Below, piece after piece: positions 1-64,000 of a stretch of 64,000 bases of DNA. Source of the stretch: Odiellus spinosus (lineage: Eukaryota; Arthropoda; Arachnida; Opiliones; Phalangiidae); assembly GCA_963920705.1 (NCBI GenBank), contig OY987233.1:9535459-9599458 (forward strand), written 5' to 3'. The position numbers and the translations under genes are program-made. The stretch's first letter is position 1; the number at the start of each line of letters is the position of its first letter. Under the pieces are notes generated by a model. It was not told where the DNA came from and made no database searches. It saw nothing but the letters and a program-made list of their open reading frames with translations.

Positions 1-1183
1 ATGCAGGTTTTGGTAAGTTTAATATTTTTCTAATTAAAGTTAGGGTGTCATGGAGTTTTCCTGAACTCAAAATGGATATTGAGGCAGCGTTTAATTTGCA
101 AAATTCATAGTTTTATTGGTTACCTTTGATCCCCTGGAAATATCCGGAGAAATTCACTGGTAAAAATTGAGGAAATTGGTTTTTTAAATGTACTTGTAAT
201 TGCTAGATCTCGGGCAATTACCAGAACCACTAGCGTTGAAATACTAACTTAAACCTTGCCATTTTATGGGAAGAAGTACTTGGACATTTAAAAAACTCAT
301 TTGTCCGACAACCAGGCAGTGAATCTCTGGGATGGAATGCAGCCTTGCAATGGTGACAAGCATTCCTCCACCAATTATAGAAATAGTTTCAAGTACTGGA
401 CATTGATATATAACGTAAATTTTTGATTTCTTCCATCTAAGGTATTCGCTCTATTTGTGCTGGTCGCTGCCGCCTCGGCCGCTGAAGTTGTGGACCTTCT
501 AGGCCTCGGCCTTGGAGGACTTGGCTTGGGCAAGGAAAGCGGAGTTGGTCTTGGAGGTCTCGGTTTGGGCAAGGAAAGCGGACTCGGTCTTGGAAAGGAT
601 TTAGGATATGGAGGACTTGGCTTGGCTAATGGAGCCGAACTGGGCGTTGGTCAGATTTACGACGATGGTCTTTACCGAGGATACGATGGTATTTCTCAAG
701 GATACGATGGTATTGCCCAAGGGTACGATGGTATTGCCCAAGGATACGATGGTATTGCCGAAACTGGACTCGGAATCGGAAAAGGACTTGGTATTCAAAA
801 GTCAATCGCCATTCCTCTACCCCAACTCATCCTCAACAAGGGTAAGTTTCAATTGGGCAATCTTTCCAAAAGGGTTAGGTTTTCAAAATGCCGATATGAG
901 TAACAGTGGACACCTAGGATAGACAGTGATTGGTAATATCCTTGGTTTAGGAATCGGTTTCGGCCCAGCTGGTTTGTCCCTAAACAAAGGACTCGGTTTG
1001 GACTTCGGTAAGGGACTCGGACTCGCCTTGGGGTTGGACAAGACTATTGGAAAAGGAGGCATCAACTTGGGTTTGAACAAGAACATCAATTTGGGATTAA
1101 TCAACTTGGGATTCCGTAAGGACATCAACCTTCCAATTGGATTCTCCAAAGGAATTGAAATCGGCAAATACTTGGGAAAATAA
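1..1183 (+). CDS. Glycine/leucine-rich secreted protein
   Basis: Three exons join in phase: 1-12, 442-841 and 927-1183, giving about 222 residues. The first exon encodes only MQVL; the second continues with a hydrophobic stretch ending ASAAEV, so the N-terminus is a signal peptide split by an intron. The mature chain is low complexity, built of GLGLG runs with interspersed lysine, plus four copies of a YDGI(S/A)QG-type heptapeptide around 685-760. I recognise no enzymatic domain. Glycine-rich secreted proteins of this type are common in cuticle, silk, adhesive or immune secretions, but which applies here is not visible. A probable 3' UTR intron runs from about 1187 to 1254, and a polyadenylation signal AATAAA lies at 1389. 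The ATG is the first base of the window, so the promoter is outside it. Confidence 0.8.
685..760 (+). repeat. 21-bp coding tandem repeat (YDGI repeat)
   Basis: Four near-identical units encode tyrosine-aspartate-glycine-isoleucine followed by small or polar residues, inside exon 2 of the glycine-rich gene. They are in frame and change only the number of heptapeptides. Confidence 0.75.
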
Positions 1184-1437
1184 ATAGTAAGATGATATAT
1201 TTATACATTCATTTTAATTAATTGAATTAATTAAAACTTCGTTTTATCATTGCAGATATATTTTGAAAGATACTATTAACTGAAAACTGTGTTTTCATTC
1301 ATTTTCACCATTAGTGTTAAATGTTAATATATATATTCATGTATAAATTAATAACATAGTTGAAATTCTGTAAATTTCAAAATTGTCTAATAAACCTATT
1401 TAATACATGTATTTAATTTTGATTCTCAGTTTTTAAA

Positions 1438-1962
1438 AGCCGCGTTCATACTTGGTCTTGGAATCAATTTAAACCATTTCAAAACGTTTCGCTTTAGTCG
1501 TGTGAACCGTCTTTTATCAAATAGATTTGATTCGATTTCTCGAAACTGCTTGGGGAACCAGTTTCATACCGATTCGGTTTCAACAACTAATAGATGAAGC
1601 TATAATAAATCGATTTATAAAGATAACGCGTGAACACGTGACTATTAAAACGATTCCTGGCAATTCGAATATTGATTTGATTTTATCGTATCAAATCGAT
1701 TAAGAAATGCTAGTGTGATCGTAGCTATATGGTGTTTTTTACTTTCAGCGCCATATAAGCTAGCATTTCTTAATAGATTTGAAATGTTAAAATCAAACCG
1801 ATATTCAAATCGCCAGAAATCGATTTAAGCGTCACGTGTTCACGCTTTATCTTTATAAATCGATTTATCGTAGCTTCCTCTATCGGTTGTTTAAACAGAA
1901 TAGGGGTAAAACTGGTTCCCATAACAGTTTCCAGAAATCAAATAAAATGGATTCGATTTAGG
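1438..1962. mobile_element. MITE-A pair, head to head
   Basis: A full MITE-A copy (1438-1726) is followed by a shorter inverted copy (about 1757-1962). The ends of MITE-A are imperfect inverted repeats of about 37 bp: one starts AGCYGCGTTCATACTAG, the other reads inward as AGCTACGRTCACACTAG. The body holds conserved ATCGATTTATA and GAAACTGCTTCGGGAACCAG blocks. The same roughly 280-bp unit recurs at 7889, 19359, 20472, 32504, 34492 and 36366. It has no coding capacity, so it is non-autonomous. The two copies here could fold into a long hairpin. Confidence 0.8.
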
Positions 1963-2204
1963 CATTTAAATAGGCTTAGACATTTATCTGTGTCAGTATT
2001 TAATTTCTACCTTCAATTCAACCTTTATCCTTAGGATATTTTAATTCGCGCGCATTTTAATTACCTAATTATCTCGAAATAAAATACGAGTAACTTAATA
2101 TTATATAATTATTAATATTTTGTAATTTAAGATCATTGATATTTGATAACTAATTATTTAATACCACGCGAAGAAAAATTCCAATATTAAATTCATACTT
2201 TACA

Positions 2205-3535
2205 ATGTCTTCGAAAACTCCTTACACGTTTTTATCTTTGATGCATTTGCTGTGTATTTTAATTACGTTAGAATATTCATCCACCAATCACGATACACGC
2301 AATCGTTTAAAAACACTTCAAGATTATTTCTATTGTTTTCCGGAAGCAGGCAGAAACGATATTGGAGATGAACCAAATATTCATCGTGCCGTTCAACTTT
2401 TCAAGGATACGATGGAAATTCATCATAGCAGTAACATATCGGAAGAAGTTTGTATTGGATGTAATCAGTAAGTAAAGAACCAGGTGTAAGTAATTAAAAG
2501 GGGACACCACGCGGCTAAAATTCATATTTATTCAGATCGGTTTGCTGCGAAACCAATTTGAATATTTTACGTAAATGTGGATTTGAAGATCAAGTCATTG
2601 ACGCCGTGGAAATTTTGACCGCCTGTCATGGAAACCATTTCATTAAAGTCCCAGAAAAGCGTTTTAATTGTATATCCGCGGGTTACTACGCAAGCTACAT
2701 TAAAGATTGTAGTATTTTTCATACTAATCCTCCTCCTATAAGTCCTCCTAATAATTCAACCGGTACTAATATACCAAGCAATGATACGAATGTACCCAGC
2801 AATGATACGAATTTACCCAGCAATGATACGAATCTACCAAGCAATGATACGAATCAACCAAGCAATGATACGAATCCACCTGCAGGTACGAATCTACCAA
2901 GCAATGATACGAATCCACATGCAGGTACGAATCTACCAAGCAATGACACGAATCTACCACGCAATGATACGAATCTACCACGCAATGATACGAATCTACC
3001 AAGCAATGATACGAATCTACCAAGCAATGATACGAATCTACCAAGCAATGATACGAATCTACCAAGCAATGATACGAATCTACCTGCAGATACGAATCCA
3101 CCAAGCAATGATACTAATCCACCAAGCAATGATACGAATCTATCAAGCAATAATACGAATCTATCAAGCAATAATACGAATCTATCAAGCAATGATACGA
3201 ATCTACCAAGCAATGATACGAATCTACCAAGCAATGATACGAATCTACCAAGCAATGATACGAATCTACCTGCAGATACGAATCCACCAAGCAATGATAC
3301 GAATCCACCAAGCAATGATACGAATCCACCTGCAGATACGAATCCACCAAGCAAAGATACGAATCCACCAAGCAAAGATACGAATCCACCAATTAATGAT
3401 ACGAATCCACCAAGCAATGATACGAATCCACCAAGCAATGATACGAATCCACCAAGCAATGATACGAATCTACCAAGCAATGATACGAATCCACCGGCAG
3501 GTACGAATCTAACAAGCAACGACACGAGTCCATAG
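2205..3535 (+). CDS. Secreted protein with NDT-rich glyco-repeat tail
   Basis: Exon 1 is 2205-2467 and exon 2 is 2536-3535, spliced within a glutamine codon, giving 420 residues. Residues 1 to about 27 are hydrophobic and look like a signal peptide. A cysteine-bearing N-terminal region of about 170 residues (motifs CIGCNQ, VCCE, KCGFE, TACHGN, FNCI, KDCSIF) precedes a repeat tail built from the heptapeptide SNDTNLP/SNDTNPP, repeated over thirty times with PADTN variants. Each NDT is an N-glycosylation sequon, so the tail should be densely glycosylated and mucin-like. The cysteine region resembles small secreted helical families, but I cannot name one. A polyadenylation signal lies just after the stop near 3615. 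The gene converges tail to tail with IQCA1, with 147 bp between stop codons. Confidence 0.8.
2770..3530 (+). repeat. 21-bp coding minisatellite (SNDTNLP)
   Basis: The unit is 21 bp, close to AGCAATGATACGAATCTACC plus one base, and encodes SNDTNLP. About 35 units occur, with occasional shortened 15-bp units (PADTN, PAGTN). The array stays in frame throughout. Long open frames on the other five frames are by-products of the periodicity. Confidence 0.9.
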
Positions 3536-3682
3536 TCAGCAACCTCGACGAATCCTCCAACAGCCTCGACGAATCCAAATATTAATGGGCTTAATTAAAT
3601 AATCCTCAGTTTTACAATAAACCGTAATAAATTGTAATACTGCTTGTTTTATTTTTTACTAATAAATTGCGATTGTCAAAAT

Positions 3683-6600
3683 TTATTTTAAACTTTCTTC
3701 GTTTTTAGCCAAAGATATCTGCTCGTTAATTTGGGCTACATTTTGTTTCTTTAATAATTTGAGACGTTTCTTTCCCATTGGGGTTTTGCTCAACCAATTC
3801 TGCAATTATTTAAATTCCCAAAAATAAAATAGTTTGAAGATCAAAATAAAGTTTGCACCATTACCTGAAACATATCTTCTTCTTTCTTATAAACTGGATC
3901 GTATTGATTTAAAGCATTCACAAAATCAGACAAGGTCAATGGATATCTTGACATCTGACTTACTCGTCGAGTTGTAAGGACCTATTTTTAAAATTAATTC
4001 GATTTTTAACGAGTTTTAACGGTCCTTAATTAAATTTTACCTGTTTAACAACTTGACATATGACTCTAGAAGAATATCCATCCGAGAGTTTGGTGAGAGT
4101 ACTTGAATCTAATTCGGACGTGACTTCACCTTGGTTGCGAACAATCGCTTCTTTCCATAATACTAAATCAAGGATTTTAGTCTATTACCGCAACCTGAAG
4201 TGTTAGATTTAATGACTTACATTTTCTGTGACCATAATCAGGCCTTGGCACGTATATAATCTTCTGGTAAGTGGAACAAATCGATTTTTGATCGCTCTCA
4301 AATGGATAGTCCGAAATACCAAGTAATATGATACGGTCGTCGGAGGTTATTCCCCTAACTAGTTTTGGCAAATCTTTCTTCAATCTTCTAGGGTCCGTCT
4401 TTAAAATCAAAAGTCTATAACTTTATTCTATAAAAGTAAACAACGCCACATAGCTTAATACTATCAGAAAAGGCCCCCCTACAGTTTTGTTTCATAGCCC
4501 ATCACTTAAAAATAGCCAAAAAATCATCACCCTTGTCTGGCTCGTGTGATTTGGACTCTTCCTCGATATTTTGAGTCGTGAGAGATAGGCTGAATTTAGG
4601 CGGGCCGTGCTTGACTATATTGTCTTCTCCCTCCCAACTCCGGAATGAATTTCTCCGTAGAGTGGCGCTTCCGATTTCATTATTTACACGGCGACTGCAA
4701 CCGCTAGTGTCTAATAGAATCCTGCAGAATCTGCTAGTATATTTGCCCGGGCCTTTGCTGATAGTATTAAGCTAAGGGGGCGTTGTTTACTTTTATGGAA
4801 TAAAGCTCTAGACTTTTTTACCCTATCAGATTTAAGAACCTTCTTGATGAAGGTTTTTTCGGCTTCGTCGATAAAAATAATCGCAGGTTGAAGAAGTCTA
4901 GCTACTTTGTTAACCAAATGCATTAGCATACTGAGTCCGGCTTTGCCTTGATATTTGCCAGCGATGTTTATGGCTGATAAGTCAAAACAAACGGCGCTAG
5001 TGGCTTGGCATATTTCTTTCAAAAGCAATCTTTTACCGTTTCCACGTGGACCGGTCAGTAAAATTGATCGGACCAGAGGACATTTCTTCCGAATTATTTC
5101 ACTACCTATGATACAATTGGTTCACAGATAACCAATAAGACTCGGGGTTTTTGAACCATCTTGACCATACTAAGGTTGAAATAAGAATTTTAACTTACTA
5201 ACCTAATGGAAGCGTGGCTATTTCTTTCAGACTTTGTTGTATATCATAATAACTAGGATTTTCAACAAAACCTTCAGCTATGAAATCATGATGCCCAACT
5301 TTGTCGTAAATAAAAACTTCTTTGTCAACATTAGGAAACTCTTTTATGATTTCTTGTTGAACTAATTCCTCAACTAATGATTCCAAAGTTCTGAAATTAC
5401 AATTGTTATTTTAACTAAAACGTGAAACGTCAAGGCTCGAATAAATTGGGCCCAGTGTCTTGGAGAAAAATATTGGAGATCATAATTATATGATCCAAGA
5501 ATCAAGATTATCCAAAAATAAAGGGTAATTTTCTGATATTTTGAGTCCCTATAAATGAGGCCCGGAACACGTGACCCACCTTAATCCGGGTCTGATGACG
5601 TAATTTAAAGGGTGTCGTCGTACCTGTCTGGTGTGAGGTCTTTCTCTTTTTTGCCTTTTTTGGGTCCACGTTTAGTCTTTTTACTTTGTTTGGATTTTTT
5701 TCCTTTTCTACCTTTGTCTTTTTCCATCGCCTTCGAATTTGAAATTATTTTTAATTTTTCCCTTTTATTTTTCAAATTTTTAAATTATCATAATTTTCTC
5801 GCCTGTCTTAAAATTTCCAAATCGTTGGTAATAATAATATTACATTGTTCTTTAATATCTTCTTCAAAATTCGACAATTCGCTTTTTTCAATTTCTCTCG
5901 AATTAAGTTCGAAATTTGTTTGATCAACTAAATCATTTCCCCAAATTTCTAAAATTAAATTTTAATTAATCGCAAAGTTGTAACAAAACCGGGTTAATTC
6001 TTTTCTACGGACAATACCTTGAAATTGTTTAATTTGACTTTTTAAAATATCAACGAATCTTGATGGTTTTGGTTTAGGTGGAGCTATCTATTGGAAAATA
6101 GATAAACATGTCACTTTGCCTAAGGATCTAGATCCTAAATTGTCCATTATAAACCAGTACAACAGCAGTGCAAGTGTTATTCTGTACAATAGTCCATTGG
6201 GGCAAGTACAATTCCGTACAAGAGTTCATTAGAGAAAAATATACGAGTATATTAAGGACCAGTACAAGAGTCCATTGAAGACAAGTACAATTGTACATAA
6301 TAGACCATTGTGGACAAGTACATTTGTGAACAAGAGTCCACTGAAGGCAAATACAATTGTGCAAAGAGATTGCATTGGGGACAAGTACAAGAATCTATCG
6401 GGTTCAAGTGAAATTATGCACAAGAATTCATTGGGTTCAAGTACAACTCTGCACAAGAATCCATTGGGTTCAAGTACAACTCTGCACAAGAATCCATTGG
6501 GTTCAAGTACAACTCTGCACAAGATTCCATTGGGTTCAAGTACAACTCTGCACAAGAATCCATTGGGTTCAAGTACAACTCTGTACAAGTATCCATTGGG

Positions 6601-9600
6601 GACAAGCAAAATTTTGCTCCAAAATCTATTGAAGACAAGAGTTCAGTAGGAACAGAGCCTAATTATTCGAGTGCAAGATTGGAAATAAGCTCTTGAATTA
6701 AGTCAAGGAAGTATACTTATACAATATTTGCGTACTTTTTCCTCCTGGTCAGCGTCACCTGGTTTTTGAAATGGTTTATAGACTGGTTTTTTGACCATGC
6801 CAGGTTTTTTAGATTTGTTATCTTTTTTCTTGGCACTTTTAGAACTAATCTTGGCAGACTTTTAGAAGTTAAAATTAATTTAATTTTAGGTACCAGAGTA
6901 AAGATAGAAAATATAAGTTTCATGCCGACCTTCTTGTCGACTTCATCACCGATAAAATCGTCTACTATTTCATTATCTTTTTCGATGGTTTGTCCTCCGC
7001 TTTCGGAGATTTCAAACTCGGGAAGTATACCATCATTCGTTCTAAAACGATAAATACAATCTTGGTAATGCTAAATGTTTCCGTAGAGAACAGATTTTTA
7101 CTAAATTAAAATTTAGGCTTAGAAGCTAGGACGTCCATTTTAACAAAGGCCTAGCTCGTTGTATCTCGGAGATAAAATGAATTACTCTGGACCTAAAGAT
7201 AAGTCAGAACAACCATTTTCCAGATGACCACTAGTGAAAATGGTACATTCTGATTGGCTATTAAAATTAAAGGTTTACTTTCAGGTACCCACAAACGTAA
7301 ATGGACCCCAGGGTCGCTAGTCTTATACAGAAATGTTTTTGAGCTATTTTCTACCCTGAAGCTCTCTTGGTTTATTTAAACAAATACTACGCGAAATTAC
7401 CTCTAGAACATTTCAATGAAAGTTCAAGGTTCAAAACCTGATCATAGAACAACATTTGCAAGACGAAATAAAGATTTGAATGTACTTACAAGCAATTGGT
7501 GTACCATTCCCTCTTTTCATCGAGCATTTTTTCAAGATGGTCTTCGGTTTGACCTTCCAACTTCATCCTAGTTTTTAAAACGAGATTTTCAAGTTCTTGG
7601 GTCATGTCTTCGTGCACTTGTTTCCAACGTTCCTTCCAGCGTCTCACTTCTACGTCATTAGCTACTTCAGCTCCCTCGCTCTGAATATTTTCATAAAATT
7701 CAATCAATACGATTGCATCGTACTGTAACGAGCTGATTGGACGATTGGGGTGAAATAAGCGGAAATATGGATGGGAATTAATAACAGAAATATAAATTTA
7801 CCATTCCGAGGATTCTGTGTTCTACTTTTCGGTGCATTTTGACGTACTGCCTGGTTCTGTAACCACGCCATACCTACAAAGACATTATAGCTGCGTTCAT
7901 ACTAGGCCTTGGAATCGATTTAAACTGTTTCAAAACGCTTCCCTAGAGTCGTGTGAACGGGAAACCGTTTTCTATCAAATCAATTTGATTCGATTGCTCG
8001 AAACTGCTTCGGGAACCAGTTTCGTACCGATTCGATTTCAAGAACCGATAGATGAAGCTACTGTAAATCGATTTATAAAGATAACGCGTGATGCTTAAGA
8101 CGATTCCTGGCGATTCGAATATCGGCGCGTTTGATTTTACCGTTTCAAATCGATTAAGAAATGTTAGTGTTGATAACTAATCAAAATTACAAATAAATAT
8201 TAAACTAGAAATAAATTTAAAACTTACCTGAAAAATAGGCTTAACAAAATTTATGGATATCCTGAATTTCTCCGCATTGAAGGGTCAGGGACCAATCGAA
8301 TCTTATTTGACCCATAAATGCGAATATATTCAAGATCTCCATGAATTCAGCTAAGCCTATTTCTGAGTACATTTTTCACATGTTTTTAATTTATTTACTG
8401 GTGGATTAGGCCTAATTAAGGGTTGTTAGGTTACATTCCCTCTTTAATAAATTGTTTTTATAATATATAACATTTTATTTTAATAAATTTTCCCTAACAT
8501 TTAATTCAATCACCATGGTCGAGAAGTTTTGTGTAAAACATTCATTAGGAAAAAATGATAGAAATTCGATCCATTGTTTTATAAATAGTAATTGAATTAC
8601 GGTTGAGTTATAATTAAGTAATTACCTTTTGTATGACACTAGCGGCTTCCATTTGCATGAGAAACGTAGCGGCTATGTTGTAATGTCTTTTGCTGGCTCG
8701 ACTCGCTTCGGCCGCAACTTCGTCTTTTTTCATTTTGATATCTCGCATTAACCTGGCTCTGGATTGACCTTGCCTGGCTCGTTCGTGGATTTGAATGACG
8801 AGAACAGCGTCTTCTAGGGTCAGATGGATGCCCTCACCCCCCGTCTACGACAAAACAATAAATAATTACAATTACTCTTCAAATATCTCACGAAAATCAA
8901 AAGTTTCCGCTTCGTTGAAAATAATTTTATGAAAGGGAAAGCGAATTACATTTGGAACTTACAATAAAATTTTGTTTCGTTTGTTTCAGAACTTGATAAG
9001 GAAAAATAAAGTCAGTAAAATATACCGGAAACCTTGTTGAAAAGTAGACTGAAGCCAGGTTTTTCCCTGACCTTTTCCAACGATTTTCCCTGACTATTTC
9101 GGATAATGCTACCCAATTTTTAGCCTTTTATTTTTTATACAATCGCGTGCGTCAAACGTTTTGCACGCGTATCTTTGTTCTAATTAATCTATACAACTGA
9201 CACGGCCAGCTTCAAATATTTTCCGCGGATTACCTGGCTTCTTGAAAGATCTTTAAATTCACTGACTTTTTAAAATATCTTAAAATTCCCTGACCTTTTA
9301 AAATATCTTAAAATTCCCTGACTTTTTAAAGTATCTTAAAATTCCCTGACTTTTTAAAATATCTTAAAATTCCCTGACTTTTTAAAATATCTTAAAATTC
9401 CCTGACTTTTTAAAATATCTTAAAATTCCCTGATTTTTTTGGTTCATTTTCAAATTCCCTGACCATTCCCCGTTTTCCCTGACCTGTGGCAACCGTGGAA
9501 GGGGAATGATGAGGTCATGCGCAGTAACAGCTTTAAATTCCCTGACTTTTTAAAATATCTCAAAATTCCCTGACTTTTTAAAATATCTTAAAATTCTCTG

Positions 9601-12600
9601 ACTGTTTAAAATATCTTAAAATTCCCTGACTTTTTAAAATATCTTAAAATTCCCCGACTTTTTAAAATATCTTAAAATTCCCTGACTTTTTAAAATATCT
9701 TAAAATTCCCTGACTTTTTAAAATATCTCAAAATTCCCTGACTTTTTAAAATATCTCAAAATTCCCTGACTTTTTAAAATATCTCAAAATTCCCTGACTT
9801 TTTAAAATATCTTAAAATTCCCTGACTTTTTTTCAAATTCCCTGACTTTTTTGGTTCATTTTCAAATTCCCTGACTTTTTTGGTTCATTTTCAAATTATC
9901 TGACTTTTTTGGTTCATTTTAAAATTCCCTGACCTTCCCTTCTTTGCCTGACCTATGGCAACCCTAGAAGGGGTATGATGAGGTCATGCGTAGTAACCTC
10001 TACGTTTCATCCTCATTTCCTTGTCTGATTCTGTGGTTGTCTACTCCCTTCGGAGAAGGGTCAAAATAAACGCAATATGTCTATTGTAGATACTAAAACA
10101 CGATAAAATGTGTTGACTCCCCTTTATCACCAAAAAACGACACTGAATCTTTCCCTAAATACGGTCAATCGGTTTTTACAAACGCATAAAAACGTTTCAG
10201 GCGAGAAATTCGACAATCTTATTGTTTCCTACTATAATTAAAATGCGACCAAATTAAAGGAAACGTAAATACTTAAGAAATATTAATAACACTTGAAAAA
10301 CCTTTTAGGAAATATAAAATTAAAGTAGACGTAAGAAACCCGACTCGATTGAGAATAACAACAGCGAGGGAAGAAAACTCTATTGGAAAATAAAATACTT
10401 TAACCAGAGTAGTAAAGGGAAACTTGAGCGATTCTTGACGGGTATCAGTAGTCTGTAAGCTGGTGGGCAAAAGCAAGCCTGAGACAGTTCCCCACGAACA
10501 TTTCAGAAATGTATACCATGAGGTATCTAAGTCCTAAGGAAAATTAAGTCACGCCTACTTTAGTTCCAATCTCAACCGCTAGAAAAAGCTTTTTCTAAGT
10601 CAGTCGTGGTCGAGTTTTTGACGTCACAACTGCAGACCAATCATAATACGGCTAATGTATCCTTGTTGGTATGATTCTCTGAATTTCCCTCGTACTAAAT
10701 TTGATGGGGAAAATTTTGACTAATATTTTAGTACGTTTCCTTTGATTACTATTTAATATACAATTTTGTTACATAAGAGAACATACGTCACTAGTTCTTG
10801 AGCCAAAGGAGGGAAGTGGTTAATAAATGATGAACTTTGAACCTAAATTACTTACGGTTTCTTGAGGAATGTCACCGTACCGAGAAATTACAGAATCAAA
10901 TACTGTTCTTCTCTCTTTGGCGTCAGCATCTCGAGCATCTCTGAAGTACTTCGGAATTATCAAGTCCAAATCCTCCTGCAATAGAGATAGTAAGTATACT
11001 TTGAAATATAATTAAAAACATAGAGAGTGGGAACTACTAAATCATTTGAATCTTTCACCAAGTTTTTATTTTGGAAATTTGAAATTAAAAGGACCAGGCA
11101 TGGGTCAAGAAATGGATTTATAATTTTTTGACCCAAGGATTAGGTATCCTGACTTCGAGTATTTCAATTTAAACTGTTTTAAGGGTAGATTATATACAAC
11201 AAAAAGAATTTCCAATAAAATAAGTGTTTGCCATTTTGAAATGGAATTCAATATATAATCAGATAACAAAGTTAATCAAACGAGTTTAACACCACCACTT
11301 AAAGACCACTTAGACTAGACAATTTCTAAATATTTCAAGGGAAACTTGGAGCTAAAAACAGCTTTTGAATTTATTTACTGAATCACCGCACTGAAAAACG
11401 TATTCCAGAATTTTTTCGGAATTTTTAGACACGGTTTTGGTGTTTAAATTAATTTCTTGTTAAAATTTGAATAAAAGTAATCGGGCCAATCATATTACTT
11501 CAGGCTCCAAATTTCCCTTTAAGCCTAGGTACGTTGATAACTATTGTAATTTCTCACCATTAAAAATTGGTTTTTGAGAGCATCTTCTGAGACATTAGGA
11601 CATTCGCTATAAACGGTGGTTACAATTTCGCTCTTTAATTCCAATATTCGCCCCATGGTATTTTCCAATATATTTTGAACGCATTGTCTTCGTTGGGGGT
11701 GTTGAATTTCTTCTAAAATGCCACTGATTTCGTTGACGCATTTCAAATATCGGAAATATAAGAGATATCTCTGAAGAAAATATAAAATACAAAAAGTAGA
11801 TTTATTTAATCGTAAGATTGAACAGTTTAAAAAACTTTAAATATATTAATTTAAGTGATACTTTTGATATAATTATTTTTGTTCGAGTGATTGGAGTAGT
11901 CTTTGGATTATACTTAAAGGGAGAATGCAACCTAATAACAAGTGATTTTTTATCGATTCCTTAACGTTTAAATAGGCCTAATCCACCGACAAAAAGTTTA
12001 TAAAATAAATATTAAACTAGAAATAAATTTAAAACTTACTCGGAAAATAGGCTTAGCGGGATTCATGGAGATCAGCTGAATTGACTCGGTGTAAGGTCTA
12101 GCGATTAATGAGCAAAGACAGGTCGTTCACGCAAGATCACCACCTGACTTACGATTGGTCGCTAGACATTTACGTGAAGAAATCAGGATCTCCATGAATC
12201 CCGCTAAGCTTATTTTCCGAGTAAGTTTTAAATTTATTTCTAGTTTAATATTTCTTTGTAATTTTATTTACCAGTGGATTAGGCCTATTTAAACGATAAT
12301 GAATCGATAAAAAAATCACTTGTTATTAGGTTGCATTCTCCCTTTAAGAGAAATGATTAAACTAAATAATTAGTTTGAAAAAATTTTAAAAAAAAACTAA
12401 TTTAAAAGAAAAGCTAAACACTTAAGAATAAATAATAAACTATATTAAAATAAATAGAATTGAAATAAGACAATTATGTAGACATTAAGCTGGAAATAAT
12501 GAGCAAATGTTTAGTTTAAAAAACGTTGTAAAAATTAAATATTTCCCTTACGGCGAAAAAAATAAAAATAAAAAATAAAATAACAGGAAATATATTTTAA

Positions 12601-12672
12601 TTTCACCTTTTCCGAAGGTTGATATTCGTTAAAATCTTCGTCGTCACAAATTACTTCTAGATTTTGAATCAT
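3683..12672 (-). CDS. IQCA1: Dynein regulatory complex subunit 11 (IQ and AAA domain protein)
   Basis: Seventeen exons in phase: 12607-12672, 11558-11770, 10856-10975, 8626-8844, 7802-7873, 7490-7722, 6894-7041, 6723-6858, 6018-6083, 5803-5948, 5624-5730, 5203-5390, 4822-5105, 4221-4398, 4041-4162, 3865-3981, 3683-3799. They give about 843 residues, near the length of vertebrate IQCA1. The N-terminal half is helical, with IQ-type segments (VIQIHERARQGQSRAR; VWRGYRTRQYVKMHR). A lysine-rich linker ends KKEKDLTPDR, typical of this family. The AAA domain has a P-loop-like GPRGNGKRLL and FIDEAEKTF in the Walker B position. DRC11 is part of the nexin-dynein regulatory complex of motile axonemes, so this species should have flagellated sperm or cilia. 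The start exon is short and an extra 5' exon cannot be excluded. Exon 10/11 requires a GC-AG intron. Confidence 0.88.
4409..4817. mobile_element. MITE-D copy forming a whole IQCA1 intron
   Basis: Inverted termini of about 40 bp (AAAAGTCTATAACTTTATTC at the left, the same inward sequence at the right) enclose a roughly 330-bp body containing GTAAACAACGCC and GCTTAATACTATCAG in both orientations. Further copies lie at about 17694-18096 and 23818-24190. The host intron is 4399-4821, so only 14 nt of it are not MITE-D. No transposase is encoded. Confidence 0.85.
6128..6650. repeat. Minisatellite of about 33 bp in an IQCA1 intron
   Basis: Units share CCATTGGGTTCAAGTACAAC followed by TCTGCACAAGAAT. 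About five units between 6440 and 6600 are almost identical, and the flanking units on the left are strongly diverged. The array fills most of the 6084-6722 intron. Open frames across it on both strands are repeat artefacts. Confidence 0.85.
7889..8172 (+). mobile_element. MITE-A copy in IQCA1 intron
   Basis: Full-length MITE-A with the AGCTGCGTTCATACTAGGCC end at the left. It begins 15 bp from the acceptor boundary of the IQCA1 exon at 7802-7873. It abuts a fold-back C fragment on its right. Confidence 0.8.
8176..8622. mobile_element. Fold-back C fragment plus 130-bp companion repeat
   Basis: About 8176-8450 carries the fold-back C internal blocks (AAACTAGAAATAAATTTAAA, ATAGGCTTA, GGATTAGGCCTA). 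From 8495 to 8622 runs a sequence starting TTCCCTAACATTTAATTCAA that recurs at 35735-35870, also directly after a fold-back C end. The right edge lies about 3 bp from the splice donor of IQCA1 exon 8626-8844. Confidence 0.7.
9245..9960. repeat. Minisatellite of about 29 bp in IQCA1 intron
   Basis: Units combine TTTTTAAAATATCTTAAAAT with TCCCTGAC, repeated over 20 times in two blocks. The blocks are interrupted at about 9440-9535 by a variant segment (TTTGGTTCATTTTCAAATTC) that returns at 9830-9930. The 8845-10855 intron holds no exon that I can see. Confidence 0.85.
9960..10850. other. Intron interior without recognisable features
   Basis: This is the rest of the intron between IQCA1 exons 3 and 4. 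I see AT-rich unique sequence with no coherent exon, RNA gene or element family. The segment from about 10735 was copied into the duplicated block beginning near 16440. Confidence 0.5.
11344..11517. mobile_element. Fold-back B, internally deleted copy
   Basis: It begins CTTGGAGCTAAAAACA and contains the family blocks ACGTATTCCAGAATTTTT and TTTAGACACG followed by GGTGTTTAAATTAATTTC. It ends close to an inverted GGCTCCAA. It lies in the intron between IQCA1 exons 2 and 3. Confidence 0.65.
11916..12346. mobile_element. Fold-back C, complete copy
   Basis: Long terminal inverted repeats start TAAAGGGAGAATGCAACCTA at the left and mirror this at the right. The left arm continues through ATAGGCCTAATCCACC and AAATAGGCTTAGC, and the right arm is its near-complement over about 150 bp. 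The short middle is unique. It lies in IQCA1 intron 1. Other copies or fragments are at about 8176, 35334 and 38376. Confidence 0.8.
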
Positions 12673-12942
12673 AATATAATCGACAATAAATATTCAAAGT
12701 AAAACCCTGGTTAAATTCTGAATATTTCCTCAAAATAAAATTCACCTTAAAACGCCCAGAAAAACAAAAGCATACATTTGTTTTTAATTCTACCATGTGG
12801 TTGTTTCCATGGTTACCTTGAGTTACATTGATTCGCTCTCTTTCGGCTTGGAGAGGTATTATCTATATATAATCTACATCACAAGCAACGTGGTTCGTTC
12901 CTTACTTCCTTCATGCATAAATTAATAGTGCCACTATTAATT

Positions 12943-13275
12943 AAACTTGGGAGCTAAAAATGAATTTATTTTCGGTATCACCGTGCCAAGACACGTATTC
13001 CAGAATTCTTACAGAATTTTAAGACACGTTTTTAGTGTTTAAATTAATTTATAAAGTTTGGTAAAATTTGAAAAAGATTAAAAGAATATCCTGGCGTTTA
13101 ATGCCCAAGTCATTGGCCATCAAATGCCGGCCTAGTCTTTTAATGTTGAGACAAGACTTTACAAGCGCTGTAGATGGCTGAAATAATATGATTGGTCCGA
13201 TTTTATACTTACTTTTATTCAAATTTTAATGAGAAATTCATTTAAACACCAAAAATGTGCTTTTTTTGGCATTAT
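12943..13275. mobile_element. Fold-back B truncated by a minisatellite
   Basis: The left arm (CTTGGGAGCTAAAAATGAAT) and centre (TTTAATGTTGAGACAAGACT) match the 36.3-kb copy. The right arm stops in the middle of the block that normally reads TTTTTTGGCACGGTGAT, where the 13.26-kb minisatellite starts. Confidence 0.7.
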
Positions 13276-16200
13276 GGTCGCCATTGGAAAGATGAGAAAC
13301 AAGATGGTCGCCATTATAAAGATGAAAAACTAGATGGACGCCATTATAAAGATGAAAAACAAGATGGTCGCCATTAAAAACATTATAAACAAGATGGACG
13401 CCATTAAAAAAAGATGAAAAAAAGAGATGGTCGCCATTAAAAACATTATAAACAAGATGGACGCCATTAAAAAAAAGATGAAAAACAAGATGGTCGCCAT
13501 TAAAAATATTATAAACAAGATGGACGCCATTAAAAAAAGATGAAAAACAAGATGGTTGCCATTAAAAACATTATAAACAAGATGGACGCCATTAAAAAAA
13601 AGATGAAAAACAAGATGGTCGCCATTAAAAATATTATAAACAAGATGGACGCCATTAAAAAAAGATGAAAAACAAGATGGTTGCCATTAAAAATATTATA
13701 AACAAGATGGACGCCATTAAAAAAAGATGAAAAACAAGATGGTTGCCATTAAAAACATTATAAACAAGATGGACGCCATTAAAAAAAGATGAAAAACAAG
13801 ATGGTCGCCATTAAAAACATTATAAACAAGATGGACGCCATTAAAAAAAGATGAAAAACAAGATGGTCGCCATTAAAAACATTATAAACAAGATGGACGC
13901 CATTAAAAAAAGATGAAAAACAAGATGGTTGCCATTAAAAACATTATAAACAAGATGGACGCCATTAAAAAAAGATGAAAAACAAGATGGTCGCCATTAA
14001 AAACATTATAAACAAGATGGACGCCATTAAAAAAAGATGAAAAAAGAGATGGTCGCCATTAAAAACATTATAAACAAGATGGACGCCATTAAAAAAAAAG
14101 ATGAAAAACAAGATGGTCGCCATTAAAAATATTATAAACAAGATGGACGCCATTAAAAAAAGGTGAAAAACAAGATGGTTGCCATTAAAAATATTATAAA
14201 CAAGATGGACGCCATTAAAAACATTATAAACAAGATGGACGCCATTAAAAAAAGATGAAAAACAAGATGGTCGCCATTAAAAACATTATAAACAAGATGG
14301 ACGCCATTAAAAAAAGATGAAAAACAAGATGGTCGCCATTAAAAACATTATAAACAAGATGGACGCCATTAAAAAAAGATGAAAAACAAGATGGTTGCCA
14401 TTAAAAACATTATAAACAAGATGGACGCCATTAAAAAAAGATGAAAAACAAGATGGTCGCCATTAAAAACATTATAAACAAGATGGACGCCATTAAAAAA
14501 AGATGAAAAAAGAGATGGTCGCCATTAAAAACATTATAAACAAGATGGACGCCATTAAAAAAAAGATGAAAAACAAGATGGTCGCCATTAAAAATATTAT
14601 AAACAAGATGGACGCCATTAAAAAAAGATGAAAAACAAGATGGTTGCCATTAAAAACATTATAAACAAGATGGTTGCCATTAAAAACATTATAAACAAGA
14701 TGGACGCCATTAAAAAAAGATGAAAAACAAGATGGTCGCCATTAAAAACATTATAAACAAGATGGACGCCATTAAAAACATTATAAACAAGATGGACGCC
14801 ATTAAAAAAAGATGAAAAACAAGATGGTTGCCATTAAAAACATTATAAACAAGATGGACGCCATTAAAAAAAAGATGAAAAACAAGATGGTTGCCATTAA
14901 AAACATTATAAACAAGATGGACGCCATTAAAAAAAAGATGAAAAACAAGATGGTCGCCATTAAAAATATTATAAACACGATGGACGCCATTAAAAATATT
15001 ATAAACAAGATGGACGCCATTAAAAAAAGATGAAAAACAAGATGGTTGCCATTAAAAATATTATAAACAAGATGGACGCCATTAAAAAAAGATGAAAAAC
15101 AAGATGGTCGCCATTAAAAACATTATAAACAAGATGGACGCCATTAAAAAAAGATGAAAAACAAGATGGTCGCCATTAAAAATATTATAAACAAGATGGA
15201 CGCCATTAAAAAAAGATGAAAAACAAGATGGTCGCCATTAAAAACATTATAAACAAGATGGACGCCATTAAAAAAAGATGAAAAACAAGATGGTCGCCAT
15301 TAAAAATATTATAAACAAGATGGACGCCATTAAAAAAAGATGAAAAACAAGATGGTTGCCATTAAAAACATTATAAACAAGATGGACGCCATTAAAAAAA
15401 ATATGAAAAACAAGATGGTTGCCATTAAAAACATTATAAACAAGATGGACGCCGTTAAAAACATGAAAAACATGATGGTCGCCATTAAAAACATGAAAAA
15501 CAACATGGTCGCCATTAAAAACATTATAAACAAGATGGACGCCATTAAAAAAAAGATGAAAAACAAGATGGTTGCCATTAAAAACATTATAAACAAGATG
15601 GACGCCATTAAAAAAAAGATGAAAAACAAGATGGTCGCCATTAAAAATATTATAAACACGATGGACGCCATTAAAAATATTATAAACAAGATGGACGCCA
15701 TTAAAAAAAGATGAAAAACAAGATGGTTGCCATTAAAAATATTATAAACAAGATGGACGCCATTAAAAAAAGATGAAAAACAAGATGGTCGCCATTAAAA
15801 ACATTATAAACAAGATGGACGCCATTAAAAAAAGATGAAAAACAAGATGGTCGCCATTAAAAATATTATAAACAAGATGGACGCCATTAAAAAAAGATGA
15901 AAAACAAGATGGTCGCCATTAAAAACATTATAAACAAGATGGACGCCATTAAAAAAAGATGAAAAACAAGATGGTCGCCATTAAAAATATTATAAACAAG
16001 ATGGACGCCATTAAAAAAAGATGAAAAACAAGATGGTTGCCATTAAAAACATTATAAACAAGATGGACGCCATTAAAAAAAATATGAAAAACAAGATGGT
16101 TGCCATTAAAAACATTATAAACAAGATGGACGCCGTTAAAAACATGAAAAACATGATGGTCGCCATTAAAAACATGAAAAACAACATGGTCGCCATTAAA

Positions 16201-16300
16201 AGGATGAAAAACAAGATGGTCGCCATTAAAAATATGAAAACAAGATGGTTGCCATTGGAAAAATGAAAAACAAGATGGCCGCCATTGAAAATATGAAAAA
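13265..16300. repeat. 3-kb minisatellite with two alternating units
   Basis: Two related 30-32 bp units alternate: one contains GATGGTCGCCATTAAAAACA and then TTATAAACAA, the other GATGGACGCCATTAAAAAAA and then GATGAAAAACAA. The dimer is about 62 bp and occurs roughly 45-50 times. A larger period of 681 bp is present: rare variants at 14976 and 15401 recur at 15657 and 16082. Edges are degraded (CATTGGAAAGATGAG at the left, CATTGGAAAAATG at the right). Met/Ile/Phe-rich open frames across it are artefacts. Confidence 0.95.
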
Positions 16301-16439
16301 CCACGAGTGCTGTTGAAAAGCAAGATACAATTACACGGGGTTCAAAAACTAGATGAAACCAGCCCGTAGGGCGGTGGTTCAACTGAATATAAGGAAAATA
16401 CTAATTTTTATTAGTTGTATAAGTGCTCCGAGTTTTAAT

Positions 16440-17540
16440 AAAACTTGTTTCCTTTGATTACTATTTAATAGACAAGAGGTTACGTAAGTGAGCATACGTC
16501 ACTAATTCTTGCACCAGGGGGATAATTACTTACCGTTTCTTGTGGAATGTCGAGAAATTAGAGAATCAAACCTTTTTCTTCTCTCTTTCGCTTCGGGTGC
16601 CTCGCGGAAATACTTCTGAATTATGAAGTCCAAGTTCTCCCACAAGAGCGGTAAGTACTTTGAAATATATTATTAAAAACAAGGAGCAGGCATGGGCCAA
16701 GAGATGGATTTATAATAAATTTTTTTGGTGTTTAAATTAATTTCTGAAGTTTGGTAAAATTTGAATTAAAGTAAATATAAAATCGGACCAATCATTATTT
16801 CAGCCTTCAACAGTGCTTGTAATGTCTTGTCTCAACATTAAGAGCATATGCCGGTATTTGATGCAAGGTCTTACGCATCAAATAATGGGCCTATTCTTTT
16901 AATGTTGAGACAAGACATTACAAGCGCTGTTGAAGGTTGCAATAATGATTGGTCCGATTTTATATTTACTTTCAAACTCGATTTTAATGGTGATTTGCCA
17001 TTGAATTTCTTTTAATTAAAATTTTTTTTTTATTGATTTTGAGGGTAAATATTAATATACATTTGGATATTTGATTTAAATGACCTTGTCCAATTAAATT
17101 AAGAAACAAAAATCACGTGTCATGCGCTCTTTAAAGTCAATTGATTCTTCTCCATTACACGTGAATTATTATAAACGCCTTGATTGGTTAAAAATACAAA
17201 TAATGCGATTGAAACTAGACAACTACAGATATTAAACTAGTAATAATGAACAAAAAACGCATTAGTTTAAAACAGTTGTAAAATCCCTTACGGCAAAATA
17301 AAATGGGAAAAAATATTTTAATTTCACATTTTCATCTCAAATTGCTTTTAGATTTTAAATGATAATAGAGTCGTTAACATATATTCAAATTTCTAAAGCT
17401 CTGGTTAATTTTAAGTATTTCCTCAAAGAATAATTGGCCTTACAATTCGAAGAAAAACAAACCAAAAAAATTTGTTTTAAATTCTATCGACTGGTTATAT
17501 CTATAAACAAGTGGTATAAATGATAAGGAAAATGTAAATT
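16440..17540 (-). pseudogene. Decayed duplicate of the IQCA1 5' region
   Basis: Sequence at 16445-16690 matches 10735-11010, including a damaged copy of exon 3 (about 16530-16645, with small deletions and a lost frame). Sequence at 17200-17500 matches 12460-12810, including a remnant of exon 1 in which the start codon is changed (CAT to GAT on the plus strand) and about 38 nt are missing. Exon 2 is absent and its place is taken by a fold-back B copy. The block is in the same orientation as the parent, so this is a tandem segmental duplication that decayed. Confidence 0.75.
16715..17000. mobile_element. Fold-back B copy inside the duplicated block
   Basis: Contains GGTGTTTAAATTAATTTCTG, GACCAATCATTATTTCAGCC and the two inverted TAATGTTGAGACAAGAC-type centres of the family. 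Its outer ends are eroded. Confidence 0.65.
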
Positions 17541-17693
17541 AGCTGTAACAGCTCCAAGTTTTAATAAAATTGTGATTAAGGGGGGAAAGGTTTTGTGTTT
17601 TGTAATAAAATACCAGTCGGTTTCGCGCGGTCTTTTTCGTAAAGGTTCTTAATCTAAATGACGTAATAAAATGATAAAACTATAAATATCATC

Positions 17694-18096
17694 AAAAACC
17701 TATAATTTTAATCCATAAAAGTAAACAACGCCCCTAGTTTAATATTATCAGGAAAAGGTTCGGGTAAACATACCGGAAGATTCTGCAGGATTCGAGACAC
17801 TCTAGCGGCCGCAGTTGCCGTGTAAATAGTGAAATCGGAAGCAACACTCTGCGGAGAAATTCATTCCGGAGTTGGTAGGGAAGACAATATAGCCAAACGC
17901 GGCCCGCCTAAATTCCATCACTCTCTCCTGACTCAAAATACCGAGCTGAAGAGCACAAATTACTTGAGTAAGACAGGGGTGATGACTTTTATGGCTTTTT
18001 TAAGTGATGGGCTACATGACTTAAAACTGGACTTTTGCTGATAGTACTAAGCTACGGGGTGTTGTTTACTTTTATGTAATAAAGTTATAGACTTTT
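17694..18096. mobile_element. MITE-D copy, intergenic
   Basis: Ends share the MITE-D termini (CATAAAAGTAAACAACGCCC at the left, GTTGTTTACTTTTATGTAAT at the right), and the body carries GATTCTGCAGGATTCGAGAC. A 50-bp terminal fragment of the same family lies at 18431-18480. The rest of 18097-18670 is unique and contains nothing I can name. Confidence 0.75.
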
Positions 18097-18672
18097 GGTA
18101 AAATTTACATCATTCAGATTATCCGTATATGTTAACTAGGCCTGCAACACAATTGAAATAAATATCCTAATAATTATATTTCATTATACATAATATCGGC
18201 TAAAGAAAAAAACATGTGTTAAATTCCCACAGTGATGTAGCAAATTTATCTCACGCGCATACGTAAAGTATAAAGAATAGAAAAAACACTTCATAATTAC
18301 AAAAGGGCATAATATGAGATTAAAATATCTTAATTAGATCTGTTAATGAAAGTGAGGAATAGAAGTCACTAGTAAAAATGGTTCTTGAAATCGAAGTCAG
18401 AACTTGGGTAGAGTTCTAATGAGTCTATCCAAAAGTCTATCACTTTATTCCATAAAAGTAGCTTAATATTATCAGCAAATGTCTCTGACTCGAGAAACAT
18501 ACTTTAATATTTTTGCCTAGATTAATGGCACACTTCCCTCGAAGATAACTAACTTCATTTACTTCTGGAAACGTTATCTATAGAGCCAATCAGTAAAAGA
18601 AAGATAATTAAATAAAATAGTATGTCGAAGTGGGAATTAATTCAAAATTAGTTCTGGTGTTCAGAAACCATC

Positions 18673-20330
18673 ATGAATTTCCAAAGATTGGTACTAGGTA
18701 TAGTCCTATCATGCGTGTTGGGTCTTATATTCGACATTACCATCGCTCAAGACACTGAAGAAGTCACACTAATCACTAAAAATGACGCTTACTACAAAGC
18801 GAATTTGACGTGGACATTGAAGAACTTCTTCACCTTGTCCAAAGAAGATTGGAGTATTCAAAGCCCGTATTATCCAGCACGAACCACAAATGGAATTCAA
18901 TGGTTTCTCATCGCTGTTCAATCATCGCCTCGTAACTCCAACAAAGACTTTGACTTGTATCTCAATCAGATCAACGTTTCTCGAAGTATCAACGTACTTG
19001 ACGTGTCTCTGGACTGCGCCGTCATCGATGTGAAAGGAAATAGAAGATTAAGGAAAGCCAAACCAAGATACAACATCCTAAAAGAAGGAGTTGGAACGCC
19101 GTATATTTTCTACCCGTTTCTCAGTCGTCAAACTTTGATTGAAAATAAAGAGGAATTAGTACCAAAAGGACATTTAACCATTCAATGCATCATAGAAGGA
19201 TTTGTTACGAAACAGAATGATTCCGCGGACATCTTGGTTAGAACCGAAGAAAAGTTAAAGGTATATGTTTTTTGGAAGTTGAAGGACTAGGGAACATGGC
19301 TTAATTTAGGCCAAGGATCCTGTTTGTAAGAAGGATCAGAAGTCAGAGAGAATAGATAAGCTACCACACTAGCATTTCTTAATCGATTTGAAACGGTTCA
19401 AATCAAACCGATATTCAAATCGCCCGCCAGGAATCGATTTAAGCCTCTCGCGTTATCTTTATAATCGATTTATCGTAGCTTCATCTATCGGTTGTTGAAA
19501 CCGAATCGGTACAAAACTAGTTCCCGAAGCAGTTTCGTGAAATCGAATTAAATCGATTCGAGGAAAGACGGTTTCCCGTTCACACGACTCTAGCGAAACG
19601 TTTTGAAACGATTCCAAGGCCTAGTATGAACGCGGCTATAGAGTCGTCATGATTGGGTCATGCGCAGTATAGAGTTTATTTCTTTCGATTCCGTCAAGAA
19701 CAAACGGGTATTAAGCGTAGAAATTCTAGCTCTCTCTGAACAATTCTTACATTTCTTGGAGAAAATTTGGTCTCTATTTTTAACAATACCCTGTAACTAA
19801 AGATTACGAACGCGAGCCTTTATTACTTCTGATACTCTTTTTTGTTGCCTAATTTGAAGACTGAACCAATCAACTGCGCTATGGAACAAGCGCGTGACAC
19901 TTTACAACGACTGCAATCACGAGATTTTGTCTACAAAAGTGACGTCACTGTCAGTACAAATGGTAGAGTGTTCCTAGGTCACAAGGAAATTTTATCAGCC
20001 AGATCTTCGTACTTTAAAAACGCATTGATCAACTCTACCAAACTCGATTTAAGTAAAGACTTAAACGCGATTGAACTTGGCGATTTTATAGATTTCATTT
20101 ACAAAGCTAAAACCACTAATTTGGCTGTTAGTTGTTACACATTGTATAATTTGGCAACGAAATACGATTTGGGTTGTTTAAAACAAACTTGCGAAGATAT
20201 TCTAATTGGGAGCATTAATTACAACTCAGTTAACAAGCTGTTAAACTTGGTGGAGAGTAACGGAGCTGGTAAATTAAAGAGAGCAATTTTTGATTGTTTA
20301 GCCGATGACCCTAAGTGTCTTCCTAAATAA
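18673..20330 (+). CDS. Secreted MATH-BTB protein, paralogue 1
   Basis: Two exons, 18673-19260 and 19860-20330, join in phase 0 (donor GTATATG, acceptor after AATTTGAAG) for 352 residues. A signal peptide (about 1-25, ending DITIAQ) precedes a MATH domain (about 33-185: LTWTLKNFF, GIQWFLIAV, DFDLYL) and a BTB domain (about 210-320: DVTVSTNGRVFLGHKEILSA, SYFKNAL, DFIDFIY) with a short BACK-like tail. MATH-BTB proteins are normally cytosolic or nuclear Cul3 substrate adaptors. This one has eight cysteines after the signal peptide, at positions matched in the neighbour, and NLT/NVS/NST/NDS sequons, arguing for an oxidising compartment. The 599-bp intron contains a MITE-A copy. Without splicing, a 205-residue MATH-only product would result. 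Confidence 0.82.
19359..19637 (-). mobile_element. MITE-A copy in the MATH-BTB intron
   Basis: Inverted orientation, starting AGCTACCACACTAGCATTTC and ending CTAGTATGAACGCGGCT. It makes up nearly half of the 19261-19859 intron that the intronless neighbour lacks. Confidence 0.82.
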
Positions 20331-20471
20331 TAAACTTAAAGAGAAATTAGGTATTTTTTTTAATGTAAAATACCAAATATTTGAATAAAGTTATGAATGT
20401 TTCAAATATATGAATATTTGTTCAATGTATTTGGGCCTGAAAGAAAATAAATCGAAGCTACTACTCTATAG

Positions 20472-20735
20472 AGCTGCATTCGATACCTTGGAATCGATTT
20501 AAACAATTTAAAAACGTTTCGCTAGAATAATGCGAAACGGGAAACCGTCTTTCCTCGAATCGATTTGATTCAGTCTCTCGAAACTGCTTCGGGAACCAGT
20601 TTCGTACCGATTCGATTTCAACAAGCTACGATAAATCGATTTATGAAGATAAGGCCTGAGCACACACTTAAAACGATTCCTGGCGATTTGAATATCGGTT
20701 TGATTTTACCGTTTCAAATCGATTAAGAAAAGCAT
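20472..20735 (+). mobile_element. MITE-A copy between the MATH-BTB genes
   Basis: Carries the CTGCATTCGATACC variant of the left end and the TTTCAAATCGATTAAG right end. The remainder of 20331-21277 is AT-rich sequence with no other recognised feature and presumably includes the promoter of paralogue 2. Confidence 0.75.
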
Positions 20736-21277
20736 AGATGGAGTCGGCATACCGTAATATTTCCTTATTCGAATTAATACAGTATAGGGCAAAGCGATGT
20801 CGATTCAATATTGAAGAACATAATGTTACTTGATTTTCTATACACCAAATAATTGCAAAATATGAACAAATATTAATAATCTAAAAATATATTTTAAAGC
20901 TGCTCGGAAAATAGATATTGGATTATCCTTAATGCTGAATCATTCCACTATAATTTAGAGTTAAAATTTCCAGCCATGACTCAGCTAATCTGAATCTCCT
21001 ATTTTTTAAAACGTAAAGATCTTATTTCCATTTTATTGTTCGAAGTTTACTGGAAGCCCTGCTGAAATTTATGCAAGTAATTTAATATTACAAATCAGAC
21101 CAAATAAGTCAGTTCCGTGTGAAATTAATTCACCTGTTGATTCCTGATAAAATACATTAAAAAAATACCTTTCGCAACACTTTATCACTACGCAGATAAA
21201 ATAAAAAACCTAACGAACAGTTGCTTCTTATTCCCTAACGAATTTCGCATCTTCACAGTTGTAACAAATAGTGCAAG

Positions 21278-22321
21278 ATGAAGGTCCAAGTTGTAATAAC
21301 CACGATAGTTCTGATCTGTACTTTAAGCGCGTACGCTAAAGAAGTAACTGAAACTATTACAGTTATAACCGAAAACTTGGCCCATTACCGAACCGATATA
21401 ACTTGGATCATAGAACACTTCGAAGACTTGCCATTCGTAGCCCCACCAGCGACAACTTACTATAACCCGAGCATTACGAGTCCCGCTTTCCCAGCCAATA
21501 GCAAAGCGGGAGTTCAATGGAGACTCATAGCTTATCCTTCAAATGATCGTCATGGAAGCGCGGATTTCAACCTAGTCGTCGAATCGGTAAAGAAACCTTC
21601 GAACAGTACGTTAGATGCGAGAGTTACTTGCGGAATTGTGGATAGAAACGGAAAAATATTGTCTAAACAAAGTGAAGAAATTAATCTAAACGTTTACTTG
21701 TTTCAACTGGCGACGCGCGAAGAAATTAAACTTAAAGCCGTTGATGTCTTACCGGAAGGTCACTTGACGTTGAAATGCAACATAGTGGGAACTTTAACCA
21801 TCGGAGATAAGAGTCACGTCACGAGTGAAGAACTCACCAATAAAAAGATACCAATTTCACAATGCGCCAATGAAATTGCTTTGGATACTTTAGACAGGCT
21901 TAGCCGTTATAATTACAACTTGCGAAAGGATGGCGTAATGATTGCATCAGGAACCCGTTTGCAATTCCATAAAGACATTCTTTCTAACCGTTCACCACTT
22001 CTTAAAACGGCATTGGATAAAGCAACCTATCTAGATTTTGGAAACCTCTTAACTTCTCAAGAGTTGAAAGATTTTGTGACGTTCTTGTACACAGGAACGG
22101 CGGAAAATCTTGGAGAATCTTGTAAAAATTTGTACCCATTTGTCAAGCGATACTACCGTCAAGATTGTTTGCTATCTACTTGCGAAGACGTCTTCATCGG
22201 CCAAGTACGAGAAGAAACCGCGTACGAATTACTTCGTTTCAGTTTAGAGAGTGGTATTACAAATTTAACAAAAGCAGCCGCGACTTGTTTAAAACAAGGA
22301 TCTAATTGTAACAATGCTTAA
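21278..22321 (+). CDS. Secreted MATH-BTB protein, paralogue 2
   Basis: A single exon of 347 residues. The signal peptide is clear (MKVQVVITTIVLICTLSAYA). A MATH domain follows (ITWIIEHFED, GVQWRLIAYPSN, ADFNLVV, GHLTLKC), then a linker and a BTB domain (DGVMIASGTRLQFHKDILSN, LTSQELKDFVTFLYTG) with a C-terminal helical tail. The mature chain has exactly eight cysteines: two in MATH, one in the linker, three in BTB and two in the tail, each with a counterpart in paralogue 1. Sequons NST, NRS and NLT are present. The start is fixed by the signal peptide, and the stop is followed by AATAAA near 22341. The function of an extracellular or luminal MATH-BTB protein is unknown to me. Confidence 0.85.
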   Translation: MKVQVVITTIVLICTLSAYAKEVTETITVITENLAHYRTDITWIIEHFEDLPFVAPPATTYYNPSITSPAFPANSKAGVQWRLIAYPSNDRHGSADFNLVVESVKKPSNSTLDARVTCGIVDRNGKILSKQSEEINLNVYLFQLATREEIKLKAVDVLPEGHLTLKCNIVGTLTIGDKSHVTSEELTNKKIPISQCANEIALDTLDRLSRYNYNLRKDGVMIASGTRLQFHKDILSNRSPLLKTALDKATYLDFGNLLTSQELKDFVTFLYTGTAENLGESCKNLYPFVKRYYRQDCLLSTCEDVFIGQVREETAYELLRFSLESGITNLTKAAATCLKQGSNCNNA

Positions 22322-22964
22322 TTTGATTGTAATTTTGATTAAATAAAATTACGTAGTGTTTCAACATTTAATGGTATTTTTAATAATCCCGAGGTGAAGT
22401 ATTGTTAATCAAAGGGAGAATGCAGTTTGAAAAAAGGTCCACTAATTCCCACGCAAAACATTTCCTAATTAAAATTTTGGGCAGCTTCGTTCGAAAGTAG
22501 AAAACACATTCAGCGGCTGTAGTCCCGTTGCCCCCACAGGTCTCTCACCACAGGAAGTATTGTGGAATAATTGCAACGGGTGGGTCCATCCTGACCCCCT
22601 ATTCCTATCTCCGCCCGTTGCGGGGACAACTACCTTTACACGAAAAACCTTCCTGGGTAGCCATAACTATACTAACTACTTGAGATCCTGTTTGACGTTA
22701 GAGGACGTTTAAGAATGCACGCTAGATTTTCTTAATCCTCTTTATCGAACGGTGTACAGTAGTTAATAGCCCTACTACTGTGTAATCAAATCTGAGTAGA
22801 GCGGAAAAAAAAATAAAAAAAAAATCCTATTCAGTAACAGCTGCAAATGAATTAATTGGCAGTCGAAGTCAAAATAATAAAGGATGATTTACTTGTGATA
22901 TTAGTTACGTACGAGTAGAATACAATTAGCGGAAAACAAACGGTAATTACGTGACTAGCGTGTA
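22322..22964. other. Intergenic segment with a GC-rich block
   Basis: Mostly unique. 22420-22436 resembles a stub of the fold-back C end (GGGAGAATGCAG). The block 22505-22640 is unusually GC-rich and has complementary motifs (TAGTCCCGTTGC and GCAACGGGTGG). I could not match it to a tRNA, snRNA or SINE that I know. Confidence 0.4.
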
Positions 22965-23006
22965 ATGTATCTGTTTCTATATTTTGTATTAGGACCAGTT
23001 GGAATT

Positions 23007-23225
23007 ATGGAACGACTACCACGGGACATGGAAATTCAAAATGAAGAAAGAAAAAAGTCTACGGTTTCTATGGAACTTTCGGAAGTGTTGGATGATACTC
23101 TGATGCCAGGGGTCTTCTTCAATTTCATGGGATATGTAAAATTATTCGTTCTGCTGATGTGGTTCATTAAAAAAGGCGGTTTTAACTCCACAAATTCCAA
23201 AGAACGTTCTCAGAAAATGATGTGA
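23007..23225 (+). CDS. Possible small single-pass membrane protein
   Basis: A 72-residue open frame from MERLPRDMEIQ has one hydrophobic segment (YVKLFVLLMWFI) followed by a basic KKGG and a polar tail. A possible splice acceptor (TATTTTGTATTAG) ends 17 bp before the ATG, so this may be the last exon of a gene whose first exon is a 5' UTR. AATAAA lies at about 23274, in the region duplicated with the arylsulfatase 3' end. I recognise no family. Codon use is not repeat-like, which favours a real gene, but the evidence is thin. Confidence 0.35.
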   Translation: MERLPRDMEIQNEERKKSTVSMELSEVLDDTLMPGVFFNFMGYVKLFVLLMWFIKKGGFNSTNSKERSQKMM

Positions 23226-23258
23226 AAATATGAAGTGATGAAATTGTTATTCATTTTA

Positions 23259-23534
23259 ATTGTATCATTTAATAATAAATTTTATTACTTATTTCGTAAC
23301 TTAAAAACAATTTAATAATTTTTATTACATGACGTCATCTTTCCAAGTAACCCACTCTCCATTATGAAGTTCGGGATTAGACAAATAATCCCTTTTATTG
23401 TATCATTTAATAATAAATTTTATTACTTATTTCGTAACTTAAAAACAATTTAATAATTTTTATTACATGACGTCATCTTTCCAAGTAACCCACTCTCCAT
23501 TATGAAGTTCGGGATTAGACAAATAATCCCTTTT
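23259..23534. repeat. 138-bp tandem duplication at the arylsulfatase 3' end
   Basis: 23259-23396 and 23397-23534 are virtually identical. The unit contains the last part of the arylsulfatase coding sequence, its stop codon and 3' flank. The gene reads first into the right-hand copy, so the left-hand copy is a downstream, untranslated duplicate. Confidence 0.9.
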
Positions 23535-25052
23535 CCCCGTTAGAGGTTGGACTGCATTGTTCCAATGTAATTGTAACTTTTCTCGCAACATATCTAATAT
23601 CTGATCAAATATAATTGTTTTACATTTTATTGCCTATTCTTCATAAGCAGTGTTGTCAAGCTTCTAGTCAGTTAGGAAAGATAGGAGGTTGATTCTGATG
23701 GGATTCTTAGGAGAAATCTCCTAGGTTACAAAATATAGGGGGATTTCTCTGTCAAAATAGGAGGATTATACTACCGAGTTAGATAATTTTTTTGCCCTTG
23801 ACAACACAGTTTATTTCAAAAGTCTATCACTTTATTCATTAAAAGTAAACAACGCCCCGTAGCTTAATACTATAAGCATAGGTCCGTGTAAATGTACCGG
23901 CAGATTCTGATTCGAGACACTCTAGCGGTCGCAGTCGCCGTGTAAATAGTGAACGGATAAAGCGGCACTCTGCGGAGAAGTTCAGGAGTTAGGAGGGATG
24001 ACAATATAGTCAACCGTGGCCCGCCTAAATTCTATAGCTCTCTTTCGACTCAAAATATCGAGGTCGAGTCCAAATAACTCGAGGCGGACAGGTGTGATGA
24101 CTTTTTGGCTAGTACGTTTACCAGGCCCTTTGTTGATAGTATTGAGCTACGGGGCGTTGTTTACTTTTATGGAATAAAGTCATAGACCTTTGGTTATTGT
24201 TAATACCTCGGGCTTATCCATCGCCAGGTTTGTATATTCGCAAGGGTCTTTTGCAATATCAAAGAGACAGGCTTCTTTACTTGTGTTACACGATTGAATT
24301 ATATCATCGCTAGGCCTTGGTCCACAATCAATAACAATCGGATTCATTTTATAGCTTTCAACCTGATTATCACTTAGAAATTTGATATTGACGTCACGAC
24401 CGGAATCCCCGGTCCACCCATTTAAATCCTGATAAGGGAAAGATCCGCTAATCATTTTATAATCGCCATATCTGATAGCGGATAAGTTCCAGATCGGATC
24501 TAATGACAAGATCATTTCCGTTCGTTTGGACGACGTATTTGCGGATATCGAATGCCACATATCAATACCGTCCAATTGGTCCGGGACCTTGGAAGAGTTA
24601 AACCCTAAACAGCACGGAATAACGCGTTTATGAGGGACCAATGACCAGTAACCGACGAAAAACGTTAAGGAACTAACCAGCAATTGTAAGAATGGTTGGA
24701 TACCAATCTACGACATGCATCAATCCATTCCATAATCCTTTATGGTTTATGTGACTCGTACTCCAGATAAACGCGACTCCTCGTACACCTCCTTCCCAGG
24801 TTGAGAATTTCTCTCCTCTAAGTGGCCAATTAGAACCTCCATTACTGGACATAAAAGTGACATCAGCCCCGTTATCAGTCGTGAAAATTATCACGGAGTT
24901 ATTCAACATGTTTCGGTTGGATAAGGTATCCATAACCTCCTTAACTGAAAGATCTAAGGCCTTTAAAGCGCCTAGAATAAGGTGAAACTATTGAGTACTT
25001 GAGCCTAAATAAGAAAGGATAGAAGCTACACTGGGAACTTTAATGATTTTAC

Positions 25053-25083
<31 letters not shown>

Positions 25084-26533
25084 TTGGGTAATTTTGTATT
25101 ACTAGCTGTCATGTTTAAACCGTCAACCGACTCACCGTCCCTCTGATTGGTTGTTGGTGTCCAAATGATCGAGATAGTGGGCAAAATTTAAGGGGTGTTT
25201 CTTTCTGTTCGGAGTGGTTTACTCATTATTTACTTCAATATAGTAATTTTTCGTTAAGCCTTGGCCACTACGAGCCGTTATAATTTGAAATAACGGTACT
25301 CAGGGAAGGAAGTATGCTAGGATGACGTTATTGGTGATCTGTTTCAATCACGTTTCAAAACGTTTTCAAGACACTCCCATAGTAGGAAGATGAATAGGGG
25401 TGCCTTCCCAGTGTAATTTCTATACTCTCTTCGCTACTGGAAGCTCTAACCTGCAAAGTTTCTACGTTTATCATCTTTAATATACGAAAATTCTTCAGTG
25501 TATTTATCAATAGAGTACATTGGTTTTAAAGGATTGCCACGATGAACCGCGTGATGCGTTAGACATAAAAATAATGGCTTTTAAAAGAGAAAACTGGTTA
25601 TCCATCAAGGTCTTAATTGAAAACCTGATAATCTTCCTTACCTCAGTTGTATCGTGATTTTTTATAACTTGTACCGCTCTTTCGGTTAGCATATCTGTTA
25701 GGTATTGTCCTTCAGCGTGTAAAGTTTTTAAATTATTTCTAAAATCATGTCCAATTAACGTAATTTTGTCATTGGACACTGTTAGGTTTTCTGGTAAATT
25801 TTTGTAGTGACTTGCTATGGCCCCACTTTCGGAGTTGTGTTCTAAAAAATCAATGGCCCCACTCCAAAAACCAAAATGGGATTTAAATCCGCGTCTAGTT
25901 GGTGTGAATTCCTTTTTGTAGAAACCCAAATGCCACTATGATTTGAAAAACATTTAAGTTAAAAATAAGAGTCCCCAACTCTTAGTCATATATCTTACTT
26001 TACCAACTAGATGATTCTGATAACCTAATTGCTCTAACCTTTGCGGTAGTGTGGTAATACTTAGTGGTAAACCCCAATCACCTGACTCAGGTATTACATA
26101 ATTTTGTAGCCCTTAGAACCAGTAATAATTAACATTAAGTATATGATTTAAAGTTGATCATTTTAGATTTAAACCTGTATGGTGAGGGTATTTTCCCGAA
26201 AATATGGACGCTCTTGATGGCGTGCACATGGGACAAGTATAGTAATTGTTAAGTATAACACCTTGAGATGCCAACTGGTCAATGTTAGGTGTTGGAATAT
26301 CGGTCATTCCATGAAAACCAACGTCATTCCAACCCTAAAATATAATATCGTTGTTTAAAAGTCGAGAAACTTTGTAACAAAATTACCAAGTCGTCAGCGA
26401 CAATAAATATTATGTGAGGTCTTCCCGAAGTAATTAGTATCAAGTTCGAAATTGAGCAAAAAAATACAATGAACTTCAATAGAGACGGTGTTCCTTTCAG
26501 ATTAAATGAAAGTTTAGTTGGGTCTGAAATCAT
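23463..26533 (-). CDS. Arylsulfatase (ARSB/ARSI/ARSJ-like)
   Basis: Eight exons in phase: 26387-26533, 26175-26334, 25999-26111, 25642-25935, 25451-25577, 24678-24971, 24207-24604, 23463-23600, for 556 residues. An N-terminal hydrophobic segment ([17 protein letters not shown]) acts as signal peptide. The metal-binding start [20 protein letters not shown] spans the first junction. The sulfatase signature [18 protein letters not shown] includes the cysteine that is converted to formylglycine. WGLPL, VGKWHLG and FTTDNGA are also present. The enzyme would hydrolyse sulfate esters, probably of glycosaminoglycans, in lysosome or secretions. The last intron contains a MITE-D copy, and a poly-A run sits in the intron at about 25049-25080. 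It starts 137 bp from the divergent FDXACB1 start, suggesting a shared promoter. Confidence 0.93.
23818..24190. mobile_element. MITE-D copy in the last arylsulfatase intron
   Basis: Full-length copy with termini AAAAGTCTATCACTTTATTC and the inverted GGAATAAAGTCATAGAC. Its right end lies about 16 nt from the splice donor at 24206. 217 nt of the intron remain on the other side. Confidence 0.8.
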
Positions 26534-26669
26534 ACATAGAATTTATCACCTCATGGGCGCGTTTATAAAATCTGCAAAGAGTGCTTTCCCCCAAGATCGT
26601 CAGACGTATCGATGTTCAGGTTTAGCCTTAAGTTTAGATTCAAGTACTTGAACATACCAAAGTAGTTAA
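26534..26669. promoter_or_regulatory. Bidirectional promoter, arylsulfatase/FDXACB1
   Basis: Only 136 bp separate the two divergent start codons. No TATA box is evident on either side. Regulatory function is inferred from geometry alone. Confidence 0.45.
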
Positions 26670-28759
26670 ATGCCCGAAGGAACCATACTGCTGGTAGGAG
26701 AAGGAGATTTCTCGTTCGCTGCTTCATTGTTACAAAAGCAACCCAATGATTTCCAGACCGTAATAGCGACTTGTTACAAGGCCAAGGGTGAAACCATCAG
26801 TACCAATCAAGAACTTAACATGAACTTCATTAAATCATGTGGTAAGTGTAGTTACGATTAAGTTTGGTTAGGTTAGAAGTTCATATTCAGAGGCAATAGG
26901 ACGTAAGATTTAACCAATAGAACACACGAAGGAAATAAATCTATGGCCTGTCAGGAAACGTATAAAACTTAAATATGGAATTTGTTAGGAGGTCTGGTAT
27001 GGACAGACGTTGATGCAACTAAATTGCACGAACATCATATGATAATATCTCTCAAACCTTCGCAAATACGTTTCAATTTCCCTCACATCGATGGCAAAAT
27101 GAACATGAAAAATAACAGAAATCTTTTGGGACTATTCTTTCAAAGGTAAGGCATCAAAAGTGGAGCCGACTTCTGGGGGACCATCCTTAGTTCTGTGTTT
27201 ACGTCTTTCAGTTGTTCGAAACTCTTAAAGGAAAGTAACAATTACTTTGCCCAAGTGGTTGTGACTATGTGCGCTGGTCAAGGTGGTACCCCAGCGGATG
27301 GACCATTCCTCAGACGCTGGGAAGACTCGTGGAAAATAACCCAATTGGCGGCTGAAGCTGACTTTCTTCTTAGGAAAACGTATCCATTTAATCCAGAAGG
27401 TTACGCCAAGTATAACTGTACTGGATTCAGGTAAGTTCTGCTCATTGCCCATCTTCGTAGTACCATTGTGGACTTGTGGTTCAAATGTGCAATCCTTTTT
27501 TGGGTTGTATTTCGCAGAAAACAAGAGAAAGGTTTTCGTGTAGATGGATCCATTGTCCACGAGTTTTCTTTAGGAAGACACGTTGAAATTGACTTGTCTG
27601 GCGTTTCTCCACTGTCTCCAATTAGCTTTAGTAATTGTGGGACATACTTGGTTCCAAAGTATTTTGCTAATAAAATCAGCACGTAAGCTTATTGATAAAC
27701 TATAACCAAGTTGCCATAAGCAATAGAGGGTTAAAATACATTGGGACCAATTTCAATTGCAGATTTCAAACACGAAAATCGGTCAATTACAAAGATATGA
27801 CACTCACACACATATTACAAGAATTCAAGAGACTAAATTTCAAAACCACTCTTAAAGAAATATCCCCAAGTCCAATTAAAATGGATACAAACCATGTCAT
27901 TGAAGAAAACCACGTGGTGATAGAGTCTGAATCACTCGTGGATAATGAATGCTATCTCAACCTAACTCTCTTAGACATGTATAAAATAAAAGTAGTTGAA
28001 AAAGGTGTCTGCGAAACAATTACTGGTCTGGTTTTCCAAAACGGTCCAATCAATGATAAATTCCTCCCAGTACAAGAACACATCGTATTACATTACCAAC
28101 CTGAGAATGATGAAAATGACCTAATAGAAATAATTCAAACAATTGCGAAAGTTGAAATTCAAGCAATTTCTGCTGAAAACTTTGAAACAAAAGTACTTGA
28201 GCCCACTTGGGCCAAATATAAAAGTCAAATGGATAAAATTCCAACGTTCCACGATTTACCATCAAGGACAACGATTTTCGTTGATCCAGACCATAACGTC
28301 ATAGGATTATCAACTAAATATCAGACTACATCGACAGATACGAACACATTAGGGTGTTTCAGTGTAGATAAACTTCTGCAACAAAAATTTGACGTTTCAG
28401 ACTGGAGATTGTTATGGAACGTTGATGACTTGAGTACAAAGTCACCAGTTGAGTTTCCACTGGAAACAATTCACGATATATCGTTTTGGTGTTGTTTTAA
28501 TGAACAAAGAACTTTCGATGAGTTGAGCTTTACGAATTGTTTGCGTAATTACTTAGGCGATATTCTTAAAAGTGTCACGTTGGTTGAGGAATACAGACAC
28601 GAGGGGAAATGTGGAACGGATACGAATAGAATTAGTAGATGTTACCGATTGGTATATCAGTCGTGCAATTGCGTTCTTTCAAAATCAATGACTAACGATA
28701 TTCAGAATAGATTACGAGAGTTTCTTGAAAAACATTACAAAACAATTGTCTTGAGATAA
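26670..28759 (+). CDS. FDXACB1: FDXACB1-like: BMT5-type Rossmann domain plus FDX-ACB domain
   Basis: Five exons in phase: 26670-26841, 26989-27145, 27212-27430, 27518-27682, 27763-28759, for 569 residues. The N-terminus (ILLVGEGDFSFAASLL, then IRFNFPHIDGK, NRNLLGLFF, TMCAGQGGTPAD) is the DUF2431/BMT5-type methyltransferase-like fold. The last 90 residues (FDELSFTNCLRNYLGDILKS, VTLVEEY, CYRLVYQS, LREFLEKHYKTIVLR) form a ferredoxin-fold anticodon-binding domain, as in mitochondrial phenylalanyl-tRNA synthetase. This pairing is the architecture of FDXACB1, whose molecular role is poorly defined. Related yeast Bmt5 methylates 25S rRNA. The BMT5 and FDX-ACB domains are separated by a variable middle of about 260 residues. 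Confidence 0.88.
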
Positions 28760-29085
28760 TCTTATCTTTGTTTGAAATGTAACAAATGTAATTAAACGGA
28801 AAATTGATGATGTGGAATTAATGCTTTCAAAACTTTACACTTCCAGCAATATCGCTTATCTCTTTGGCAACTAGCTTCCAAACTAGCTTTCAAACTAGCT
28901 TACACAAATACATCCACTCACGTATCATGGGCAGTAACTAACTTCAAGGCTCCAAAAAAGTGTTGCAGCCACTTCAAATAACTCTTACCATCCCTGAATA
29001 TCTCTTCTACCATTTGAAAATAAAATATACAACAAAAAACACAAATGCGGAAACTTTTAAGTTTTATTTCAATTCAAGTTACATT
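28760..29085. other. Short intergenic stretch
   Basis: Contains the 3' flanks of FDXACB1 and of the convergent zinc-finger gene. A threefold CAAACTAGCTT-type repeat occurs at 28866-28906. Nothing else is supported. Confidence 0.4.
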
Positions 29086-29844
29086 TTACTCTTTCTTAAC
29101 ATCATTTAGATTAATCATTGGCTTTTGAGCCACGGGTCGAATAAAAACGATATTATTAGCGGGTGTCAGCCTTTTAACAACGATCTTGGACTTGTAATCG
29201 TGAACAAACGACTTGTGATTCTTCAAGCCAGCTGCATGCTGTCCTTTGTAGTCACAAACGTCACATTCGAAATTTTTATTATCTTGACGAGCGTGATGAC
29301 TCAATACGTGAGAGTCCAATTCTTCCTTACTTTTGAAGACGGGCCAACTTAAGCAGTTACGACATTGGTACGTTGGCAAAATTCTAGATTCGCCAGAATG
29401 TTTCGATTCGTGGTTATCTAAATTAGCCTTCGATGTAAACCAACTATTACACCATTTACATTTAAGCGGTGGTTTACGATCCGGAGCATCAACAACTGGT
29501 TTTGGGGGTTCATCGCTCACGGTATCGGGTTGGCAATGTACTTGCACGGATGTGTTAGGTTGGCTGGTAGACGCGCTAGTCGAAGGACTATTAGGGTTAA
29601 CGAATACGACGTTATTGTTACGAGGCTTATTTATGGATATTTTGGATTTATATTCGTGGACTAGAAGTTTATGATACTTTAAACTGTAATCGTACGGTCC
29701 TTTGTACGAACACTGATCGCATTCGAAAGGTTTATCAGTTGGATGAATTAACTTGTGACGTTTTAAACTAATTCTGGATTTAAAACTTTTGCCACATTGT
29801 TCACACGGAAAATCTTTTCCAATCGTATTAGATTCTTGAGACAT
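29086..29844 (-). CDS. C2H2 zinc-finger protein
   Basis: A single exon of 252 residues with five C2H2-type fingers: FPCEQCGKSFKSRISLKRHK, FECDQCSYKGP, LKCKWCNSWFTS, YQCRNCLSWPVF and FECDVCDYKGQ, each with its histidine pair. The second and fifth fingers and the sequence after them (VHEYKSKI/VHDYKSKI, then NNxVF) are clearly duplicated, so the protein arose by internal duplication around a low-complexity Ser/Pro/Thr linker. No KRAB, BTB or ZAD domain is present. A nuclear DNA-binding role is inferred from the fingers, and the target is unknown. Confidence 0.88.
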   Translation of the reverse strand: MSQESNTIGKDFPCEQCGKSFKSRISLKRHKLIHPTDKPFECDQCSYKGPYDYSLKYHKLLVHEYKSKISINKPRNNNVVFVNPNSPSTSASTSQPNTSVQVHCQPDTVSDEPPKPVVDAPDRKPPLKCKWCNSWFTSKANLDNHESKHSGESRILPTYQCRNCLSWPVFKSKEELDSHVLSHHARQDNKNFECDVCDYKGQHAAGLKNHKSFVHDYKSKIVVKRLTPANNIVFIRPVAQKPMINLNDVKKE

Positions 29845-30450
29845 TTTAGCTATCTTAAGTCCAGGCCTAAGCCGTTTTCAAGTCATTTTAGAGTTAAATC
29901 TATAATATTGTCATATAATTTTCACGTCTTCGGTATAGCGTTAAAATCCGCCCAGAATCCATACAACCGTTAGCAAAGGCTTAAGGGAAGGAATAAGAAT
30001 ACATTGAAAATTTGTGTCTCTATCTCTAGTTTTAAAAGATTTATAAGTGATAAGAGTCACTTACTATGTTAAATGTTAAGATAATGCAAAAATTTAAGTT
30101 TTCCATTAGTTTAAACGCGATGTTTACAAAGTTAGCTTCGCACCAGTTATCGACGAGGTACATAGGCAGTGTACTGTGATAGAATAATCCCGTTTGGCCA
30201 AATTAAGAAGCTAGACTCGCGACGACAAACTAACGTATGTCTTTATCGTAGACTACATTTTCGTCTGCTAAGGTTACATGCAGACGACATCGGGCAATGT
30301 TAATTTAAACATCGATGATTTTAACTTTACAAATTATTACATGTCCAGCTTTCTAGCTTATACTAATAACTAATGTAACAAATTTATCCAATGTGTCTCG
30401 ACTGAAACATCGTCCCCATGTAAAAATACATTAAAATGTATTTCTAAGCA
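29845..30450. other. Intergenic, no feature recognised
   Basis: Unique AT-rich sequence between the divergent zinc-finger and astacin genes. I see no coding, RNA or repeat signal beyond the presumed promoters. Confidence 0.4.
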
Positions 30451-30454
30451 GAAA

Positions 30455-33400
30455 ATGTTTTGGTCGATAATTATCTTTATATCATTTGATTTATGGGTCA
30501 ACATTAGAACAGGAACCCCCGAAAAACATGTTAATGTTCGAAAAAGGACTAATTTTGTCTATGAAATTCAACATTATGTCTCATTACTCCGTAAAGTGAT
30601 CAGTTAAATTTTAATATTACAATACAAGATTACCCTAGATTGAGATTGAAGCATAAAAACTTTTCGAAATGTCAAATCTGATTAAATGACTTTTATAAAG
30701 AGGTTTTAGTAGAGATTAAGAGTGGATTTAAAATATTTTGTATTATTGTTACCGATAAATGTAAGAGTACAAAGAAAGCAAATGCTTGGCGTCAAATGTA
30801 TTCACTGTATTTGAAATTATAAATCACCCGCTTATGTTCGATAAGACATTACGTATCTTTTAATAAATAATAATATAGGGGTAACGAACATTAAAGAGTT
30901 ATACCCGACTCCAAATGTCAATTTTTCTATTTGAATCTAACTGAAATCCGATTAGTAGTAATCGGTCTAGAAATATTTGAATAACAATGTCTTACGTTTA
31001 ACCAACTAATTACAGGCTTCAATTATTCTATATAGCCTAGTATCTGATATTTAAAAGCTAAAATTGGACAATAAAAATGCCCCCTAGTCCTTTAACCTTC
31101 TATAGTTTAATTATCATTGTCAGTAAATTTATATGGCGTTATTAATCATAACCCCTATACGGGTATAAGTATCCTGCAATGAATCAAGATTTAGTTAGAC
31201 CTTAAAAAGATTCCAAAAAATAAACAGCGGTTAATTTTATCTCTCAGTTAGAAAATATGCTCGGAATATTTCTTATCGTAAGCATAAATTTGGTCTTTTT
31301 AAAGTTAATCTGCTCTGATTTTCTAATGGTTCAAACAGTTTTGGTCTAAGAGATCGTAGAGAAATGTTACGGTCATTTTAAGATAGGGGTCATTTTTTAA
31401 CTTTTGCTAGATTTCTATCAGAGGCGGAATAATCTTTAATGAGTAGCTCATGCCAATTTTATTGTTTTAAATTAATCTATGGAATGTCTTCTTTCTAATG
31501 GTGCAATCAGTTTAGGTCGAAGAGATCGTAGAGAAATGCTACTGTCATTTTAAGATAGGGGCCATTTAACCTTTGTACGATTTCTATCGGTTGCGAAACA
31601 TTATTTTCGAAGGGCTTGTCTCAATTTTATTATATAATATTTAATCTATGTAATGTCTATTTTCTAATGGTGCAATCATGCAGTTTTGGTCTAAAAGATC
31701 GTAGAGAAAAGTTACGGTCATTTTAAAATAGGGGTCATTTTTTTTTTTTTTTAACTTTTGCACGATTTCTATCAGTGGTGAAATAATATTTTCGAGGGAC
31801 TAGCCGCAATTTAATTACATAAGATTTATTCTATGGAATGTCTTTTTTCTAATGGTGCAATCAGTTTTGGTCTAAGAGATCGTAGAGAAAGGTTACGGTC
31901 ATTTTAAGATAGGGGTCGATTTTTAACTTTTGCTAGATTTCTATCAATGGCGTGATTTTATTGTAGAAATGAATTAAAAATAAGTTGTTCATAGATTCTA
32001 TTATCAGTTTAGATATTATGAAATAAAACTTAATTATAATGGTTCTTAAAATTAAATTGTACAGATTTCAAGCCTAATTTTGACTAAATGCGATTTACAA
32101 ATAGACGATGAACAACCAACTTTCTTGAAAATTGAAAATGTAAGAAACGTTATCATTTATTTAAACCATTTCTAATCTAAGTTAAGTTATTAATTAAACC
32201 CGTTGATTAAGTTTTTAAGTATAATTTGTATTAATATTGCTAAAAAGTCAATTTTAACTATAATTTATAATGAAATTAATTGAAACATTAATTTTAACAG
32301 GGAAGACTGATCAAGTTTCCGTATGATAAAAATGAATCCATAGATCTTGTAAGCGAAACTAATTCCTATCATTTTTATTTCTAGAAATACTAAATTTTAC
32401 GATTGAATAGTTAATTTAAAATAATTTAAATAATTTTCACAGAAAGAATTTATTGAAAATCATAACGCCAAAATCGAGAGACTTCGAGGAGTAAGTTTAC
32501 AAAAGCTGCGTTCATACTAGGCCTTAGAATCGATTTAAACCGACTCAAAACGTTTCGCTAGTGTCGTGTGAATGGAATTCCTCTTTTCTATAATCGATTT
32601 GATTCGATTTCTCAAAACTGCTTCGGGAACCAGTTTCGTACCGATTCGGTTTCAACAACCGATAGATGAAGATACGATAAATCGATTTATAATGCGCGAA
32701 CGCGTGACGCTTAAAACGACTCCTGGCGATTTGAATATCGATTTGATTTTACCGTTTCAAATCGATTAAGAAATACTAGTGTGACCGTAGATAAACATAT
32801 CTGTAAGCCAAAGAATATAATAAAAGATGCAGATTTTGGTATTGAATTAAAAGGAGAACCTCCTGCGACCTCCTGTACCTTCGGCTTCGTAAATTATTCC
32901 CCGCGACACGCGCTGTAGTAGGCACATCTGAAAATAATCAGGAGATTTATTAATCACGATTAAAAGAGTGAATTCCGCAGCACGTGTCGCTAGATTTTAT
33001 TAATCCAAATGTACAGGGACGCATTTTGATTGGCCGGAGGTTCTCCTTTAAATGAATAAGCCAAATCAGGTTTAAAGTCATTGTAACATTCAGAGACATT
33101 CCCAGAATATTTTACTACAAAAGAAACTAAATGAAACATAATTCTTAACGATACAGGATTCACAATCATCGTCGTCTCTTTTGGAAACGAGAAACTACGA
33201 TTTGGAAGAAGAAAAAATCAAATACCATTACAAAGTATACTTAATTATTGCACTAATAATATCTAATTATCTGAACTATTACATTTAACTAATTAATTTA
33301 GAACATAAGTGAACTTAACCAGGAGATCCTTGATGAAAACCCTTTCATACGAAATGTGAGTTAATAAATTCTTAACTAATGATCAACATATTACCATTAG

Positions 33401-36400
33401 TTCATCCCGACTCACAGGCAAGTAGAAAGACCATCTTAACTATATATTTTATTGCCTCTCTTGAATTTACGTTTTGATGACGTTTCTCACGAGAGAGAAA
33501 TAAAAAATAACGAGACCCCTTCCCGCGAGCCTCGCGAGGACGCGGGCACCGAGACCCAAAAGGTTGGCGGCCTAATAAGATGAACCCCATCTCATAGAAG
33601 GGGGTTAGGCTTAGCTTTTGATCATTTTGTATGAATTCCTGGTACGACTAAGGCCAAATAAATAGTTTTTTGAAACTTTCCTGTCAGTACAATTTATTCG
33701 GAGGCAATCCGAAGAAAACTACGCAAGGCGAGTTCATAGTTGACGGTGATATTGCCATTCCGAAAGAAGATGAGGATGATAAAGAAGATAATGAGTTGGC
33801 ACCGCGTAAAGCAACTGATAACCTGATTGTTCTCTGGCCTCAACATATGGTTGTATACGAATTCCACAATTGTAAGTTTTTTCATTAACTCCAAATGGAA
33901 AGATCGTTAAAAACTATTCAAAATTTATATATATGTATATAGACGTATTTTGTGACGTGATAAGGCCGATTTCGCGCGGTCTTTTTCTTGAAAGTACTTT
34001 AAGTTTCTTCTGACCAAGTTAACCCTTGGGCTGTTTTATAAAATGGGGGCAGCCTAGGATTAAATCGTTACACGTGATGAAAAATGTCTTATTATTTAAC
34101 TTTCTCAGCCGTCACACCCAAACTAAGAAGTCTAATCGAAGAAGCTATTGAACATTGGAGAGATAACACTTGTTTGAGATTTGAAAAACGAACAACTAAA
34201 CATTGGCCTTTTTGGTATATAAAATTTAGGCACGATATGGAAGGGTATGTACACAATCTTACACCATTTTTACGCGTCCAAACATTTTTCTACGCTCTCT
34301 TCCGGAATTGTTGTTATTCGGAGACTGAGGCAAGTGTTTGGGACGTGAGAATTAAGCCTTTCCAGTAGCGTATCTTAAAGGTCCTATCTGCTCTAGAGTT
34401 TGCCCCTTTAAAATGATCTTCCCTTACGCACACAGCCTAGCTTTGACTGTACAAATTGTTATGGTCACCGTCGTCTGCTAGACGAGAAAATTGCTGCGGT
34501 CCCCCTAGCATTTGTTAATCGATTTGAAACGGTAAAATCAAACCGATATTCAAATCGCAAGGAATCGTACACGCGTTATCTTTATAAATCGATTTATCGT
34601 AGCTTCATCTATCAATTGTTGAAACCGAATCGGTATGAAACTGGTTCCCGAAGCAGTTTCGAGAAATCGAATCAAATCCATTCGAGAACGGAACGTTTTG
34701 AAACGGTTTAAATCGATTCCAAGGCCTAGTATGAACGCAGCTAATAAGTCGACTTTATTAAAAATAGCTTAATATGCAAGGAAAATATTCCGTAAGTTTG
34801 CTAAGCTAGAAATGAGGGCGACTTTAAAGGAGATTGCATAAAACCTTTTCTTGCAAAACAAGTTTTCGTCTTATTGAGTTTTAACGTTGCTAGTGTATGG
34901 GCTCATTTATATTCTTGTAAATTCTTATATCTATATTTTCAGATGTTGGTCTATGGTTGGCAATGTGGTTTTTACGCTAAGAGGGCAAGAAGTTTCAATC
35001 GGCAATGGATGCGAATACGTATGTATAAAAGATCGATTAAAATCGATGTAAAATATAATATAATCAAATACCCCTAATCGCAATAGAAAGATACAATAAT
35101 ACATGAAATCGGACATGCCATTGGTTTTTTCCACGAACAATCGAGAAGTGACAGGGATAATTACAACGTTTTATTGGAAGAAAATATCGATCAAGGGATG
35201 CAACCACAATTTGCCAAATCACGTGATAAATCTTTTAATGTCCCATACGATATCAAATCCGTCATGCAATACGATTCCATGGTAAGCCTATCTCAATAAT
35301 TAAAAGTCCTTGATCTTGTTAAGAGGACTATAATAAATAAATTCAATTTTATCGATTCCATATCGTTTAAATAAGCTTAATCCATTAAGTAAGAAAAATT
35401 ATAAAAAAATTTAAACTAGAAATAAATTTAAAACCTACCCGAAAAACAGGCTTAGCTGGATTCATGGAGATCCTGAATTTCTTCGAATTGAAGGGTCAGC
35501 GACCAATAAGCGTAGGCCAGTAAGTAAGGCGAGATCTCCGTGAGACTTCCAATAAAATTCGATTGATCGCTGGCACATCAATGCGAAGAAATTCAGGATC
35601 TACATGAATCCAGCTAATCCTATTTTCCAAGGAAGTTTTCTATTTGTTTGTAATTTTTGTTACGGTTGGACTAGACGTATTTAAACGATAAAGAATCGCC
35701 AATAAATCACTTGGTTGCATTCTCTCTTTAATAAATTTCCCTAACATTTAATTTCATCACCATGGTCGAGAAGTTTTGTGTAAAACATTCATTAGGAAAA
35801 AATTATAGAAAGTTGAGCCATTGTTTTATAAATGCTAATAGAATTACGGTTGAGTTATAATTAAGTAAGTTTTAAATTTACTTCTAGTTTAATATTCGAT
35901 TGTAATTTTTGTTTCCTGTTGGATTAGGTTTATTTAAACGATAAGGAATCGATAAAAAAAATCACTTATTAGGCTGCATTCTCCCTTTAATAGTATTTAA
36001 AAATATTCGCAGGCTTTCAGTTCCCGACCATTTGAGAAAAACACGTTAGTGACGAAAAACGTTCATGATCAAAGATTGATGGGAAAATACAACGGGTTGA
36101 GTTTCAGGGATCGAAAGATCGCTAACATGTTGTACAGTTGCGGAGATAAATGTTCCAACAAAAGAGATGTTCAATGTCAAAATCAAGGTTATCTGAAACC
36201 TTTTCGAGATCAACCGGAAAATTGCACTTGCGATTGTCCAACTGGAACTAGCGGCGATTTATGCGAAAACGTCACTGGCGAATATTACGGTATTACGACA
36301 CCCACAAAATTATGTAACAAGACTTAAGGTTAAAGGGATACTTGGAGCTAAAAATGGAACAGATTAGCCGCGTTCGTACTAGGTCTTGGAATAGATTTAA

Positions 36401-38189
36401 ACCGTTTCAAAACGTTTTCCTAGAGTCGTATCAACGGGAAACCGTCTTTTATCGAATCGATTTGATTTGATTTCTCGAAAACTGCTTCGGGAAGCTTTTT
36501 CGTACCGATTGGGTTTCAATAACCGATAGATGAAGATTCGATAAATCGATTTTTAAAGATAACGCGTGAACGGTTGACGCTTAAAACGATTCCTGGCGAG
36601 CAATTTGAATATCGGATTGATTTTACTATTTCAAATCGATTAAGAAAGGCTTTTTTGAATTTATTTTCAGAATCACCATGCCAAAAACGTATTTCAAACA
36701 ATTTTTAGACACGTTTTTGGTGTTTAAATTAATTTCTAGAGTTTGGTAAAATTTGAATATAAGTAAATATGAATTTGGGCCAATCATATTAATTCAACCT
36801 TCAACAGTAATGTGGTTACAAACATTATAAGAATGGGTCGGTATTTGATGGCCAAGGTCTTAGGCATAAAATATCGGCCTATTCTTTTAATTAATGTTGA
36901 GACAAGACCTTACAAGCGCTGTTGAAGGCTGAAATAATATGATTGGTCCGAATTTATATTTAATTTTATTCAAATTTTCCAAAGAAATTAATTTTAAACA
37001 CCAAAAACGTGTCTAAAAATTGCTTAAAAATTCTGGAATACGTTTTTTGGCACGGTGATTACGAAAATAAACTCAAAAGGTGTTCCATTTTTAGCTCCAA
37101 GTTTCAAATAAATTAATAAAAGGTTTAGAATATATGAATAACAAAAACTGGCGTTCATAAGCGTCTTCTAACAGGGCAGGCTGCTTGTTAAGACTAAGTT
37201 TCTTCAATATTTATTCTTTAGGGGAACCAATTTGTGGTCAAAACATCACCGAACCACAAATAATTGAAACTCCAAATTACCCTAATAGATTGGAACCTTA
37301 CCAAGATTGCACTTGGTGGATTCAAGTACAAAAATTAATTACTAATTAATGTGAAATTGTTAATTTCTGCTTAATTTTTCACCTTGTTTAAGGCGCCAGT
37401 GGGTCAAAGGGTACGAGTCGAATTTATGGACTTTAGTTTCGATCGAAGACTTAATCTAACTGGACATCCATTGGATGGATTGTGCGTTTTTGAAAGGGTT
37501 GAAATCAGAACTGAAGATCGTTATAGAGGTGATATGTAAGTTCAGATGAAATACAACCCTAAAACCCGCGAAATATTCACAGGTAAATCAGACTTCAATT
37601 TTACAACAAGGAATATTACGCGATAGGTACGTGGTTCTGAAAGTTTCGTCGTCAGAGCTTTCGTCCGAGGAGAGAGGGAAAAAATCCAAAAAAATTCTAA
37701 ACTGTCGAGATACGGAATTCGAAATTGCCCTCTCTAGCGGTTGAGATTGGAACTAAGTAAGCTAATATAGCGCCGAACTTTCAAGACGTTTACGGAGGTG
37801 AAAATGTATCGATTTAGAACGACTCTCTGTCGCGAAACGAAGGAGCGTGTCTCGCCCGGCCGTCGCGATTTCGAGTCTAATTTACTCTAGAAAGAATATA
37901 CCGGGGCGGCTTTCCCTACAAATTTCGGAATATTTAGGGTGAAAATCGGACTCATTTCATTGCCACCCGCAGTATGTAGTCTTATAAACTTGAAGGATGA
38001 TTTACTTGTGGTTTCAGGTTAAATAAAATCTGTTCTATAATTTCCTTCTGGTATTTATATAGGTATTGCGCTGAAGACATAAAAAAGGGTACCGTCATGA
38101 ATTCACAAACGGAAGAATTCATCATATTAATTTTTGCCAATAAATATAAAGTGGGTAGAGGTTTAAGCGCTAATGTAACATTTGTATGA
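30455..38189 (+). CDS. Astacin-EGF-CUB metalloprotease
   Basis: Thirteen in-phase exons: 32065-32139, 32301-32348, 32443-32490, 33157-33234, 33302-33355, 33688-33871, 34109-34244, 34943-35018, 35087-35281, 36013-36289, 37222-37325, 37393-37535, 38063-38189 (514 residues). A candidate signal-peptide exon at 30455-30529 (MFWSIIIFISFDLWV) fits in phase but is tentative. After an acidic propeptide, the astacin domain shows NTCLRFEKR, GCWSMVGNVV, the zinc motif HEIGHAIGFFHEQSRSDRD and the Met-turn SVMQYDSM, all intact. An EGF-like module (CQNQGYLKP to CTCDCPTGTSGDLCE) and one CUB domain (CGQNITEPQI to NVTFV) follow. Such enzymes are secreted zymogens used in hatching, digestion or matrix processing. 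Introns hold three MITE-A copies, fold-back B and fold-back C. Confidence 0.88.
31310..31965. repeat. Tandem repeat of about 175 bp, four copies
   Basis: Each unit contains TTTCTAATGGTGCAATCAGT, AGATCGTAGAGAAA, TTACGGTCATTTTAAGATAG and TTTGCTAGATTTCTATCA. Copies start near 31318, 31492, 31668 and 31846, the last shortened. The core GATCGTAGAGAAAAGTTACG also occurs once, alone, at about 38960. Confidence 0.85.
32504..32790 (+). mobile_element. MITE-A copy in an astacin intron
   Basis: From AAGCTGCGTTCATACTAGGC to ACTAGTGTGACCGTAG, starting 14 bp after the donor at 32490. It lies in the intron between the third and fourth propeptide exons. Confidence 0.82.
34492..34742 (-). mobile_element. MITE-A copy in the astacin catalytic-domain intron
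   Basis: Inverted orientation, ending GGCCTAGTATGAACGCAGCT, with some internal shortening. It lies between the exons encoding NTCLRF and GCWSMVG. A TTAAAGGTCCTATCTGCTCT repeat stub precedes it at about 34374. Confidence 0.8.
35334..35998. mobile_element. Composite of fold-back C and the 130-bp companion repeat
   Basis: A fold-back C copy (about 35334-35735) runs into the 130-bp repeat that starts TTCCCTAACATTTAATTTCA (35735-35870). A second fold-back C right arm follows, ending CTGCATTCTCCCTTTAA (35870-35998). The block fills the intron before the astacin exon at 36013, leaving 14 bp to the acceptor. Confidence 0.72.
36341..37101. mobile_element. Fold-back B, full copy with nested MITE-A
   Basis: Outer ends CTTGGAGCTAAAAATGGAAC and its inverted match at 37081-37101 delimit a palindromic element. 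Arms run through ACGTATTTC, GACACGTTTTTGG and CAATCATATTAATTCA to a short centre with TTAATGTTGAGACAAGAC. MITE-A (36366-36650) is inserted 25 bp inside the left arm; its counterpart is missing from the right arm. The element lies in the intron between the EGF and CUB exons of the astacin gene. Confidence 0.82.
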
Positions 38190-39256
38190 ATTTGTATCAA
38201 TATTGAATGACTTGCAAAAATAATAAAAACTTCATAAATATTACTGTTAGTCGTGAGATCATAAATGTTTGCGTAAAATCACTTAGAAACCTTCCTTGCG
38301 TGTCAAATAATAATTAAATGAATGTTGGGTTTATCCGTAAGATAAACGTTTCAAGTTTTATCTATTTAATGTAAGAATGGAACCTAAAAAGTGAATTTTT
38401 ATCGATTCCTTATCGTTTAAATAGGCCTAATCCACCAGTAAAGAGATCGAAAAATTGGCTTAGTATTTGGGTGCTTGGGCATTTGGGCACTTTGTGGTGC
38501 GAGCGACAGTGCTCGTCTGTGTGTTTTAATAGATTCGATCGCCGTTTTATACGCTATGTAAAAAAAAAATCAACAGACAAAATATTCTTCACTGCTAAAA
38601 AACCGAGGGGGCAGACACTCGCGAGCTCAGGTGTACAAAATGTTTGAACTCTTTGAACTATCAAAGTTCATAAGAGTTCGGACTCAATGCACTGTCAAAG
38701 CTGAACTCAGGTATACAGCGAATAAGACTCTTTGAACTATCAAAGTTCATAAGAGTTCGGACTCAATGCACTGTCAAAGCTGAACTCAGGTATACAGCGA
38801 ATAAGAGAGTGTCGGACCCCTCGTAAAAAAGTATAAAAGGACGGAGCAGGGAAGAGTTCATTTTCCAGGGTACAGCACCCCCAAAACATTTTTTTTTCCT
38901 TAATCTAACGTTATTAATAAACAACTAAAATTATTGGAGTTCAAAGAAAGCCTAAGGTGATCGTAGAGAAAAGTTACGGTCATTTTAATATGGATTAAGT
39001 GTGATACACCTTGAGTAATTGAAACTATGGGGTACTGTCATACTTAAAATATCTACTTAATACTATTTATAATCAATTCGTTTCATAGTCATACATATCC
39101 GATGACACTACACACTTCCAGTAAATTCTTATCGGAAAAGGAACTGAAGGTTCCGGTTTTTGAGAAACCAGGAAAACAACGAAATAAAACGAGGCGCAGT
39201 AAATAATTTTCACTTTCTCTGATAGTTTACTGAACAATTATTATTATAAGGTCGCT
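38190..39256. other. Intergenic region with repeat stubs
   Basis: Holds a fold-back C fragment (about 38376-38446), a fold-back element at 38604-38823, and the isolated core of the 175-bp repeat at about 38956-38985. The rest is unique. The promoter of the GH18 gene is presumably at its right end. Confidence 0.5.
38604..38823. mobile_element. Fold-back E with a 79-bp internal duplication
   Basis: Inverted ends CGAGGGGGCAGACACTC (38604) and GAGTGTCGGACCCCTCG (38807-38823) enclose two tandem 79-bp copies (38648-38726, 38727-38805), each carrying ACTCTTTGAACTATCAAAGT and its own internal dyads. No coding sequence. Only this copy is seen in the window. Confidence 0.6.
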
Positions 39257-42200
39257 ATGCAAAACATGGAGTTGACATTTCGAGAAATTCTGAGCATTTT
39301 GATATTTTTGGCCCAATTAATAAGTAATTGCTCAGAGGCTAACAGAGGTAAGTTAATTTTTCTTCATCATTATTTGGATAAACCCTATATCCTTAGGAGA
39401 TTACAATTAATTTCAAACATTCTTATCTATGTCGCTGATAAATCTGTTCAAAAATTGGAATACGTATCATGGGTATAATTGATTATAATTGTTACTTGCT
39501 TGGGTTTAATCGATCGAATCATTACTCAATAGGTTTTAGTCCATCTAATCATTACTCAACAGCTTTTACTCAATCTAATCATTACTCAATCGATTTAAGC
39601 GATCTAATCGTTACTCAATCGATCTAATCGTTACTCAATCGATCTAATCGTTACTCAATCGATCTAATCGTTACTTAATCGATCTAATCGTTACTTAATC
39701 GATCTAATCGTTACTTAATCGATCTAATCGTTACTTAATCGATCTAATCGTTACTTAATCGATCTAATCGTTACTTAATCGATCTAATCGTTACTTAATA
39801 GATCTAATCGTTTCTTAATCGATCTAATCGTTTCTTAATCGATCTAATCGTTACTTAATCGATCTAATCGTTACTTAATCGATCTAAACATTACTCAATC
39901 GTTTTATGTTAAATCTAATCATTATTCTATCGGTTTTAAAATATGTCATCATTACCTCATCGATGTTAATAGATCTAACCATTACTTAATCCATACTTAT
40001 CGATATAAACATTACTTAATCGATGCTAATCGATATAAACATTACTTAATCGATGCTAATCGATATAAACATTACTTAATCGATGCTAATCGATATAAAC
40101 ATTACTTAATCGATGCTAATCGATATAAACATTACTTAATCGATGCTAATCGATATAAACATTACTTAATCGATGGTAATCGACCTAAACATTACTTAAT
40201 CGATGGTAATCGACCTAAACATTACTTAATCGATGGTAATCGATTTAAACATTACTTAATCGATGGTAATCGATTTAAACATTACTTAATCGATGGTAAT
40301 CGATTTAAACATTACTTAATCGATGGTAATCGATTTAAACATTACTTAATCGATGGTAATCCATCTAAACATTATTTTAGTTGACGATAATCGATCAAAT
40401 CATTACTCAATCGATGATAATCGATCTAATTTTTACTCAATTTTTTTTTTATCAATCTAATCGTTAATCAATCGAATTTAATCGATCTAATCTTTACTAA
40501 ATAAAAAATATCTTTTATTTCAGACCCAAGATTGACCTGTTACTACTTTTCATGGAAGAGATACACCGTGAATCCGATGGCTTATTTCCCTCATGACATT
40601 CCCACTCAATTATGCGACGAAATTGTTTATTATCGAGCGGAACTCAATGAAACTACTTACACCATAGAACCAGCTGACAAACACGCTGATATTAATGAAG
40701 GTTAGCCCTAAAAATTACTTAATTATCTAAAAAAAGTCATTGTTTATGGTTTTAACGTCACAGGCGATATGCTCAAGGTGACTGACTTAGCATCTCCTAA
40801 ACGCAAAGTTATGTTGGCTATCGGTGGATATCGTAAATCTTTGGATGGATTTTCTAATCTAAACTCGCCGACTAACAGAGAAATATTTATCAACAGTACT
40901 GTGGAGTTTTTAAAAAAGTATAATTTTCGAGGTCTCGTTATCGATTGGATCGATCCAAACAATGAGCGGAGTGAAATCTCCGTTAACGATAAAACTACCT
41001 ACGTCCTTCTAGTTAAAGTAAGTTTTAAATAAAGTCTTATCACTTTATTACATAAAAAACAACCCCGTAGCTTAATACTATCAGCAAAGGTCCGGAAAAA
41101 TGGTTCTCCAGCATTTAACAAATGTGAGGATAGGACGAAAACTTCAAGAAACCTCACTAAGACATTCTTTATAAGATTCGTAAATTTTTAAAACCAGTAA
41201 AGAGCATTTTTCTGTCTTAACTCAAAACGTTTTAGTTTGGACAAAATCGGGAATAATTGGCTGGAAGTTATCTTACTTTTGACAACATAAACTAAACTTA
41301 AATACCATATTGTTAACTTAAGACACCACTGCCAAACTTAGCCATCCCAATAACCCTCAAAAACTGGGCATAATTTTTACTCAAAAGCCAAGGCTTAAAA
41401 ATGACCTAACGAGAAATTTAAGGAACGTTCATCAAATTGGTTAACTGATTCAATTCACAGTAAATGTATTCGTTATATTTCGAATAACAGAATCTTTGAT
41501 TCCATTTCCACGCTTTCTGAGATTTGGGCATCTCAGAGCCTTAACTCTATTGACCCTTTTTCGTAACCATGATATTTAATTATCTTGCCAAAGCGGCTAT
41601 TTTCATTAGATAAGTCATTCTTAAAAAAATAACATAAACTTACATTAGCCTTCTTCATTATGGTATATGGATCCTCATAAGCCTTTGTCATCTTGCTACA
41701 ACCGAACCAGTTGAATGAATATCCCAATCCCAAGAGGAAGACACGTTTCGTTAAATTAAGCTAGTCACGATTAACACTTGAGTTCTTATGCTTAACAACG
41801 CGTTAGTCAACACTTCTAATCAACACTTTACGAACTTAATTAAATACGAACCATAAATTCTCATTAAGAACGAATTTTCCACACTTTGCACCACACCTCG
41901 AGCTCTTTTTCTATGATTTTGTTTATCCAACTCGAGTTATTTACCTAATTTAATCCAAACTATCAAGTTAAAGGGGTTTCGTTGCTACTCCGTGCTCATC
42001 AAGTGGTTATATTTGCGTATTTATATCAGGACTCCACAAAGTGTGATGGTTTTCAAATCGCCCAAGGCTTAACCGATCTCTCGCTTTTTCATAATGTATA
42101 AAGCTGTATTCAATACTCCCTCTTCAACGCCTGATGCGTTCAAAACTATCACTACTCTCAATCGGACTCCCCCACTCAATACTACTTCAGACATTGTATT

Positions 42201-45200
42201 ATCCACAACAACCACATCTAGTACCCAATCTACTGGCTTGGACTCTCTTTCTCCGCTTTCAAGTGATGATCTACCCGCTCCAATTAACGCTGATCACTCT
42301 AGTCAACCAACAACCCCCCTAACTTTGGATCCGCTACCTATCCTCAAGATTTCTAAACGGTCAAAATCTTCTCGCCTATCCTGTACCACTCGATCTCGTG
42401 TCTCAGTCACCTCACAAAAGCGCAAAACTATCAAAAGTAAACTTACACCTATTACTAAATCTACCACCCTGATCTCTTCTAGCTGCTCAGTCTGTACCAA
42501 GGATGTCCTAAAAGAGCACAAGGCCCTTCTCTGTGAACTTTGTGATCTCTGGTGTCACGCTATCTGCGTTAAAGTCTCTGATGAATTATACTCAGCCCAC
42601 GTCAAGTCGGGGTCTGAAAATTTCGTTTTTTCTGCACGGAGTGTCGTGACACCGGCTCTTCACTACTCGCTTCAATCTCGAAGCTCTCTGATAACCTTTC
42701 TATGCAAAATGAACAGCTCACTACCATCTCTAATACTTCAATGAAACTTGAGACTTCACTAGAAGCTCTTAACCTTCAAACTGCAGCCCACTCTGATCTC
42801 TTATCCGCGATGAATACAAAAGTTCCTATAGACGATCTCTACGACAAATTTGAAGCCCAAAGTAAGGCTATCGCTGCCCATAGTAAGGCCCTGGAAGACA
42901 TTATGCTCACCCATAAGACTTATAGTCTGGAACTGGTAGCGTTGCGTCAACAAGTAACTGAACCAGTCTTTCTTCCTACTATTACCGCCAGTTTAGCGGA
43001 ACTTCAAACGAAATTACTGTCTCAAAATGAAGCTCTTTCCTCCCACGCCACGTGTTCTGCTCTACCCAATGACGTAGTAGAGTCCCTTAAAAATAATTAT
43101 AATTCTCTTACCTCTAAAGTTGATTCTCAGGCAAAAATAATCTCACATCTCGAAGAGCAACACTCTATTATTTCTCACCCATCCTCGGACAACAACACTA
43201 TCCTCTCCAACCACAATCCCCCTTCGCTAAACCGTATATTTGATGAACGTTTTGAGATCAACGAACGTAAATTTAATGCAATCATTTTCAATGTTTTTGA
43301 CGACGACAATCCAGGAGAAGATGCGAAATGGATCTTCGAAATCCTTCAATCCATAGGTTTCTCCTTCTCTGACTGCCAGAAACTCCAAATCGACCGCTTG
43401 GGCAAATTTCGCCCAGACGACGGTAAATACCGACCTCTTCGTATTAAATTCACCAAAGTGTCACATCGTCAACTCTTTGTTAAAAGAGCCTCTGAGCTCC
43501 GCCGTGATCCCTCAGACAGGTTTGACTTTCCTGTTGCCCCTGACCGTACTGTCCAACAGCGCAATACACGTCGACTATTACTAGACGAACTCCGCCGTAG
43601 GCGTGCTAACGGTGAATCTAATCTTTTCATTAAACAGGGTGTTATATCTACGCGCTCTAGCCCACCCTCTGACACTCAAAATTGTGCTTTTGACACTACC
43701 CTCCCTCCGCAAAACCACTATGTAGACTTTAACGACGACTACTCTACTTCCTCGCAAACACACCCAAAACTGTTGCTCAAACCATCAACCACAGCGTCTG
43801 CTCATGCTCAACCTCAACAGCCAATCACGACAGTTTTTCTTCCACCGTTTCATCTACAGCAAGCAGTCTCTCACTCATCCTCAAAAAACTTCTAAAAGAC
43901 AAAACTCCACCAACCATGCAAAACCATATCACTCACTCCACCGTCTCTACTCTCAATTGGTCCCCAAACTTCTACGCTACCCCCTTCGTTCCCACCCCAA
44001 CCACCTACCTCCATAGCCTTGACCTTATCCTGCCTAAAATAGTAGTTCCATCCTATTCCAACACTGCTCACCCCCAAAGTTCCCGTGGTCTACTTACTAA
44101 CGCGCACAGTCTCAGCCATTCCACCAAGTTCCCAGAACTCAACAATTTGGTGAAACATTACGCCCCGCTTTTTGCCGCAATTACTGAAACCTGGTGGACT
44201 GTTGAATATTCGACTTGTGAATTCTTCATTCAAGACTACACTATTTATCGATGTGATCGTGAGAACATTGTAGGCGGTGGTGTGGCACTTTATGTGTCTG
44301 ACATGTGCCCCTCGCGTCAGCTCTATCCACTAGATTATGGTTTTAGCCCCGATTGGACTGACTACATTGGTTTGGACACACTAACTGTCCTTGTTATTCT
44401 TAGAAACTCTATAATTATAATAGGTCTAATTTATCGTTCCCCATCCTACGACAACCATACTCAATTAACAGACTACCTATGTGCCTTAACTAAATATTGT
44501 GATAGCAACAAAATACTACTGTTATTGTTGGGTGACTTTAACTACCCCAAAATTGATTGGTTAGATTACTCCTACCGTACAGGAGCCTGTCCCCAAACTA
44601 GGAGCTTTCTAGACACTGTAACGCGAGTTAATCTTTCCCAATTCATTTCTTTTCCTACCCGTAGTGGAGGATTAAACACTGTTGATAATACTCTGGACCT
44701 CATATTGAGCACTGACCCAAATTTAGTATTCAACCCCTCCCCACTGCCACCCCTGGGGTCTAGTGACCATTGCACTGTACTTTTCTCTGTCAACCTCCCT
44801 AACTCTCCAACTTCCCACAGACCAATACTTAATTTCTTCAAGGGTGACTATACCGCATTTGCTTCGTACCTCGAAGTAGTATCTTGGGACACCTTGTTCC
44901 AGACTACCTGCCCTGATACCTTGTGGTACTATTTCCAAACAGTCATAAATTTAGGTATTAGTGCTTTCGTCCCATACCGTAACCCTAGTAAATTTAAAAT
45001 TACCAATCCGCGTACTGTACGCTCTCGAACTATGAAATCTCGAGCCTGGCGTAAACTATCCGGTTCTAAAAAGCGCCATGCTTCCCAACGAACCATTTCC
45101 AAAAACTTAGATAGTTATCGCCAGGCGCGAAACGCCCATACTAAACATATACGCAATTTAAAACGCAACGCGGAAAGCAACCTAGTTAAACAAATATCTT

Positions 45201-48200
45201 CCAACCCCAAGTCGTTTTACGCCCACATTAATAAGTTTCGTAAATGCCGTTTCCCTCTACTTCAACTTCGTAAGCCCGACAATACTTTTACCATCTCCCC
45301 TCTAGATAGTGCTTCAGTGTTAAACACTTACTTCGCTACTACAGTAGCAGACCCATCCGCGCGTCCTTTCGTTCAACCCCCAATGTTGCCACCACTCCCA
45401 AGACTTACAAATTTTGATTGCCCCCCACACTTTCTTCTCAAAATCTTACAGTCCCTCTCTGTCTATAAATCTCCGGGTCCAGATGGTATACACCCCCTCT
45501 TACTGCGTAACTTATCCATCAATTTACACGCTCCCCTCCACCGAGTCTTGTCTGCTTCCTTTGCTTCTGGTATTTTGCCGAAATCATGGAAGGAGGCAAA
45601 TATAACCCCTATACATAAAAAAGGGACCAAGTCTGAGGCTTCAAATTATAGACCAATTAGTTCCTTAAACCAAGTACCTAAAATATGTGAAATCCTAGTA
45701 CATGACCAACTACTCACTTACCTAAGCAATAAAAATTTTTTCACCCCAGCCCAGCACGGTTTTCTTCATAAACGGTCTTGCGTGACTAATCTCCTAGTAG
45801 CAACTAACTACTGGACTAAGTGTATAGATGAGGGCTATAGCGTTGATGTAATCTATCTAGACCTAGCTAAAGCATTCGACACCATCCCTCATGCTAAACT
45901 TCTACTGGCTTTATCCGAAGCTGGGATTACTGGTACTGCACTTCTTTGGCTGCAAAACTATCTTGCGGACCGTAAACAGAGGGTGGTGCTTAAGGGCCAA
46001 AATTCGGATTGGGCCAATGTGGAACAGGGTGTACCTCAAGGCTCTGTACTTGGTCCCCTTTTATTTAACATCATTATCAACTCCCTCCCCGCTGTTGTTC
46101 GGTTTGCTCTAATTTTGCTCTTTGCTGATGATACCAAGATCTCTCTGCGTATACGCTCCCACTTAGACTCTAGTCAACTTCAGACTGATCTTAACTCTAT
46201 CGAGACTTGGGCAACTGATAATGGTCTCCGATTCAACTTAACCAAATGCGTTGTCCTACACTTAGGTCATACCAACCCCCGTCACATCTACACTCTATAC
46301 AACAACCCACTTAAAACCACCTTGTCGGAACTTGATCTCGGAGTTTCAGTAGAGCCTAACCTTAAATTCACTGCCCACACCAATAAGGTCTGTAAGCGCA
46401 TGAATTCCCTCTCAGGTCTTATTCGTCGCAACATCAACAACCGTCCACCTAAACTAGTCAAAACACTTTACAATGCCTTAGCCCTCCCACTCCTTGATTA
46501 CGCATCCCCAATCTGGACCCCTTCTATTATTGGTAGTATTACTTCCCTTCAAAAGGCTCAAAATAAATTTTCAAAATTAGCTCAGACATTACACAACCTT
46601 CCCTCTTCCACAAGGCTAAAAACCCTAAATATAGATCCCGTAGCTACACGACACAAAATCAACAACCTCTGTTTACTACATGACTTTTTCTACAACCGTT
46701 TAGACCTAGACATGGATACTTTCTTTTCAATTCCCCCTAGTTCTTCCACAAGAGGTCATTCCAAGAAACTTCAAAAGCCCCGTGCAAAAACATCAATTCG
46801 TCACCACCACTTTACTCATTCCATTATTACTGATTGGAATATGCTGCCCGAATCCATTATCGCCCTCGATGGTAAGGTCAAATTTAGAAAAGCCCTTTCA
46901 ATCCACTTCAACCCTTCCGTAAGTGGCAGAGAGAATTAGGGTGCGTTGGTCACTTTACTCTTTCTTTATGAAACTCATAATATTTTTACTCCAACACCCC
47001 TGGCACCTTCGTATTACAACTACTAGTCTACTACATTGTCAGTGCTCTTGTTTAGTCCTCTCAATCAATTACTTAATAAGTAAACTAGATATTTCATTAA
47101 ACCGCTAAACCAAACTCCGTTCTAAACCCCCCTTTTTATTATTTTTCGTTTGTACATATCCTTTGAATACTTTACAACGCTTTAATTATACTGGACACCC
47201 ACTTAGTAAACTACATATTTATTTAATCTGCTCATCATAACTTTGTTCTAAACCCCTCCTCATTATTATTAATTTGTACATAACCTTACAAACATTACAT
47301 CGCTTTAACTAATCTGGTCACTCAATTAGTAAACTAGATACTTATTGTTACGTTAAACAAACCCCTTTTTATTTTTATTTATTTATTTTTTTTTTTATAC
47401 ATATCCTATAAGCCCAAGTGGCTTTTTGTATAAACCCTCAAAGCTAAATAAATAAATAAATAAATGTTACCCGAGTACCCGACTAACGGATTACAAAGGA
47501 GTAATAACATAATGTGGAGTGGATCTGTGAAGGTTGTAGTTGGAATTTGAAATATTAACCTACTATTTTCGACAACATAATTTATTTACAATTTGCCCAT
47601 AATTAGGTGAATTACTCCAAAACATTATTCGAATGTATCAAACTACTAAGAATCTTACGTTGTAGGAAGAATTCTCAGTAAATGACTCGGCTATAATATA
47701 CACTCTATTTCATATCCAGGGTACAATCTTTTTAACCTACTCCATTTTGAAAATCTTTAAAGGGAGACTGAAGTAATTTTAGTATTTTAAAGAGAGACTG
47801 AAATGAATTTTAGTATTTTAAAGAGGCTGAAATGAATTTTTAACATTTTAAAGGAAGAATGAAATCTTTTTTTTAGGAATTACGGGCTATATTCAAGAAA
47901 TTGAGATATAAACTGGTTATAACTGGACCCAATGATGAAGAGTCAATAGATAAAGGATTTAACGTACCAGAATTATCTAAGTAAACCAAATCTAACCCAA
48001 TTTTATGCTTTTTTCTAAGTATCTAAGTATATTATTGCAGATACGTTGATTCAATTCATGTCAGAAGTTTCAATTTTTGGGGTTGGTGGGAGACTGAAGC
48101 TTTTAGTCATAACAATTTACACCCTGTTGCCAAAAATTTAAAAGACACAGCATCGGTGGTAAGGCTTTCAAAATAGCAAAAGGGACAAGAATATCATCGT

Positions 48201-48838
48201 ACTCACACGAATCTCACGGAAGTTTAGGAGTCAATAATGGCGCTTTGGGAATCAAAAGGAGCTCCAAAATTCAAACTTGTTGTCGGTGTAGCGCTGGAAG
48301 GTGTCACGTCGCAACTAGCCGATGAGGAAAATGGAAATCTTGGAAGTTTAACAAAAGGAAAAGGAAGTGTACATAAATACTCTAATTATGAGGGAGGCAT
48401 ACTTTATTACGAAGTACGTTAGTTAACAATACACATTAGATCGTAATTTTTTAAGGTAATGTTTGTGTTTCAGGCATGTATCTTCACCATGTCCGGTTCG
48501 TGGATTGAGGAATGGGACGAAGACGGAATGGTGCCGTACGTACATACCGTGGAAAATACTAGTGACCAAGGCTTAAAAACCAAAGAATGGGCTTCGTACG
48601 AAAACCCCAGAAGCGTCACGGCAAAAGTATGTTTTAATTAAAATGGAAATAATGACATAATTTATTTTCACTTTTTCAGGCAAATTTTGTGAAAGAAAAG
48701 GGTTACGACGGAATTTTTCTATACAGCATTAACGTTGATGATTTTCGGGGATTATGTGGTCCTAAAAATGCTCTCACTTGCGCTGTTAAACGAGTTTTTA
48801 GCAATGAAACAATAAATAATTGTAGAGCAGAGAGATAA
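39257..48838 (+). CDS. GH18 chitinase-like protein, catalytic motif lost
   Basis: Eight exons in phase: 39257-39347, 40524-40700, 40764-41017, 47877-47980, 48041-48158, 48228-48413, 48474-48626, 48680-48838, for 413 residues. A signal peptide (about 1-28) precedes the GH18 barrel: LTCYYFSWKRYTVNP, the strand-3 motif KVMLAIGGY, ELRAIFKKLRYKLVITGP, KFKLVVGVALEG and the C-terminal YDGIFLYSINVDDFRGLCGP. The strand-4 catalytic motif, normally DGxDxDWE, reads RGLVIDWIDP here: the proton-donor Glu is Ile and the first Asp is Arg. The protein is therefore expected to be a non-hydrolytic, lectin-like or IDGF-like secreted protein. Its third intron is 6.86 kb because of a LINE insertion. It converges with the lipase gene, with 19 bp between stop codons. 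Confidence 0.9.
39500..40490. repeat. Two adjacent minisatellites with ATCGAT cores
   Basis: About 39575-39895 is a 20-bp repeat (CGATCTAATCGTTACTTAAT). About 39980-40380 is a 30-bp repeat (CGATGCTAATCGATATAAAC plus ATTACTTAAT). Both share ATTACTTAATCGAT, so the second probably grew from the first. Blocks of identical variants (GGTAATCGACC, GGTAATCGATT) show stepwise expansion. They fill intron 1 of the GH18 gene. Confidence 0.92.
41030..41100. mobile_element. MITE-D terminal fragment
   Basis: AAGTCTTATCACTTTATTAC then CCCCGTAGCTTAATACTATC match the left end of MITE-D. The fragment starts about 13 nt after the splice donor of GH18 exon 3 at 41017. No right end is found. Confidence 0.7.
42094..43895 (+). 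pseudogene. LINE ORF1, PHD-like finger and coiled coil, one frameshift
   Basis: The frame from 42094 encodes a Ser/Thr-rich head and a PHD-like finger (CSVCTKDV, CELCDLWCHAIC). At a run of six T (42626-42631) the reading continues in another frame, whose first residues (FCTEC) would supply the missing last cysteine pair. That second frame then runs to 43895 with a heptad-rich helical segment and a C-terminal RRM/CTD-like region (FNAIIFNVFDDD, RPLRIKFTK). So ORF1 is broken by a single one-base shift, or the T run is miscounted. Confidence 0.75.
43916..46939 (+). CDS. LINE ORF2, endonuclease-reverse transcriptase
   Basis: 1007 residues uninterrupted. The APE-type endonuclease shows LLTNAHSLSH, AAITETWW, GDFNYPKIDWLD and SSDHCTV, so the catalytic N, E, D and SDH are present. 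The reverse transcriptase shows NYRPISSLN, LDLAKAFDTIPHAKLL, GVPQGSVLGPLLFN and LLFADDTKI with the FADD catalytic pair. The ORF starts 20 bp after the ORF1 stop. Intact motifs and absence of stops suggest recent insertion. Codon use is richer in C than the neighbouring genes. Confidence 0.93.
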   Translation: MQNHITHSTVSTLNWSPNFYATPFVPTPTTYLHSLDLILPKIVVPSYSNTAHPQSSRGLLTNAHSLSHSTKFPELNNLVKHYAPLFAAITETWWTVEYSTCEFFIQDYTIYRCDRENIVGGGVALYVSDMCPSRQLYPLDYGFSPDWTDYIGLDTLTVLVILRNSIIIIGLIYRSPSYDNHTQLTDYLCALTKYCDSNKILLLLLGDFNYPKIDWLDYSYRTGACPQTRSFLDTVTRVNLSQFISFPTRSGGLNTVDNTLDLILSTDPNLVFNPSPLPPLGSSDHCTVLFSVNLPNSPTSHRPILNFFKGDYTAFASYLEVVSWDTLFQTTCPDTLWYYFQTVINLGISAFVPYRNPSKFKITNPRTVRSRTMKSRAWRKLSGSKKRHASQRTISKNLDSYRQARNAHTKHIRNLKRNAESNLVKQISSNPKSFYAHINKFRKCRFPLLQLRKPDNTFTISPLDSASVLNTYFATTVADPSARPFVQPPMLPPLPRLTNFDCPPHFLLKILQSLSVYKSPGPDGIHPLLLRNLSINLHAPLHRVLSASFASGILPKSWKEANITPIHKKGTKSEASNYRPISSLNQVPKICEILVHDQLLTYLSNKNFFTPAQHGFLHKRSCVTNLLVATNYWTKCIDEGYSVDVIYLDLAKAFDTIPHAKLLLALSEAGITGTALLWLQNYLADRKQRVVLKGQNSDWANVEQGVPQGSVLGPLLFNIIINSLPAVVRFALILLFADDTKISLRIRSHLDSSQLQTDLNSIETWATDNGLRFNLTKCVVLHLGHTNPRHIYTLYNNPLKTTLSELDLGVSVEPNLKFTAHTNKVCKRMNSLSGLIRRNINNRPPKLVKTLYNALALPLLDYASPIWTPSIIGSITSLQKAQNKFSKLAQTLHNLPSSTRLKTLNIDPVATRHKINNLCLLHDFFYNRLDLDMDTFFSIPPSSSTRGHSKKLQKPRAKTSIRHHHFTHSIITDWNMLPESIIALDGKVKFRKALSIHFNPSVSGREN

Positions 48839-48857
48839 AGAAACGATAATTGTTATT

Positions 48858-51683
48858 TTAATCATTGTATTCTTTGAGAAGTTTTAGTATGGTTGGAAAT
48901 ACAATTTCACTAGCGTCGATAGCGTAAAGTACATCGGAGTGAGTCCATTGGGAAACATTGATGTGAAAGTTCTCAACCACATTGGGTAAATTATTAGCCA
49001 ACCAAGCGACGTCTTGGGGATCAGCCAATGGATCATCGTCACTCCAAAATAATGAGACGGGGGCTTTGATGTTTGAAATATTATAAATAGGGGGAGTATC
49101 CTGTACAAAATTTTAAGTTACTTTTCTATAAGATCGTACACATCTTTGCTAAGCCTATTTTTCGAGCTAAGCCTAACTCTCGTGCTAAGCCTAACTCTCG
49201 TGCTAAGCCTAACTCTCGTGCTAAGCCTAACTCTCGTGCTAAGCCTAACTCTCGTGCTAAGCCTAACTCTCGTGCTAAGCCTAACTCTCGTGCTAAGCCT
49301 AACTCTCGTGCTAAGCCTAACTCTCGTGCTAAGCCTAACTCTCGTGCTAAGCCTAACTCTCGTGCTAAGCCTAACTCTCGTGCTAAGCCTAACTCTCGTG
49401 CTAAGCCTAACTCTCGTGCTAAGCCTAACTCTCGTGCTAAGCCTAACTCTCGTGCTAAGCCTAACTCTCGTGCTAAGCCTAACTCTCGTGCTAAGCCTAA
49501 CTCTCGTGCTAAGCTTAACTCTCGTGCTAAGCCTTACAACGTGAGTTAGACAATTAATAAATCAGGCAAAATTATCTCACCTGTCCATATCTTATACGAT
49601 TTTCATCGACACCGTAATCATATTTTTGAAACTCTCCAGAAGCCACTTCCTGAACGAAATACAAATTAAAATATTAAATTTAAAGGGCCTACCAGCTATC
49701 GTACAATTTTGGCTAGTTATGCGTAAGGTGAAGCCTATTCTTAACTAACTTACTTGTGAAAAATGGAAAACGGTATAAATAGAGGTGCCAGCGGGGTATA
49801 TTGTATTGTAGACAGGGATGCGAGATTCATTTATATGAAGGCTGGTAAAATATCCTTCAAAAGCGTAGTTGCATAAAAACCTCGTAACGATGAATGAGCA
49901 TAAACCCCGGTTGATAAAATCAGGCATTGATGAACTATTCGTCATAAATTTGCCTTCAGTTCCGTATAACAATCCACTCAAAGGCTTTAATTCAAAGTAG
50001 TTAAATAAATTTCGACGCGATCTTGCGGGTTTAATTACTTACCAATAAAATAGGGGCTAAAGTATGAAATCCTTTTTTTATATCTTTATCTTTAATGTTC
50101 GCTACTCTAGCGACTGGTGCCATGGCTACGAATATATTAACCTAAAAGTATTTACGACTTAGGTTAACTTAATTTAAGAGTTTAAAGAGAGGGTGAAAAG
50201 GAAAATGAAGTGATGTTTTAGTTTTCAAACCTTTCGGTTGAATTCTGGACTTTGGGTTAACAAGGCAAACATTATACAAGTTCCCATAGAATGACCGACG
50301 TACGAAAGTTTACTTAGATTAGTCACGTTCAATACGTAGTTTATCATCGTTGGAAGATCAATGGCTGATATTTCATCCCAACTAAAGATAATTACTGTCA
50401 AATTAAGGCCATTTTGTCTTTAAAGTATCACCCATACTTAAATTTCCAAAATGCAGGATCGTCCGTGCTTAATTTGGTATGTTTCTGCGAGTAGCGGTTA
50501 CCACGGACATTACCTAACCATACGTCGTATCCTTTATCCAAGAGAATGAATCCTAATTTTATATAAAAAAGCTTAAAATTCTCCTTATTAAAGAATGTAT
50601 TGCAAACTACATCCCACAAAACTGTAAAACTCAATTGAGCTCCGTGTGACTGCAATGGCGGTATTCCACAATTTTTTTTCTGCAACCCCTTCCCGTAAGC
50701 TTTCTGATTGGTTAGCCTTTAATTGAGTCATAATGCCATATGCTTTCTAATTGGTGGTGATGTATTTTCCACTAAGGGCTGTGATAGGTCAAAAATAGGA
50801 CGTCATTCCCCATCATTTTGGACGTTATATAGAGTTAGATTAGGTTAGATTAGGTTAGTTCGCGTGAAATTACTATTCAGGACCCCTCCAGACCATCTTG
50901 TTTAAAAAGACTTCATATATCACTCAACCACTGGCGCCATCTATTTAATTTTAAAGTTTCCATAGTTTTGTGGGACAATGCTGCGATACTTTTTATTAAA
51001 TAAGGATTAAATTATTTAAATACCTAAACTTTGATTAGGAAAATTAACAATGTAATCATTGCTAGAGGCCAATAGTCCGTGCATCATTAAGACTGCGGGT
51101 AGTTGTCGCGAAGCTCTCGATACAATCGGATTTTTTTTTACAATACGATGCATACCCAAAACATAACCATCCGAAGTAACGACAAAATGCTCTTCGCATT
51201 CGTATCCTGGCTTACTACGTATCATTTCTGGCTAGATTTTAATTAAATTAAGTCTTTCGACCGTACTCAAAGAGCGGAAACCTTTAATTTTGATCTTTAA
51301 AGAGGCCAGAAAACCTGGGTTACGAGAATCTAGAGTTAAACTGATACTATGGTTTGAATTGCTTTGATTTTGAGGATAAATATTGAAATTTTGAACTAAC
51401 ATATATCTAGATATTCGTTTGAAATAACGCGGTCTAAATAAATTAAGATTTAGACATTTTAAAAACAGGTTTCCTTGTCCCTTTAAAGTTACATTTAGTA
51501 TAAACTAAGTTACTACTAATTCTATATTAGAATATATAATGAAAAATATATTACTGCAGTAGCTCCGATGTCAATATCATCTCCACTAAATTGAAAAGCT
51601 CTCCTGAATGCGTCTCGAGCAGTCTCCGAGTATATTAGGCTTACTTGATGTAAAAGTAGGATTGCCACGAATACCATATACAT
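48858..51683 (-). CDS. Secreted acid (gastric/lysosomal-type) lipase
   Basis: Eight exons in phase: 51555-51683, 51024-51231, 50438-50552, 50231-50381, 50043-50141, 49754-49984, 49581-49649, 48858-49100, for 414 residues. A signal peptide ([19 protein letters not shown]) is followed by family landmarks: [35 protein letters not shown] (oxyanion region), [12 protein letters not shown], the nucleophile elbow GHSMG, and the C-terminal catalytic Asp in SDDDPLADP and His in [12 protein letters not shown]. It should hydrolyse triacylglycerols or cholesteryl esters in the gut or lysosome. The intron at 49101-49580 holds an 18-bp minisatellite. Start chosen by the signal peptide; an ATG two codons later is equally possible. 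Confidence 0.92.
49147..49545. repeat. 18-bp minisatellite in a lipase intron
   Basis: About 20 almost perfect units of GCTAAGCCTAACTCTCGT. The first two units differ (GCTAAGCCTATTTTTCGAGC), matching the inner arm of fold-back C. Open frames of LTLVLS repeats are artefacts of an 18-bp period. Confidence 0.95.
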
Positions 51684-53058
51684 TTCTAACTAATTTGGTC
51701 GCTATCTAGGGGTTCCGATAGGTCTGAATCATAATTGGGGAATAAAAACAATATAACGAAGGTGGTTTCGATAGTAAATGAGAATAAAACACGCTTGTTG
51801 AGGAAGAATTTAGGTATTTAGGTCGTACTATGAAAAGAGTTGAATAACAGCAGGTGGTTAGGAAATAATAAAACAATCAATGATAGTTTCTTTAACAGAT
51901 GGTACTTTAAAGACAAGGAACGTGGAAGTTGTTTTTAACAACAAAAGTTTATCAGTATAATTAAAGGCCCTATCTGCTCTAGAAATTGCCTGTCTTGAAA
52001 ATCATCCTCGTTTACGCATACTGGCCTATCTTTGCCTGCAGTATGGCTAACTATCCAAAGCTTGACTGTGTGCTTAATTTAATATGATTTTCAAAAGGAA
52101 AGATTCTGTAGAATATGAGGTTTGTAATTAACAAAGTTACTGGTTGAACTCTAAGCCTAACTCAATTTCCACTGATAAAATGCAAAAAAAGCCTAACTCC
52201 TTGTTTTAAGCCTAACCTACACCTTTGCTTTAATCTTAACACAACTCTTTACACTAAGCCTAATTCTTTGATTTAAATCTAATCTAACTCTGTACATCAA
52301 GCCTAACTCCGTATTTTAACCCTTTCTCTATATGTTAAGCCTAACTCCGTATGTTAAGCCTAACTCCGTATGTTAAGCCTAACTCCGTACGTTAAGCCTA
52401 ACTCCGTACGTTAAGTCTAACTCCGTACGTTAAGTCTAACTCCGTACGTTAAGTCTAACTCCGTACGTTAAGTCTAACTCCGTACGTTAAGCCTAACTCC
52501 GTACGTTAAGCCTAACTCCGTACGTTAAGCCTAACTCCGTACGTTAAGCCTAACTCCGTACGTTAAGCCTAACTCCGTACGTTAAGCCTAACTCCGTACG
52601 TTAAGCCTAACTTCGTACGTTAAGCCTAACTCTGTACGTTAAGCCTAACTCTGTACGTTAAGCCTAACTCTGTACGTTAAGCCTAACTCTGTACGTTAAG
52701 CCTAACTCTGTACGTTAAGCCTAATTCTATACGCTAAGCCTAACTCTGTATGTTAAGCATTACAATAATCTACACATAGCGAATCTAGGTACGCTGTAGT
52801 AAATTTATTGATGCTTTTAAGTTAATAGTACACGTAAGCCTACAGGTTTTGACATTTTTTACGCTAACTTTTAAAATTCCATTAATTTATATAATTAGTA
52901 CGATAAATTGAAAATATTCGGGATTTGGGAACGACTGACTGATTCTAATTTTTAACCTATTAAACTTAATAACCAGATTTTTAAATATCACCAAAGGAAT
53001 TTATAAAATAACATCGATTATCTACATGTAAAATCAACAAAGGGGGGGGGGGGAAGTA
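51684..53058. other. Intergenic region with a 19-bp minisatellite
   Basis: Between the lipase promoter and the 3' end of FBXL5. It includes a TTAAAGGCCCTATCTGCTCT repeat stub at about 51962 and, from 52150 to 52760, the array of TAAGCCTAACTCCGTACGT units. A run of 12 G lies at about 53042-53053. No gene seen. Confidence 0.6.
52150..52760. repeat. 19-bp minisatellite (TAAGCCTAACTCCGTACGT)
   Basis: Over 25 units, degenerate at the left edge and homogeneous from about 52330. It shares TAAGCCTAACTC with the 18-bp array at 49147, so the two probably descend from related seeds. Confidence 0.93.
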
Positions 53059-55795
53059 TCACAAATTAGAACGACAACACGCTCTGCCGTTCGAGCCACC
53101 CAGATTTTGGCAGCCATTGGCTTCCATTTCGTAAGGACCATCCTCAATTTCGCTACAGTAAAATAGATTTTCAGCGAGAAGTAAAGGGGATCTTGATACT
53201 ATTTCCTTCAAATGAGGACCAGTCAGTTGCCAGCAACCAGATACGTCCAGAAAAGTTACTTTCTCAAATAATCCAACTTCTAACAGGTATCTGCAATCCC
53301 CCAAATTAAAATCTTAAGCGGACGACTAAAAAATCACGCGTGGCGCCACCTAGTAAGAGGTAGTCTATAGTAAAGCCTCGTTATTTCCAAATTCTGGGTG
53401 GATATGTTTGTACACTATTGTTGCTAAGCCTTTGACTATAATTACTAAGTCTTCATTTTCCTTTCATAAGCAGACCACTAAAAACGTGAGTGGCGCCATC
53501 TAGCCATCGCTAAAAGTCTATTTCTTAATTGCCCAAACAATTTTGTTACGATAAATGTGGCACCATCATCCCATCTTACGATCGATTGATCATAGAGATA
53601 AAATAAAAATTGTTTTACCTGAGACCAGAATCGGTAATCCTGTAACATCCAGAGAGACAAATTGTTTCTATTTGATTCTTAGTTCTTAAAAGGCATTGAA
53701 AACGAGCCAATGACGAGCAAGTTTGGTGTTTCTCGCAAGACGTAATCTTCTTTGGGCAGACAATTGCACGATTAGTGTTGGCAAAGCACTGAGAAAGTAG
53801 CTTCAGTCCTTCATCTGATACGTGGCAACCGGAAAGGTTCAAATAATTCAGTTTCTTAAAAACGTTGTATGAGAAAAGTCTATGTTGTTTGAAAAATCAA
53901 AAAAATTGTATTAAGAATTTTAGGAGAATTGTACCAGAATTGATGATTTGATATAAAAATCTTACCCTTTAAACGCAAAATCATTAATATCAGTATCCGA
54001 AACGTCTAACCACATTATATTGGGGCATTGTTTCATAATAGAACGAAACTGTAGGGAAATTTAATAGATTATTCATAATTTATAGTTTGAAATACATATC
54101 ATAGGTAAAGGAACACTTCCCCACACCGTTTTCACAAGGCTTAGCTAAATAGAAACAATTTTAACAATTTTGCAAAGCTTTGGTCAAGAATTTTAAATAA
54201 ATCGTCTGCTAAAACTAGGCCTAAATTTAATAAGCCTTGGTCAAGAATTTTAAATAAAATTAATCTATAACCAGAGTTTCGTCTGCTAGAGCTAGGCCTA
54301 AATTTAACTAGATATAGATTTAGTTATAATGAAAACTGAGGCAAAATGTTACTAAAATTCAGACTACGGATAAAAACGACAGAGCATCTTAGCCTTCTTA
54401 GGCTAATCAGTTTTGAGAAATTGAGCCACTCTTCGATGATAAGCCTTGATTATTCTTAGTAAGGCTTAGCTGGCACAAGCCTAAGTTAACTAAACATTAA
54501 TGAATAATTTAAAATCGAGAGATTTTGTTGTTTCTACGCATATTTTAACATTAACCCAATAAATATAAATCTTACTTGACTATTGGTTAGTCCTCCGCAA
54601 TAAGCTAGATCAATTTTTTTCACTCCTTGACCAACTTTGGGTAAAACGTGTTGAATGAGGCCATTCAGAAGGTTTCTTTCCTTTCTAACTTTGTTACGGC
54701 GACAAGTAGGCAGCGAAATTCGTCTTTGATCGTGGAATTCCCATTCTTCGTAACTCTCAGCCTCATCAAGGTCAGCGTCTTCATCACTCAGATTTACCGA
54801 ACTTATCTGAGGAGACATTGATGCGTCCGGAACAAACGTTTCTCGTTTTGACCAATAACCTAATAGAGAATAATCCCATTTTGACACTCAAGGGGAGCTC
54901 AACAAAGATCGAGAGATCACTAACCTTTAGCCCAATAAACGGGAGAGATATTCAACCAAAGATTTTTACCGTAAGCCACTTCATTCCACGTTTGACAAAC
55001 TGAGGAACAGCGAATTAGATCGCGGGGATCCAAATAAGAAAACACATGAAAGAGAACTTCAGGGGGTAGTTTATCGAAGTAATTGGTAGGGGGTTCCTTT
55101 TTAGGAATTTCTTCTGGCTCGTGATCAGTTTTTTCATCAAGAATTAAATGTTGCCATTTCACGTGTTCTTTTACAACCATGTCTTTAAGAGACTTCAGTT
55201 CGTCATATCCAAAATATTTCATCAACATTGGTTGAAAAACCTAGATATAATCGTCAATTGATAATTTATTTATAATTGAATGAAATGACTCACTAACCTC
55301 TTCTTCCTCCTTCATATGAGGCAGAAATTCGTTGTTGAATTCTTCGATAGCTCGTTGAAGTTTCAATCCATAATTTAATTTCTCAATATGACTCTTACGA
55401 GTGCAAGAGTAACCATCCTTGACAAGAGCCAACATTTCCGAGAGTTGACTGTCATTATGACAATTACATACAGCGGCGTCGTGAATTGATAAAGCTTTCA
55501 ACTTATTCTTTAATTTCTTCATAATAAAAGTGTTCTCAATTTGCTCGTGGGTTTTAAATTCGCAAAACGTTTTATGTAGACTATGGAGAAGAGATTTAAG
55601 AGCGTCATCGTTTGAGAAATCTGTCAAATGAATCTGTAAAAACAAAAGAACAAGAAATATTCTGATTAGTAAAGCGATTAATTAACGAATGAAACGTAAT
55701 CAATTTACTTTTTGATTTGACACTTCTACAAGACGCTTCATTCGAGAGTGTGGTCCAGAAAATACATCAACATCATCGGGGAAAGGAGGCGCCAT
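53059..55795 (-). CDS. FBXL5: FBXL5, hemerythrin-domain iron-sensing F-box protein
   Basis: Seven exons in phase: 55709-55795, 55298-55633, 54925-55240, 54576-54859, 53966-54048, 53619-53879, 53059-53290, for 532 residues (vertebrate form about 690). The hemerythrin domain keeps all iron ligands expected from human FBXL5: His16, His58/Glu59/Glu62 (THEQIEN), His88, His135 and Glu139 (LPHMKEEEE). The F-box follows (KLPPEVLFHVFSYLDPRDLI), then leucine-rich repeats, and a C-terminus with FYC, NGC and ACC, matching the four cysteines that hold a [2Fe-2S] cluster in the human protein. In vertebrates the SCF-FBXL5 complex degrades IRP2 when iron is replete; the same role is inferred here. The region between LRRs is shorter than in vertebrates. 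Confidence 0.95.
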
Positions 55796-55965
55796 TTTAA
55801 AGTTTCCAGTTTCGTTGCGTTAAAACAGTTGAATGTTAAACTCTTATTAGTTTTAGATTTAATTAACACTAATTATATTTGGTAGAATAATCAACCTCGG
55901 ACTCGTAAGTTGTACGTAATTGCAAAACGTCGTCTGCTTATAATATCAATTATCATTCAGTCACA

Positions 55966-56204
55966 CAGGGACGGAAATAAGAAATTTTTCTTATTGGACA
56001 AATGTCCAGTAACCCCCCTTAAAAATTCAAAAGTTATCGGACATTTAACAAAATTACCGGACAATGCTACATTTATTGTACTGAAAAGTACTTTTTTTTA
56101 TCGGACATTTGTCCAGTGACCCCCTCTTAAAAATAAAAAGTTATCGGACATTTGGAAAATTTATCGGATAAATGACCAGTGACTTGTGCTTATTTCCGTC
56201 CCTG
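55966..56204. mobile_element. hAT-like MITE F with 8-bp target duplication
   Basis: Termini CAGGGACGGAAATAAG and CTTATTTCCGTCCCTG are perfect inverted repeats of 16 bp, flanked by CAGTCACA at 55958-55965 and 56205-56212. An 8-bp duplication and CAGGG ends are typical of hAT transposons. The interior has a duplicated segment (GTTATCGGACATTT three times). No coding capacity. A lone end of the same family occurs at about 62434. The element sits between FBXL5 and cyclin Q. Confidence 0.88.
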
Positions 56205-56657
56205 CAGTCACATAGTGAGCCCGTACTCCCCGTAGGCATAAAACATCCAAGGTTAGTAGAAATCCGCTATATCTGTAAAACATCGGCATCAATCGATTAA
56301 ATACTATGGCCCCATTACAGATACACCTATAGATAATAAAAATAAATTCGTACAAATTAGAATCAAAGAAAGCGCAAGAGTAGTTTTGAGATCGTATTTA
56401 ATTTCGAACAAAAGGGACTTAAATGAGCATTATTTCAACATAAAGGAAACTCCTTAATTTATTTTCTATAGAGACAGTATCTCCGGTATGGGTCACTGTC
56501 TACAGCCTCCATGACAACCTTGACCTTGAATTCTTCCATAACGCTCGTAAGCAGACGACAGTAACAAATAACAATTCAACGCCGATTTAAGTTTTTAAAG
56601 CTAAATTAGGCTTAACAAATAATTTTAGTATTAAGTTCGGTTATTAAATTAAATAAA

Positions 56658-57838
56658 ATGTCAATGATGTCGAAGAAAGTGACGAATAGCGTTAATATAC
56701 ATTATAAAACAATGAATCTTCTGTTCGAAGGAGGGACAAAGCTGGGAGCGCAATCTCAAACTGTAGCAACAGCTGCAGTTTTTTATCATAGATTCTTCGA
56801 ACAATGTAATATTGAAGATTACGATCCTCAAGTAAGTATTGTTAGCTTACAATTTCACGATTTACAGACTCACAAAACGCGATTAATCTTAATTACAGTT
56901 AATAGCGGCAACATCAATGTATTTAGCCGGAAAAGTTGAAGAAGATCATTTGAAAATTCGGGATGTCGTTAACGTTTATCACAAGTAAGAAGCTAAACTT
57001 AAAAGTTTAAAAATCCTCAGCCAGACTAGTTTGATTTATGATATTATTCCGCTTAGGGTGGTTCATCCAACTTCGGAACCGTTAGATTTGGGTGAAGAAT
57101 ACTGGTCGCTAAGGGACGCTATTGTTCAAGGAGAATTGCTATTACTTAGAATGTTGCAGTTTAAAGTATCCATCGATCATCCGCACAAAGTAAACTTAGT
57201 TTAATTACCTTTGTAATGAAATTAATAAGAATTTATTTACCATTATTTCTTCAGTACATGCTTCACTATCTCAAATCACTGCAAGATTGGTTTGACCCTA
57301 AAACGTTAGATCGCGTGCCATTAATGAGAATGTGTTGGTCGCTATTGTGCGATCTTTATCACGATCCACAATGCCTCAAGTACAAACCTCAACACGTAGC
57401 CATCGCTATCATCAATACGGCGTTACAGTGTTACGCACTGACCGTACCTTTCACTGACGAAGCTGTACTAAGTTGGTTCGAGGTAGGAGACTCACTTTAT
57501 TATTTAATTTTAAGAAAACGAGTACTTGTAATAGATAATTAAATGAAACTAATTCTTATAATTGATAATGAGTACTCGTAATCAATAACTTCATGAAACG
57601 AGTACTCGTAATCAATAACTTCATGAAACGAGTACTCGTAATCAATAACTTCATGAAACGAGTACTCGTAATCAACATAATGAAACGAGTACTCGTAATT
57701 GTCAATTGATCAAAATGAATGATTTTACCCATTTTCCTCCAAATTTTTTAGACACTATGCGAAGATTTGACGAGAGATAAATTATGGGAGATAATGGAAG
57801 CTATAATGTCGGTGTACGATTACGAAGAAGATGCTTAA
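56658..57838 (+). CDS. CCNQ: Cyclin Q (FAM58-type cyclin)
   Basis: Five exons in phase: 56658-56831, 56899-56984, 57057-57189, 57255-57482, 57752-57838, for 235 residues, close to human CCNQ. Cyclin-box landmarks are present: [71 protein letters not shown] and [13 protein letters not shown]. Cyclin Q binds and activates CDK10, and the pair phosphorylates targets such as ETS2 in vertebrates. A nearby in-frame ATG at 56664 is an alternative start. Its stop lies 132 bp from the convergent QARS stop. Confidence 0.93.
57560..57700. repeat. 30-bp minisatellite in the last cyclin Q intron
   Basis: Four units of GAAACGAGTACTCGTAATCA plus ATAACTTCAT, with the palindrome CGAGTACTCG in each. The flanks carry diverged units. 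Confidence 0.88.
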
Positions 57839-57970
57839 AATCACAAGCATTTAATTTTTTCTGTAAATAAAAATGGCAACTTCAGTTTCTTTTTTAATCT
57901 TTTTATTCCAAAATGAACTTTGATTTGCGAATTATTTTATAATAAAGGCACTTTCCCATTTTGATACAAA

Positions 57971-60900
57971 TTACTGTTTTCCCGAGTCTTCTTTTAAAGT
58001 CACTGTACGATTAAACACCAACTGAAAATGAAGATATTCGATCGATAACGACAATACGGGCAATTTTTAAAGATAAAAAATTTAAAAATCAGAATGGTAC
58101 CTTATTTTTAGTTGAATCAGGATCAACGCTAAAGAATCCAATGCGTTCGAACTGAAATTTGTCGTAAGCCTTGGCGTTTTTAACTGATACGTCAATTAGA
58201 GAGTCGGTGATGATTTTTAGCGAGTCCTAATTTATTGATTAATATTTAATATTTTTTAAAAGAGGTAGCAAAGATCATTCTTACTTTATTGCAATCGCTA
58301 ATAAAACCTCCGGGAACTTCGTTAGGATCCTCTGGATTTGGATGATTAAATCTAAGCGGAATTTTAATTTTAATAAAGGAACTAAAGAATAATAAAAAAA
58401 TGCTTCAAACTTACAGTCTTTCGTACAAGCGAACTTCGCAATTAAGGGGCTGCGATACCCAATGAATGAAAGCCTTGGGTTTCTCAGCTTCGGTACTCTT
58501 AGTACAAGTAACATGTACTTCGGTAACATTTCCATCTTTATCCTTAATAGCTTTTTGGAAAAAAATTACATAACCAGCGTGTCTCAAACCAACGGGTTGT
58601 TTCGGAGTTAATCTTCGATAACCTTTCTCTTCAACCTGAGAGACGAAGTTCACAAGTTATGTTACGTAGTTAGGTTACTCGCGATCATTCGAACGTACTT
58701 CTCTAAAATCGCTTTTTTCAATGAATAAGATGGACGCAAAAGGCACTTTATGACTACCCTTGCTAGGATCTGATGGGAAGTTCGGAACTTCAACGTCAAT
58801 TGCACCGGAAGATGGGAAGTTTGTTATGACTAATTTTAATGGTTCCAAAACGGCCATTACTCTACAAAGTTACAATTTTACATGAATATTTAATATTTCC
58901 TTGACCTTTTCAATGAATTTTCAAATTCCTCCTCTTATCCTTGATCCAATTTTAAAATTCCCCATTAAACTGTTTTCAATTTTAAATTCCGTGACCTTTT
59001 GGTTCAATTTTTAGTTCCCCGTGACCTTTTGGTTAAATGTTTAGTTCCCCGTGACCTTTTGGCTAAATTTTAAGTTCCCCTTGACCTTTTGGTTCAGTTT
59101 TTATTTCCAAGTGACCTATTGGCTCAATTTTAAAATGCTCATATCCTTTAGGTTCAAATTTAAAATCTCCATGATCTTTTGGTTCAATATTAAAATCTCC
59201 ATGACCAATTAGTTCAATATTAAAATCTCCATGACCAATTAGTTCAATATTAAAATCTCCATGACCAATTAGTTCAATATTAAAATCTCCATGACCAATT
59301 AGTTCAATATTAAAATCTCCATGACCAATTAGTTCAATATTAAAATCTCCATGACCAATTAGTTCAATATTAAAATCTCCATGACCAATTAGTTCAATAT
59401 TAAAATCTCCATGACCTTATGGTTCAATATTAAAATCCAAGTGACCTTTTGGTTAAATTTTAAATTCCCCATGACCTTTTAGTTCAATACTAAATTCCCA
59501 GTGACCTTAAGACCCAATTTTCAAATTCTCTTGATCTTATGACCCAATTTTCAAATTACCATTCTAGGTTTAATTTAGAAATATCACTTTAAGATTGATA
59601 CTAACCTCGAAGCAGTCACGTTCAAACTGTCTCGAACGTATGATTCTAACATCTGAACATCGACCGTACTTTGAGACCCTGTTAATCCAACCTGATTGCG
59701 ATATATATATTAAAACAACCGTGATGACAGTTAAAATAATTATATATATAGATTTAATTATACCCCAGCGCAAAAGTTATTAATGCCATCCGCTGGAAAA
59801 CCCCTCCGTCTTAAAGCTGTTAAAGTAAAAAGCCTAGGATCGTCCCAATCTCTAAGAGTTCAGAATTAAGAGTTTCAGCGCCATCTATCATTAGGATTAA
59901 TCAATTGCGATTTACCTGACAATTCCTTCGGATATGAGTTTCCCAATTTTTCTTTTCGAGACTACTGTGTAATTGAGGTTTAAACGACCGTATTCCCATT
60001 GAACAGGGCAATAAATATCTAACGAATTACATAGCCAATAATACGAAGAACGCCTAAGAAAAATATTAAATTTAAACGCCTAAAAATTATAGAAATCTAA
60101 TCCTACAATAAAAAAATGGGCCTACCTGGACTGAAATTCCTTCGTGCATAGAGAATGAGTTATATTTTCTAACGAATCGCACAGACAATGAGTGAAATCG
60201 TAAGTTGGATAAATACACCTAAAAAAAGATATAAAGGGTGGTTCAGATCAAAAAACTCAATAGATTCTAAGGAAGGATAAAATTAATATTGAGCGCGTGC
60301 GTCCTGCGTGTGTTAAACTAATTAATTTTCTTCAGATTGGCACGTGAGACTTTTGAAAAAATGAATTCAAGTAGCACACGCGCGAGTTTTAGGAAAATAA
60401 TTAAGTTTAATTCCATGCGCCAGACACACGAGCTCAAAGTTAATTTTATCCCTCAAAAATTAGACGTGGAACCTCAAAATATATTAGGGTAACCAAATTA
60501 TTATCAAGGAAACCTTAAAAAGTTAAAATCATCAAAGGGAAGCTCAAAAAAAATACAGAACCCTTTCTACAATGCTTACCATTTATTTCCAGTCCGATGA
60601 TGCGCTACGAATCGTATTCTATAAGCTACTGGATCTTGTTTGCCTTCTTCTAGCGTCACTTTCATCCTCAAGGTTGCATCACCTTCGTTAATCTTTCCTT
60701 TTTTCATATCTTCAAATAATTGTACGCTCTCGTCAACGGGGCGATCCCTCCAAGGGGATGGAGGAGGATTAAAACCCTTAATTTCTTCCGATCGTTGATG
60801 ACAGACGTAAGCCAACCCTTTCTTAATCAAAATCTTGGCAAAATTGTACAACTCGTCGAAGTAATCGGAAGAATGAGTGATAGCGTTAGGTTTATAACCA

Positions 60901-62360
60901 AGCCATTCAACCATTTCCTTAATCCCGAGAAAAAACCTTTCTTCTTCTTTCTCTGGATTGGTATCGTCGTATCGTAGAACACAAGCTCCGTCGTAAGCTG
61001 CGGCGTAACCAAAGTTGATATTAATAGCTTTAGCATGACCAATATGAAGAATTCCATTTGGTTCGGGTGGAAACCGCGTTCGTACTTGACCACCAGTCGC
61101 TTTTAAATGTTCTTTAAGTAATTCCATAGTTTTCTGAGTGATAACGTAACCATCAGTTTTGTAATTCTCCCCGACTTTGTGGAAATGAACTTTGGTTTTC
61201 ATAAGTTCCGATATAGTAAGAGCTCCCCCACCCGATACTAAAAAAAAAGGAACAGGGTTTAAGAAAGGTTAAGTTATTTCACATCAAACTTACCCGAATT
61301 ATCTTCAGGCATGTCGTTTTTCAATGACGATTTCGTACTTTTTGAGTTTTCAGTGGAAGACACCTATATTAAACAATCATCTACATTTTTTTCAGGGAGA
61401 TGGCAAAACCACACCCGATTGTCTAAGCCTAACCTTTTACAGGTACTTTGGAACTATAGGGTTAGATGATAAAAATATAAAATCTAATAACTAACTTTGA
61501 TTTTGGCAGGTTTTTCATTATCAAGAGCAGTTTTAGGTCCCAGAAGATCTAAAACTTGCAAATCTACTTCATTTTTAACGCTTTTGCCATCAGCAAATAA
61601 TAAAACTTTTCTGGCTTCTCCTAAAACACCAGCGAACCCCTTTTATAATTACGTAATCAAAAATTTTAATGAATATCATACTTACCCAAAATCACTCCCA
61701 TGTTAAACCTATATCTTTTCTCAATTAACTCGGCTTTATGTTTGGCAATAATACCTTCGATAACATTCTCTATTTGTTCGGGAGAAACTGTAACACCTAC
61801 TCCTGAATATTTTTCAAATTTTGACTTATCCAACGGGACTGCGGGGTTTGATATCATATACTCTAGAGCCGCTAAAAGATAAGTAATAATCAATAAACAA
61901 ATGTGGAATTGTTATTTGAAAAGTCTGGAAAGTACCTGCTAGTTTAACTTCGCTGTCTAGCTTCCCTGTTGCAAGATACTCGCTAAGAATGGGGATCCAA
62001 TGACGAATCTGCGCCTTCATTTTGGAAGCAGCCTGATATAGCAAATTACCTAGTTGTTTATTTACGCCATTCTTGGTATGCTTCTTCGCCTAAAAAAGAA
62101 GCCGCAATAAGTTAATAACTTCCTAACAATAGCAGACAACAAAAAGGTTCGGCAATCGGCAATGACATATTGTTTAATTAGCCTAGGCCCATAACAATTC
62201 TTTCTGTAATTGATTCAAAACCTAGGGTTTAAAAGATCTTAAATACCTCTTTAATGAATTCTGACAAAATTTGAGACAAGGATTCATTCTTCAACGTTTC
62301 TTTAGCTTTTTGTTGGCTTAAACCAATTTCCATGAACGTTGCCACGAGTTCTTCGGCCAT
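57971..62360 (-). CDS. QARS1: Glutaminyl-tRNA synthetase
   Basis: Fifteen exons in phase: 62247-62360, 61936-62089, 61686-61871, 61496-61620, 61294-61363, 60580-61237, 60126-60218, 59916-60053, 59764-59851, 59606-59691, 58699-58861, 58415-58635, 58285-58351, 58101-58226, 57971-58021, for 779 residues, as in other animals. It has the eukaryote-specific N-terminal domain ([20 protein letters not shown] to NMGVILGEARK), a short linker, then the class I core with [51 protein letters not shown] and the KMSKS-type VVSKRKI. The two-barrel anticodon-binding region contains [30 protein letters not shown] and the final FSVDPDST. It charges tRNA-Gln in the cytosol. No catalytic residue looks altered. 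Confidence 0.96.
58890..59560. repeat. 30-bp minisatellite in a QARS intron
   Basis: A homogeneous core at 59185-59410 of TTAAAATCTCCATGACCAAT plus TAGTTCAATA, about eight copies, flanked both sides by diverged CCTTTTGGTTCAATTTTAAA-type units. It occupies nearly the entire 58862-59605 intron. Confidence 0.92.
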
Positions 62361-63208
62361 AGTTGATGAAAAAACGACACATGTGTCAAAATTTCAGAAA
62401 TAACAAGCAGACAACCGATTGAAATTTAAAACAGGGACGGAAATAAGCAATTCTGAATCTCCAATTATGGGAAGTGTTTAAAGGGACTATCTGCACTTCT
62501 TATAGCCCCTTTAAAGTCGACATATTTTCTTGCTTAGCAGACGACGTTGAACATAAATCGCAAAGGGATGATGAAATCCCAAAACTGCCATGTTCCTATA
62601 ATCATAAGCACTATAGTACATTAAAGGCCCTATCTGCTCTGAAATTGGTCCATCATCTTCCCTTGATTTAACTTTAAAGGGACTTTAAAAACTCAGATAG
62701 TCCCTTTAAAACAAATCCTACTTTTGAGCTAGGGTGGAAAATATTTGAATCTTACGGGAACGCGAGATCATTAACCTAGGGTTTATATTCCTTTCATGTG
62801 TTGGTGTCCTGATTCCTAACGCTTGAAAATCGCGGTCAAAGGGTTCAGAACTTTCCACAAAATCTATAATTAAAAAGGCAAATTATGAAAATATTCGAGC
62901 GTAATACGTTTCTGATCAAATAGGTCGATTTTATTTTGTTGATTTATATTAGCAGTAAATAATTTAAAACGACCTATAACAGTCGTTTCTGATCAAATAG
63001 GTCGATTTTATTTTGTTGATTTATACTAGCAGTAAATAATTTAAAACGACCTATAACAGTCGAACTGCGAATTTACCTATGCATTCGTGAAGCCAGCTAG
63101 TATGGTGTACGTGTGAATAAAGTTTAACAGCAGCTGTTTCCCGAGAATAATTTAGAAAAGCGCGTTGGCAAATTTTAGATTCGTGGATTTCATACGGTAC
63201 ACAACAAT
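62361..63208. promoter_or_regulatory. Divergent intergenic region, QARS/P4HA
   Basis: The 848 bp between divergent starts contains a lone MITE F end (about 62434-62450), a TTAAAGGCCCTATCTGCTCT stub (about 62622) with inverted AAAGGGACT motifs nearby, and a 77-bp tandem duplication (62909-62985, 62986-63062). Each 77-bp copy carries the inverted pair AGGTCG/CGACCT. Promoter elements are presumed and none is identified. Confidence 0.5.
62909..63062. repeat. 77-bp tandem duplication upstream of P4HA
   Basis: Two copies differ by one visible base (TATATTAGC versus TATACTAGC). Each contains TTTCTGATCAAATAGGTCGA and a closing AACGACCTATAACAGTCG, giving a dyad of AATAGGTCG. Confidence 0.9.
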
Positions 63209-64000
63209 ATGATTAAAGCAAAACTTCCTATATTTTCTTTGCTCTTACTCATAATCACTTCGAGTAAATGCGATAAATTTGAAATGGAAAACGAAATAGA
63301 AGATTCATTAGAAGACGGAATTGAAATCCAATATTTAGACGAATCAGAATACACTGAAGAACCAACACGAATATTCGAAGCGTCTCCGAAACTTCTCACG
63401 CATTTGGAAGGCGAAATTGCGTTTCTGAAGAAATTAGACCAATACATCAAAACTACCGAAAAAAACCTCAAAACATTGAAGAAGTATGGAATATCTTTAG
63501 TAAATTCTTTGCGAAAAAAAAGTCCCTATAGACCCAATTCAAATTTGGTTACTTAGAGGTTTTAATTTACTTATGAAAATATTACATTTCCCTCTCATGA
63601 TAATTGCTATATTTGTTTTAAAGTTATGTCGAGAAAACATTGGAAATTTACGATTCCAAAGAGTCCGACTACCAAGAAGTCTTAAGCAACCCAATTAACA
63701 GTTACATCTTAATGAGAAGATCTACTATTGATGTTGAAGACATCTTGAAAGTTCAAATTGACGAACCAGTGGAAAGTAGGTCAAAATTCGAGACTTGAAG
63801 CTAACTAAACAAAAGAGTCTGTTTCACTTCGTGTTGGCAGCGCACACGAAACTAAACTTGATATCTAACCCGACACAAATCATAGACAGGTGATAGCGAA
63901 GCTAGTATCCTGGCTTCATGGACTCTGCGAGTCGAAGTGCAATTCTAAGACTCGTTCACCTTTGGTAAGATGGTTCAATTCAAACTATTTCCTTTCCAGA
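63209..64000 (+). CDS. Prolyl 4-hydroxylase alpha subunit, 5' part
   Basis: Exon 1 is 63209-63483 and exon 2 about 63624-63775, and a third exon seems to start at the last base of the window after TTCCTTTCCAG. The signal peptide (MIKAKLPIFSLLLLIITSSKC) is followed by an acidic segment and the P4Ha_N region: ASPKLLTHLEGEIAFLKKLD, then YVEKTLEIYDSKESDYQEVL and NPINSYILMRRS, corresponding to the HPVNAYKLVKRL motif of animal P4HA. Such subunits pair with protein disulfide isomerase in the ER to hydroxylate collagen prolines. The peptide-binding and catalytic domains lie beyond the window, so activity cannot be judged. Confidence 0.82.

Follow-up and report, generated by a model that had tools for sequence, protein, structure and literature searches.

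MATH-BTB is known chiefly as the architecture of Cul3 adaptors, which tag other intracellular proteins for degradation. What, then, would be the role of two adjacent MATH-BTB genes whose products both begin with a stretch resembling a signal peptide? We addressed this question for a gene pair in the window, the whole stretch of 64,000 nucleotides of Odiellus spinosus DNA that was analysed, and for its relatives in the same genome.

The features of the pair are given in Table 1; the coordinates of gene 1 need one added intron, giving a product of 352 aa. The two products are 33% identical and each has MATH followed by BTB in a single chain, which is the SPOP-like MATH-BTB fold and agrees with the original prediction. 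Both BTBs are above the Pfam cut-off. The Pfam MATH model reaches 18.7 bits in gene 2, under its cut-off of 32, and is unlisted for gene 1; the profile of the pair retrieves full-length SPOP, its best solved relative, at 3.3e-17, and the predicted model of gene 2, which is of low confidence (mean pLDDT 53.7, with 73.9 for the model of gene 1 exon 2), matches SPOP MATH. No NCBIfam family was found for either protein, and tblastn confirmed no relatives in viral and prokaryotic contig collections, a result that is uninformative on the spread of the family among animals.

Table 1. Features of the MATH-BTB gene pair, in window positions.
Feature	Positions	Strand	Description
Gene 1 exon 1	18673..19260	+	signal-like N-terminus and MATH, residues 1-196; MATH via the pair's profile aligned to SPOP
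Gene 1 signal-like N-terminus	18673..18747	+	25 residues, predicted to be cleaved after 17 or 25
Gene 1 intron	19261..19859	+	GT..AG, phase 0; contains one inverted repeat element copy
Gene 1 exon 2	19860..20330	+	linker Cys, BTB, two C-terminal helices (predicted), stop
Gene 1 BTB	19938..20210	+	residues 223-313; Pfam PF00651 3.3e-11
AATAAA downstream of gene 1	20384..20389	+	
In-frame TAG	21269..21271	+	9 bases 5' of gene 2 ATG
Gene 2	21278..22321	+	one exon, 347 aa MATH-BTB, signal-like N-terminus
Gene 2 signal-like N-terminus	21278..21337	+	20 aa; predicted cleavage AYA/KE
Gene 2 MATH	21374..21799	+	residues 33-174; includes Cys118, Cys167
Gene 2 BTB	21938..22195	+	residues 221-306; Cys282, 297, 302; Pfam PF00651 3.5e-4, 21.2 bits (cut-off 20.5)
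Gene 2 C-terminal helices	22220..22315	+	residues 315-346; Cys337, Cys344; secondary structure from low-confidence model

Signal-like N-termini

The signal peptides originally proposed for both paralogues are borne out as predictions by hydropathy and by a weight matrix. The best 10-residue Kyte-Doolittle mean at the N-terminus is 3.01 for gene 1 and 3.10 for gene 2. A von Heijne matrix (columns summing to 161), used in place of SignalP, gives gene 1 a score of 5.5 after residue 17 and 3.0 after residue 25, and gene 2 a score of 3.3 after AYA-20, slightly below the usual threshold of 3.5. Because the same matrix scores 6.2 at an internal strand of SPOP, only scores at the N-terminus were counted. 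All ten genes labelled signal-bearing score at least 3.3 and all 13 labelled signal-less at most -0.2, values that describe a separation and not an independent test, the labels having been assigned by us from the N-termini. A clade member on C6 scores -2.0. The start codons of the genome relatives are our choice, and L030 has an earlier in-frame Met. In L019 and L020, a hydrophobic in-frame stretch without a start codon lies 5' of the first Met.

A clade with six core cysteines

The window's own genome contains 117 BTB matches, many of them in signal-less MATH-BTB genes. Gene 2 as query obtained 26 matches, and the C2 gene L003 obtained 14, corresponding to ten genes with a six-cysteine motif, after merging of exon matches, and one signal-less relative (C2:32.9 Mb). 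The ten genes are spread over three contigs and eight of them, including the window pair, yield one chain. These eight form a single clade (support 100/99) in a tree built without the signal and cysteine columns. According to the alignment, the six further one-frame genes repeat the pattern of the pair (signal-like N-terminus, cysteines and no phi-x-E, the SPOP motif discussed below), as do the two multi-exon genes, judged by eye. The earlier interpretation is supported in respect of the signal-like N-termini and the conserved cysteines.

Our counts come from an alignment of 23 genes: the eight clade members, 13 signal-less genes hand-picked from the 117 BTB matches, which is no census, and two signal-bearing genes outside the clade. 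Left out were the multi-exon clade members judged by eye, L027 (2258-2776 + 3524-4177, treated as one gene) and L035 (in two frames), as well as L034 (two frames), L018, L021, L022 and L024 (partial or near-copies), L038, L040, L041 and L042 (divergent), L043-L046 and L055 (BTB, MATH not seen), L049, L051 and L058 (near-kin of kept rows), L054 (no start before MATH) and L057 (the same gene as L017).

Exactly eight matched cysteines per mature chain had been claimed, and in the pair this is what we found: the 8 + 8 cysteines all stand in common columns, although identity extends to only 105 of the 315 mature columns (hypergeometric 1.3e-4). The claim does not extend beyond the pair, since seven cysteines are found in four of the six one-frame C2 genes and eight in the other two, and the two C-terminal ones are absent from all six; as a fixed count, eight is special to the window pair. 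The odd number in four C2 members means that at least one cysteine is unpaired or intermolecular. Six core cysteines (118, 167, 196, 282, 297 and 302) are present in 8/8 one-chain clade members, which retain them at 23-71% identity, and in 0/15 other SPOP-like genes. Taken singly, Cys297 and Cys196 each separate 8/8 clade members from 0/15 others, one paralogue having a Cys two columns off the latter, and a Cys immediately preceding the BTB histidine is found in 0/8 clade members versus 13/15 others. Matched cysteines alone are no proof of disulfides, because human SPOP has Cys at three of the pair's eight positions and position 282 is also Cys in 11/15 non-clade paralogues. We consider 297, 196 and the 118 and 167 pair to be the diagnostic cysteines. 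Two MAFFT placements were rejected: that of the linker Cys, obtained with SPOP alone as partner, which phmmer and hmmsearch put on SPOP VPEC, and the pairing of SPOP C361 with Cys344, which spans a long gap.

N-glycosylation sequons, previously taken as a sign of secretion, do not help in the pair: the four in gene 1 and three in gene 2 are at chance level (shuffle means 3.4 and 3.4) and none of the seven falls in a shared column. Sequons are at chance in 9/10 signal-bearing genes; one C2 member has 22 versus a shuffle mean of 7.5.

The Cul3 contact and known exported domains

In one SPOP study, the phi-x-E motif includes M233, Cul3 binding is abolished by M233E, and Asp278 bonds Tyr125 of Cul3 (PMC6484134). 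We found phi-x-(D/E) in the alpha3-beta4 loop of 0/8 clade members versus 12/13 signal-less paralogues (L037 being the miss), in an alignment that is uncertain at this loop, as the C2 loops are barely alignable and a shift would bring Tyr-Leu-Asp 251-253 of gene 2 into agreement with the motif. Two signal-bearing non-clade genes, with P-E-E and A-D-E at the site, are in neither count, and a clear SPOP orthologue in the same genome (L047) carries MEE. At the SPOP 278 position, Asp is found in 0/8 clade members (Glu in three) versus 9/13 signal-less paralogues. The loss of Cul3-contact residues, which the original prediction had proposed to look for, is thus what both sites point to, and the clade's separation from Cul3 through loss of phi-x-E is likely on the aligned sequences. 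In the 3-box region after BTB, two helices are predicted in each window chain and none matching in the six one-frame C2 members; in the SPOP peptide groove, gene 1 retains identical aromatic residues at 2/5 positions. SPOP/roadkill has phi-x-E and no signal peptide. The window pair differs from it in its signal-like N-terminus and in its loop, which is shorter and lacks the motif; cysteines 118 and 297 are new, and a basic tail like that of SPOP is absent.

The original prediction, for which known MATH-BTB proteins act in cytosol or nucleus, is weakened by known extracellular precedents for each domain. LGALS3BP (90K, Mac-2 binding protein) likewise has a BTB, in a secreted glycoprotein that is ring-forming and has disulfides in the BTB crystal structure (PDB 6gfb; PMC6026745). 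Its domains are SRCR, BTB and IVR/BACK, without the MATH of the window pair, and Pfam at E up to 1 found no SRCR in the window chains, only BTB and MATH. Of the five cysteines of its BTB, MAFFT puts one on window Cys302 and another two columns from 282. LGALS3BP was rejected as a direct relative, as a blastp comparison of its BTB with the window BTBs listed no match. It is also reported to recruit Cullin3 via its BACK domain, so export is not strictly incompatible with Cul3. BTBD17 has a signal peptide and combines BTB with a TRAF/MATH-like domain in the order BTB, BACK, TRAF, whereas MATH precedes BTB in the window pair; the Pfam TRAF model of BTBD17 is weak and under cut-off (0.035) in the signal-less paralogue L032, and at E up to 1 Pfam listed none in the pair. 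In meprins, MATH acts extracellularly in disulfide-linked oligomers (PMC9581967), but alongside an astacin protease, MAM and EGF and without the BTB of the window pair; Pfam listed no astacin protease domain in the window chains. No secreted MATH-BTB protein was named among the papers listed in literature searches of a library with few subscription papers, which does not prove absence.

A proposed secretory role and its alternatives

The explanation that we prefer, with a probability of about 0.62, is that the pair is part of a MATH-BTB clade that derives from SPOP, moved to the secretory pathway, was cut off from Cul3 and probably provides an extracellular binding protein. The signal peptide would route the chain to the ER and the protein would then be exported in soluble form, its MATH presumably stapled by Cys118-Cys167 and its BTB core by two putative bonds among Cys196, 282, 297 and 302. 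The BTB of the window pair would still fold and probably dimerise; with the Cul3-gripping loop of SPOP altered, the protein would be no ubiquitin-ligase adaptor. MATH, in which the SPOP peptide groove is largely replaced, would most likely bind an extracellular partner, and BTB would supply bivalence in a scaffold or recognition protein. A bolder version, to which we give a lower probability, is an extracellular binding or scaffold system that a lineage of animals derived from the SPOP fold, in which secreted disulfide-linked MATH-BTB oligomers use BTB assembly for a non-ubiquitin role (recognition, matrix or gland secretion); one member would carry about 20 potential N-glycans on a tandem repeat and the odd seventh C2 cysteine would join chains covalently.

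Signal-like N-termini and cysteines would fit equally well if the proteins stayed in the ER, Golgi or granules as luminal chaperones or quality-control adaptors holding clients via MATH, but the C-termini of the pair (CLPK and CNNA) are not KDEL-like, and we regard such residency as unlikely. Expansion by duplication, divergent sequences and an export signal could also indicate an effector that acts in another organism or individual (saliva, venom or seminal fluid), possibly on its ubiquitin machinery. This is rather improbable, since phi-x-E, which a protein hijacking Cul3 should retain, is absent in 8/8 members and pairwise dN/dS is below one: among five close C2 paralogues, this holds for 10/10 pairs (MATH 0.29-0.56, BTB 0.33-0.75), with some dS >1 and one signal-peptide comparison at 1.18.

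We give little credence to a reading as ordinary SPOP-like adaptors of the cytosol, in which the hydrophobic N-terminus arose by chance or is removed in alternative transcripts. The many signal-less MATH-BTB genes of this genome and the cysteines shared with human SPOP would suit them, and in both genes an AG, in principle a possible splice acceptor, lies between the upstream in-frame stop (in gene 1, a TAG 24 bases 5' of the ATG) and the ATG. Against them stand these stops, the hydrophobic N-termini across a monophyletic clade, the retained cysteines and the missing phi-x-E; moreover, the next Met of each chain of the pair is located past MATH, so that no downstream start sheds the signal yet retains MATH. 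That these are decaying duplicates, relaxed and en route to pseudogenes, is the least credible reading, as frames are open in 8/8 clade members, dN/dS is <1 in the ten pairs for both domains and the cysteines are retained, even though all six one-frame C2 members have a BTB under the Pfam cut-off or unlisted and no counterpart of the pair's C-terminal helices.

If the secretory explanation is true, the MATH-BTB fold was relocated wholesale to the secretory pathway, and the clade offers a natural test of what in SPOP, its dimerising BTB or peptide-binding MATH, serves without ubiquitin. A signal peptide with Cys118/167 and Cys282/297/302 provides a search signature for other animals.

Outside the clade, an export signal was probably gained a second time in this genome, in L033 and L036, which suggests that the move into the secretory pathway is repeatable.

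Start codons of the tandem MATH-BTB pair

The tandem pair of genes for putatively secreted MATH-BTB proteins was confirmed as an observation: genes 1 and 2 lie on one strand, share 33% identity and each encode a short hydrophobic N-terminal stretch, with an in-frame stop 24 bases (gene 1) or 9 bases (gene 2) before the ATG. A tblastn search of the 64 kb window with both proteins found no third convincing copy. Since these stops lie upstream and neither chain has another methionine up to the end of MATH, an alternative start that strips off the signal is unlikely in either gene. An extra upstream exon, spliced immediately 5' of the ATG, may nevertheless exist in one or the other. The gene 1 intron spans 599 bases (GT..AG), and an inverted element of ~260 bases flanking exon 2, its arms 78–100% complementary, looks like a MITE-type repeat. 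Valines in aligned mature columns number 18 and 16 in the pair (18673–22321), and none coincide though one third of columns are identical.

Features of the window and of related loci in the same genome
Feature	Location	Description
Gene 1	18673-19260, 19860-20330	two exons, 352 aa
Gene 2	21278-22321	single exon, 347 aa
Inverted element	19372-19628; 20477-20733	two copies, the first inside the gene 1 intron
Simple tandem repeats	13330-16400; 49077-49561	long; open in several frames, both strands
AT-skew block	12001-16000	strong; overlapped by the repeat at 13330-16400
Open frames	42073-43895	precede the retrotransposon; may be its ORF1
Non-LTR retrotransposon	43733-46936	long open frame coding for endonuclease and reverse transcriptase (RVT_1 5.3e-32)
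Pair	C11	six-cysteine motif genes
Cluster of four	C2 4.86-4.87 Mb	two genes in one frame, a third treated as two-exon, and L028 with its repeat
Single six-cysteine genes	C2 1.55, 4.51, 4.58 Mb	
Six-cysteine gene	C6	in two frames
GFDNTT-type tandem repeat	L028:1448-2797 (C2:4869848-4871197)	in MATH region
MATH-BTB gene	L033:2113-3144 (-)	strong signal-like N-terminus, no six-cysteine core
MATH-BTB gene	L036:2133-3173 (+)	strong signal-like N-terminus, no six-cysteine core
SPOP orthologue	L047:61-1233 (-)	single open frame, intronless

A clade with six core cysteines

The 443 Mb genome gave 26 matches with gene 2 as query and 14 with a gene from contig C2, and from these queries ten genes with the six-cysteine motifs. 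A single chain is obtained from eight of them: gene 2, gene 1 after splicing, and six C2 genes that lie in one frame. We aligned these eight with two non-clade genes that carry signals and with 13 MATH-BTB genes without signals, picked by hand. In a midpoint-rooted tree built without signal and cysteine columns, the eight fall on one side of a branch (support 100/99). All six core cysteines (118, 167, 196, 282, 297 and 302, gene 2 numbering) occur in 8/8 of them and 0/15 others; the two multi-exon clade genes, judged by eye, carry the same motifs.

The eight matched cysteines of the original prediction hold for the pair, where 8/8 mature cysteines share columns (105/315 mature columns are identical), and do not extend to the C2 genes. 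Among the one-chain genes, Cys337 and the next cysteine are confined to the pair; the six C2 genes have an additional cysteine two residues N-terminal of 118, totalling seven (4/6) or eight (2/6). Three of the pair's positions are also cysteine in human SPOP by sequence and profile alignments (C159, C184 and C289). Cysteine counts in the 15 non-clade genes (two at 118, five at 167, none at 196, 11 at 282, none at 297 and ten at 302; one paralogue has a cysteine two columns from 196) indicate that part of the core is older than the clade, with Cys118 and Cys297 looking like additions that complete pairs. We infer the pairing 118–167, 282–302 and 196–297.

Among five close C2 genes, dN/dS was below 1 in 10/10 pairs for both MATH and BTB, some dS values exceeding 1, and one signal-peptide comparison gave 1.18; these genes look like working proteins.

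Export signals, sequons and Cul3 contacts

By a von Heijne matrix, scores were at least 3.3 in 10/10 genes labelled signal-bearing and at most -0.2 in 13/13 labelled signal-less, a comparison that is not independent, the labels having been assigned by us from the N-termini. Of the two multi-exon clade genes, one scored 5.2 and the other, on C6, -2.0 despite its hydrophobic N-terminus. L033 and L036 group together (90/81) within the signal-less genes, which suggests that an export signal was probably acquired a second time, there with no six-cysteine core. N-glycosylation sequons, previously offered as support for export, fail in that role, being at chance level in 9/10 signal-bearing genes; the exception is L028 (22 against 7.5 expected), whose tandem repeat holds 19 at six-residue spacing.

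In a MAFFT alignment, two of the five SPOP groove aromatics (Y87, F102, Y123, W131 and F133) are retained in gene 1 and none in gene 2. According to crystal structures of KLHL3, SPOP and A55, phi-x-E in the BTB alpha3-beta4 loop is a key contact with Cul3; binding is abolished by M233E in SPOP, whereas the matching change in A55 only weakens it (PMC3616122, PMC6484134). Loss of Cul3 contacts is likely here: M/L/Y, any residue, then E/D stands at this motif in 12/13 signal-less genes, and 8/8 clade genes are gapped at the phi column, in a loop that is shortened in the pair and very difficult to align in the C2 genes. Asp278 (SPOP numbering) is kept in 9/13 signal-less and 0/8 clade genes. The wider interpretation survives in part, favoured by signal-like N-termini, the six-cysteine core and the missing Cul3 motif and not by the sequons; the clade appears to be a genuine, conserved adaptation of a known architecture to the secretory pathway.

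Known relatives

BTBD17 is a BTB-TRAF protein with a signal. Extracellular BTB is already known from 90K (LGALS3BP), which is secreted, glycosylated and ring-forming, with disulfides in its BTB crystal structure (PMC6026745; PDB 6gfb); extracellular MATH is known from meprin alpha (PMC9581967). As a caution, 90K reportedly recruits Cullin3 via BACK (PMC12645945). No secreted protein in SPOP order (MATH then BTB) was among the literature matches listed. The genome's own SPOP orthologue, L047, may be a retrocopy, or its locus may simply lack introns.
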